Shown one piece after another: positions 1 through 40,396 of a DNA stretch of 40,396 nt. The stretch spans positions 1 to 40,396 of the forward strand of contig CAIXIP010000238.1 of the NCBI GenBank assembly GCA_903919535.1. Direction: 5' to 3'. Position 1 is the stretch's first letter; every line of letters starts with the position of its first letter. The notes under the pieces are model-generated. The model searched no databases. It was given only the letters and a program-made list of their open reading frames with translations, and was not told the DNA's origin. Made by a program: the position numbers and the translations under genes. This stretch comes from an uncultured Bacteroidota bacterium. GTDB lineage: Bacteria; Bacteroidota; Bacteroidia; 2-12-FULL-35-15.

Positions 1-139
1 ATGTTCCATCATTGTTATCAATCCACTCAATATCATCACCAAGATTCCATCCAGCTTCTTTCATCATATCATCGGGCAACTGGAGATAAGTGTCCCCAGA
101 TTTATCATCATATTTCACGTCAAGTGTCCAACTACTCAT
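1..139 (-). CDS. Small AbrB/MazE-like or phage-type hypothetical protein (5' part, runs off the window)
   Basis: The first 46 codons are visible and the 3' end lies outside the window. The peptide starts MSSWTLDVKYDD and continues with a LPDDMMKEAGWNLGDDIEWI stretch and DNNDG. It resembles a widespread group of small acidic proteins with a WTL...PDDLL..AGW..GD.IEWIDN.DGS pattern, often found in phages and sometimes annotated as AbrB/MazE/SpoVT-like; that link is from memory and is an inference. I chose the ATG at 139 because GGGAG lies 6 nt upstream; an in-frame ATG at 145 (MVMSSW) is the alternative and is bounded by a TGA just upstream. A 20-codon leader ORF (194-132) overlaps the start. 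The plus-strand open frame over the same bases is a shadow of this gene. Confidence 0.55.
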   Translation of the reverse strand, partial: MSSWTLDVKYDDKSGDTYLQLPDDMMKEAGWNLGDDIEWIDNNDGT

Positions 140-194
140 CACCATCTCCCATCATCAAGCCAAATCCATTAATGGCAACTCTTATTTTTTTCAT
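132..194 (-). CDS. 20-codon leader ORF with a GAPDH-like N-terminus
   Basis: ATG at 194 to TAG at 132 encodes MKKIRVAINGFGLMMGDGDE. The first 12 residues look like the start of glyceraldehyde-3-phosphate dehydrogenase (MxIKVxINGFGRIGR), including the NGFG of the NAD-binding loop, but the similarity stops there. It lies about 17 nt downstream of a good -7 box, so its ATG is the first start on the predicted mRNA. It ends inside the next gene, overlapping it by 8 nt, which would allow translational coupling. It could be a captured 5' end of a gap gene, a genuine short leader peptide, or coincidence. Too short for firm homology. Confidence 0.35.
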   Translation of the reverse strand: MKKIRVAINGFGLMMGDGDE

Positions 195-211
195 ATTTAG
201 TTTTATTTCTG

Positions 212-219
212 CAAAGATA
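212..219 (-). promoter_or_regulatory. -7 promoter box TATCTTTG
   Basis: Read on the minus strand, TATCTTTG followed by C matches the Bacteroidota housekeeping -7 element TAnnTTTG. It lies 17 nt before the leader ORF ATG at 194. No clear TTG is visible at the expected -33 position, so this is a half-site call. Confidence 0.45.
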
Positions 220-249
220 ATTTGAAATTACTAGAATAGTAAAATAAAA

Positions 250-281
250 ATGCCCTCTTTCATAAAAATGAAAGAGGGCAT
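250..281 (-). terminator. Rho-independent terminator of the BNR-repeat gene
   Basis: A perfect 14-bp stem, ATGCCCTCTTTCAT pairing with ATGAAAGAGGGCAT, encloses a 4-nt loop. On the minus strand it is followed by TTTTATTTTA. It sits 22 nt after the stop of the large secreted protein gene. The plus-strand side lacks a T run, so I assign it to the minus strand. Confidence 0.9.
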
Positions 282-302
282 TTGAATAAACTTTTTATAC
301 TC

Positions 303-3300
303 TTATTTTACAACAACAAATTTCGAAGTTGCATGAACAGCACTTCCATCAATACTTAAAAGATAAGTACCTTTTGAAAGTTCTGCAGTGTTGATCTCGA
401 TTTTTTGTTCCCCAGTATACAACAAACCTTCATTTATTGATTTTACTAATTTGCCTTGCAAGTTATATATGGAAATTATAACATTAGAATTTGAAGCTAA
501 ATTAAATGCAACTGTTCCATTTTCTGTCATCGGATTTGGATATATACTAATTCCTGTTCCTTGTTTTACTGAATTAGAATTTCCTGGATTGTTAATTCCA
601 ACAGTAACGACACCTTTGAATGTTTCACTTTTCCATGCACCACGACCGTGCGTTCCTGCATAAATTACATAAGGATTATTTACCTGAGTACCATCTAACC
701 TTTGTTGACGAATTCTGAAAACTGGTGTATTTGGGAATTTTTGGCTAATTCCATTATCAACACTCCAAACTGGATTTGCAGCAGTAATATCTGACGTTGA
801 ATAAACTCCAAATTCTGTACCCACGATAACTCGTTTAGGATCATTTTTTTCAATCATAACAGAATATACCGGCATTGCTGGTAATTTTGTTCCTGCAGCA
901 GTTCCTTGTTTTGAAGTAAAGTTTGATAAGCCTGTTGAGGCTGCACAAGTCGAAGCTGTTGAAGAATAATAGATATAAGCTGTATTTCCATAGTTTCCTA
1001 AAGAAACAGCTACTTTGTTTGCATCCACAGGATCAACTGAAAGACCTGTGATCCATCTTCCGAACGCTGCGATCTGAGTTTTTACTACCACACAACTAGG
1101 ACTGGCAATATCACCAGTAACAGAATCTTTTATAGCTGCTAAATTACTGTATCGATACACATTACCTCCATCCGTTCCAACATATAAAATATCTCCGTCA
1201 GCCGACCATGCCAATTCTTCTGTTGTACCTGATAATGTTCCAATGTGAAACCAAGCTGGAATATTTGAAAAATCCAAGCCTCCTTTAGTCATATAAACAT
1301 GACCTTGAAAACCAACAGCAAGTTTTGACTGGAATGGGTCGTAAACCATAGCTGTATCACTTGGATTTATTGCAATAGAAGTTGTGAAAACCAAAGGAGA
1401 AACATAAGCTGGTCTTGTAATACTAATATTAGAACCTGAAGCATATCTTACATAAAAACTTGCATTAACTGGTGCACCAAGTGCTGGAGCTGTAACAAAA
1501 TAAAAATCATAATGACCTGTTACATAACTGATAGTATTTGAATTTGTTTGTGTCACGTCTACATTACCTGTAAGCACTCCTAAACCATTATCTTTAACTT
1601 TTTTCAATCCGGAAGACATCGTAACTGAATCAGGAACAAAAGTGGCAGATTGTTGAGGTAAAACCAAATTACCAACGAAATGTTTATTGACCCCATCTCC
1701 TGAACCTAAAATTTGAGAAACAGCTCCATTAATAAACATTACTGAATCAGGACTATTAGCTGCTGTTTTTGTTTCATACAAAGCAATAGGAGTTACAAAT
1801 GATGCTCCAAGAGTAGCAGGATTTGTACTTAATTGATGAGCAATATTCCATGAATAAAAATCTGTTCCATCGCTACCTTTGCTTGCATGACGAGCAAGTG
1901 CTCCATAATAAACTGTAGAAAAAGATACTGCAGGATTTAAAAAAGAAATTTCACATTCAGCTCCATCGCCACCATCAACATGTTTAGCTGTTTTTGTAGT
2001 ATTTCCGGTTCCGCTGATATATTGAGTTCCATTATCCTGTAAACCACCCATAACTCCAGTACCATTTACACCATCAGATTCAAAAGCAATCGAATATAAT
2101 TGACTAACATTATAATTGTGATTTGATCGAACATAAATAGGTGTAGGACTAAAAGTAGGGTAAATATTAGCAGAACGGAAAATCCCTCCATCACATCCAA
2201 TATACATGGTATTCGGACTTGTAGTGCTAAACTTTATTGTATGCACATCTGAATGCACATAATCTGGTCTTGGAATAGTAGTTAAATAATAAAATTCACT
2301 TTGAGTTGAAACCTCTTTCCATTGTCCAACTGATGGATTAGATGGAGTAGTTGCTGACCAGCCCCATAAAGATACACCACCAATAATAATGGATGTTTTA
2401 GAACTTGGAGCAACAGCTATTGCCATATCGTAATCTGCTTGCGGAGAAGATGCTGATCCAAAAGGTTCGAATTGTGCACTTCCGCCATTTCCAATCATTG
2501 TCCAGCTAACTCCTTTATCAATTGACTGATAAACTCCCTTCAGCAAACCTGAAGAATTTCCAACTACAGCGTATAAATAGTTTGGGTCAGAAGGAGCAAA
2601 TGCAAATTCGGTTCTTCCAATACTAGCTGTAGGCAAACCTGCAGTTGAAGGAATTATTGTAAACGTTCCAGAAGCACCATTAGGCGAAATATAACCTCTA
2701 CCACTAAGCGATGCGATAACTGTTCCATCACTAGCAACATCAACATCAGTTGTTCTACCAAAATTTGCAGCGCCATTAGTCAAAAGAATCGGATGTACCC
2801 AAGTAGTACCACCATCATCAGTCATTTGCAAACCATAACGAGTTGCTGCGTAAATTCTATTTGAATTGATTGGATCTGATGCCAAATTGTTTACGCCTAA
2901 AAATTTATTCGTCAAGCCATTTGACATTGAATTAGAAGTTGAAGGAATTGTAGAAGGTAATAAAGCAAATGTAGCACCATCATCTGATGATTTATAAATC
3001 CCACCACCTAGCATACCGCCTGGACCAACACCACCAGTACCACCACCTATTCCAATGCCATTGTAAAGATCTTCTCCTGTCCCTAAATATATATCACCAT
3101 TTGCAGCTTGAGTAATGCAAGAAATAATAAGCATCGGCTGCTGATCAAAACCTGTTACATTTGACCAAGACACACCAGCATCAGTTGAAACCCAAAGTCC
3201 ACCACCAACACTACCTGCAAAAATTTTATTTGAATTATATTTGTCAATTAATATGGCTCTTGTGCGTCCACCTACGTTGTCCGGTCCTAATTCGTTCCAT

Positions 3301-3584
3301 TCCAATCCTAATGCTGCTGACATAGAACGGTTTTTCATCATTTGAGAAACCTCTTCTCTTGCTTTCAACACGTCAAGCTCGTCAACTTTTCCTGTTAATT
3401 GATTTTTTTGGATATTAAAAAGCCATTGAGCAGCACCAGCAGCACCTTGTTCATCTTCAATTTCCTCAGTCTCATTATTTGTTCTTAAATTAGTTTGGAT
3501 GTTGTTTTTCAGATACATAGAAGCAGAAAACATTAACATTCCTGATAAAAATGCTGAACCTAAAAGTAATTTGTAATTTTTCAT
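303..3584 (-). CDS. Large secreted BNR/sialidase-like repeat protein with type IX secretion sorting domain
   Basis: 1093 residues. An N-terminal signal peptide or anchor (residues about 5-25) is followed by a charged linker. From about residue 95 the chain has repeated beta-propeller signatures of the VPS10/BNR type: WNELGPDNVGGRTRAI, then KIFAGSVGGGLWVSTDAGVSW, IYKSSDDGATF, YQSIDKGVSW and YVGTDGGNVYR. A Gly-rich loop near 175-195 (GIGGGTGGVGPGG) precedes one blade. Residues 1011-1093 form a type A Por sorting domain, starting with IYPNP and ending in KFVVVK. It should be exported by Sec, cross the outer membrane by type IX secretion and end on the surface or in the medium. The ligand is unknown; sialidase catalysis is not implied. 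It is monocistronic, with its own -7 box and terminator. Confidence 0.9.
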   Translation of the reverse strand: MKNYKLLLGSAFLSGMLMFSASMYLKNNIQTNLRTNNETEEIEDEQGAAGAAQWLFNIQKNQLTGKVDELDVLKAREEVSQMMKNRSMSAALGLEWNELGPDNVGGRTRAILIDKYNSNKIFAGSVGGGLWVSTDAGVSWSNVTGFDQQPMLIISCITQAANGDIYLGTGEDLYNGIGIGGGTGGVGPGGMLGGGIYKSSDDGATFALLPSTIPSTSNSMSNGLTNKFLGVNNLASDPINSNRIYAATRYGLQMTDDGGTTWVHPILLTNGAANFGRTTDVDVASDGTVIASLSGRGYISPNGASGTFTIIPSTAGLPTASIGRTEFAFAPSDPNYLYAVVGNSSGLLKGVYQSIDKGVSWTMIGNGGSAQFEPFGSASSPQADYDMAIAVAPSSKTSIIIGGVSLWGWSATTPSNPSVGQWKEVSTQSEFYYLTTIPRPDYVHSDVHTIKFSTTSPNTMYIGCDGGIFRSANIYPTFSPTPIYVRSNHNYNVSQLYSIAFESDGVNGTGVMGGLQDNGTQYISGTGNTTKTAKHVDGGDGAECEISFLNPAVSFSTVYYGALARHASKGSDGTDFYSWNIAHQLSTNPATLGASFVTPIALYETKTAANSPDSVMFINGAVSQILGSGDGVNKHFVGNLVLPQQSATFVPDSVTMSSGLKKVKDNGLGVLTGNVDVTQTNSNTISYVTGHYDFYFVTAPALGAPVNASFYVRYASGSNISITRPAYVSPLVFTTSIAINPSDTAMVYDPFQSKLAVGFQGHVYMTKGGLDFSNIPAWFHIGTLSGTTEELAWSADGDILYVGTDGGNVYRYSNLAAIKDSVTGDIASPSCVVVKTQIAAFGRWITGLSVDPVDANKVAVSLGNYGNTAYIYYSSTASTCAASTGLSNFTSKQGTAAGTKLPAMPVYSVMIEKNDPKRVIVGTEFGVYSTSDITAANPVWSVDNGISQKFPNTPVFRIRQQRLDGTQVNNPYVIYAGTHGRGAWKSETFKGVVTVGINNPGNSNSVKQGTGISIYPNPMTENGTVAFNLASNSNVIISIYNLQGKLVKSINEGLLYTGEQKIEINTAELSKGTYLLSIDGSAVHATSKFVVVK

Positions 3585-3616
3585 AGTATAAAATAGTTGT
3601 TTATTAGGGGACGATT

Positions 3617-3624
3617 CAAAAATA
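3617..3624 (-). promoter_or_regulatory. -7 promoter box TATTTTTG
   Basis: Minus-strand TATTTTTG lies 32 nt upstream of the BNR-repeat protein start and matches TAnnTTTG. No convincing TTG is seen at -33. Confidence 0.5.
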
Positions 3625-3655
3625 CGAAAATAATAATTAATTGTAAAATTATTTG

Positions 3656-4534
3656 TTAATAAATATGTTTTTCTGCGTGGTAAGATGAACGAATTAGTGG
3701 ACCACTTTCTATTATTCTAAAACCTTTTTCGATTCCCACTTGTTTGTATTTTTCAAAAATTTCTGGACGAACAAACTCTTTTACTGCCAGATGCTTTGGG
3801 CTAGGTTGTAGGTATTGTCCGATAGTCATTACATCACAACTTACTTGACGTAAATCGTCCATTGTTTCATAAACTTCATCTTCTGTTTCACCTAAACCAA
3901 GCATGATACCTGATTTAGTTTTTACACCAGCATCTTTAAGTCTTTTTAATAGTTCTAAACTCCTATCATATTTTGCCTGAATACGAACTTGTTTTGTAAG
4001 CCTGCGAACTGTTTCCAAATTATGAGAAACGATATCTGGGTTTACATCGATAATCTGTTGTAAATTCTCCCATTTTCCTTGAAAATCAGGAATAAGTGTT
4101 TCGAATTTCGTTTGCGGACTAGCTCTCCGAATTGCATTTATTGTTTCAACCCAAATCCCTGCACCACCATCTTTTAAGTCATCGCGATCAACCGAAGTAA
4201 TCACACAATGCTTTAAATTCATCAAACGAACAGATTCTGCTATACGCTCAGGCTCAAGTTTATCAACCGGCAGGGGCATTCCTGTTGCAACATTACAAAA
4301 CCCGCATGACCGAGTACAAATATTACCTAGAATCATGAATGTTGCTGTGCCTGCACCCCAGCATTCGCCCATATTTGGACAATTTCCACTTTCACAAATA
4401 GTATGCAATTTATGCGAAGCAACAATTTGACGAACTTGTGCGTACTCTTTTCCTATTGGGAGCTTAACCCTTAGCCAATCAGGTTTGCGAATCATTTTGC
4501 GCTCTGAAGTAAATTCAATTTTCTTTTCTGACAT
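3656..4534 (-). CDS. lipA: Lipoyl synthase
   Basis: A 292-residue radical-SAM enzyme that inserts two sulfurs into protein-bound octanoyl groups to make lipoyl cofactors of 2-oxoacid dehydrogenases and the glycine cleavage system (EC 2.8.1.8). All ligands are visible: the auxiliary cluster cysteines C47, C52 and C58 ([12 protein letters not shown]), the radical-SAM cysteines C73, C77 and C80 (CTRSCGFC), and the C-terminal RSSYHAEKH with the cluster-ligating serine. Length is typical. I start at ATG 4534; the frame extends two codons to a TTG at 4540, which is not needed. It follows the barrel-like gene by 22 nt on the same strand, so the two are probably cotranscribed. Confidence 0.97.
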
Positions 4535-4556
4535 CCTCAATAATCAAACCAAAATT

Positions 4557-5336
4557 TTAAAACCATTTTTTTCCCCAAACAAATTTGATATATAAAGAGA
4601 CCAAGACTTCTTGTTTCTTATTATGAGCCATCATTGGGATTGCGTAAGGATATATATCAACAACAGCGCCTGTTTCTATTGCTTTTATTCCATTAAATCG
4701 ATCAGCATATTCAAAACTCAAAGCTAATTTCGCATATGCGGCAGGATATATTTTTGTTTTGTCCATCCCTTTAAAAAAAGATGCTTTCCCTAATACATTA
4801 TCAATTGTATCATTATATGATCCAGGAACATATCTTTCTGTTGTAATAATAGGCATTCCGCTATATGCATCTGTATGGTGCACTTCTAGATAAACAGGTT
4901 TTGCAAAAGCTAATGTTGCACCTAAAAAATAAGAGCAGCGAATTTCTACACTTTTTTTATCACTTTTCTGATAAATCACATTTTGATAACCAACACCTGA
5001 ACGAATAAGTAAAACAGAATTTAATTTTCCATATATATAACCTTTAGCATTGGGAGCATTTTGGTTAACACTTTTTATTTCCTTAGGATGTTTGAAATTT
5101 TGTGCCTCTATTTCAAACATTCGTTTACGCATGCCTGTAACATGCTGTCCTCGTCTGTATGCCAACCCAAAGCCGCCAGCAGAATGAGCGAAAATTCCAA
5201 AACTGGCTTCGTTTCTATATAAAACATTTACATCCTCACCACTTTGCAAACGCGTTAAATCATCTTTTAATTCTTGCGCTCCGAGCCCTAAACTAAAAAT
5301 TGCGAGAAAAATAAAAATGAAACATTTTTTAAACAT
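4557..5336 (-). CDS. Exported beta-rich protein, probable outer-membrane barrel, upstream of lipA
   Basis: 259 residues with a clear signal peptide (MFKKCFIFIFLAIFSLGLGA, cleavage near residue 20). The mature part has alternating hydrophobic/polar strands rich in Tyr, Gly and Phe (for example FGIFAHSAGGFGLAYRRGQ, then SVLLIRSGVGYQNVIYQ) and ends in aromatic KFVWGKKWF, typical of outer-membrane barrels whose last residue is Phe. I do not recognise a named family. It is the first gene of a two-gene unit with lipA. Adjacency to lipA is not evidence of a role in lipoylation. Confidence 0.7.
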   Translation of the reverse strand: MFKKCFIFIFLAIFSLGLGAQELKDDLTRLQSGEDVNVLYRNEASFGIFAHSAGGFGLAYRRGQHVTGMRKRMFEIEAQNFKHPKEIKSVNQNAPNAKGYIYGKLNSVLLIRSGVGYQNVIYQKSDKKSVEIRCSYFLGATLAFAKPVYLEVHHTDAYSGMPIITTERYVPGSYNDTIDNVLGKASFFKGMDKTKIYPAAYAKLALSFEYADRFNGIKAIETGAVVDIYPYAIPMMAHNKKQEVLVSLYIKFVWGKKWF

Positions 5337-5357
5337 TACCTATTACATTTGTACCTA

Positions 5358-5365
5358 CAAATATA
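5358..5365 (-). promoter_or_regulatory. -7 promoter box TATATTTG
   Basis: Minus-strand TATATTTG, 21 nt upstream of the barrel-like gene start, matches TAnnTTTG. No TTG is visible at -33. Upstream, TGCGTTATAATT superficially resembles the ECF-type element seen at 33544 and 34017, but with different spacing. Confidence 0.45.
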
Positions 5366-5398
5366 TTAATTATAACGCACTTTTAAAAAAAATACTTT

Positions 5399-5803
5399 AT
5401 GAAAACTTCTAAAATTATTTACACTGGAAATCTTAGCACAGAGGCTGTTCACTTGCAATCGGGGAGCAACATTACTACGGATGCTCCGTTAGATAATAAC
5501 GGAAAAGGGCAAGCCTTTTCTCCAACAGACCTTTTAGCTACATCATTAGGTTGTTGCATGTTAACTGTAATGGGAATTGTAGCACAACGACATTCAATAA
5601 ATATGGATGGTACACAAATTGAGATTACAAAAGTAATGGAATCAAACCCAAGACGAGTAAGTGAAATCATTGTTGAGTTTTCGTTTCCTAAAAACAATTA
5701 TTCAGAAAAGGATAAACAATTACTAGAACACACAGCTCATACTTGTCCTGTAGCTAAAAGTTTAAGCTCTGAATTAAAACAAACCGTAATTTTTAATTAT
5801 TGA
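5399..5803 (+). CDS. OsmC/Ohr-family thiol peroxidase
   Basis: 134 residues, typical for the family. OsmC-fold proteins detoxify organic hydroperoxides through two redox cysteines. Here the pair is in SLGCCMLTV (about residues 52-53) and HTCPVAKSL (about 115-116), the usual positions. The substrate-pocket motif FSPTDLLATSLGCC is intact. It is more OsmC-like than Ohr-like because of the CC pair and the short N-terminus. The gene converges on, and overlaps by 7 nt, the YtxJ-like gene on the other strand; both are thiol-redox proteins. Confidence 0.9.
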   Translation: MKTSKIIYTGNLSTEAVHLQSGSNITTDAPLDNNGKGQAFSPTDLLATSLGCCMLTVMGIVAQRHSINMDGTQIEITKVMESNPRRVSEIIVEFSFPKNNYSEKDKQLLEHTAHTCPVAKSLSSELKQTVIFNY

Positions 5804-6147
5804 TTTTTTGTTGACGAAACAATATCATCAGCATTGATATCAGAATGGGAAGTCGAATAAATACACTTCCCATTTTTTATTACTAATACTTGAGGTGATT
5901 GGTGTTCAATAGAATAATAATCCGCAATTTTCATCGACAATAGACGATTATTTAAAAGATCTAAGTAGAATGCAGGAAAGGTTTCATTTGAAAGTTTCCA
6001 ATTTCGCTCCAACCTGTTTAGAGCGGCTGAACTTATGGAACAACGAGTGCTATGTTTAAATAGCAATACACCCATAAGCTGAGGGTCGAAAGATTGTTGA
6101 TTTATTTCTTCCAACTGATCCTCAGAAGAAAGATGTAACCATTCCAT
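5797..6147 (-). CDS. ytxJ: YtxJ-like bacillithiol-system monothiol redox protein (DUF2847)
   Basis: 116-residue thioredoxin-fold protein. The single active cysteine is in FKHSTRCSISSAAL, matching the KHSTxCPIS motif of YtxJ with Ser for Pro. The rest (FYLDLLNNR, IEHQSPQVLVIKNGKCIYSTSH) follows the family pattern including the cis-Pro region SPQ. YtxJ is thought to act as a monothiol bacilliredoxin reducing S-bacillithiolated proteins in the cytosol; that role is inferred from the family. Its 3' end overlaps the OsmC gene convergently. A small lipoprotein gene lies just upstream on the same strand. Confidence 0.85.
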   Translation of the reverse strand: MEWLHLSSEDQLEEINQQSFDPQLMGVLLFKHSTRCSISSAALNRLERNWKLSNETFPAFYLDLLNNRLLSMKIADYYSIEHQSPQVLVIKNGKCIYSTSHSDINADDIVSSTKNQ

Positions 6148-6157
6148 AAAAAAATTA

Positions 6158-6289
6158 TTAGATTGATTTGCCAGTTTTTACCACTTCTACTTTAGAATAG
6201 GCTTGACAATGAGTTGAAGAAGTTTTACAAGAACTTAAAACTGAAAGACAAAAAACAAAAAGAGATAACACGATAAATATTTTTTTCAT
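6158..6289 (-). CDS. Small Cys-containing lipoprotein (43 residues)
   Basis: Starts MKKIFIVLSLFVFCLSVLSS with a lipobox LSSC (C21), giving a mature peptide of only 23 residues: CKTSSTHCQAYSK followed by VEVVKTGKSI. It is a paralogue of the next gene upstream (6315-6467): both have signal peptide, SC, a short spacer with His, a second Cys, then QAYSK or AAYGK. The start is ATG 6289, the only good one. The stop is 10 nt before the YtxJ gene, so it may be cotranscribed with it. Function unknown; SC...C.AY.K mini-lipoproteins recur in Bacteroidota as far as I recall. Confidence 0.75.
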   Translation of the reverse strand: MKKIFIVLSLFVFCLSVLSSCKTSSTHCQAYSKVEVVKTGKSI

Positions 6290-6314
6290 CGAAAATAAGA
6301 ATAAAAGATTAAGA

Positions 6315-6467
6315 TTAAATTGATTTTTCAGTTTTATCGGTATGAGATTTTTCGGTGTCTATTTTATTGATTTTCCCATAAGCAGCACAACGCTCATGAC
6401 TTCTACAAGAAGTGATGAAGGCACTTACAAAAAGAACAGATACAACAATTACAAAAAACTTTTTCAT
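6315..6467 (-). CDS. Small Cys-containing lipoprotein (50 residues), paralogue of the adjacent gene
   Basis: ATG 6467 encodes MKKFFVIVVSVLFVSAFITS, then the lipid-modified C21 and the mature part CRSHERCAAYGKINKIDTEK ending in a charged tail. It shares the C-x(4-6)-H-x(0-2)-C-x-A-Y-x-K pattern and the terminal EKSI/GKSI with the gene 26 nt downstream. It is the first gene of a minus-strand run (this gene, 6289, ytxJ) and carries one of the best promoters in the window. Function unknown. Confidence 0.75.
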   Translation of the reverse strand: MKKFFVIVVSVLFVSAFITSCRSHERCAAYGKINKIDTEKSHTDKTEKSI

Positions 6468-6516
6468 GTGAGTTAGAGTAAGATTGTTTTTAAATAGATA
6501 ATCTCGTTTAGAATGG

Positions 6517-6546
6517 CAAAGTTAGGACAATTATGCAATTATGCAA
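6517..6546 (-). promoter_or_regulatory. Housekeeping promoter TTG-N19-TAACTTTG
   Basis: On the minus strand TTG (6546-6544) is followed after exactly 19 nt by TAACTTTG (6524-6517) and then CC. This is a full match to the Bacteroidota sigma-A -33/-7 promoter. It drives the small lipoprotein genes at 6467 and 6289, about 45-50 nt downstream. It also overlaps the spurious extended N-terminus of the divergent ung frame, supporting the shorter ung start. Confidence 0.8.
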
Positions 6547-6623
6547 ACCTATTAGAAAATATTTTTTTCACTTTTATAATAATCTATACGAATCCTTGTA
6601 CTTTTATCGAATATATTTATTTT

Positions 6624-7325
6624 ATGAACTCATCAAGCGTTAGTATCCATCCAAGCTGGAAGGAAGTATTAAAGACAGAATTCTCTTCCCTATATTTCCA
6701 AAATCTTAAACAGTTTCTTGTTGATGAGAAAGAAAAATACACTGTATTTCCTGCAGGAAGTATGATATTTTCAGCTTTCAACCACACCCCTTTTGAAAGG
6801 GTTAAGGTTGTTATTATCGGACAAGACCCTTATCATGGACCTGGACAAGCCAACGGATTATCCTTTTCTGTGAGTAATGGGGTTTCAAACCCTCCTTCTC
6901 TTAAAAATATTTTCAAGGAATTAAATTCAGATTTAGGGATTCCTATTCCTCAATCCGGAAATCTAGAGCCTTGGGCAGATCAAGGCATTTTATTATTAAA
7001 TGCTACTTTAACTGTAAGAGCAAATACTCCTGGATCGCATCAAAAGAAAGGATGGGAAAAATTTACAGATGCCGTTATAAAAAACATTTCAGACAACAAG
7101 CAAGGCGTAGTTTTTTTATTGTGGGGAAATTATGCACAAACAAAAGAAGCATTAATAGACAATAAAAAACATTTTATATTAAAGGCGGCTCATCCATCAC
7201 CACTGGCTCGGGGAGCATTTTTTGGATGTAAGCATTTTTCAAAAACGAACAAACTATTAGAACATCAAGGAATCCAACCAATCGACTGGCGAATAGAAAA
7301 AACAGAAAAGCCCGCAGTTCATTAG
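6624..7325 (+). CDS. ung: Uracil-DNA glycosylase
   Basis: 233-residue family-1 UDG that excises uracil from DNA to start base-excision repair. Catalytic motifs are intact: GQDPYHG with Asp68, the uracil-stacking region NGLSFSV, LLLNATLTV, and HPSPLARG with His190 in the minor-groove loop. I start at ATG 6624 (MNSSSVSIHPSW), which gives the normal family length. The frame continues 37 codons upstream to 6513, but that extension has no UDG similarity and crosses the divergent promoter. It is convergent with the secreted hydrolase. Confidence 0.96.
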   Translation: MNSSSVSIHPSWKEVLKTEFSSLYFQNLKQFLVDEKEKYTVFPAGSMIFSAFNHTPFERVKVVIIGQDPYHGPGQANGLSFSVSNGVSNPPSLKNIFKELNSDLGIPIPQSGNLEPWADQGILLLNATLTVRANTPGSHQKKGWEKFTDAVIKNISDNKQGVVFLLWGNYAQTKEALIDNKKHFILKAAHPSPLARGAFFGCKHFSKTNKLLEHQGIQPIDWRIEKTEKPAVH

Positions 7326-7355
7326 AACTGACGAGCTATTCCCCCAACAAAAATA

Positions 7356-8735
7356 TTATTTTTTGATTATTTTCTCTACATATTTAAAATCTGCAGAACT
7401 AACTTCAACAAAATAAACTCCTGATTCTAATTCAGAGATCAAAAAAGTATGTGATAGGTCCATATTGGCTTTGGCAGCCATTTTATTTTCAAAGATCACC
7501 TGCCCAACTATATTTACAAAACGCACACTCACCTGTTCATCAGATTTTACAGAAAAATTTACTGTTACATCATTTGTTGCAGGATTAGGGTAAATCCTCA
7601 ATCCATTAGTAATAGAATTGACCATAATTCCTGTAGCCGATATGCTAATAGAGTTTGAAGCATAAGGACAAGTATTAAAATAAGTAACCTGAACGTAATA
7701 TATACCAGGTTGGGTAGTCGTATAATTCTGAGATGTCGCCCCTGCTATCTGACTTCCATTAAAATACCATTGATAGGAAGTGGCAGTAGTAGAATGTAAT
7801 ACAGCACCAGCTTGGTTAATTACCGGATTTGATATTGTACACGATTGATTATGTGTAATGCGATTTGAAACAGTTAAAGAATCATTGAATACATTCCATG
7901 AATTGCAATTGTCTTTGAGATAATAATCAAACCATAAACTTAAAAAATCAGAAACTACATCTTGCTGATTCGTAGCTGAAATAGTTGCGCTCGGAGAGCA
8001 TGTAAATTCACCAAGGGTACACAATCCAGGTGAAGCAGCAAACTGACAATGAGATCCACCTTTGATGCTTATAAAAGCTTTACATACAGAAGCGAGAGAA
8101 TCATACATCTTCACCTGATTTGCTGGAGGTGGCGCTACACAATCATTAGCTGCAGAAAACACCAAAGTAGGAACAGTTACATTTTGACCAGCAGTAATGG
8201 ATGATGGTGTCGTATTTGCAGCTGCAAAACTTACCATAGTTGTTATTGTTGAATTATTTTTTGCTGCTAAAAACGAACATCCTCCACCCATAGAATGACC
8301 CATAATTGCCGACTTAGAATTCACATGATTATAAAACAAAGATGAAGCATTTGTTGCACTTTCTGATTTTATTTTTGTTACCAGAAATGCAAGATCTGCT
8401 GCGAAATCAGCATGATTTGTTGAGGTTCCTGTTTGCGTATTTGCAAAAGCAACAATATATCCTTGAGGAACCAAGTTATTCCAAATATTAGAATAAGCAC
8501 TATATGACATAGAGAACCCATGTCCGAAAACAATTATCGGAAAGGAGCCTGCTGCAAAAGGAGCACTCGCACCTGCGGATGTTGCCGGATAATAAATATA
8601 TGTTGGTATGCTACTCCCCGACCTTGCAGGATCTGAAAAGGTAATATTTGCGGTACCGATCTGATAAACAGCCTGCGCTTTTATAATAATAGTCAATAAA
8701 AATAGCACCGTGAAAATTGTATTTAATTTTTTCAT
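7356..8735 (-). CDS. Secreted alpha/beta hydrolase with type IX secretion sorting domain
   Basis: 459 residues. Signal peptide at about 1-21, then a dienelactone-hydrolase/chlorophyllase-like serine hydrolase domain (about 25-280). The nucleophile elbow GHSMGGG gives Ser148, with probable Asp198 (SAANDCV) and His229 (GGSHC) completing the triad; the oxyanion region is FGHGFSMSY. Residues about 300-370 form an Ig/PKD-like module (SYQWYFNGSQIAGATSQNY). Residues about 378-459 are a Por sorting domain (IYPNPATND... ending KIIKK). It is expected to act at the cell surface or outside on an ester or lipid; substrate unknown. Monocistronic. Confidence 0.9.
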   Translation of the reverse strand: MKKLNTIFTVLFLLTIIIKAQAVYQIGTANITFSDPARSGSSIPTYIYYPATSAGASAPFAAGSFPIIVFGHGFSMSYSAYSNIWNNLVPQGYIVAFANTQTGTSTNHADFAADLAFLVTKIKSESATNASSLFYNHVNSKSAIMGHSMGGGCSFLAAKNNSTITTMVSFAAANTTPSSITAGQNVTVPTLVFSAANDCVAPPPANQVKMYDSLASVCKAFISIKGGSHCQFAASPGLCTLGEFTCSPSATISATNQQDVVSDFLSLWFDYYLKDNCNSWNVFNDSLTVSNRITHNQSCTISNPVINQAGAVLHSTTATSYQWYFNGSQIAGATSQNYTTTQPGIYYVQVTYFNTCPYASNSISISATGIMVNSITNGLRIYPNPATNDVTVNFSVKSDEQVSVRFVNIVGQVIFENKMAAKANMDLSHTFLISELESGVYFVEVSSADFKYVEKIIKK

Positions 8736-8759
8736 TTTATTTATGGGGTTAATTTAAAA

Positions 8760-8767
8760 CAAATTTA
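8760..8767 (-). promoter_or_regulatory. -7 promoter box TAAATTTG
   Basis: Minus-strand TAAATTTG, 24 nt upstream of the secreted hydrolase start, matches TAnnTTTG. There is no clear TTG at -33. Confidence 0.45.
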
Positions 8768-8968
8768 AGTTTGAATATCGATTGTTAAAAGTCTTCCTTC
8801 AATAAATTAATCAGACGACATTTCACACACAAATGCACTTACATATGCTCAAAAAGCCTGATATACTTGCCTGTAGTTTCGATTTTTAAAACTCACTACA
8901 ACTCAAAAATCAGAAAAAGGATTTTTTGTTACAATAATTTTAAATACATTAGAGCAGAAATAAATATA

Positions 8969-10474
8969 ATGCTAAGCATCCAAAAAGTAATATTATTGCT
9001 TGATAATTTTCATTTTAATGAATTCAAAAATCATTTGAAATCAAGCAATGCAGAATTATCTTTTAAGCTTGTTACACAAATCCGCAAGGATGACTGGAAC
9101 CAAAAAGAATCTGATGCGTTATGTAAATCCGTTTATGGAACAAACGATGAAAAATGCAAAAAAAAGTTTTTCCAGTTAGTCCATTATACATTCCGGTTAA
9201 CCTCCTATTTAAGCAGAAACTACCCATCATATCTAACACATAATATTTCCATCATTGAACAATCAGTAAACAATGGTGAGTTAAAAAAAGCGAATGATAC
9301 GGCTGAGATCTTATTGGATATTTCTGAAAAAGTAGAAGATTTTCCGACAGCGATTGCTGTTTTAAAATATTTTGCTCAACAATCCTTTATCACTGAAAAT
9401 AAAAATAGCGCCATCAAATACCACGAGCGTATCAGTGAATTATTAAAGAATGAACATATCACCAACCAGATCTATTTATATATGCGCAAGAACCTTAATT
9501 TTAAGGGAAAAAGCGAGCTTTCAAATAAAGAAATGGAAGAGCATCTGCGTTTCTATGATATGTACAGGAACCACAAATCATGGAGTATTCAGATGCTAAG
9601 CAGGTTCGCGTATTGTCATACTTTGAATTATTTAAATGACGACCGCTTTTATAGTAAAGAAGTTTTCGAAGAGATTTTGAGCTTGCTTGACGATCTGGAG
9701 AAAAACTGTTTTGTAATTTTTTCGTTTTCAGATGATATTCAATTGAATATTGACTATTTAAAATTAAAACATCTTATCAGCTCTTTGAAAAATGACGAAT
9801 TACAGAAAGAGGCTGCCTTTTTAATCAAACAACGTGAGCCTCTTCGCTTTTGGAAAAACTATGTGAATACTCCTGAAATAATTTATTTAAGTATTCAGGC
9901 AAGTTATTTCATTTCAAATTACGGCTTTGGTTATCGTAAAGATTACAATGAAAACTTACCAAAAGATATAAAATCGCAAATCGCATATTATAAAATAAAG
10001 TGTGAAGAAATAATTGCGAAACCTATCTGGAACGAGGGTCTATACGTTCGTTTTATAAATCTGAATAACATTTATTGTTTCTTCTTAATTCTTGGAACAA
10101 AAGAAGAAATAAAGCAGGCGATAGAAAAACTAGAATACCTATTAGTTAACTTCCAACAAATTGCTTTTCAGCGACTTTATGATTCATTATTTGCTGCATT
10201 GATCTTTGGTTATTTCTTTTTAAATGATCACGAAGGTGTACAGGAATGTTATAAACGTTATGAAAAACTAACAGCAGGAACCAGCAAAAACGTTGAAAAT
10301 GATCTAACCATTAAATCGATATATTACACTTCACAATGGTTGAGCACACACCGTAAACAGTACACGGAAAAATTACAAACCGTCTTGAAAAAAACTCATG
10401 AAAATGAAAATCTAAAACAAGTTCAAAGATTGATCGATGATATGGTAGATTATTTTGAAATTCCGATAAAGTAA
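8969..10474 (+). CDS. All-helical TPR-like protein of unknown function (501 residues)
   Basis: No signal peptide or membrane segment; the protein is cytosolic and rich in Lys, Glu, Leu, Asn and Tyr. Helical pairs recur along its length (for example KKANDTAEILLDISEKVED, AIAVLKYFAQQSF, SAIKYHERISELL), suggesting an irregular TPR-like solenoid. No catalytic motif is visible. The N-terminus (MLSIQKVILLLDNFHFNEF followed by an IRKDDW and SVYG region) resembles a group of Bacteroidota hypothetical proteins about 500 residues long, from memory only. I start at ATG 8969; the frame extends 34 codons to a TTG at 8867 with no supporting sequence. It is followed by its own terminator, so it is a single-gene unit before recG. 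Confidence 0.75.
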   Translation: MLSIQKVILLLDNFHFNEFKNHLKSSNAELSFKLVTQIRKDDWNQKESDALCKSVYGTNDEKCKKKFFQLVHYTFRLTSYLSRNYPSYLTHNISIIEQSVNNGELKKANDTAEILLDISEKVEDFPTAIAVLKYFAQQSFITENKNSAIKYHERISELLKNEHITNQIYLYMRKNLNFKGKSELSNKEMEEHLRFYDMYRNHKSWSIQMLSRFAYCHTLNYLNDDRFYSKEVFEEILSLLDDLEKNCFVIFSFSDDIQLNIDYLKLKHLISSLKNDELQKEAAFLIKQREPLRFWKNYVNTPEIIYLSIQASYFISNYGFGYRKDYNENLPKDIKSQIAYYKIKCEEIIAKPIWNEGLYVRFINLNNIYCFFLILGTKEEIKQAIEKLEYLLVNFQQIAFQRLYDSLFAALIFGYFFLNDHEGVQECYKRYEKLTAGTSKNVENDLTIKSIYYTSQWLSTHRKQYTEKLQTVLKKTHENENLKQVQRLIDDMVDYFEIPIK

Positions 10475-10506
10475 TTTAAACACTAAGTTTTTATAATATA
10501 ATTAAG

Positions 10507-10531
10507 AGGCTTCCGATTCGGAAGCCTTTTT
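10507..10531 (+). terminator. Rho-independent terminator after the helical protein gene
   Basis: A 9-bp stem, AGGCTTCCG with CGGAAGCCT, loop ATT, followed by a T run. It lies 33 nt after the stop of the upstream gene and 28 nt before recG. Confidence 0.88.
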
Positions 10532-10558
10532 AAATTTATCTGTAAATTCGCAATATAT

Positions 10559-12670
10559 ATGTCGAGCAATTTTTTAAATACACCCATTGAATATCTTAAA
10601 AGCGTTGGCCCGCAGAAGGCTGAGTTGCTGAAAAAAGAATTGCGTATTTTTAAATATTCCGATTTACTTACCTATTACCCTTTCAGATATGTTGACCGAA
10701 CAAAATTTTATAAAGTAAAAGACATCAATGAGGATCTGCCTTATGTTCAGTTGCGTGGAAAGATTTCTTATACCGAAATGGTAGGTGCAAAAAGAACACA
10801 ACGATTTGTTGCAACATTTTTTGATGAAACAGGGAAACTTGAATTAGTTTGGTTTCAAGGAGCAAAATGGATTTCTGAAAAAATAAAACCTCATGTAATA
10901 AATGAATATATTATTTTTGGGAAACCAAATGTATTCAATGGAAAGTATAACATTGCTCACCCTGAAATAGAATTGGTAAGTGAGGACAACACAACTTTCG
11001 CAAGTGCATTGCAAGCGATTTACAATAGCACTGACAAATTAAAAACAAGGAGCCTTGACACAAAAGGAATTTCACGCTTGCAAAAAGCCTTGGTGTCATT
11101 AATTAAAAACAATATTCCTGAAACACTTTCAACCACAATAAAAGACCGATTTCAATTAATTTCAAAAGAGGATGCAATTAAACAAATTCATTTCCCTCAA
11201 AACCCTGAAACGCTTAAGAAAGCAGAATTTCGTTTAAAATTTGAAGAATTATTTTTTATTCAACTCAAGCTTTTAAAACAAAAAGGCTTGCGTGAAAAAA
11301 TATTCAGAGGTTTTATTTTTTCAAAAGTTGGCGATTTTTTCAACACCTTTTATAACAAGTATTTACCCTTTGAATTAACCAATGCGCAAAAAAGAGTGAT
11401 AAAGGAAATCCGTTTGGATATGGGAAGCGGAAAACAAATGAATCGTTTATTACAAGGCGATGTTGGAAGCGGAAAAACTTTAGTTGCATTAATGAATATG
11501 TTAATAGCCTTGGATAATGGATTTCAAGCTTGTTTGATGGCGCCAACCGAAATACTTGCAAACCAACATTATGATACAATTTCCGAATTATTAAAACCGC
11601 TAAACATTAATGTTGGATTACTTACCGGTTCAAAAAAAACAAAAGAACGAAGAGTCATTCACGAACAATTACAAAGTGGCGAAATGCAAATACTAATTGG
11701 CACCCACGCTTTGTTAGAAGATGTTGTTCAATTCAAAAATATCGGTTTTGTGGTGATTGATGAACAGCACCGATTTGGTGTTGCACAACGAGCAAAAATG
11801 TGGAATAAAAATTCACAGTCGCCACATGTATTGATCATGAGTGCCACTCCTATTCCTCGAACATTAGCAATGACGCTTTATGGCGACTTAGATGTAAGTG
11901 TAATTGATGAATTACCTCCTGGCAGAAAACCTATTCAAACAATTCATCGTTTTGATAATCATCGCGACAGAGTTTTTGGTTTTATGCGTGAACAAATCGC
12001 ATTAGGCCGACAAATTTATATAGTATATCCACTGATAAAAGAATCTGAAAAAATGGATTACAAAGATCTGATGGATGGTTACGAAAGTATTGTCAGAGCT
12101 TTCCCTCAACCAAAATATCAAGTATGTATGGTTCATGGACAATTAAAAGCAGATGCAAAAGAGTATGAAATGCAGCGATTTGTAAAACACCAAACACAGA
12201 TTATGGTTGCAACAACAGTTATTGAAGTTGGAGTTAATGTTCCGAATGCAAGTGTAATGATAATTGAAAGTGCGGAACGATTTGGGTTATCACAATTACA
12301 TCAATTACGTGGACGTGTGGGAAGAGGTGCTGAGCAATCGTATTGCATTTTAATGACCTCACATAAACTAAGCAGCGATGGAAAATTGCGAATGGAAACA
12401 ATGTGCAGAACGAATGATGGATTTGAAATTGCCGATGTTGATTTGAAATTACGCGGTCCGGGTGATATGGCAGGCACCATGCAAAGCGGAGTGTTGGATC
12501 TGAATATTGCTGATCTTGCTAAAGATTCACAAATATTGCATGCCGCGCGTAATATGGTAATTGAACTATTATCCGAAGATTCGAATCTTGAAAAGCCAGA
12601 AAATTCTGCTATTGCTTATCAGTATTCTATGATGAATAGCAATCGAACTAATTGGAGTAGGATATCTTAA
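10559..12670 (+). CDS. recG: ATP-dependent DNA helicase RecG
   Basis: 703-residue superfamily-2 helicase that remodels stalled forks and Holliday junctions. The N-terminal wedge/OB region (residues about 1-250, with [10 protein letters not shown]) is followed by Walker A GDVGSGKT (about 300-307), motif II DEQH in [11 protein letters not shown] (about 400), motif [11 protein letters not shown], and the C-terminal GRVGRG motif VI. Length is typical. A weak promoter-like TAAATTCG (10543-10550) sits 8 nt before the ATG, between the upstream terminator and the gene. Its 3' end is 5 nt from the convergent M61 peptidase gene. Confidence 0.97.
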
Positions 12671-12675
12671 AGAAA

Positions 12676-14547
12676 TTACTCGGCAGTAGAAACAGAATAC
12701 AATAATTTTTTCCGAAGAGCAATTTGAGTTTTAGTCGCATTAGGGTTTTCTTCCAAAATCATTTTTCTTTCATTCAGATCTTTGTATGGTATTGCCTCTA
12801 CTTCAATTACTTCACCGTTACGTGAGTATTTTATTTTTACAGGCAACTGATCCTTAATCGTAAAAAGTGGCCCAAGCACAACAGTATAATTTTGCAATGT
12901 AATAACCCTATCATTTACCGTAAGAAGATTATCGTCATCTTTTAATTTAAAAGAATTAGAACCTTCGGTATTTGATATTTTAAATTTGGCTTCTGTTTCA
13001 CTAAAAGTCAAACCAAATTTACCGAATGTTAAAATAGTATCTTGTTTTACGTCATAATAATTCAAGCCTATTTTTTCCAGATATTCTTTATAAGGCAAAT
13101 GTTTATTGCCTATTACATAATCATTAAAATATGTGCGTATTTCAGGATATGAAAATGCAACAATATCATTAATTAAATCATCGTCATTAAAAGGTCTTTC
13201 CGGGCCGTATTTATCTTTTAATTTCATCATAAGGTCACGCAAACTCAACTTACCATCACTTAATTCATTTAAACGAATATCCAGTAAAAGCCCAATCAAT
13301 GCACCTTTTTGATATACATTATTATACATCCCTTTGTATTCCTTTTCCAGAATATATTTACTCATTTGAGTAAATGAAACATCTGAATAATTAGATGCTT
13401 CCTGTATTTTCGACTCCATTTCACTTAAAAAATCAGGGTAAGCCATCAACGAATCACGCACCTGAACAAGCACAGAAAAATACTCTGTTACGCCTTCGTA
13501 CATCCATAAATGTTGCGACATCTTTGGATATAAAAAATCAAAATTTGCAATTTCAAAACTATGCATATTCAATGGAGTGAGAATATGTAAAAATTCGTGA
13601 GAAACCACTCCAAGTATCATTGCTTTAAATGATTTCTCATTAGGTAATTCAGGTAAAAAATAAAATGAGCCATAGGAATGTTCCAATGCACCATAACCTC
13701 CAAATTGTGTAATATTAGACTTTTCATTGGCAGGGAAATACATTAAGAATTGATAATGGTCAACCGGCATTTTAACAAAAAACTTGGTAAGTGAATGTGC
13801 AATAGGTTTTAAGTATTCACGAATCTGTGAAGCCGAAACAGCATGTGTTTCAGAAAATATAGCGATATTAATAAGCGTTCCACCAGAAATAAAACTTGCC
13901 GTATCCGGAATTGAATAAAGAATTGGATTGTCAACAAGATTAACATAGTTGGAAGCAAAATAAATGTCACTGGATTTAGACAATGTTTCTTTTTTCAAAG
14001 ATGTTGCACCAAAAAAATTATCAGGTTTTGAAAAAGAAATTTCATATGGTAACATTTCATATCCTTGCAAATAACCATAAAACCCTTCATGGTTAATTAC
14101 AAAACTTTTCCCTTCATTAATATTTGTTCCACCTGGCTGAAAAATGTAATTGTATTCCTCATCACTCATTCCTTCTTTTTTTTCGGCATCCCATGTATCA
14201 TCAACCATATATTCAATACGACCCAGGGTTCTACTTTTATCCTTCGACAGAGAAATGGTCCATGTGTTTTTTTCTGAATGAGTCACACTTAATTTTTTGC
14301 CTTTCGTAGAATATGCTTTGAAAGAAGATATAAAACGTCCATAATTTTTTTGAGAATATGAACCCGGAATAACATCCGGCATCACATAAATTATTTCCTC
14401 AGAAGTAATTTGTGGTGTTAGAATCACCACTTTTACTTTATCATTTTTTACGTGATTTAGGTCAACTGATATTGAATATTTATTTTGAGAAAATAAAAAA
14501 ACCGGAATAAAAAACAATACGAAATAAACTGAACACTTTTTACACAT
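12676..14547 (-). CDS. Exported M61-family metallopeptidase (glycyl aminopeptidase-like) with PDZ domain
   Basis: 623 residues. Signal peptide at 1-20 (FVLFFIPVFLFSQ). An N-terminal beta domain of the M61 type (about 25-190) precedes the thermolysin-like catalytic domain with zinc motif H317-E318-F-L-H321 and the third ligand probably E351 in WMYEGVTEYF. The C-terminal 100 residues form a PDZ-like domain (LLTVNDRVITLQNY...). M61 enzymes remove Gly or Ala from peptide N-termini; here it is probably periplasmic. The conserved PGSY near residue 61 matches the family. It precedes purC-facing DNA on the same strand but with a 50-nt gap; no operon role is evident. Confidence 0.9.
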   Translation of the reverse strand: MCKKCSVYFVLFFIPVFLFSQNKYSISVDLNHVKNDKVKVVILTPQITSEEIIYVMPDVIPGSYSQKNYGRFISSFKAYSTKGKKLSVTHSEKNTWTISLSKDKSRTLGRIEYMVDDTWDAEKKEGMSDEEYNYIFQPGGTNINEGKSFVINHEGFYGYLQGYEMLPYEISFSKPDNFFGATSLKKETLSKSSDIYFASNYVNLVDNPILYSIPDTASFISGGTLINIAIFSETHAVSASQIREYLKPIAHSLTKFFVKMPVDHYQFLMYFPANEKSNITQFGGYGALEHSYGSFYFLPELPNEKSFKAMILGVVSHEFLHILTPLNMHSFEIANFDFLYPKMSQHLWMYEGVTEYFSVLVQVRDSLMAYPDFLSEMESKIQEASNYSDVSFTQMSKYILEKEYKGMYNNVYQKGALIGLLLDIRLNELSDGKLSLRDLMMKLKDKYGPERPFNDDDLINDIVAFSYPEIRTYFNDYVIGNKHLPYKEYLEKIGLNYYDVKQDTILTFGKFGLTFSETEAKFKISNTEGSNSFKLKDDDNLLTVNDRVITLQNYTVVLGPLFTIKDQLPVKIKYSRNGEVIEVEAIPYKDLNERKMILEENPNATKTQIALRKKLLYSVSTAE

Positions 14548-14598
14548 ACAATTATTTTTAGGCTATGTCATTCCTCCCAAAGATCAAAAGGGAAGCAA

Positions 14599-15540
14599 TT
14601 ATTTTTTCAAAAAATTTGCAATGTTTTTTTCTACTCTATCCAAGACATTTGAAACATCTGACTTCACAAATTTTTCACCAACAATATTTTCGTATAACTC
14701 AATGTAACGCTCAGAAATTGATTTGATTATTTCGGGAGTCATCTCAGGAACTTTTTGTCCGTCTTTCCCTTGAAAACCATTAGCCATTAACCATTCACGA
14801 ACAAACTCTTTCGACAATTGCTTTTGTGCTTCGCCTTTTTTCTGACGCTCTTCATAACCTTCTTTGTAAAAATAACGGGACGAATCAGGAGTATGAATTT
14901 CATCAATCAAATAAATTTTACCATCTTTTTTTCCGAATTCATATTTTGTATCTACTAATATCAAGCCCATTTTTGCAGCTATTTCTGTTCCACGTTGAAA
15001 AATTGCACGAGCATATTTTTCCAACTGTTCATATTCTTCTTTCGCCACAATTCCTTTTGAAATTATATCTTCTCTAGAAATATCCTCATCATGACCAACA
15101 GATGCTTTTGTTGTAGGAGTTATTATCGGCTCAGGAAACTTATCATTCTCTTTCATTCCTTCAGGCATTGTAACACCACACAAAATACGCTTCCCGGCTT
15201 TATATTCGCGCCAAGCATGACCTGATAAATAACCTCGAATAACCATTTCCACTTTAAATGGTTCACACAAATGACCAACAGTAACCATTGGATCAATTAC
15301 GGCAATAACCCAATTAGGAAGAATATCTTCTGTAGCTTTCAAAAACTTGGAAGCAATTTGATTCAGCACCTGACCTTTATATGGAATACCTTCTGGCAAC
15401 ACCACATCAAAAGCTGAAATTCGGTCGCTCACTATCATAACAAGCATTTTATCATCGATGTTATATACATCACGGACTTTTCCTTTGTAAAAACTTTTTT
15501 GTTTCGGAAAATTAAAATTGGTTTCTGTAATCGCTTCCAT
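14599..15540 (-). CDS. purC: Phosphoribosylaminoimidazole-succinocarboxamide synthase
   Basis: 313-residue SAICAR synthetase (EC 6.3.2.6), which ligates aspartate to CAIR in purine synthesis. Hallmarks: [12 protein letters not shown] at the ATP loop, [35 protein letters not shown]-like motif (here [19 protein letters not shown]), and LVDTKYEFG with [12 protein letters not shown] near the C-terminus. This longer form (about 300 residues) is usual in Bacteroidota and yeast, unlike the 237-residue E. coli form. It does not sit with other pur genes. Upstream is a 163-nt gap carrying a REP-like palindrome. Confidence 0.97.
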
Positions 15541-15624
15541 TTTTTTATTTAATGATTTTAATAACTATATTTTTTTATTAATATTTCAATTTCACAATCT
15601 CGGTAAAAGCTTCGGCCAAAAGTC

Positions 15625-15673
15625 TTCGATAAACTCAGACTGACCGTACGCTGGCCATATTGAGTTTGTCGAA
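15625..15673. repeat. Degenerate REP-like palindrome (TTCGAYAAACTCA family)
   Basis: An inverted repeat with left arm TTCGATAAACTCAGACTGAC and right arm GGCCATATTGAGTTTGTCGA. The arms match at about 16 of 21 positions, the outermost 13 with only one G-T type change, and enclose GTACGCT. The arm resembles the TTCGACAAGCTCAG palindromes that are dispersed in many bacterial genomes. It lies between the phoH stop (15704) and the purC start (15540), both on the minus strand. Only this copy is visible in the window. Confidence 0.6.
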
Positions 15674-15703
15674 ATATGCGCGCAATACTTTCTTACTCTA
15701 CTT

Positions 15704-16678
15704 TTAACTTTTTATTTTATCATACACACTCACAATTTTCTTCACCAGCTTATGACGGATAATATCATTTCCATCAAGCATAATAAAATCAATCCCCTCA
15801 ATTTTATCTAATAATTTTATTGCCTGAGGCAATCCTGAAGGTTGATGTTTTGGTAAATCAATTTGTGTGATATCTCCGGTAATCAAAAATTTTGCTGAAG
15901 AGCCCATACGAGTCAAAAACATTTTCAATTGACCTTCGGTTGCATTTTGTGCTTCATCCAAAATAACAAATGCATTATCCAACGTACGGCCTCGCATAAA
16001 TGCAAGCGGAGCAATTTGAATTACTCTGTTCTCAAGATAATATGAAAGCTTTTCGGCAGGAATCATATCGCCTAAAGCATCATACAATGGTTGCAAATAT
16101 GGATCTAATTTCTCTTTTAAATCACCTGGGAGGAAGCCCAAATTTTCTCCTGCTTCTACTGCAGGCCGAGTAAGAATTATTTTTTTTACTTCTCTGTTAC
16201 GCAATGCACGAACCGCCAAAGCAACTGCGGTATAAGTTTTTCCTGTTCCGGCCGGACCAACAGCAAACACCATATCATTTTTGGCAATACTCTCAACAAT
16301 CTTTCTTTGATTTTCGGTGCGAGCCTTTATTATCAACCCACTGGTACCGAAAACTAACACATCATCACCAGTAGATATTTCATTTGTTCCATCTCTTTTT
16401 ACTGAACCACCCAAAATTTGTTCAATGGCATTTTCGGTTAAATTTCCATACCGATTGAAATAGGCCGTGAGAATATTCAAAACCATTTCTAATTGATTTA
16501 CCTCTTCATCTTCGCCAATAGCTTTAATGACTTCACCACGTGCAACAATTTTTAAATTTGGGAAACGTTTTTTGATCAACTCTAGTTTAGAGTCGTTCAC
16601 ACCATATAGATCAATAGGTGCAATATCTTCTAGTATAATTCGCTTTTCACTCAATTTACTCTTCGTGTTTTTACCCAC
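15704..16678 (-). CDS. PhoH-like P-loop ATPase
   Basis: 324 residues. An N-terminal domain of about 100 residues precedes the PhoH ATPase core: Walker A GPAGTGKT (141-148), LTRPAVEAGENLGFLPGDL and Walker B with ILDEAQNATEGQ, plus ITGDITQIDLP. PhoH/PhoL proteins are cytosolic nucleotide-binding proteins linked to RNA metabolism and often to YbeY, which is not in this window. The start is GTG 16678; a TAA four codons upstream leaves no ATG, and the resulting length is normal. A TTG at residue 9 is the alternative. It is divergent from the SAM hydrolase gene. Confidence 0.93.
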   Translation of the reverse strand: MGKNTKSKLSEKRIILEDIAPIDLYGVNDSKLELIKKRFPNLKIVARGEVIKAIGEDEEVNQLEMVLNILTAYFNRYGNLTENAIEQILGGSVKRDGTNEISTGDDVLVFGTSGLIIKARTENQRKIVESIAKNDMVFAVGPAGTGKTYTAVALAVRALRNREVKKIILTRPAVEAGENLGFLPGDLKEKLDPYLQPLYDALGDMIPAEKLSYYLENRVIQIAPLAFMRGRTLDNAFVILDEAQNATEGQLKMFLTRMGSSAKFLITGDITQIDLPKHQPSGLPQAIKLLDKIEGIDFIMLDGNDIIRHKLVKKIVSVYDKIKS

Positions 16679-16760
16679 TTCACATGCTTATGTATTTACA
16701 TAAACGCACCAATAAAAACTCTTTATTTAATTATTATTTTCTGAAAGCACGAAAATAACA

Positions 16761-16768
16761 TATTTTTG
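16761..16768 (+). promoter_or_regulatory. -7 promoter box TATTTTTG
   Basis: Plus-strand TATTTTTG followed by CC matches TAnnTTTG. It lies 50 nt upstream of the SAM hydrolase ATG, in the divergent gap shared with phoH. No TTG is visible at -33. Confidence 0.5.
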
Positions 16769-16818
16769 CCTATTCATTGGCTAAAACTGAGTTTTAAAAA
16801 ATCACAATTTACTAACAA

Positions 16819-17601
16819 ATGGCAATCATTACGCTTACCACAGATTTGGGTTTAAAAGACCATTATGTGAGTGCCATAAAAGGCGCCATTTTAAGCCGTT
16901 TGCCGGAAGCCAAAATCATTGACATTTCGCATCAAATTCCCACTTATAACATCCTTGATGCCGCTTATATTTTAAAAAATGCTTATCCGAATTTCCCGAA
17001 AGGAAGTATTCATATTATCGGAGTGAAAGACGAGCATCTGGATGAACAGACAAACCTTTCGCAATATGTAATTGTTTTAGCTGATGGCCATTTTTTTATC
17101 GGCACTAATAATGGGATATTTTCACTTTTATTGGATAATCCACCCGAAAAGATTTTTGAAATTAATGTCACAGAAAACCTTGTTTCTCCATTTGCAACGC
17201 GTGACATTTTAACAAAAGCTGCCTGCCATTTAGCTAATGGTGGAACAATTGAAGAAATTGCCAAACCAAAAACTGAACTATTGGAACGTATGCCTTTCCG
17301 TGCTGCATCCATGGAAGATATGATTCGCGGCTCTGTTGTCTATATCGATTCGTATGGCAACGTGATTACCAATATCCATAAAACATTATTTGATCAAATA
17401 GGAAAAAACCGAGGCTTAATAATTGAGCTAAAAAGCACTGAAATTACTCGCCTGAGTAAGCTTTACAGCGATGTACCTGATGGCGAAGTATTAGCGTTAT
17501 TTAATTCATCCGATTTTCTTGAAATTGCAATAAATATTGGCAGAGCGAACGAATTACTTTACATGAAAATTAATGACACAATAACTGTTCGATTTCAATG
17601 A
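16819..17601 (+). CDS. S-adenosyl-L-methionine hydrolase (adenosine-forming), SAM-HAT/DUF62 family
   Basis: 260 residues, family length. It begins ITLTTDLGLKDHYVSAIKGA with the conserved TDFG-like TDLG and the Asp that positions hydroxide, then IDISHQIP, and later ADGHFFIGTNNGIFSLL and YIDSYGNVITN. The family, related to fluorinase and chlorinase, splits SAM into adenosine and methionine with a hydroxide nucleophile; the physiological reason is unknown. A halogenase is unlikely because this is the widespread housekeeping form. Its stop overlaps the next gene's start (ATGA), so translation is probably coupled. Confidence 0.93.
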   Translation: MAIITLTTDLGLKDHYVSAIKGAILSRLPEAKIIDISHQIPTYNILDAAYILKNAYPNFPKGSIHIIGVKDEHLDEQTNLSQYVIVLADGHFFIGTNNGIFSLLLDNPPEKIFEINVTENLVSPFATRDILTKAACHLANGGTIEEIAKPKTELLERMPFRAASMEDMIRGSVVYIDSYGNVITNIHKTLFDQIGKNRGLIIELKSTEITRLSKLYSDVPDGEVLALFNSSDFLEIAINIGRANELLYMKINDTITVRFQ

Positions 17602-17891
17602 TACGAATTGTAAAAATGACCTTTGATCCTGAAAAGGTAAATGAATTTCTTGAAGTTTTTAATTCTTCCAAACATTTGATTCGCGCAATGGAAGGATGCA
17701 ATCGTTTAGAATTATTGAATGATATTAATTCGCCAAATATATTTTTCACATACAGCTATTGGAATTCAGAAAATGACCTGAACAATTATCGCAATTCTGA
17801 ATTATTTGCAAAAGTTTGGAGCAAGACAAAAATTCTATTTGTCGCTAAAGCGGAGGCTTGGAGCGTGGAACAGAAAGCTGTTTTGGAGTAA
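17598..17891 (+). CDS. ABM-fold (antibiotic biosynthesis monooxygenase-like) small protein
   Basis: 97 residues with the dimeric alpha/beta barrel pattern: MIRIVKMTFDPEKVNEFLEVF, then AMEGCNRLELLNDI, FFTYSYWNSENDLNNYRNSELF and VWSKTKILFVAKAEAW. The family includes quinol monooxygenases and heme-degrading proteins, but many members are uncharacterised; no substrate can be read from sequence. The start overlaps the SAM-HAT stop by 4 nt (ATGA), so the two form a coupled pair. Confidence 0.8.
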   Translation: MIRIVKMTFDPEKVNEFLEVFNSSKHLIRAMEGCNRLELLNDINSPNIFFTYSYWNSENDLNNYRNSELFAKVWSKTKILFVAKAEAWSVEQKAVLE

Positions 17892-17990
17892 ATTTTTAAA
17901 TTGCATTAAGTTTTACTGCTCACATCGAAGCAAAAACGATAATAAAGTGACACTGTTTTCGTTAAGAGAAACATCAGCATTTTTTAAAAC

Positions 17991-18677
17991 ATGAAACGAA
18001 TCATTCTCTTTTTTTTAACTATTCTTTCTGTATCATCAATTTACTCGCAACAAAATAAAATTGACATTGGACTTGAAGGTAGTCCTAGCGTTACTTATCT
18101 GCGTGGCAATAATTTTGCTAAAGACAATCACTATCCATACATTGGTTTTTCAGGTGGTCTGTTTTTTCAATACGACTTTCAAAAAACATTTTCCCTGAGA
18201 ACAAATATTGCTTTTGAACGAAAAGGTTCGTTAACAGATATAATAATAACTGACAAAAATGGAGTTCCAATTGGTCAGTTTGCACCACCCAATAATTTTG
18301 ATTATTTAACTCTTCCCATTCTTCTTCGTGCAACTTTAGGTAGAAAAGTTAAATACTTTGTTAATGCAGGCGCCTTTTCAGGATATTTAATAAAACAAAC
18401 TATTGTTTTAAAAAATTCAGAACCAATCCCTTCAATGCCAAACATTGATAAAACTAAACTTTACAAACGATTTGATTTCGGAATTACAGCAGGGTTTGGA
18501 ATGTTGATCCCAATCAAAAAATCATTTGCAATTTCTTTTGAAATAAGAAATAACTTAGGACTGATAAATGTGTTGAAACATCCAAATATCAAAAATGAAG
18601 CAATAAAAACAAACTCAACAAATTTATTAATTGGTTTTACTTATAAATTGGATTCACAAAAGAGAACTAATAATTAA
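17991..18677 (+). CDS. PorT-family outer-membrane beta-barrel protein
   Basis: 228 residues with signal peptide MKRIILFFLTILSVSSIYS, cleaved near residue 19. The mature chain has eight or so amphipathic strands in the order usual for the PorT/OMP_b-brl_2 family: DIGLEGSPSVTYLRGN, FSGGLFFQYDFQKTFSLRTN, IAFERKGS, LTLPILLRATLG, YFVNAGAFSGYLI, FGITAGFGMLIP and TNLLIGFTYKL. It is predicted in the outer membrane; function unknown. It converges on the ABC-F gene with a 4-nt overlap. Confidence 0.85.
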   Translation: MKRIILFFLTILSVSSIYSQQNKIDIGLEGSPSVTYLRGNNFAKDNHYPYIGFSGGLFFQYDFQKTFSLRTNIAFERKGSLTDIIITDKNGVPIGQFAPPNNFDYLTLPILLRATLGRKVKYFVNAGAFSGYLIKQTIVLKNSEPIPSMPNIDKTKLYKRFDFGITAGFGMLIPIKKSFAISFEIRNNLGLINVLKHPNIKNEAIKTNSTNLLIGFTYKLDSQKRTNN

Positions 18678-20596
18678 ATCCCTTCACTCAACTCCAACCA
18701 ACGCAATGATTTTTCATCTAATTCAGAAATAATTTTTTCGATTTTACTACTCCACTCAATTATATCTTCGTGCTTGTCGCTGCCTGCGTTAAGTAATTCA
18801 GTGGTTTTCATTTTTTCTGCTTCAAGTGTCGCAATATCTTTTTCTAATTGTTCGAACTCAAATTTTTCTTTGAAGCTTAGTTTCTTTTTGGAAGGAGCAG
18901 AGTTCTGGGACAAACTCTGGGTGACATCCTCTTTTATTGGTTCAGCTAAAATACCTGAAATTTTATTTCCGTTTTCTTCTTTACGTAGAATCTTATCTTC
19001 CGATTCTTTTTTATCGCGGTATTCAGTATAATTTCCAGGAAAATCACGAACTACGCCTTCACCTTCAAATACAAATAAATGGTCTACCATTTTATCCATA
19101 AAATAACGATCATGTGTTACGATCAAAACACATCCTTGGAAGTTTGTTAAGAAATCTTCTAAAACACTTAAAGTAACAATATCTAAATCGTTAGTAGGCT
19201 CATCGAGAATTAAAAAATTAGGATTTTTTATCAGGATGGTCATTAAATACAATCTTCGTCTTTCGCCCCCACTTAACTTCGAAACATAACCATATTGCAC
19301 ATCAGGTGGAAATAAAAATTTGGTCAACAATCCTGATGCAGAAAGCTTGGAACCATCCGCCAAGGGAATAAATTCTGCAATATCTTTCACTACTTCAATA
19401 ACACGTTTATCCTCATTTAATTGTAAGCCTTCCTGTGAATAATAACCAAATATTATTGTTTCACCGCTTTGTATCTTTCCTGCATCGGGCATTTCCAAGC
19501 CCATGATCATATTTAAAAAAGTGGACTTCCCTACTCCATTCTTCCCGATAACACCAATTTTTTCACCTTTTTTGAATATGTATGAAAAATCATTTACGAT
19601 TTTTGTTTCACCAAAAGCTTTTTTGATTTTAATAAACTCAAGGATCTTTCCTCCAATTCGCGACATTTTTACACCCAACTCCAACTTCTCCTCTTTTTGT
19701 CCGCTAAATGCTTTTTCTTTCGTTTCATAAAAAGAATCTACACGATATTTTGCTTTTGTACCACGAGCCCTCGGCATTTTACGAACCCATTCCAATTCTC
19801 TACGATATAAATTTTTTGCCTTATCAATCTCACTACTTTCCATTGCTTCACGCTCAGCCTTCTTCTCCACAAAATATTGAAAATTGCCTTTGTAGTGAAA
19901 AAGTTTTCCGTTATCGATTTCTATAATTTCATTACAAACACTATCTAAAAAATAACGATCATGGGTAACAAGTAACAATGTTAAATCACGCGACACTAAA
20001 TAGTTTTCAAGCCACTCTATCATTTCTACATCAAGGTGATTGGTAGGCTCATCAAGAATCAACAAATCGGGTTCATTAATCAACACTTTTGCCAAAGCAA
20101 CACGCTTCTTTTGTCCTCCCGAAAGCATTGAAATTTCCTTATCCAAAAAGGCAATCTTCAACCGTTGCAATATCTCATGAATCTTTGCTTCAAAATCCCA
20201 TGCTTCCAACTTATCCATCATCGCACTGCATTTTTCAAGCTGCTCTGACGTTTTATCGTTATAATCTAGCTCGAATGCCGTAAGAGCCGATTCATAATCA
20301 CGAACAGCATTTAATAATGGGTTATTTGTATTGTATATGGATTCAATTACCGTTTTGCTTTCATCAAAAATAGGATTCTGATCAAGATAAGTTACAACAA
20401 TTTCCTTGCGAAAAGTTATGCTTCCACTGTCAGCAATCTCTTTACCCATAATAGTTTTCAGCAACGTGGATTTCCCTGCACCATTTTTAGCAATTAAACC
20501 AGTACGTTGGCCCTGATTAAGCCCAAAACTGATATTGTCGAACAAACGCTTTTCTCCGTAGGACTTTGAAAGAGATTCAATAGATAAATAATTCAC
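18674..20596 (-). CDS. ABC-F family ATPase (Uup-like)
   Basis: 640 residues with two ABC cassettes and no membrane domain. First cassette: Walker A GKNGAGKST written as AKNGAGKST, signature LSGGQKKR, Walker B LLILDEPTNHLD. Then the ABC-F linker with KMPRARGTKAKYRVDSFYE. Second cassette: GKNGVGKST, LSGGERRR, FLILDEPTNDLD. A C-terminal coiled coil (about 560-640, FEFEQLEKDIATLEAEK) favours Uup. ABC-F proteins act on the ribosome. I choose GTG 20596 (VNYLSIESLSKSYG): the frame runs 38 codons further to 20710, but that stretch contains the promoter and has no family similarity. Confidence 0.92.
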   Translation of the reverse strand: MNYLSIESLSKSYGEKRLFDNISFGLNQGQRTGLIAKNGAGKSTLLKTIMGKEIADSGSITFRKEIVVTYLDQNPIFDESKTVIESIYNTNNPLLNAVRDYESALTAFELDYNDKTSEQLEKCSAMMDKLEAWDFEAKIHEILQRLKIAFLDKEISMLSGGQKKRVALAKVLINEPDLLILDEPTNHLDVEMIEWLENYLVSRDLTLLLVTHDRYFLDSVCNEIIEIDNGKLFHYKGNFQYFVEKKAEREAMESSEIDKAKNLYRRELEWVRKMPRARGTKAKYRVDSFYETKEKAFSGQKEEKLELGVKMSRIGGKILEFIKIKKAFGETKIVNDFSYIFKKGEKIGVIGKNGVGKSTFLNMIMGLEMPDAGKIQSGETIIFGYYSQEGLQLNEDKRVIEVVKDIAEFIPLADGSKLSASGLLTKFLFPPDVQYGYVSKLSGGERRRLYLMTILIKNPNFLILDEPTNDLDIVTLSVLEDFLTNFQGCVLIVTHDRYFMDKMVDHLFVFEGEGVVRDFPGNYTEYRDKKESEDKILRKEENGNKISGILAEPIKEDVTQSLSQNSAPSKKKLSFKEKFEFEQLEKDIATLEAEKMKTTELLNAGSDKHEDIIEWSSKIEKIISELDEKSLRWLELSEGI

Positions 20597-20621
20597 TTTA
20601 TAGATTTTAAATTTTAGCGCG

Positions 20622-20653
20622 CGAAGGTACGAAAAAAAACAGCCTTTTCTCAA
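20622..20653 (-). promoter_or_regulatory. Promoter TTG-N21-TACCTTCG
   Basis: Minus-strand TTG (20653-20651), 21 nt, then TACCTTCG (20629-20622) followed by CGC, a one-base variant of TAnnTTTG. It lies 25 nt before the ABC-F GTG start at 20596 and is inside the longer frame, which argues for the GTG start. Confidence 0.55.
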
Positions 20654-20710
20654 TGAAAAAGAGCATGTAAATCTTGCCATCTTGTCAGTTTTAATGCAAT
20701 GGCATATCAT

Positions 20711-20740
20711 TTGAAATCAATTGTCGTCAAAATAATTTAC
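20711..20740 (+). promoter_or_regulatory. Possible htpG promoter (weak)
   Basis: Plus-strand TTG (20711-20713), 19 nt, then TAATTTAC (20733-20740). Spacing is right, but the -7 box matches only in part. I see no CIRCE or other heat-shock operator in the gap. Confidence 0.3.
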
Positions 20741-20763
20741 TTAAACCCTAAAATCTAAATACG

Positions 20764-22635
20764 ATGCAAACCGGAAAAATAAATGTTCAAACAGAAAACA
20801 TTTTCCCGATCATTAAAAAATTCTTGTACAGCGATCACGAAATATTTTTGCGTGAGCTAGTTTCAAATGCTGTTGATGCCACCCAAAAATTAAAAACTCT
20901 TTCATCAATTGGTGAAGCCAAAGGTGATTTGGGAGATATAAAAATTGAAGTGGTAATTGATAATAAGAAAAAAACACTTACCATCAAGGACAGAGGTATT
21001 GGTATGACCGCTGAAGAAATTGAGAAATACATTACTCAAATTGCTTTTAGCGGTGCCGAAGAATTTGTAAACAAATACAAAGACAAAACTCCCGAAGCTA
21101 ATGCTATTATAGGTCACTTCGGATTAGGGTTTTATTCTGGCTTTATGGTAGCAAAAAAAGTTGAAATAGTTACTTTATCGCATAAAGAAGGTTCGAAAGC
21201 TGTAAGATGGGAATGTGATGGAAGTCCGGATTATACAATCAAAGATGCTAAAAAAACAGAACGAGGAACTGATATCATTCTTCATATTGCAGAAGACTCT
21301 GAAGAGTTTTTAGAAGAATATCGTGTTGGGGAATTACTAAAAAAATATTGCAAATTTTTACCTGTCGAAATAAAATTCGGTACAAAAAAGGAAACAATAA
21401 AAGAAGGCGAAAAAGATGTGGAAATAGAAGTTGACAACATCATCAACAATCCTGTTCCCGCATGGACAAAAAAACCTGCCGATCTAACGACAGAAGATTA
21501 CAATAAATTTTATCACGAATTGTATCCAATGAGTTTTGAAGATCCACTCTTCCATATTCATTTAAATGTTGATTACCCTTTTAATCTTACCGGAATTTTA
21601 TATTTCCCGAAAATTAAAAAATCAATTGAAATACAAAAAGATAAAATTCAATTATACAGTAATCAAGTTTTTGTAACAGATTCAGTTGAAAACATTGTAC
21701 CGGATTTTTTAACATTATTACGTGGTGTGATAGACTCACCAGATATCCCTTTAAATGTTAGCCGTAGCTATTTACAAAGTGATGGCAACGTAAAAAAGAT
21801 CTCTGCACACATCACTAAAAAAGTTGCGGATAAACTGGAAGAAATATTCAAAAAAGACCGCACTGATTTCGAAGCAAAGTGGGAAGACATAAAAATATTT
21901 GTTCAATACGGAATGCTTTCGGAAGATAAATTTTATGAGAAAGCTCAAAAATTTGCTTTGCTAAAAAGCAATAATGGCACTTATTCAACGCTGGAAGAAT
22001 ATGCAGCAAAAGTTGCTCCAATACAAACTGATAAAGACAAACGTGTTATTTATTTATACACAACAAATGTTGATGAACAGCATAGTTTTATTGCAACAGC
22101 TGAAGACCGAGGATATGATGTTTTGGTTTTTGATAGTCCTATCGATTCACATTACATCAATCAATTAGAATCGAAATTAAAAGATACTTCTTTTGTTCGT
22201 GTGGATGCAGATACAATTGACAAACTGATAAAAAAAGAGGAGGCACAACCTTCGAAACTTTCTGATGAAGAACAAAAACAATTACAACCAATTGTTGAAG
22301 GAGTTGTTCCTAAAGAAAAATTCATTGTTATGTTCGAAAGCTTAAGTGAAAAAGATGCACCAATGTTAATTACCAAACCTGAATTTATGCGCAGAATGAA
22401 AGATATGAGCGCTATGGGTGGTGGCGGAATGAATTTTTACGGTTCAATGCCCGACATGCATAATTTGGTTATTAATAGTAATCATCCGTTGATCACAAAA
22501 ATTTTGAACGAAAAAGACGCAGAGAAACAAAAACAATTAACCAAACAAGCTGCAGACTTAGCAATGCTTTCACAAGGATTATTAAAAGGTGAGGAATTGA
22601 CAAAATTTATTAAACGTAGTGTTGAATTAATTTAA
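20764..22635 (+). CDS. htpG: Molecular chaperone HtpG (Hsp90)
   Basis: 623 residues, close to E. coli HtpG. The GHKL ATPase domain is intact: ELVSNAVDATQKL with the Mg-binding Asn, IKDRGIGMT, and HFGLGFYSGFMVA at the lid. The middle domain carries the catalytic-loop region GVIDSPDIPLNVSRSYLQSD. The C-terminal dimerisation domain ends SLSQ-like GLLKGEELTKFIKRSVELI, and the protein lacks an MEEVD tail, as expected for bacteria. It acts as a dimeric cytosolic chaperone with DnaK. It is followed 39 nt later by a LemA gene on the same strand. Confidence 0.97.
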   Translation: MQTGKINVQTENIFPIIKKFLYSDHEIFLRELVSNAVDATQKLKTLSSIGEAKGDLGDIKIEVVIDNKKKTLTIKDRGIGMTAEEIEKYITQIAFSGAEEFVNKYKDKTPEANAIIGHFGLGFYSGFMVAKKVEIVTLSHKEGSKAVRWECDGSPDYTIKDAKKTERGTDIILHIAEDSEEFLEEYRVGELLKKYCKFLPVEIKFGTKKETIKEGEKDVEIEVDNIINNPVPAWTKKPADLTTEDYNKFYHELYPMSFEDPLFHIHLNVDYPFNLTGILYFPKIKKSIEIQKDKIQLYSNQVFVTDSVENIVPDFLTLLRGVIDSPDIPLNVSRSYLQSDGNVKKISAHITKKVADKLEEIFKKDRTDFEAKWEDIKIFVQYGMLSEDKFYEKAQKFALLKSNNGTYSTLEEYAAKVAPIQTDKDKRVIYLYTTNVDEQHSFIATAEDRGYDVLVFDSPIDSHYINQLESKLKDTSFVRVDADTIDKLIKKEEAQPSKLSDEEQKQLQPIVEGVVPKEKFIVMFESLSEKDAPMLITKPEFMRRMKDMSAMGGGGMNFYGSMPDMHNLVINSNHPLITKILNEKDAEKQKQLTKQAADLAMLSQGLLKGEELTKFIKRSVELI

Positions 22636-22674
22636 GTAATATACTTTTACTAACAATTTAAAAATAAAATAAAA

Positions 22675-23280
22675 ATGAAACAAGGAACAATAATATTAGC
22701 AGTAATTGGAGCAATTATATTGTTAATCGGCTTTAACGGTTGCGGCTCATACAACTCTATGGTAACAATGGACGAAGGTGTTACTGCTCAATGGAAACAA
22801 GTTGAAGTGGCTTATCAGGCTCGTATGGATAAAACAAAAAATTTATTCGAGATAGTACAAAGCGCTGCTGATTTTGAAAAAGGAACTTTAAAAGAAGTTA
22901 TGGAAGCTCGTAGTAAAGCAACAAGTATCCAAATAAATGCAGACAACCTTACTCCTGAAAAATTAGCTGAATTTGAAAAAGCTCAAAATGCTTTTGGTTC
23001 ATCTTTAGGAAGATTAATGGCTGTTGCCGAAAACTACCCACAATTGCAAGCTGTACAAGCTTTTCGCGACTTCCAAGCACAATATGAAGGAATGGAGAAC
23101 AGAATTTCGACTGAACGTATGCGTTTTAATGAAGCTGCACAAGCTTTAAATACATACATCCGTAGATTTCCAAAAAACATTTGGGCTGGAATGTTTGGCA
23201 TTCAAAAACGTGCCTACTTCGAAGCACAAGCTGGTGCTGAAACAGCTCCGGATATTAAAAGCATGAAAGAGAAAAAATAA
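22675..23280 (+). CDS. lemA: LemA family membrane protein
   Basis: 201 residues. One N-terminal hydrophobic segment (about 5-24, IILAVIGAIILLIGFNGCG), which could also be a lipobox ending at Cys23. The rest is the LemA helical bundle: YNSMVTMDEGVTAQWKQVE, YQARMDKTKNLFEIVQ, AENYPQLQAVQAFRDFQAQY, IRRFPKNIWAGMFG. It is the first gene of a LemA-TPM-TPM cluster, an arrangement repeated across bacteria; the biochemical role of LemA is not established. A hairpin separates it from the first TPM gene. Confidence 0.93.
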   Translation: MKQGTIILAVIGAIILLIGFNGCGSYNSMVTMDEGVTAQWKQVEVAYQARMDKTKNLFEIVQSAADFEKGTLKEVMEARSKATSIQINADNLTPEKLAEFEKAQNAFGSSLGRLMAVAENYPQLQAVQAFRDFQAQYEGMENRISTERMRFNEAAQALNTYIRRFPKNIWAGMFGIQKRAYFEAQAGAETAPDIKSMKEKK

Positions 23281-23294
23281 TTTTAGTATTAAGG

Positions 23295-23335
23295 TGTGAG
23301 ATTTGTATTGAAAAATAACCAATACAAACCTCATA
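23295..23335 (+). promoter_or_regulatory. Intercistronic hairpin between lemA and the first TPM gene
   Basis: Arms at 23295-23310 and 23320-23335 pair at 15 of 16 positions (core TTTGTATTG with CAATACAAA) around a 9-nt loop. It is followed by ATCTTTTATCT, a poor T run. It may stabilise the lemA message, attenuate transcription, or act as a weak terminator. Confidence 0.55.
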
Positions 23336-23363
23336 TCTTTTATCTCAATTTTCATTAATAAAA

Positions 23364-23801
23364 ATGAGCGCAAAAAAATTCTTTACAAAAGAGCAACAAA
23401 AAGCAATAACAGATTCTATTGCAAAAGCAGAGTTAAACACTTCTGGTGAAGTGCGTGTTCATATTGATGATGATTGCAAAGAAAACGTTTTGGATAAAGC
23501 TGCTAGTGTATTTCATAATTTAAAAATGAATAAAACAGAATTGCGAAATGGTGTTTTATTTTATTTAGCTGTAAATGATAAAAAATTTGCAATCCTTGGC
23601 GACAAAGGAATCAATGAAAAAGTTCCAGGTAATTTTTGGGATAACATTAAAAACAGTATGCTTGAGCATTTCAAAAATGAACAATTTACAGAAGGTTTAG
23701 CTAAAGGGATTGAGATGGCGGGTGAAAAATTAAAAGTTCATTTTCCATTACAGATAAATGATAAAAATGAATTGAATAACGATATTAGTTTTGGGAAATA
23801 A
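23364..23801 (+). CDS. Soluble TPM-domain protein
   Basis: 145 residues with a TPM (YgcG/Psb32/MOLO-1-like) domain and no signal peptide: FFTKEQQKAITDSIAKAEL, NTSGEVRVHIDDDC, LDKAASVFHNLKMNKTELRNG, VLFYLAVNDKKFAILGDKGINEKVP, LAKGIEMAGEKLKVHFP. In LemA clusters this form is typically the short cytosolic partner. TPM domains have been reported as weak acid phosphatases and as photosystem-repair factors in plants, so the function here is open. It lies 83 nt after lemA and 52 nt before the second TPM gene. Confidence 0.88.
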   Translation: MSAKKFFTKEQQKAITDSIAKAELNTSGEVRVHIDDDCKENVLDKAASVFHNLKMNKTELRNGVLFYLAVNDKKFAILGDKGINEKVPGNFWDNIKNSMLEHFKNEQFTEGLAKGIEMAGEKLKVHFPLQINDKNELNNDISFGK

Positions 23802-23853
23802 TCGCTTGTAATTATTTGCAAAAACAAAATGAATGCTTAATGATCAAATACAA

Positions 23854-24648
23854 ATGCTAAAAAAAATTATTACTTCCTTATTTTTATTTATTATAACAGC
23901 ATTTGTTTCATTTGCTCAGAATGATGGTATCCCTGAACGACAAACCCCTCCCCGACTGGTAAATAATTTTTCTAAAGAATTTCCTAATTTCCTTTCTGAA
24001 CAAGAAAACTCACAACTGGAAAAAAAACTAGAAGATTTTGCAAATCAAACATCTAACCAAATAGTAATTGTAATTACAGATGATATTGCAGGATTAGAGC
24101 CCTTCGATTATGCTACTAGGTTGGGACAAAAATGGGGAGTTGGACAAAGCAAAGCTGATAATGGTATTATTATTATTATTAAACCTACCGGTGGACAAGG
24201 GCAACGCAAATATTTTATTGCACCAGGTTATGGATTACAAGGTGCAATCCCTGATCTTACATGCAGACAAATAGAGGAAAATGAACTTGTTCCAAATTTA
24301 AAATCTGGAAATTATTATGATGCATTGGATAAAACTACTGATGTATTAATGTCCTTAGCAAAAGGGGAATACAACTCTGATGCTTATGGTAAGAAAAATT
24401 CGAAAAGAAGAATCCCTTTGGGAGTGATCATTCCCTTAATCTTCATTATACTTTTTATTATTTTGCGGTCAAGTAAAGGTGGCGGTGGCAGTGGCAGTGG
24501 AGGATTAAGTATGGGTACCGGATTTTTATTAGGATCAATGATGGGTGGCGGACGAGGATTTGGTGGTGGAGGAGGCTCATCATCTGGTGGGTTTGGAGGT
24601 TTTGGTGGAGGAGGCTTCGGAGGAGGCGGTTCTGGCGGTAGCTGGTAG
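23854..24648 (+). CDS. Membrane-anchored TPM-domain protein with Gly-rich tail (YgcG-like)
   Basis: 264 residues from ATG 23854. The signal peptide (LKKIITSLFLFIITAFVSFAQ) favours this start over ATG 23833, which would add seven residues. A TPM domain occupies about 45-165 (LSEQENSQLEKKLEDFANQ, IVIVITDDIAGLEPFDYA, WGVGQSKADNGIIIIIKP, YFIAPGYGLQGAIPD). A single membrane helix (about 186-203, IPLGVIIPLIFIILFIIL) is followed by a 55-residue tail almost wholly Gly and Ser, ending GGSGGSW. The topology puts the TPM domain in the periplasm and the Gly-rich tail in the cytoplasm. Third gene of the LemA cluster. Confidence 0.92.
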   Translation: MLKKIITSLFLFIITAFVSFAQNDGIPERQTPPRLVNNFSKEFPNFLSEQENSQLEKKLEDFANQTSNQIVIVITDDIAGLEPFDYATRLGQKWGVGQSKADNGIIIIIKPTGGQGQRKYFIAPGYGLQGAIPDLTCRQIEENELVPNLKSGNYYDALDKTTDVLMSLAKGEYNSDAYGKKNSKRRIPLGVIIPLIFIILFIILRSSKGGGGSGSGGLSMGTGFLLGSMMGGGRGFGGGGGSSSGGFGGFGGGGFGGGGSGGSW

Positions 24649-24650
24649 AA

Positions 24651-25610
24651 TTATTTAGCTAGCCACTTTTCTATTTCCCCTTGATCCAGGTCAATGTAAT
24701 TTACATCGTGTTCAACAACACTATTATTCACCATATAAATAGCAGGCATATTCGTCCCTGCTAAATAAACAAAATAATTTATCGGTTTACCTCCAACTAA
24801 CATACAATGCGGGATATCTTCGGTATGCGTATTTTCAAAAAACGGTGTTAGATTTTTTATATTACCATTCAGAACAAAATAAAATGGAATGTTTGGATTT
24901 CGCTTATGAATAATTCTGATTTTATTAGCAGCTATTCTACAATGCGGACAAGTTAAACTTAAGAAAACAATTATCTGCTTACCTTGAGAAAGTGATTTAG
25001 GTGGCGCATTCAATGATGCATGAGCATACAAAGAATCCAATTCGATTTTATAATTGTTATCCGGTTTATTTAAATATGCTTCTGAATAACTTAATTCAAC
25101 AGGATTCCAGATAAAAGGTAATGCCAAAGATGAAACAAGTGTTACCCAGAAAAAAACAGTCGCAATTTTATTGTCCCACCCTGCATGAAATTTATATAGA
25201 ACAACTAAGATGAGAAGCATTCCAATATTCTTAATCAATGCCCAAAATGGTGTCATTACGAATACCTGACCAAAGCAACCGCAGTTGCCTTTGTTGCCAG
25301 AAAACATCATTAGTAATATCAAATAGATACAGAAAATAGTTAATGTAAAGATTCCTAATTTGTATGCTACTTTTTTAAGTTTGATGTTAAAGATCAATAA
25401 CAAACCTATAAAAAATTCAAGCCCTATTAATAAACGAGCAATGAATGGAGCCAATTGCCAGTTACCAATTCCTAAGTCAACAAAAGTATATTCAAAAGGC
25501 TCGATAGGAGAAGAAAAAGAAAAAGGAAAACCTCCTTTTGTAAACCCCGAAACAAGGAATACAAATCCTAATAAAGCACAAAAAATAATAAAAATAATTT
25601 TCTTAAACAT
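24651..25610 (-). CDS. DoxX/MauE-like membrane domain fused to a thioredoxin-like domain
   Basis: 319 residues. N-terminal half: four or five membrane helices (about 5-22, 55-75, 82-102, 122-140, 150-167) of the DoxX/MauE superfamily, with a Cys pair in GNCGCFG (C110, C112). C-terminal half: thioredoxin-like fold with C221-P-H-C224 in FLSLTCPHCRIAA and the cis-Pro region NMPAIYMV. MauE-like proteins carry electrons or support disulfide formation across membranes, so this looks like a self-contained redox relay from membrane cysteines to a periplasmic dithiol. It follows a terminator on the same strand, so it probably has its own promoter, possibly overlapping that hairpin (TATCTTTA). It converges on the TPM gene, 2 nt apart. 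Confidence 0.85.
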   Translation of the reverse strand: MFKKIIFIIFCALLGFVFLVSGFTKGGFPFSFSSPIEPFEYTFVDLGIGNWQLAPFIARLLIGLEFFIGLLLIFNIKLKKVAYKLGIFTLTIFCIYLILLMMFSGNKGNCGCFGQVFVMTPFWALIKNIGMLLILVVLYKFHAGWDNKIATVFFWVTLVSSLALPFIWNPVELSYSEAYLNKPDNNYKIELDSLYAHASLNAPPKSLSQGKQIIVFLSLTCPHCRIAANKIRIIHKRNPNIPFYFVLNGNIKNLTPFFENTHTEDIPHCMLVGGKPINYFVYLAGTNMPAIYMVNNSVVEHDVNYIDLDQGEIEKWLAK

Positions 25611-25623
25611 ATTTAGGTGAAAA

Positions 25624-25655
25624 AAAAGCGTCCCATAAAGATACGGGACGCTTTT
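25624..25655 (-). terminator. Rho-independent terminator after the Cys-rich lipoprotein pair
   Basis: An 11-bp stem AAAAGCGTCCC with GGGACGCTTTT and a 10-nt loop, continued on the minus strand by further T residues. It lies 18 nt after the stop of the lipoprotein gene at 25674 and before the start of the DoxX fusion gene. Confidence 0.88.
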
Positions 25656-25673
25656 CTATATTTTTTAAAAATA

Positions 25674-25919
25674 TTATTTAATCTTACAATCTACCGTTTT
25701 AACGTAGGTAGTAGGAGTAAGCACTTCAGTATATGAATAACAATCCAGCACTCTTTTTCCTTCTTTTTTAGTAAGATGACTTTGAGTTTTAATCGAAGTT
25801 GTTGGTGTTGAACCCGGTACATCTGTAGAAGTAGTACAAGTACAAGTTCTGTCTTTCTTGCAAGAAGCGAATGATATCATTGCAACTGCTGCTATTCCTA
25901 ATAATATAGTTTTTTTCAT
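25674..25919 (-). CDS. Cys-rich small lipoprotein A (81 residues)
   Basis: Signal peptide MKKTILLGIAAVAMISFAS with lipobox FASC (C20). The mature part begins CKKDRTCTCTTSTD, then a Ser/Thr/Pro stretch and SHLTKKEGKRVLDCYSYTEV, ending VKTVDCKIK. It is a paralogue of the next gene upstream, sharing SCKKDRTCTCT and a late Cys-x-(L/I)-K end. The Cys pattern (CxC plus two distal cysteines) suggests two disulfides in a small periplasmic or surface domain. No known function; similar CKKDxTCTCT lipoproteins recur in Bacteroidota as far as I recall. It lies 20 nt downstream of lipoprotein B and ends at a strong terminator. Confidence 0.8.
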   Translation of the reverse strand: MKKTILLGIAAVAMISFASCKKDRTCTCTTSTDVPGSTPTTSIKTQSHLTKKEGKRVLDCYSYTEVLTPTTYVKTVDCKIK

Positions 25920-25939
25920 GATTGTTTTTTAGTTTAGAA

Positions 25940-26149
25940 TTACTTTAAAGTACAGGTTGTTGTTAATGCAGCAGAACCATTAGAATTAGAAGTATTAGCA
26001 ACACAAGCATCTTTTGCATCACTTTTACTAATTTTTGTATACGTTATAGTAGTTATCCCACTCGTATCAGTACATGTACAAGTACGGTCTTTTTTGCAAG
26101 AAGCCAATGAAGCCACAGCAACAATCGCAATAAATAATACTTTTTTCAT
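25940..26149 (-). CDS. Cys-rich small lipoprotein B (69 residues), paralogue of lipoprotein A
   Basis: I start at ATG 26149 (MKKVLFIAIVAVASLASC); the frame extends 17 codons to 26200, but the shorter start gives a proper signal peptide with lipobox LASC (C18). The mature part is CKKDRTCTCTDTSGITTITY, then KISKSDAKDACVANTSNSNG and TTTCTLK. It has the same CxC plus two later cysteines as its neighbour, but the rest has diverged. The two form a cotranscribed pair closed by the terminator at 25624. Function unknown. Confidence 0.78.
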   Translation of the reverse strand: MKKVLFIAIVAVASLASCKKDRTCTCTDTSGITTITYTKISKSDAKDACVANTSNSNGSAALTTTCTLK

Positions 26150-26252
26150 TTTATCTAGTTTTTTGGTTAGTAATATGCAATAATATAAAAATTCGGTCAA
26201 TTCATAGAATAAATCAAATTGTTTTTTAGCAAATCATTTCCTTTTTCAGTAC

Positions 26253-26654
26253 TTATTTTACCTCTTTTACAGGAACAGCATTATAAACACTCGAACCATC
26301 AACAGCTTCAATATTAACAGGCAATCCATTACTCGAGTTTATCGAGCTTCCGTTTATTTCTTTAATATTCATAGGCAATGAACCATAAAAACTATTCCCG
26401 CCTATTTCTTTTAGATTTATTGGCAATGCACCATAAACACTACTGCCACCAATGCTATGAATATTAACATCCATATCATTTACCATTTTTACATTAATAG
26501 AACCGTCAGCATTAACAGGAACTGAAACAAATTTATTAAAATTGTTTTGGTCAGCTTTTGCTTCATTTATAATTGTTGAGTTTTTAAAAACAATTGCAAC
26601 AAGAGCAATTGCAATAACAGTTAAAACTGTTTTAGTATATAGATCTGTTTTCAT
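26253..26654 (-). CDS. Membrane-anchored protein with imperfect 16-18-residue repeats
   Basis: 133 residues. One N-terminal helix (about 8-26, TVLTVIAIALVAIVFKNS), likely an uncleaved anchor. From about residue 64 there are four units with the pattern [IV]-x-G-x-S-[VFI]-...-[LV]-P-[IMV]-(N)-[IL]: IGGSSVYGALPINLKE, IGGNSFYGSLPMNIKE, INGSSINSSNGLPVNIEA, VDGSSVYNAVPVKEVK. Similar PVNI/PVRIV...G tails on single-helix proteins are widespread hypotheticals, from memory. The repeat should sit outside the inner membrane as a beta-rich stack. Function unknown. A -7-like TTACTTTG (26688-26695) lies 33 nt upstream. Confidence 0.75.
   Translation of the reverse strand: MKTDLYTKTVLTVIAIALVAIVFKNSTIINEAKADQNNFNKFVSVPVNADGSINVKMVNDMDVNIHSIGGSSVYGALPINLKEIGGNSFYGSLPMNIKEINGSSINSSNGLPVNIEAVDGSSVYNAVPVKEVK
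26266..26463 (-). repeat. Imperfect tandem coding repeats, 48-54 nt period
   Basis: Within the membrane-anchored protein, GGCAAT blocks recur 48 nt (26371 and 26419) and 54 nt (26317 and 26371) apart. The pair at 26371-26396 and 26419-26444 is also similar at DNA level (plus strand ATAGGCAATGAACCATAAA versus ATTGGCAATGCACCATAAA), pointing to fairly recent in-frame duplication. Confidence 0.7.
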
Positions 26655-26716
26655 GATTTGGTTTGTTTTTTTGTTTTATTAATATAGCAAAGTAAAGCTA
26701 TTTTTTAATCATAAAA

Positions 26717-26740
26717 AAAGCCAAGCAAAAGCTTGGCTTT
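26717..26740 (-). terminator. Rho-independent terminator after the DUF4290-like gene
   Basis: A 10-bp stem AAAGCCAAGC with GCTTGGCTTT, loop of 4, followed on the minus strand by TTTTAT. It lies 21 nt after the stop at 26762 and separates that gene from the repeat protein. Confidence 0.9.
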
Positions 26741-26761
26741 AAAGATTATAAAATATGTAAT

Positions 26762-27436
26762 TTAAAATTTCCTTTTAAATTTCGGATTGTTATTATTGTG
26801 TCGAAAACCTCCTCCATTATTTTGTTTCCCTGCGCCATTATTTTGTTTCTTTTTATCACGATCACGATTTGTGATTGGAGTTCGAGGCACAAATGTTTGA
26901 GTACTACGCAAAGCAGAAGGATCTGCTAAAACCAATTCCCCATTTGATAGTTCGTCAAGTTGTTTTAATATCACTTCATCATTAACCGAATCGCGATTCC
27001 ATGTCAGGTAAGACCGCTTCATCATGTTTGCTATTTGTTCTGTCAAAGCAGTTTTTTCATCACCATTGGGGTATTCCTTTGCTTTAGCAATAATACGCTC
27101 AACAGTTTTACCATAATGCTTGTAACGAATATCATTACTCGGATATAATACTCTATCGGGTTTTGTTTGAAAAGTTTCAGGCGTTGGTTTTGGATATGGT
27201 GAATCAACATCTAAATTAAATTCTGAGATAATAAATAAATGATCCCACAACTTATGCTTAAAGTCAGTAACATCACGTAAATGTGGATTTAATTGACCCA
27301 TAACATCGATGATGGCACGTGCCACTTTATTGCGCTCTTCACGATCAGCAACCGTTATCGCAAAATCAATCATTTTTTGAATGTTTCTGCCATATTCGGG
27401 GATAATCATCTTGGGCAGACTGGTATTATATTCCAT
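26762..27436 (-). CDS. DUF4290 family protein
   Basis: 224 residues. The N-terminal 170 residues match my memory of this Bacteroidota-specific domain: MEYNTSLPKMIIPEYGRNIQ at the start, then ADREERNKVARAIIDVMGQL, NPHLRDVTDFKHKLWDHLFI and DVDSPYPKPTPE. The last 45 residues are a disordered, basic, Asn/Gly-rich tail (NNGAGKQNNGGGFRHNNNN ending FKRKF) that could bind nucleic acid. No signal peptide, so cytosolic. No function is established. It is a single-gene unit with a full promoter and a terminator. Confidence 0.88.
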   Translation of the reverse strand: MEYNTSLPKMIIPEYGRNIQKMIDFAITVADREERNKVARAIIDVMGQLNPHLRDVTDFKHKLWDHLFIISEFNLDVDSPYPKPTPETFQTKPDRVLYPSNDIRYKHYGKTVERIIAKAKEYPNGDEKTALTEQIANMMKRSYLTWNRDSVNDEVILKQLDELSNGELVLADPSALRSTQTFVPRTPITNRDRDKKKQNNGAGKQNNGGGFRHNNNNPKFKRKF

Positions 27437-27478
27437 CTGGAAATTTTGGTATTGGTGATAAATATTCTATTTAATAAT

Positions 27479-27508
27479 CAAAAGTAGCGATTTTATTGGA
27501 AAGGACAA
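27479..27508 (-). promoter_or_regulatory. Housekeeping promoter TTG-N19-TACTTTTG
   Basis: Minus-strand TTG (27508-27506), exactly 19 nt, then TACTTTTG (27486-27479). It is a full -33/-7 match, 42 nt upstream of the DUF4290-like gene start. Confidence 0.8.
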
Positions 27509-27538
27509 AATTAGAATTTTTCAGTGGTTATACCTTTT

Positions 27539-28249
27539 CTATGGCGTGCTCAAAGAAACTGGAATAATTTTTCCATTCATAAATTTAGGAGCATTTAATG
27601 CAAAATCGGCAATAAAAGAAGCCATTTCGAACGCAGACAAAGGTGCTTTATAACCAGGAAAGGCCTCGTTTAACATTTCTGTTTGGGTTGCACCTAATGC
27701 CAAACAGTTGAATGAAATATTTGAATCTTTAAATTCTTCAGCCAAACATTCTGTAACACAAGCTAATGCAGCTTTGCTTGAGCTGTATGCAGATAGACCG
27801 GCAAACTTTGCACTTCCTTGAAAACCTCCCATACTGCTAATATTTACAATGTGTGCTCTTTGCTCCTTATCCATAAGCGTCATAACAGCTTGAATCAACT
27901 GAAATACCGAAAAAATATTTACCTTATAGACATACTCCAAATCAGAAGAAGTAATTTCTGAAAAGGCTTTATTTATAATCGCACCCGCATTATTTATCAA
28001 AATATTTACTGTAGGTATTTGTTCCTTGATTTTCGAACTTAATGTTAAAACTTCAGTTGAATTACTCAAATCGCAAATAATTGGAATCACTTTTGATGAA
28101 GGGTTTAACACAGAGCATTCACTTGATAATGCGGCTAATTTTTTTCCATTACGTGAAATGGCAATAATAGTGTTTTTTGAATCGGCTGATAAAAGTTTCA
28201 CCAATTCATAACCTATTCCGCGACTTGCACCTGTTATCACAATATTCAT
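27539..28249 (-). CDS. Short-chain dehydrogenase/reductase
   Basis: 236 residues with a Rossmann fold. Cofactor loop TGASRGIGYE (6-15), NNAG (86-89), catalytic Ser138/139 (NISSMGG), Tyr155 and Lys159 (YSSSK). The Ser-to-Tyr spacing is about 3 residues longer than in classical members, in the loop QGSAKFAGLSA. An Arg/Asn after the second strand (SRNGK) suggests NADPH. It falls in the 3-oxoacyl-ACP reductase-like/general SDR group; the substrate cannot be assigned. No cluster partners. Confidence 0.9.
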   Translation of the reverse strand: MNIVITGASRGIGYELVKLLSADSKNTIIAISRNGKKLAALSSECSVLNPSSKVIPIICDLSNSTEVLTLSSKIKEQIPTVNILINNAGAIINKAFSEITSSDLEYVYKVNIFSVFQLIQAVMTLMDKEQRAHIVNISSMGGFQGSAKFAGLSAYSSSKAALACVTECLAEEFKDSNISFNCLALGATQTEMLNEAFPGYKAPLSAFEMASFIADFALNAPKFMNGKIIPVSLSTP

Positions 28250-28324
28250 GATCTGTAGCTGTTTTTATTTATTTCAAAGAAACGCATTTTTTTATTAATT
28301 TTACATATATCAAAATCAAATAAA

Positions 28325-28867
28325 TTGCATCTTAAAATCAAACTTTTGCTTTTTTCTACTTTGCTAGCTCTTGTAAGCATTGCACAAGATAGCACCATGC
28401 TTAAAAAGCAACATCCAAAAAGTGATTTCTGGGATAAATTTTATACCGGAGGAAACCTTGGTGTGCAATTCGGGACGGTTACCTTCATAGATATTTCCCC
28501 GCTTATCGGATACAAAATTACGGATCGGATTTCTGCAGGCGTGGGGGCAACCTATCAATACTATCAATATCACGACAAATCTTATGATCTAAAAACAAAT
28601 GTTTATGGTGGACGTGTTTTTGGCAGATATTTTTTTACCGATAATATATTTGCACATGCAGAATACGAATATCTGAATTTAGAAGCTTTTGATTTTTATC
28701 CTCGAAGAAGAGTAGATGTTGGAAGTTTAATGGCCGGAGGAGGATATGTGCAGCATTTTGGAGAACATTCTGGTATTGTTGCAATGATATTATATAATTT
28801 CACCGAATCAGTTTATACTCCTTACCAAAATCCAATTATACGAATTGGAGTAAACTTTGGGTTATAA
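28325..28867 (+). CDS. Small outer-membrane beta-barrel protein, probable TTG start
   Basis: 180 residues. The signal peptide (LHLKIKLLLFSTLLALVSIAQ) is only intact if translation starts at the TTG at 28325; no in-frame ATG exists between the upstream TAG and that codon, and the first ATG (28397) lies after the cleavage site. The mature part has barrel strands: YTGGNLGVQFGTVTFIDISP, ISAGVGATYQYYQYHD, YGGRVFGRYFFTDNIFAHAEY, GSLMAGGGYVQHF and IRIGVNFGL ending in a hydrophobic pair. It is PorT-like in size, with function unknown. It converges on the spermidine-synthase-like gene. Confidence 0.75.
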   Translation: MHLKIKLLLFSTLLALVSIAQDSTMLKKQHPKSDFWDKFYTGGNLGVQFGTVTFIDISPLIGYKITDRISAGVGATYQYYQYHDKSYDLKTNVYGGRVFGRYFFTDNIFAHAEYEYLNLEAFDFYPRRRVDVGSLMAGGGYVQHFGEHSGIVAMILYNFTESVYTPYQNPIIRIGVNFGL

Positions 28868-28877
28868 TATTTTTTAA

Positions 28878-30410
28878 TTACTTAAACACTGGTAATAATT
28901 GCTGATTGGGATCCGAATTAAAAAATGCAATTGCCATTACCCTCCACCTTTTTGCCGCTTCAGCATTTAAAATATCCAATACAGGAAACTCATCTTTTAA
29001 AACAACAGCATCATTCAAATCAATTTTATTTCGTGCGATAAAATCCGTACGCGGTTTTATTTTATTTAACGAAGCATAAAAAAGTAAATTACTTTGATCA
29101 GGATTTGGATTTGTTGAAAGAGCCTCAACATTAAAATTATCTGCTAAAAATGTTTTATAAATTGAACGCATCGACTTCCCTATTTTTCCATCAATATATC
29201 CCATACTATTAACAAAAACAATCCCTTTGTCAGATAGTATTTTTTTTGTTTCCTCCAATGATTCCTGAGTAAACACGTGATTTGGAGGATCTTCACCTTT
29301 AAATGTATCGAAGATAATTACATCATACTTTTTTGTGCAGGTTTTAATATAATGACGTGCATCATCCAAAGTAATATTCACATTATCATTTATATAAAAA
29401 TATTTTTTTGCTACATCAGAAATTCGTTTATCCAACTCACAAACATCAACAGAAAAACCTTTTTCGGTGAGGCAGTGAGCAACACTGCCTCCACCCATAC
29501 CAAGTAATAAAATTTTCGAGTTTTTAGGCAATGAATCAATGTATTCAGAAATCCGATATACATAAGTGAAATACTTTTCCTCCTTCTTTGATTCATCTGC
29601 CAATGAATCAAAGAAGGTTTGAGAAATTCGATTTACAAATAACCAACGACTATGTCCATCAATAACCGCATTTTTATTATAATGGGGGTAATCCAAAACC
29701 ATGATCTGCCCTAGCAGACCTTCGGCATTATATAGAACTTTTATATTACTTGAAAACTTAAATGATGCTGCAGACAAAGCCCATGAACAGAGCAAAAAAA
29801 AACCGACCGCCTTTGCAATTTTTTTTTGTCGAAGTAGAATTACAAAAGGAATAAATCCGAGGGCAATACCTGTAAATATTGATGGATATGTTAAGCCAAA
29901 TGTTGGTATAACATAAAATCCAAATGCAAAAGTTGCAATGATTCCACCCACTGTCGAAATCGCATAAATTGCTCCTGCCGCTTTCCCTGATTCATCAATA
30001 TCACTAGTAATAGTTCTGATGATTATCGGAGAAACCATTCCCATCATAAACACGGGAGGAAATAAAATACAGATGGAAGAAATTATAACTGAAGGAATTA
30101 AACTATGCATACCAATAGCCCACAAAACAATTTTTGAAGTATATGGCATCAACACAGTAAATACTGCGGCTAGCAACAAAACATAAAACAAGACAAATGG
30201 ATTTTTATTTTTATAAGAAAGAACACCGCCAATAAAATACCCTACTGCCAAACCGCCAAGGGTAATTGCTAAAACTGTAGCCCAAACATATAGAGAAGAA
30301 CCGAAATAAGGAGCCAACATTTTTGCACCCAACAATTCAGTTGCCATAACTGAAGCTCCTTCAATAAATGATAACAGGAAATAAAACTTTTTATTTTTCA
30401 GAAAATGCAT
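28878..30410 (-). CDS. Membrane-fused spermidine synthase-like protein
   Basis: 510 residues. N-terminal 220: seven or so membrane helices of the type seen in fused MFS/spermidine-synthase proteins (GASVMATELLGAKMLAPYFG, ATVLAITLGGLAVGYFIGG). C-terminal 270: spermidine-synthase-like Rossmann domain with LLLGMGGGSVAH (301-312), acidic VCELDKR (323-329), DDAR (349-352) and FDTFKGEDPPNHVFT (367-381). The substrate-binding Asp/Tyr pattern of true SpeE is not fully clear, so aminopropyl transfer is uncertain. It is last in the minus-strand block that starts at the TonB-domain gene, 50 nt after its neighbour; a TATCTTTA box (30429-30436) may give it its own promoter. Confidence 0.85.
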   Translation of the reverse strand: MHFLKNKKFYFLLSFIEGASVMATELLGAKMLAPYFGSSLYVWATVLAITLGGLAVGYFIGGVLSYKNKNPFVLFYVLLLAAVFTVLMPYTSKIVLWAIGMHSLIPSVIISSICILFPPVFMMGMVSPIIIRTITSDIDESGKAAGAIYAISTVGGIIATFAFGFYVIPTFGLTYPSIFTGIALGFIPFVILLRQKKIAKAVGFFLLCSWALSAASFKFSSNIKVLYNAEGLLGQIMVLDYPHYNKNAVIDGHSRWLFVNRISQTFFDSLADESKKEEKYFTYVYRISEYIDSLPKNSKILLLGMGGGSVAHCLTEKGFSVDVCELDKRISDVAKKYFYINDNVNITLDDARHYIKTCTKKYDVIIFDTFKGEDPPNHVFTQESLEETKKILSDKGIVFVNSMGYIDGKIGKSMRSIYKTFLADNFNVEALSTNPNPDQSNLLFYASLNKIKPRTDFIARNKIDLNDAVVLKDEFPVLDILNAEAAKRWRVMAIAFFNSDPNQQLLPVFK

Positions 30411-30460
30411 TACTAAAAATTTAATGACTAAAGATAGAGAAGATTTTTAAATCTAATCCA

Positions 30461-31120
30461 TCATTCTTCAAACGGAGTAGAGGAATATATTACAATTAAC
30501 TGACCTAAGGTAAATCCTTTTGATATTTTGTATTTATTTTTCCGTTTAGATGGATGTGTTTTTAATTCCTGTATCAGAGCAGGTTTCCATTTTTGTGAAG
30601 CTAATTTCTCAAATGCTTTCTGAGTTTTTTTATGAGCAACGTCAATTTTGTATTCTTTTTTTTTGTCATCATAGACTAAATACAAGTCCCCCTTTTTTTC
30701 AATAGGGGAAGCATCATCAAATCTTACTTTCCCCTTTTTATTTACAAAAACATTTAAGCGAACTGTCTCCCTCTCTCCCTTTCGCATTTTAATCCCTTTT
30801 GTAAATTCATTACTTTCAAAATAGCTAGTGTAATTGAATGTTTCAACTGAATCAACATTTGGACCAGCAACAATTATTTTTGTTCTATTACTCTCCCCTA
30901 TTGCCATATCACCTGGCCCCCATAAAAGAAAATTACCATAAACAAAAGGTCTATGACCAGCAAAGGAATTAAACACATGAAATTCAACAATTGCCTTTAC
31001 GTAGGTTGAATCGCTGTAAAGGCTTACTTTAATTGTCCCCCTGTGTTGAGCTGTATCTGTTTGTGCAAAAGAAGAAAAAGCAAAAAGAAAAAAAGCAAAA
31101 CAAATTTTATATTTGAACAT
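30461..31120 (-). CDS. Exported protein with RGTIKV motif and degenerate TonB-like C-terminus
   Basis: 219 residues. Signal peptide MFKYKICFAFFLFAFSSFAQ. The mature N-terminus, HRGTIKVSLYSDSTYVKA, parallels RGTIKVKKHVVDTTIYTKV in the TonB-domain protein encoded upstream at 34011. Near the C-terminus AFEKLASQKWKPALIQEL resembles the KWKPA segment of TonB C-terminal domains, but the closing strands differ. The gene lies 36 nt after the putative anti-sigma gene and has a strong Shine-Dalgarno (AAGGAGGG, 6 nt before ATG), rare here. A target or modulator of the sigma module is the inferred role. Confidence 0.7.
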   Translation of the reverse strand: MFKYKICFAFFLFAFSSFAQTDTAQHRGTIKVSLYSDSTYVKAIVEFHVFNSFAGHRPFVYGNFLLWGPGDMAIGESNRTKIIVAGPNVDSVETFNYTSYFESNEFTKGIKMRKGERETVRLNVFVNKKGKVRFDDASPIEKKGDLYLVYDDKKKEYKIDVAHKKTQKAFEKLASQKWKPALIQELKTHPSKRKNKYKISKGFTLGQLIVIYSSTPFEE

Positions 31121-31126
31121 AAATAA

Positions 31127-31134
31127 CCCTCCTT
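31127..31134 (-). promoter_or_regulatory. Strong Shine-Dalgarno AAGGAGGG
   Basis: Minus-strand AAGGAGGG sits 6 nt before the ATG at 31120. It is a near-perfect anti-SD complement in a genome where almost no other start has one, and suggests deliberate boosted translation of this distal operon gene. Confidence 0.7.
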
Positions 31135-31155
31135 GATCACATTTTTATGGAAGAA

Positions 31156-32892
31156 TTAAAAACTTAAAAACGCTTTAAGTTCATCAACGGTTGTAAATTT
31201 TTTATCAACACGATTCATTATAAAATTTTTCGTGCCATCCGAACTTTTGATATCGCTGAATTGTTCTGGTTTCATCCAATATAAAACACCGTTTTCAACA
31301 GTCCACAACATATTTTTTGACTCCGGATTAAAGGAAAATGAATTAATCGGATTTTTCTCGAATGTATACATTGCATTTTTCTTTTTATCGACTAAATAGA
31401 TCTCGTAGCACCAAATGTTCACATTTTTTTCATTTTTCAAATTAGCGGAACAACTCACACCTCTTGGGTAAACACTTGGATTATCGCAATTATAAACACC
31501 AAAACTATTTATTGCAAACAAACGCTTTACCTGCTCCTCGGAAGTCATAGCGTTCATTTGTTCATCCATTTTTCTTTTCAATTCAGCAATATAATCTTCT
31601 TGTTGTTTTTTGAGTACCAACAATTTCCTCTGATATTCATCTTCTATTCTTTTTTCTTGCACCTTCCTCTTGTCAAGAACAACGTTGTATTTAGAAAACT
31701 TTTCCTGAAAATCTTTCATTGCGGTTTCATAATTTTTTCCCTCATAAACGGGGTACACAACAAATTCATATTTTTTTGTTGCTTTTCGTAAAGTCATCAA
31801 ATAGTTCTCGCCTTTTTTTGTTCCCTCTTTTATTGTCGCTTCATCCCAAGTAATTTTATACATGGATTTGTCGAAATTTTTATTCTCATCACCTATTTCA
31901 AATAACAAACCCTTGTATACAGCTAATTCGGGATACCCCTCTGCAGTGAGATCAAAAGTGAATTTTCCATCATGAGCCTGCTCCGGTTTTTTAGGTTCGG
32001 GAGCTACTTTTGGTAATGCGGCAATTTTTAATTCTTTCTCCTTTTGAACTTCCACTTTTTGAATTTCTAGAGCTTTGTATTCTGGAGTTTTTTCAACCTT
32101 ACTAAACTCATCCGCTTCATTAAAATTTTCAACACTGCTATTCACATCTTTATTATATTTTTCCTGCACTTTATCTTTTCCTAAACAGGCCCAATTATTT
32201 TTTGTCGTGTCTAATTTATAAAGATTGTATTCTGTTCCTTTGTAGTTTGAAGCTAATTCAACATTAATTGATTTTCCCGGAGCCATATTCACAGGCTTTC
32301 CATCTTGGTAAGCGAGCATTTCAATCATCCCTGCCGATTCAAATTGATATTTCACTCCTGCGCTATCATAGGTCATAGGAATACCTGAAACAAAAAAATC
32401 AATCGGATCATGAAATTCTCGATATCTTAATTCTACCTCACCTTTTACAGATTTCCCATTGTTGTCAACGAACGCATTTTTAGGAATCCGTAGTTTTGAA
32501 CCTGTTTTAAAATCAAGATTTGCACCTTTTTCAGCAACAACCTTATAGGTTGTATATGTGACATTTACACCGTTTAAAGGCGGGTTAATACAAGGTTTGG
32601 CTTGTTCGCTTTTATAGAATTCCATTAAGGCAATACTATCAGCAGCAGATGAAACTTCTTGCTTGTTAGTTAATGATTGTTGGTTATTAGTTGATGGCTG
32701 TTTATTAAATAATACTGCAGTAGTAACAACAGCTAACGTTGCTACAATCACACTAGATAAGAACCAAGGCTTTTTTAACAACGGCTTAGCACTAATGTTT
32801 GCATGATTTCTTAAAACCGAATCGAAATTTTTGTGCTGAACAATTTCTTCAGAACTAATTTCAGGTCGATCTATATTTACTTTTCTTTTCAT
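31156..32892 (-). CDS. Single-pass membrane protein in anti-sigma position (578 residues)
   Basis: The cytosolic N-terminus (1-40, MKRKVNIDRPEISSEEIVQH...) is followed by one membrane helix (43-63, WFLSSVIVATLAVVTTAVLF) and a long periplasmic region. Residues about 105-240 form a beta domain with GSKLRIPKNAFVDNNGKSVK and VELRYREFHDPIDFF, reminiscent of ZU5-like modules. Residues about 245-310 are Lys/Glu/Pro-rich, 410-460 predict a coiled coil (RIEDEYQRKLLVLKKQQEDY), and the C-terminus is a globular cap. Cys-His zinc anti-sigma motifs are absent. Position directly after the ECF sigma gene (63-nt gap) and topology suggest an anti-sigma factor or sensor. That role is inferred. Confidence 0.65.
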   Translation of the reverse strand: MKRKVNIDRPEISSEEIVQHKNFDSVLRNHANISAKPLLKKPWFLSSVIVATLAVVTTAVLFNKQPSTNNQQSLTNKQEVSSAADSIALMEFYKSEQAKPCINPPLNGVNVTYTTYKVVAEKGANLDFKTGSKLRIPKNAFVDNNGKSVKGEVELRYREFHDPIDFFVSGIPMTYDSAGVKYQFESAGMIEMLAYQDGKPVNMAPGKSINVELASNYKGTEYNLYKLDTTKNNWACLGKDKVQEKYNKDVNSSVENFNEADEFSKVEKTPEYKALEIQKVEVQKEKELKIAALPKVAPEPKKPEQAHDGKFTFDLTAEGYPELAVYKGLLFEIGDENKNFDKSMYKITWDEATIKEGTKKGENYLMTLRKATKKYEFVVYPVYEGKNYETAMKDFQEKFSKYNVVLDKRKVQEKRIEDEYQRKLLVLKKQQEDYIAELKRKMDEQMNAMTSEEQVKRLFAINSFGVYNCDNPSVYPRGVSCSANLKNEKNVNIWCYEIYLVDKKKNAMYTFEKNPINSFSFNPESKNMLWTVENGVLYWMKPEQFSDIKSSDGTKNFIMNRVDKKFTTVDELKAFLSF

Positions 32893-32955
32893 TTGAGTAA
32901 TTGTATATGCTTTATTTTTCTTCTGTTATTATCGCAGCGTAGTTGTTTCACTTTG

Positions 32956-33522
32956 CTACTTTATTATTTTTTTCAATTTATCCAAGATTCTGTATGTTTT
33001 CACTTTTGCATTATTCTCAGTTATCTCTAATATTTCTCCTATTTCTTTAAAGGATCGTTTTTCAAAAAAACGCATTTCAATAAACTGTAATTCATCCTCA
33101 GCTAACTTTTCGGCAATAATCGAAACTATTTTATCATGATATTCTTCAATTTTGCTTTCCTGAATTTCTTCAATTATCACATAGATACTAACCGAATCAA
33201 TATTTACAGTACGCTGAGCCTTTTGTGAACGAAATAAGTTATTAACCTCACTTGAGGCAATCCGATACAGCCAGGAAGCAAAAGGAACTCCTCTAAATTC
33301 ATATTTATGAAGATTTTCCATTGCTTTAACAAAAACTTGCTGGCAGGTATCAAATGCTTGTTCTTTATTATCTATCCTTTGATAAATAAAACGGAATATC
33401 TGTTCATAATACTTGTCATACAGCACAGCAAATTTTGCAGGATTTTTTTTTGCATCTTCCACTACAGTCTGTTCGTCAGCCAGATCGTTTTTTGTTGCAT
33501 GATATTTTGATGTTTGCAGCAT
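32956..33522 (-). CDS. ECF-type RNA polymerase sigma factor
   Basis: 188 residues. Region 2: FAVLYDKYYEQIFRFIYQR (core binding), EQAFDTCQQVFVKAMENLHK and FRGVPFASWLYRIASSEVNN (-10 recognition). Region 4: LAEDELQFIEMRFFEKRSFK, EIGEILEITENNAKVKTYRI helix-turn-helix for -35 recognition. It is a standard sigma70 ECF factor without extra domains. A 31-nt element shared with the TonB-domain gene lies just upstream, as expected of autoregulation. The next gene downstream is a single-pass membrane protein in the usual anti-sigma position. Confidence 0.93.
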   Translation of the reverse strand: MLQTSKYHATKNDLADEQTVVEDAKKNPAKFAVLYDKYYEQIFRFIYQRIDNKEQAFDTCQQVFVKAMENLHKYEFRGVPFASWLYRIASSEVNNLFRSQKAQRTVNIDSVSIYVIIEEIQESKIEEYHDKIVSIIAEKLAEDELQFIEMRFFEKRSFKEIGEILEITENNAKVKTYRILDKLKKIIK

Positions 33523-33543
33523 ATATTTTTACTGTGTTTCGAA

Positions 33544-33574
33544 CTTATAACGTAAAAATTATTAAAAGATACAG
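33544..33574 (-). promoter_or_regulatory. Putative ECF sigma promoter, copy 1 (sigma gene)
   Basis: On the minus strand CTGTATCTTTT, a variable centre, then TTTTACGTTATA. The same element is found at 34017-34047 with identical spacing (25 of 31 positions equal). It ends 21 nt before the sigma ATG, giving a short leader. Neither TTG nor TAnnTTTG is present, so it is not the housekeeping promoter. TGTATC would be the -35 and CGTTATA the -10 element. Confidence 0.65.
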
Positions 33575-33576
33575 AA

Positions 33577-34011
33577 TTATTGCAATGTAAATCTAATAGG
33601 CAAATTAATTTGAACGCGAACTGTTTCTCCTTTATTTCGACCTGGTGTCCATTTGGGCATCATCTTAATTACCTTAAAAGCTTCCAAATCACACTCTGGA
33701 CAACCACTTACACCTTTTAAAATAAGGATATTCGATACCGAACCATCTGTATTTACAGCAAATGTAATAAAGCATGTCCCACTTGAACCTCGCTCGACAG
33801 CAGCTCTTGGATAATTTAAATTCGAAGATATAAATTTTGATATTCCAGCATTTCCATATGAAAACTCAGGCATAACATCCACTTTAGTGTATATAGTAGT
33901 ATCTACGACATGTTTTTTAACTTTTATAGTTCCCCTATTCGAGTTTTTTTGTCCGAAACAAGAAACAGAAGCCGTCAATAACAACAAGACTATAAATTTC
34001 ATTTTTTTCAT
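33577..34011 (-). CDS. TonB C-terminal-domain protein (signal peptide instead of anchor)
   Basis: 144 residues. Signal peptide of about 20 residues (KFIVLLLLTASVSCFGQ), a short RGTIKV-containing linker, then a TonB_C domain (about 55-144): KFISSNLNYPRAAVERGSSG, ITFAVNTDGSVSNILILKG, CDLEAFKVIKMMPKWTPGR and RVQINLPIRF. True TonB needs an uncleaved anchor and ExbBD; here the N-terminus may be cleaved (or a lipoprotein with SC), so it is a TonB-domain accessory rather than an energy transducer. ATG 34011 gives MKKMKF; the ATG at 34002 is an alternative, better suited to the very close promoter. First gene of the block. Confidence 0.85.
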   Translation of the reverse strand: MKKMKFIVLLLLTASVSCFGQKNSNRGTIKVKKHVVDTTIYTKVDVMPEFSYGNAGISKFISSNLNYPRAAVERGSSGTCFITFAVNTDGSVSNILILKGVSGCPECDLEAFKVIKMMPKWTPGRNKGETVRVQINLPIRFTLQ

Positions 34012-34016
34012 TTGAA

Positions 34017-34047
34017 TCTATAACGTAAAAGTATTAAAAAGATACAG
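34017..34047 (-). promoter_or_regulatory. Putative ECF sigma promoter, copy 2 (TonB-domain gene)
   Basis: Minus-strand CTGTATCTTTT and TTTTACGTTATA in the same spacing as the copy at 33544-33574, and both followed two bases later by TTC. It ends only 5 nt before the first ATG (34011), so the message would be almost leaderless unless the ATG at 34002 is used. Confidence 0.65.
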
Positions 34048-34093
34048 CCAACCTTTTATAAAATAATCAGAAGAAAACTTCTCCTAATTCAGT

Positions 34094-34119
34094 AATCAAT
34101 TTCAATTTTAAAATTGATT
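34094..34119. repeat. AT-rich inverted repeat
   Basis: AATCAATTT (34094-34102) and AAATTGATT (34111-34119) are perfect inverted 9-mers separated by 8 nt. It lies in the 185-nt divergent gap between the TonB-domain gene and the acyl-CoA synthetase gene. It could be an operator, but the base composition makes chance likely. Confidence 0.3.
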
Positions 34120-34196
34120 AAACTCATATCTATTGCACTAATGAGATTCTAATTTTATGGAAATTCTTCTACTTGAAAATTTAATACCTCAAACAA

Positions 34197-36365
34197 ATGA
34201 AATCTTTAAAATACATATTTGAACCTAAATCAGTTGCGGTTATTGGAGCTTCTGCAACACCAGGCACTGTTGGCAATGCTATCTTTTCAAATATTCTTCT
34301 TTCAAATTTCCATGGAGTGGTATATCCTGTAAATCCAAAGTACAGTAATGTAATGAGTGTAAAAGCATATAAAGATGTGATAGCCATTCCAGATGCAATT
34401 GATTTAGCTGTTGTTTGCGTTCCAAAAACAATCGTTGAAAATGTAATAATTCAATGTGCTGAAAAAGGAATAAAAGGAATAGTTGTGATTACTGCCGGAT
34501 TTAAAGAAATAGGTGAATCAGGAAAATTATTAGAAGAGAAAACTATTGCTATTACTAGAAAAAACGATATCGCTTTAATAGGGCCAAATTGTTTAGGTAT
34601 TGTTAATACACAAAAAGAAATCAGTTTGAATGCAAACTTTGCTATTGAGATCCCTCACGCAGGTAACGTGGCTTTAATATCGCAAAGCGGGGCAATAGGC
34701 ATTGCAGCTCTTGAGTATGCCCACCAACATGACCTGGGGATTTCAAAATTTGTTTCAATAGGTAACAAAGCTGTAATTGATGAAAGCGATATACTTGAAT
34801 ATTTGATTGATGATGATGCAACAAAAATAATAACTATGTATGCTGAAGATATCGGACATCCTGCTCGATTTTTTGAAATGGCAAACAAAGCAAATGCAAA
34901 ACAAAAACCAATTATAATTATAAAAACGGGAAGATCAGTTCGTGGAGCAATCGCTATTCAATCTCATACCGGAGCATTATCAAGTTCAGACATAGCTTAC
35001 GATTCACTCTTTGCACAATGTGGGGTGATTCGGGTGGAAACACTTGCCGAAGTCTTCGAATATGCGAAAGGATTTACCTGTTTAGTTCATCCAAAAGGAA
35101 ATCGTGTAGTAGTTCTTACCAATGCAGGAGGCATGGGCGTTATTGCAACGGATGCTGCTGAAAGAAATGGTATTGAAATGGCAACATTTGAACCACAAAC
35201 CTTAGATGCTTTAAAAAAAACATTACCTCCAAATGCAAACATTTACAACCCTGTTGATATAATAGGAGATGCTGATGCAGAAAGATTTACGAACGCACTT
35301 TCTATTATAGTAAAAGATAAAAATATTGATGCACTTGTTGTTTCTGTCACACCAACGGTAGAAACAGATATGGATGCCATTGCAAAAAGCCTTTGTGATT
35401 TTGCAAAATCAAATCCTGACTTACCAATATTAGCTAACCTGATGTCGTTAGAACCCGAACCTTTATTTGAACAAATTCTGAAGAAAGCAAATATTCCCAA
35501 TTTCGATTTTCCAGAAACAAATATACGGGTACTTGCATCCATGGTTAAATACTATAAATGGATCAATCAACCTTTAACTAAAGTGACAAAATTTGAAGTA
35601 GATAAAAAGAGTGTACGCGATATAATTAACACAATACAACAAGAAAACAGAACACATCTTACGGAACCTGAATCATATAAAATTTTGGAAGCATACGGAA
35701 TGAAAGTGGTTGATTATCGTGTTGCCAAAAATCTAGAAACAACTATTCTGGCTGCCAGTCAAATTGGTTATCCTGTAGTTTTAAAAATTGTTGCAACAGA
35801 GATATTGCATAAAATCGATGTTGGCGGGGTGAAGATAAATCTGAAAGATGAAAATGAATTGAAAAAAGCCTATCACGAAATTAATGAAAGTATTAAAAAC
35901 AAAAAACTTGATGACAAAATTCGAGGTTTCTTAATTCAAAAATATTTCATTACAAAAGGCATTGAAATTATTCTTGGTGCAGATGCAATACAAGGTTTCG
36001 GCTCATTAATAATGTTTGGACTTGGCGGAACATATGTAGAACTATTTAAAGATGTTGCGTTTCGATTAGCTCCTCTCACCCGACAAGATGCGTTAAATAT
36101 GATTCAGCAAACAAAAGCGTATCAGATTTTTAAAGGTTTCAGAGGACAGTCAACTTATGATATTGAATCAATTGCTGAATATATTATTAGACTTTCACAA
36201 TTGGTAACAGATTTTTCGGAAATAAAAGAGCTGGACATGAATCCTGTAAAAGTTCTGGAAGATAGCCAGGGAGTAATTGTTATGGATGCGAAAGCAATAA
36301 TTGAAGTCCAGCATTCAGTAGTTGAACAAAAAATAAAATCGGAGAAAGAAGAATTAGTTGCTTAA
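34197..36365 (+). CDS. ADP-forming acetate/acyl-CoA synthetase (fused alpha-beta)
   Basis: 722 residues, both subunits in one chain. Alpha part: CoA-binding Rossmann domain (about 1-130, FEPKSVAVIGASATPGTVG, GPNCLG at 129-134), ligase domain with SQSGAIGIAAL, and the phosphohistidine H257 in QSHTGALSSSD. Beta part (about 490-722): ATP-grasp domain with YGMKVVDYRVA, PVVLKIVATEILHKIDVGGV, MFGLGGTYVELFKD and ELDMNPVKV. It interconverts acyl-CoA plus ADP and Pi with acid plus CoA and ATP, conserving energy by substrate-level phosphorylation. The gene is alone and faces away from the sigma block. Confidence 0.94.
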   Translation: MKSLKYIFEPKSVAVIGASATPGTVGNAIFSNILLSNFHGVVYPVNPKYSNVMSVKAYKDVIAIPDAIDLAVVCVPKTIVENVIIQCAEKGIKGIVVITAGFKEIGESGKLLEEKTIAITRKNDIALIGPNCLGIVNTQKEISLNANFAIEIPHAGNVALISQSGAIGIAALEYAHQHDLGISKFVSIGNKAVIDESDILEYLIDDDATKIITMYAEDIGHPARFFEMANKANAKQKPIIIIKTGRSVRGAIAIQSHTGALSSSDIAYDSLFAQCGVIRVETLAEVFEYAKGFTCLVHPKGNRVVVLTNAGGMGVIATDAAERNGIEMATFEPQTLDALKKTLPPNANIYNPVDIIGDADAERFTNALSIIVKDKNIDALVVSVTPTVETDMDAIAKSLCDFAKSNPDLPILANLMSLEPEPLFEQILKKANIPNFDFPETNIRVLASMVKYYKWINQPLTKVTKFEVDKKSVRDIINTIQQENRTHLTEPESYKILEAYGMKVVDYRVAKNLETTILAASQIGYPVVLKIVATEILHKIDVGGVKINLKDENELKKAYHEINESIKNKKLDDKIRGFLIQKYFITKGIEIILGADAIQGFGSLIMFGLGGTYVELFKDVAFRLAPLTRQDALNMIQQTKAYQIFKGFRGQSTYDIESIAEYIIRLSQLVTDFSEIKELDMNPVKVLEDSQGVIVMDAKAIIEVQHSVVEQKIKSEKEELVA

Positions 36366-36443
36366 TTATTTTAAGTTCTTAAACTATCAAACAAAATAAT
36401 AATAGATTATTTGCACGCCTGCTACTTAAAGGTAAAAAAATCT

Positions 36444-36451
36444 TATTTTTG
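36444..36451 (+). promoter_or_regulatory. -7 promoter box TATTTTTG close to the fahA start
   Basis: Plus-strand TATTTTTG followed by C matches TAnnTTTG. It ends 5 nt before the ATG at 36457, so the transcript would start at or next to the start codon. No clear -33 TTG is seen at the usual distance. Confidence 0.55.
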
Positions 36452-36456
36452 CAGCC

Positions 36457-37731
36457 ATGATAAAAGCAAACGACCCTTCATTAAGATCCTGGATAGAAGT
36501 TGATCCAAATAGTGATTTTCCGATACAAAATTTACCTTTCGGTATTTTTAAAACCCAAAGCTCTAGTCCGCGTGTTGGAGTAGCAATTGGTGACCAAGTG
36601 CTGGACTTAGCTATTTTAAATAAATTAGGATTTTTCAATAACCTTCATATCGACAATTCGGTTTTCACCAATCAATATTTAAATGATTTTATTGCCCTTG
36701 GCAGCAATAGCTGGCGAAACGTTCGTCAACGAATTTCAGATTTACTAAATGTAGAAAATGCCGAATTACGCGACAATAAAGAAGCGCAAGCAAAAGCATT
36801 ACAGTATATCAGCAACGTACAAATGCAAATACCAGTAAAAATTGGCGACTACACTGATTTTTATTCAAGTATTGATCATGCAACAAATGTTGGAAAAATG
36901 TTTCGTGACCCAGCTAATGCATTATTACCAAACTGGAAACACTTACCAGTCGGTTATCACGGCCGAGCCTCCTCAGTAACCGTATCAGGAACAAATTTTT
37001 ATCGTCCGAAAGGACAAACAAAACCAATTGAGACTGAGCCACCGATTTTTGGCCCATGCAAATTATTGGATTTTGAATTAGAGACAGCTTTTATTATTGG
37101 AAAAGAAACTCAATTAGGCGATAACATTACTACAGCGAATGCTGATGAACATATTTTCGGAATGGTTTTATTTAACGATTGGAGTGCACGCGATATTCAA
37201 ACGTGGGAATATGTTCCATTGGGACCATTTCTTGCGAAGAATTTTGCTTCGACCATTTCGCCTTGGATAGTTACCTTGGATGCACTTGAACCTTTTCGTG
37301 TTGAAGGATACAAACAAGACCCAAAAGTATTGCCATACCTTGAATATGAAGGAGAAAAAAACATCGACATTAATTTAGAAGTTGCTATTCAACCTATAAA
37401 TGGAGAAGAGACAATTGTTTCGAATTCCAATTACAAATTTATGTATTGGACCATGGAACAACAATTAGCACATCACACTGTAAATGGCTGCAACATGAAT
37501 ATTGGCGACATGCTTGCATCTGGTACTATAAGCGGACCAACACCTGATTCATTTGGGTCAATGCTGGAAATAACATGGCGCGGGACAAAACCGGTAAAAT
37601 TAAAAGATGGCAGCGAACGTAAATTTATCAATGATAATGATACTGTAATTATTCGTGGTTATTCTAAAAAAGACGGTGTAAGAATCGGTTTTGGAGAATG
37701 CAAAGCAATGGCACTTCCTGCAAAAAATTAA
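36457..37731 (+). CDS. fahA: Fumarylacetoacetase
   Basis: 424 residues, full length for the eukaryote-like class. It hydrolyses fumarylacetoacetate to fumarate and acetoacetate, the last step of tyrosine breakdown (EC 3.7.1.2). The N-terminal SH3-like domain (1-120) is followed by the catalytic domain, with ligands equivalent to mouse FAH at D134, catalytic H141 (FYSSIDHATNVG), E207, E209 (DFELETAF) and D241 (FNDWSARDIQ). No other tyrosine-pathway genes are in the window. A -7 box lies 5 nt upstream, so the mRNA may be leaderless. Confidence 0.96.
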   Translation: MIKANDPSLRSWIEVDPNSDFPIQNLPFGIFKTQSSSPRVGVAIGDQVLDLAILNKLGFFNNLHIDNSVFTNQYLNDFIALGSNSWRNVRQRISDLLNVENAELRDNKEAQAKALQYISNVQMQIPVKIGDYTDFYSSIDHATNVGKMFRDPANALLPNWKHLPVGYHGRASSVTVSGTNFYRPKGQTKPIETEPPIFGPCKLLDFELETAFIIGKETQLGDNITTANADEHIFGMVLFNDWSARDIQTWEYVPLGPFLAKNFASTISPWIVTLDALEPFRVEGYKQDPKVLPYLEYEGEKNIDINLEVAIQPINGEETIVSNSNYKFMYWTMEQQLAHHTVNGCNMNIGDMLASGTISGPTPDSFGSMLEITWRGTKPVKLKDGSERKFINDNDTVIIRGYSKKDGVRIGFGECKAMALPAKN

Positions 37732-37759
37732 AATAAAAATTCATAACAGGAAAATAATT

Positions 37760-38224
37760 TTAATACGGAGAGTCAATAATTTTTTCCCAGATTAATTTTT
37801 TACCAAAGCCAAGAGTATTATCGGTAAATTTAACGGAGGTTAATTCAATTGCCCATAAATCGCCTTTCATTGCTGCAGCATAAGGATATTTAAAATAATA
37901 TGCTTTTTGGGCATCTTTTAATTGAGTATCTTTTGGAGTAAGAAAAGTTCCATTGAATTGTATGCCTTTTATTTTTCCAATTTCTGTTTTATCCACTAAA
38001 ATTGAACCCGCTACTTGATTATTACTTAAGGCATCGGCAATGTGTTTTGTTTCAGCATCGGATTTGAAAATCAACAAATTTTCTTCTTCGATATAGGCAT
38101 AAAAACAAGTTGCACAATACGGAATTGAATCCAGTGAAGTTGCCATTGTTAAGGCCGTTTGCGCTTTAATATATTTACTTATCTTTTTATCCATCTGAGC
38201 TGATTCGGTTGCTTTCATCTTCAT
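37760..38224 (-). CDS. Pyridoxamine 5'-phosphate oxidase-like (YhbP-like) protein
   Basis: 154 residues with the flavin-binding split-barrel pattern: KYIKAQTALTMATSLDSIPYC, ATCFYAYIEEENLLIFKSD, KHIADALSNNQVAGSILVDK, IGKIKGIQFNGTFL and LWAIELTSVKFTDN. It is shorter than true PdxH and lacks its C-terminal PLP segment, so it is a flavin- or heme-binding family member of unknown reaction, near YhbP. Its start overlaps the ferredoxin stop (ATGA); a second ATG at 38218 is possible. Third gene of a tightly coupled U32-ferredoxin operon. Confidence 0.82.
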   Translation of the reverse strand: MKMKATESAQMDKKISKYIKAQTALTMATSLDSIPYCATCFYAYIEEENLLIFKSDAETKHIADALSNNQVAGSILVDKTEIGKIKGIQFNGTFLTPKDTQLKDAQKAYYFKYPYAAAMKGDLWAIELTSVKFTDNTLGFGKKLIWEKIIDSPY

Positions 38225-38451
38225 TTTACTTTTTCTACTTTAATAATATTAACCGGGCAATGTTTTGCTGCATGTACATTATCGGCATATTCATCATCAC
38301 CCGCCAAAACGCTGTAAAACCCTTTCTTTTCAACTCCGCCAACAAGAGTGCATTTGCCATCTTTACGCGAAATTCGCCAACGATAACTCGCAGCTTCCAC
38401 ACACGCATTACATCCGATACATTTAGCACGATGTTGTGTAATACGTACCAT
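38221..38451 (-). CDS. Small [4Fe-4S] ferredoxin
   Basis: 76 residues. The cluster ligands are C11, C14, C17 (CIGCNAC) and C65 (HCPVNII), enough for one [4Fe-4S]; a further Cys34 is not a ligand by pattern. It is of the Bacteroidota type in which the segment between the Cys triplet and the last Cys is long and has no second cluster. Start and stop overlap both neighbours (TAATG and ATGA). It is probably the electron donor or a repair factor for the U32 protein upstream, whose relatives need an Fe-S cluster. Confidence 0.9.
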   Translation of the reverse strand: MVRITQHRAKCIGCNACVEAASYRWRISRKDGKCTLVGGVEKKGFYSVLAGDDEYADNVHAAKHCPVNIIKVEKVK

Positions 38452-39689
38452 TAGGCATCAACTAATTTGTATAATTTATCCGAAGGCCTAACTTTTTCTT
38501 CAATCGGTACTGAAAAAACATCTCCCTTTTTAACCTTTTCTTGTTTTATATCGTCTACACGTAATTCAGTAACAATAGTTTGAACCACACCAGTTGTAGG
38601 CCCTGTAATTAATATTTCATCACCCACAGAAAGTGTTTGGGCTTCTAATTTAAATTCGCCAGCACGAGCATTTTCGTAATATTTTAATCCTCTCCCCACA
38701 TACACTTTTTTCTTAGTTGCTTTCGAGCCATATTCATTACTCCACTCACCCATTGTGCGTCCTAAATAATATCCATCCCAGAAACCACGATTGAAAACAG
38801 TTGACAAACGCATTTTCCAATCTTCAATTTTTGTGGAAGAAAACGTTCCATCATAAATCGAATCAATAGCCTCGCGATAACATTTTGTAACAGTGAAAAC
38901 ATAATCAGCACTGCGACCTCGGCCTTCTATTTTTAAAACAGTTGTTCCCGCATCAATCACTTTATCTATAAAATCGATGGTACAAAGATCTTTAGCTGAC
39001 ATTATATATTCATTGTCAATCTCAAATTCAACACCATCTTCTTTATCAATAACAATATAATTTTTTCGGCAATTTTGTATGCATGCCCCACGATTTGCAG
39101 ACGCAAAATTAGAATGCAAACTCATATAACATTTTCCGGAAACGGCCATACACAATGCGCCATGAGCAAATATTTCAACTCTTACTAATTCGCCAGAAGG
39201 GCCAACAATATTTCTACGTTTTATCTCACGAGTGATTGAAGCAACTTGCATCAAACTAAGTTCACGTGCCATTACCATAACATCGGCATAGGGAGCAAAA
39301 AACTCAATGCTTTCAATATTGGAAATATTTGCCTGTGTAGAAACATGAACTTTTACCCCTGTTTTTTTTGCATAATTAAAAACGGCCAAATCGGATGCGA
39401 TAATTGCATCGACACCATTTTCTTTTGCTGCATCTACGATACTTTTCATCAAACTAATATCGTGATCGTAAACTATGGTATTAAGTGTCAGATAACTTTT
39501 CAGATTGTTGGTTTTACAGACCTCAACGATTTTAGGCAAGTCTTCAAAAACGAAATTACTATTTGAACGTGCACGCATATTCAATTGTTCAATTCCGAAA
39601 TAAATCGAATCTGCGCCACCTTGAATAGCTGCCGTTAATGACTCAAATGAGCCCGCTGGAGCCATTAATTCTACTTTGTTTTTTTGCAT
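38451..39689 (-). CDS. U32-family protein (TrhP/UbiU-like), likely RNA hydroxylation
   Basis: 412 residues from ATG 39689; two codons further upstream the frame has a TTG (39695). N-terminal TIM-barrel-like U32 domain with ELMAPAGSFESLTAAIQGGADSIYFG split across residues 7-32, and the family Cys set C180, C187, C203, C207 (HGALCMAVSGKC, ANRGACIQNCR). C-terminal domain has KLEAQTLSVGDEILITGPT. The family is misnamed peptidase: characterised members (TrhP, RlhA, UbiU/V) hydroxylate tRNA, rRNA or quinone precursors with an Fe-S cluster. The linked ferredoxin fits; tRNA ho5U34 synthesis (TrhP-like) is the best guess, but RlhA-like is possible. Confidence 0.88.
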   Translation of the reverse strand: MQKNKVELMAPAGSFESLTAAIQGGADSIYFGIEQLNMRARSNSNFVFEDLPKIVEVCKTNNLKSYLTLNTIVYDHDISLMKSIVDAAKENGVDAIIASDLAVFNYAKKTGVKVHVSTQANISNIESIEFFAPYADVMVMARELSLMQVASITREIKRRNIVGPSGELVRVEIFAHGALCMAVSGKCYMSLHSNFASANRGACIQNCRKNYIVIDKEDGVEFEIDNEYIMSAKDLCTIDFIDKVIDAGTTVLKIEGRGRSADYVFTVTKCYREAIDSIYDGTFSSTKIEDWKMRLSTVFNRGFWDGYYLGRTMGEWSNEYGSKATKKKVYVGRGLKYYENARAGEFKLEAQTLSVGDEILITGPTTGVVQTIVTELRVDDIKQEKVKKGDVFSVPIEEKVRPSDKLYKLVDA

Positions 39690-39716
39690 TTGCAATATGC
39701 ATTAAAGTTTAAAGGA

Positions 39717-39724
39717 CAAAAGTA
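39717..39724 (-). promoter_or_regulatory. -7 promoter box TACTTTTG
   Basis: Minus-strand TACTTTTG, 27 nt upstream of the U32 start, matches TAnnTTTG. The nearest TTG upstream is at 16-nt spacing, shorter than usual. Confidence 0.5.
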
Positions 39725-39797
39725 AATATAAATGCGCTTCCAAATATGATTTTGAACAGCAATTTAAAAGAATAATCAGAAAGTTGGAGGTAGAATT

Positions 39798-40265
39798 CTA
39801 TATCATCCCGATCAACAAATTGTACAAACGATCATCGCTAATCAAACAGCCATTTTGAAGTAATTCGAACATTTCCAGTTCTCGGTCTTTGATATAACTT
39901 TTTTCTGTTCTTACAACGGTTACATTACCAGAATTACTTTCATTCCACTTAGAAAGAACATCAGGTGCTGTTAAATCAAGCGGACTGTTTTCATTTACAC
40001 GGAGGCCAAGTAATTTAATTTTTTCTTCTGTACAATTAAAAATATTTAAGGTTTTGGCATCTCTAAATTCCAGAAATTTTATTTTTCGCAATACTTTGTC
40101 ATAAACAACATCACTGAAAACCTCTATCAATTCATTGACCTTATCAAGTTCTTGCTCTTTCATTTTCTCCCAATCTGGTCCTGTTATTTGTGCTGACGCT
40201 AAAAAATTCACAAACTCTTTTTCTAATGCTTGTAATTCTTCGGAACGAAGTCTCTTATATTTCAT
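39798..40265 (-). CDS. DUF6495-like cytosolic protein
   Basis: 155 residues, no signal peptide or membrane helix. It begins MKYKRLRSEELQALEKEFVN, then FLASAQITGPDWEKMK and IEVFSDVVYDKVLRKIKFLE, which matches my memory of the Bacteroidota DUF6495 pattern (MKYRRLTKEQ.EEL..EFINFLA...I...W). Its C-terminal third (LEMFELLQNGCLISDDRLYN LLIG) is shared with the family as I recall. Function unknown. It is separate from the U32 operon (103-nt gap, each with its own -7 box). Confidence 0.65.
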   Translation of the reverse strand: MKYKRLRSEELQALEKEFVNFLASAQITGPDWEKMKEQELDKVNELIEVFSDVVYDKVLRKIKFLEFRDAKTLNIFNCTEEKIKLLGLRVNENSPLDLTAPDVLSKWNESNSGNVTVVRTEKSYIKDRELEMFELLQNGCLISDDRLYNLLIGMI

Positions 40266-40291
40266 TTCAATTTATCATTTTGAATATTGCC

Positions 40292-40299
40292 CAAAAATA
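40292..40299 (-). promoter_or_regulatory. -7 promoter box TATTTTTG
   Basis: Minus-strand TATTTTTG, 26 nt upstream of the DUF6495-like gene start, matches TAnnTTTG. No -33 TTG is visible. Confidence 0.5.
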
Positions 40300-40396
40300 C
40301 GGTAATTCGTGGAGGAAAAGAAAATGTTAATTGGTAATTTAGAAAATAAGTTAATGGGTTTATGGTAAACTATTATTTTATTAATAAGTCAACAAA

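Follow-up and report, generated by a model that had tools for sequence, protein, structure and literature searches.

A putative autoregulated ECF sigma/anti-sigma module linked to type IX secretion, gliding and envelope genes in an uncultured Bacteroidota bacterium

Introduction

Which genes does the ECF sigma factor encoded in this DNA of an uncultured Bacteroidota bacterium control, and which protein controls the sigma factor? The question is raised by a short gene cluster in the 40,396-nt stretch that was analysed as a whole (the window), in which a sigma gene stands between genes for an exported TonB_C protein and a single-TM membrane protein, and in which similar promoter-like elements precede two of the genes. 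In the literature searched, P. gingivalis alone is described as controlling type IX secretion through an ECF factor. From comparison of the window with homologous loci and genomes, we propose that the locus encodes an autoregulated ECF sigma/anti-sigma module for type IX secretion (T9SS), gliding and the cell envelope, a reading to which we assign a probability of about 0.82.

Results and discussion

Gene content of the locus and two copies of a promoter element

The gene assignments made in a preliminary description of this DNA are all borne out (Table 1): the cluster encodes an ECF sigma factor, a TonB_C protein, a protein with one TM segment where an anti-sigma factor would be expected, and an exported protein bearing RGTIKV. 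The sigma factor comprises about 190 aa with regions 2 and 4 and no region 3, as defines the ECF factors (sigma-70 group IV). Its domain matches (Sigma70_r2, 4e-12; Sigma70_r4, 2e-8) are above cut-off for PF04542 and PF04545/PF08281, TIGR02937 scores 77.4 bits against a cut-off of 42.9, and its PDB matches are SigW and RpoE. Strong sigma orthologues are present in most genomes of the genus and homologues occur across Bacteroidota. The TonB_C gene is a conserved neighbour directly upstream of the sigma gene, in up to four tandem copies (locus L134). The gene for the 219-aa exported protein is kept downstream of the predicted anti-sigma gene in 14 loci. A remote kinship of this protein with the TonB_C family, missed in the preliminary description, is supported by hhalign (probability 97.4, E=8.9e-12), whereas a GldM_4th-like identity found no support (hhalign probability 18%); a Foldseek search of the protein against the PDB gave no match at E <= 0.001.

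Table 1. Features of the sigma locus, with positions in the window
Feature	Position	Strand	Remarks
Promoter element copy 1	34019..34046	-	upstream of TonB_C gene; exact match to full form
Exported periplasmic protein, signal peptide + RGTIKV + TonB_C	33577..34011	-	PF03544 E=9.7e-16
Promoter element copy 2	33546..33573	-	upstream of ECF sigma gene; exact match to full form
ECF sigma factor, regions 2 + 4 only	32956..33522	-	PF04542, PF04545
578-aa membrane protein, predicted anti-sigma	31156..32892	-	cytoplasmic N-terminus, one TM helix, large periplasmic part
Cytoplasmic N-terminal segment, aa 1-42, predicted sigma-binding part	32767..32892	-	conserved motif
Transmembrane helix, aa 43-61	32710..32766	-	hydrophobic segment conserved in alignment; helix in model
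Exported protein, signal peptide + RGTIKV + remote TonB_C-like domain, 219 aa	30461..31120	-	last gene of predicted operon

Upstream of the TonB_C and sigma genes lie two 31-nt elements that are 25/31 identical without gaps (CTGTATCTTTTTAATACTTTTACGTTATAGA and CTGTATCTTTTAATAATTTTTACGTTATAAG), and no housekeeping TAnnTTTG box occurs within 100 nt upstream of either gene, both as claimed previously. In its full form the element reads TGTATCTTTT-N11-CGTTATA. On the minus strand, copy 1 stops 7 nt ahead of the TonB_C start codon and copy 2 stops 23 nt ahead of the sigma start codon; in copy 1, TGTATC(TTTT) is the predicted -35 and CGTTATA the predicted -10. The scanning pattern suggested earlier, TGTATC-N16-CGTTATA, proved wrong and leaves both sites unmatched, because 15 nt separate TGTATC from CGTTATA. 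A hairpin in the leader has no Rfam match.

The element exceeds chance and largely follows the presence of the sigma factor

Loose patterns give no excess of sites in the genome from which the window derives: the N16 scan returned 111 sites versus 129 for the reversed control, and an N15 scan allowing two mismatches and omitting the T-run returned 128 versus 148. When the T-run is included and at most one mismatch is allowed, the same genome holds 8 sites, eight other genomes of the genus hold 54 (1 for the reversed control) and eighteen further genomes hold 85 (0 for the control). The total over the 26 genus genomes is thus 139 sites versus 1 for the reversed pattern, which places the element far above chance. 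The sites are mostly found just upstream of genes for exported proteins, so that the genome-wide check proposed in the preliminary description comes out in favour of a non-random element.

The outcome is similar for conservation upstream of orthologues. The sigma gene's own promoter carries the regulon element in 30/30 close orthologues, with at most one mismatch in 28 and typically some 24 nt ahead of the start codon, a pattern that in sequence terms indicates autoregulation. More distant homologues have TGTATCTTTT or TGTAAC variants nearby, TGTATCTTTT being found, for example, at the deeper loci L118, L122, L127, L130, L131 and L135. Site counts also follow the sigma gene: genomes with an orthologue have 2-11 sites each, whereas six without a detected orthologue have 4, 2, 0, 1, 0 and 3 (one-sided Mann-Whitney p=9e-4, the genomes being related and so less independent than the test assumes). 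The sites in G008 and G030 fall inside long ORFs and look like chance occurrences. The exception is G014, in which four good sites precede genes for GldK-like, lipoprotein and formimidoylglutamase products and no orthologue was detected, perhaps owing to an assembly gap; several of the genomes are fragmented metagenome assemblies, and gene starts were set by a simple ORF rule. The few or absent sites in genomes lacking the orthologue, G014 excepted, support the earlier proposal that the element is the target of the neighbouring sigma factor, and the element is very probably an on-switch read by it.

The same genomes bear on whether a paralogous sigma factor, 51% identical and encoded next to a PorP/SprF gene, reads the element instead of, or equally with, the sigma factor of the window. 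The paralogue carries a similar promoter upstream (TGTATCTTTTATACTTTTACTGCATTATA) and could share specificity, and in G010 and G027 an LRR gene close to that of the paralogue has the element in front of it. However, its own promoter differs in spacing and in the -10, it is at the gene of the window sigma that the element varies least, and G029, a 98% complete genome that has the paralogue alone, contains zero element sites. We consider it unlikely that the paralogue is the principal or an equal reader.

Predicted target genes encode exported, gliding and type IX secretion proteins

Downstream of 126/138 distinct sites there is an ORF, mostly at a distance of 5-60 nt to the ATG. By a crude heuristic, a hydrophobic N-terminus is present in 100/112 non-sigma targets (89%) versus 89/177 background ORFs (50%; p=2e-12); the background ORFs were taken from the sigma neighbourhood of the same clade, where genes for exported proteins abound, and this makes the comparison a conservative one. 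The target clusters comprise OmpA-related proteins including PorE-like ones (16), sigma factors (14), small lipoproteins (14), MORN-repeat proteins (12), GKGGYTG-motif proteins, one with a weak T9SS sorting-domain match (10), GldK/GldJ-like proteins (10), relatives of the anti-sigma ectodomain together with LRR proteins (9), TonB_C proteins with GTIKV (6) and formimidoylglutamases (6). Several relatives also carry the same element ahead of their TonB_C gene.

In the genome of the window, one target is certainly GldN (TIGR03523, E=1.7e-63). This element-bearing gldN stands alone and a second GldN is encoded elsewhere; the gldKLMN operon of that genome has no element among the sites listed. In G002 and G027, the formimidoylglutamase gene that carries the element heads porP-gldK-gldL-gldM-gldN, the operon having been read in these two genomes and the first gene alone in four others. 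Target L268 is GldJ (455.6 bits, just below the cut-off of 458.2), and L250 resembles CHU_0125/PorE below those cut-offs. The compact envelope-response regulon envisaged in the preliminary description is supported; the predicted regulon also reaches T9SS and gliding genes, which had been overlooked.

The closest system in function is SigP-PorX/PorY of P. gingivalis, in which an ECF sigma factor controls T9SS genes, including the porP-K-L-M-N region, through PorX (PMC4800418, PMC8265659). Elements here precede gldN, gldJ/gldK-like genes and the porP-gldKLMN operon, so that the SigP regulon and the one predicted for the window sigma overlap in T9SS genes. The window sigma might accordingly be a SigP orthologue governed by PorX/PorY and not by a co-encoded anti-sigma factor, and a PorX-like protein is indeed encoded in its genome (a CheY-PglZ ORF of 517 aa; PglZ match 8.6e-26). 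We regard such an identity as improbable, since the promoter motif reported for SigP in PMC4800418 (C(T)AAA(G/C/T)A(T)A(C)T(A/G)A) is by eye unlike TGTATCTTTT-N11-CGTTATA, and an anti-sigma factor goes unmentioned for SigP in a text search of PMC4800418 and PMC8265659, whereas here a membrane protein with a conserved tail follows the sigma gene in nearly all loci. In its predicted function the module is comparable to SigP. Given the PorX-like protein in the genome, an input from PorX is possible, and PorX and anti-sigma inputs could coexist.

A membrane protein with a conserved cytoplasmic tail is the probable anti-sigma factor

A membrane protein is encoded in the same position after the sigma gene in nearly all homologous loci read. 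An alignment of 66 sequences defines a tail motif, K-x-N-x-[DN]-R-P-x-x-[ST]-S-x-x-I-x3-[KQ]-[ND]-F-x2-V-L, in which K4 (94%), R9 (89%), I17 (92%) and F23 (92%) are the residues kept among the homologues. This short cytoplasmic motif had escaped the preliminary description. In distant lineages, similarity is often limited to about residues 3-63, i.e., the tail and the TM helix, and the remainder of the protein is exchanged. A conserved tail with exchanged ectodomains is what an anti-sigma domain attached to interchangeable sensors would be expected to show, and an adjacent single-TM protein with a conserved cytoplasmic domain is the arrangement of a sigma/anti-sigma pair. We conclude from these sequence features that the 578-aa protein is probably an anti-sigma factor that acts through a cytoplasmic motif of about 35 residues. 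The AlphaFold model places helices at residues 14-21, 23-32 and 43-61, with low confidence (pLDDT about 55 or lower there).

The 578-aa protein belongs to no Pfam or NCBIfam family. Foldseek gave no match for it in the PDB at E <= 0.001, and its ectodomain has no convincing PDB match. A FecR or class I anti-sigma identity was rejected, as Pfam found no class I anti-sigma domain (RseA, ZAS, FecR) in the protein or in six homologues. The closest anti-sigma architecture is that of the class II pair CnrH-CnrY (PMC7406223), whose anti-sigma factor is also encoded beside an ECF sigma factor and has two cytoplasmic helices ahead of a single TM helix, an order that the short cytoplasmic part here may share according to the low-confidence model; CnrY, however, shares no sequence family match with the present protein, the ectodomains here are much larger and exchanged between lineages, and the predicted targets concern the envelope and T9SS instead of metal resistance. 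FecI/FecR-type systems, common in Bacteroidota, also pair an ECF sigma factor with a single-TM protein that has a periplasmic part, but here a FecR domain was not detected, the sigma factor scores 58 vs 126 bits (below the TIGR02985 cut-off) and the operon lacks a TonB-dependent receptor. The autoregulated envelope-response logic resembles that of the RpoE/RseA type, whose class I anti-sigma domain is undetected here by Pfam.

A recognisable class I anti-sigma neighbour is found for only 6% of Bacteroidetes ECF factors (PMC7406223), and a short conserved tail with interchangeable ectodomains, absent from Pfam, offers a direct candidate for the control of others among them. While the basic circuit type is known, the present version and its controller are without a name in the libraries searched. 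The module comes with a promoter consensus that can be tested, a defined set of targets and identified carriers: Crocinitomix, Lishizhenia, Taishania and Fluviicola.

A proposed regulatory circuit

The element, its position, conservation and target set, the conserved tail and the swapped ectodomain are read directly from the sequences. From them we infer a circuit, in which the binding of sigma to the element and of the tail to sigma, the signal and all transcriptional steps are part of the proposal. RNA polymerase with this sigma factor would recognise TGTATC(TTTT) at -35 and CGTTATA at -10, spaced by 15 nt, and would transcribe the sigma factor's own operon (TonB_C protein, sigma, membrane protein, RGTIKV protein) along with scattered genes for exported and outer-membrane proteins, among them T9SS and gliding components such as GldN, GldK/GldJ-like lipoproteins and PorE-like OmpA proteins. 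The porP-gldKLMN operon would belong to this set in some species. The cytoplasmic tail of the 578-aa protein would keep sigma inactive at the membrane until its periplasmic domain registers that the envelope or the secretion apparatus has changed, whereupon sigma would be freed. The two TonB_C-like proteins of the operon may, as a guess, aid periplasmic sensing or repair. By transcribing its own operon, sigma would raise its own level and that of the anti-sigma factor in step, as occurs in other ECF systems.

A second sigma family in Crocinitomicaceae

The sigma homologues of Crocinitomicaceae form a supported clade (100/99) in which TGTAAC replaces TGTATC. The variant TGTAACNAA-N12/14-GTTATA precedes the sigma gene and gldJ in this family; in Crocinitomicaceae genomes its exact form is rare, and the genes that follow it include those for sigma, GldJ and OmpA-like proteins. 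Its presence before both sigma and gldJ indicates that the link to gliding and T9SS genes recurs in a separate lineage. That the element is instead a subtype of housekeeping promoter or the operator of some other transcription factor, lying beside sigma by chance, is highly improbable: the T-run that follows TGTATC might be bound by a protein, but the constant distance between the two blocks, as known from ECF promoters, the short distance to the ATG, the constant position at the sigma gene itself, the dependence on sigma presence and the changed -35 of the Crocinitomicaceae clade all speak for a promoter read by the neighbouring sigma factor.

The anti-sigma candidates of this family carry a different ectodomain. 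A GldM_4th match is found in 7/16 of the proteins (best 3.3e-5, just above the curated cut-off), a profile search of the PDB with the ectodomain ranked three PorM/GldM chains first (E 0.045-0.09), and an hhalign comparison of the ectodomain scored E=5e-5 with probability 68. These matches are suggestive of a relationship to the C-terminal domain of GldM/PorM. It is a tentative and rather doubtful extension that the anti-sigma factors with the conserved tail serve as sensors of the secretion apparatus, in a T9SS feedback loop built on an undescribed class of tail; if so, the Crocinitomicaceae ectodomain, or its separately encoded counterpart, could report assembly of the T9SS ring or motor, and free sigma would lead to more GldK, GldN and GldJ. 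In Lishizhenia and four other loci, the GldM_4th-like domain is found on a separate downstream gene.

A conserved hairpin in the leader of Crocinitomicaceae-type sigma genes

Alignment of L099 with 16 other Crocinitomicaceae-type loci (alignment A8) reveals a leader hairpin with a 7-bp stem and an 8-nt loop, TCTGCAAG. Across this alignment, both-sided changes are found at 7/7 stem pairs and 94% of the stem cells are paired, with a covariation of 0.647 versus 0.236 in shuffled alignments (0 of 500 shuffles). A search of Rfam with the hairpin returned no match. With the hairpin model, 11 genomes each yielded one strong match (E <= 3e-7), several of which coincide with sigma leaders, and the second-ranked match in each of these genomes had an E above 0.1; the window's own genome gave no strong match.

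Features of the sigma loci and their regulon
Feature	Location	Remark
Leader hairpin	L099:9918-9982	between sigma promoter and sigma start codon; alignment A8
Paralogous ECF sigma and PorP/SprF-like genes	L202 (G000:C254) 167-718 and 823-1770	divergent pair
GTIKV/I motif	window 33910-33935 and 31030-31050	
GTIKV/I motif, other loci	L018, L152, L169, L270, L097:12786-13241	
Fused MFS/spermidine-synthase-like gene	window 28878-30410	after module

Regulon members and neighboring genes

Otherwise dissimilar exported regulon proteins, of TonB_C, beta-barrel-like and GldM_4th-like types, share a GTIKV/I motif immediately C-terminal to the signal peptide. Five further regulon members (L165, L181, L195, L219 and L220) are akin to the anti-sigma ectodomain and lack the conserved cytoplasmic tail; these tail-less relatives possibly act as a decoy or feedback part. 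One regulon product (L269, G004:C69) combines an N-terminal MORN-like part with a C-terminal GldN-like part, the latter matching TIGR03523 at 7e-23, slightly under the cut-off. Near the paralogous sigma, an LRR protein gene is preceded by the regulon element, i.e., the predicted sigma promoter, in the genomes G010 and G027. Most close relatives also have the fused MFS/spermidine-synthase-like gene after the module, and no regulon element was seen upstream of this gene in the window.

The sigma genes of L108 and of L082, L086 and L143 group within the Crocinitomicaceae-type or window clades, and their contigs are labeled Candidatus Kuenenia stuttgartiensis and Chitinophaga pinensis; these labels or bins look wrong.
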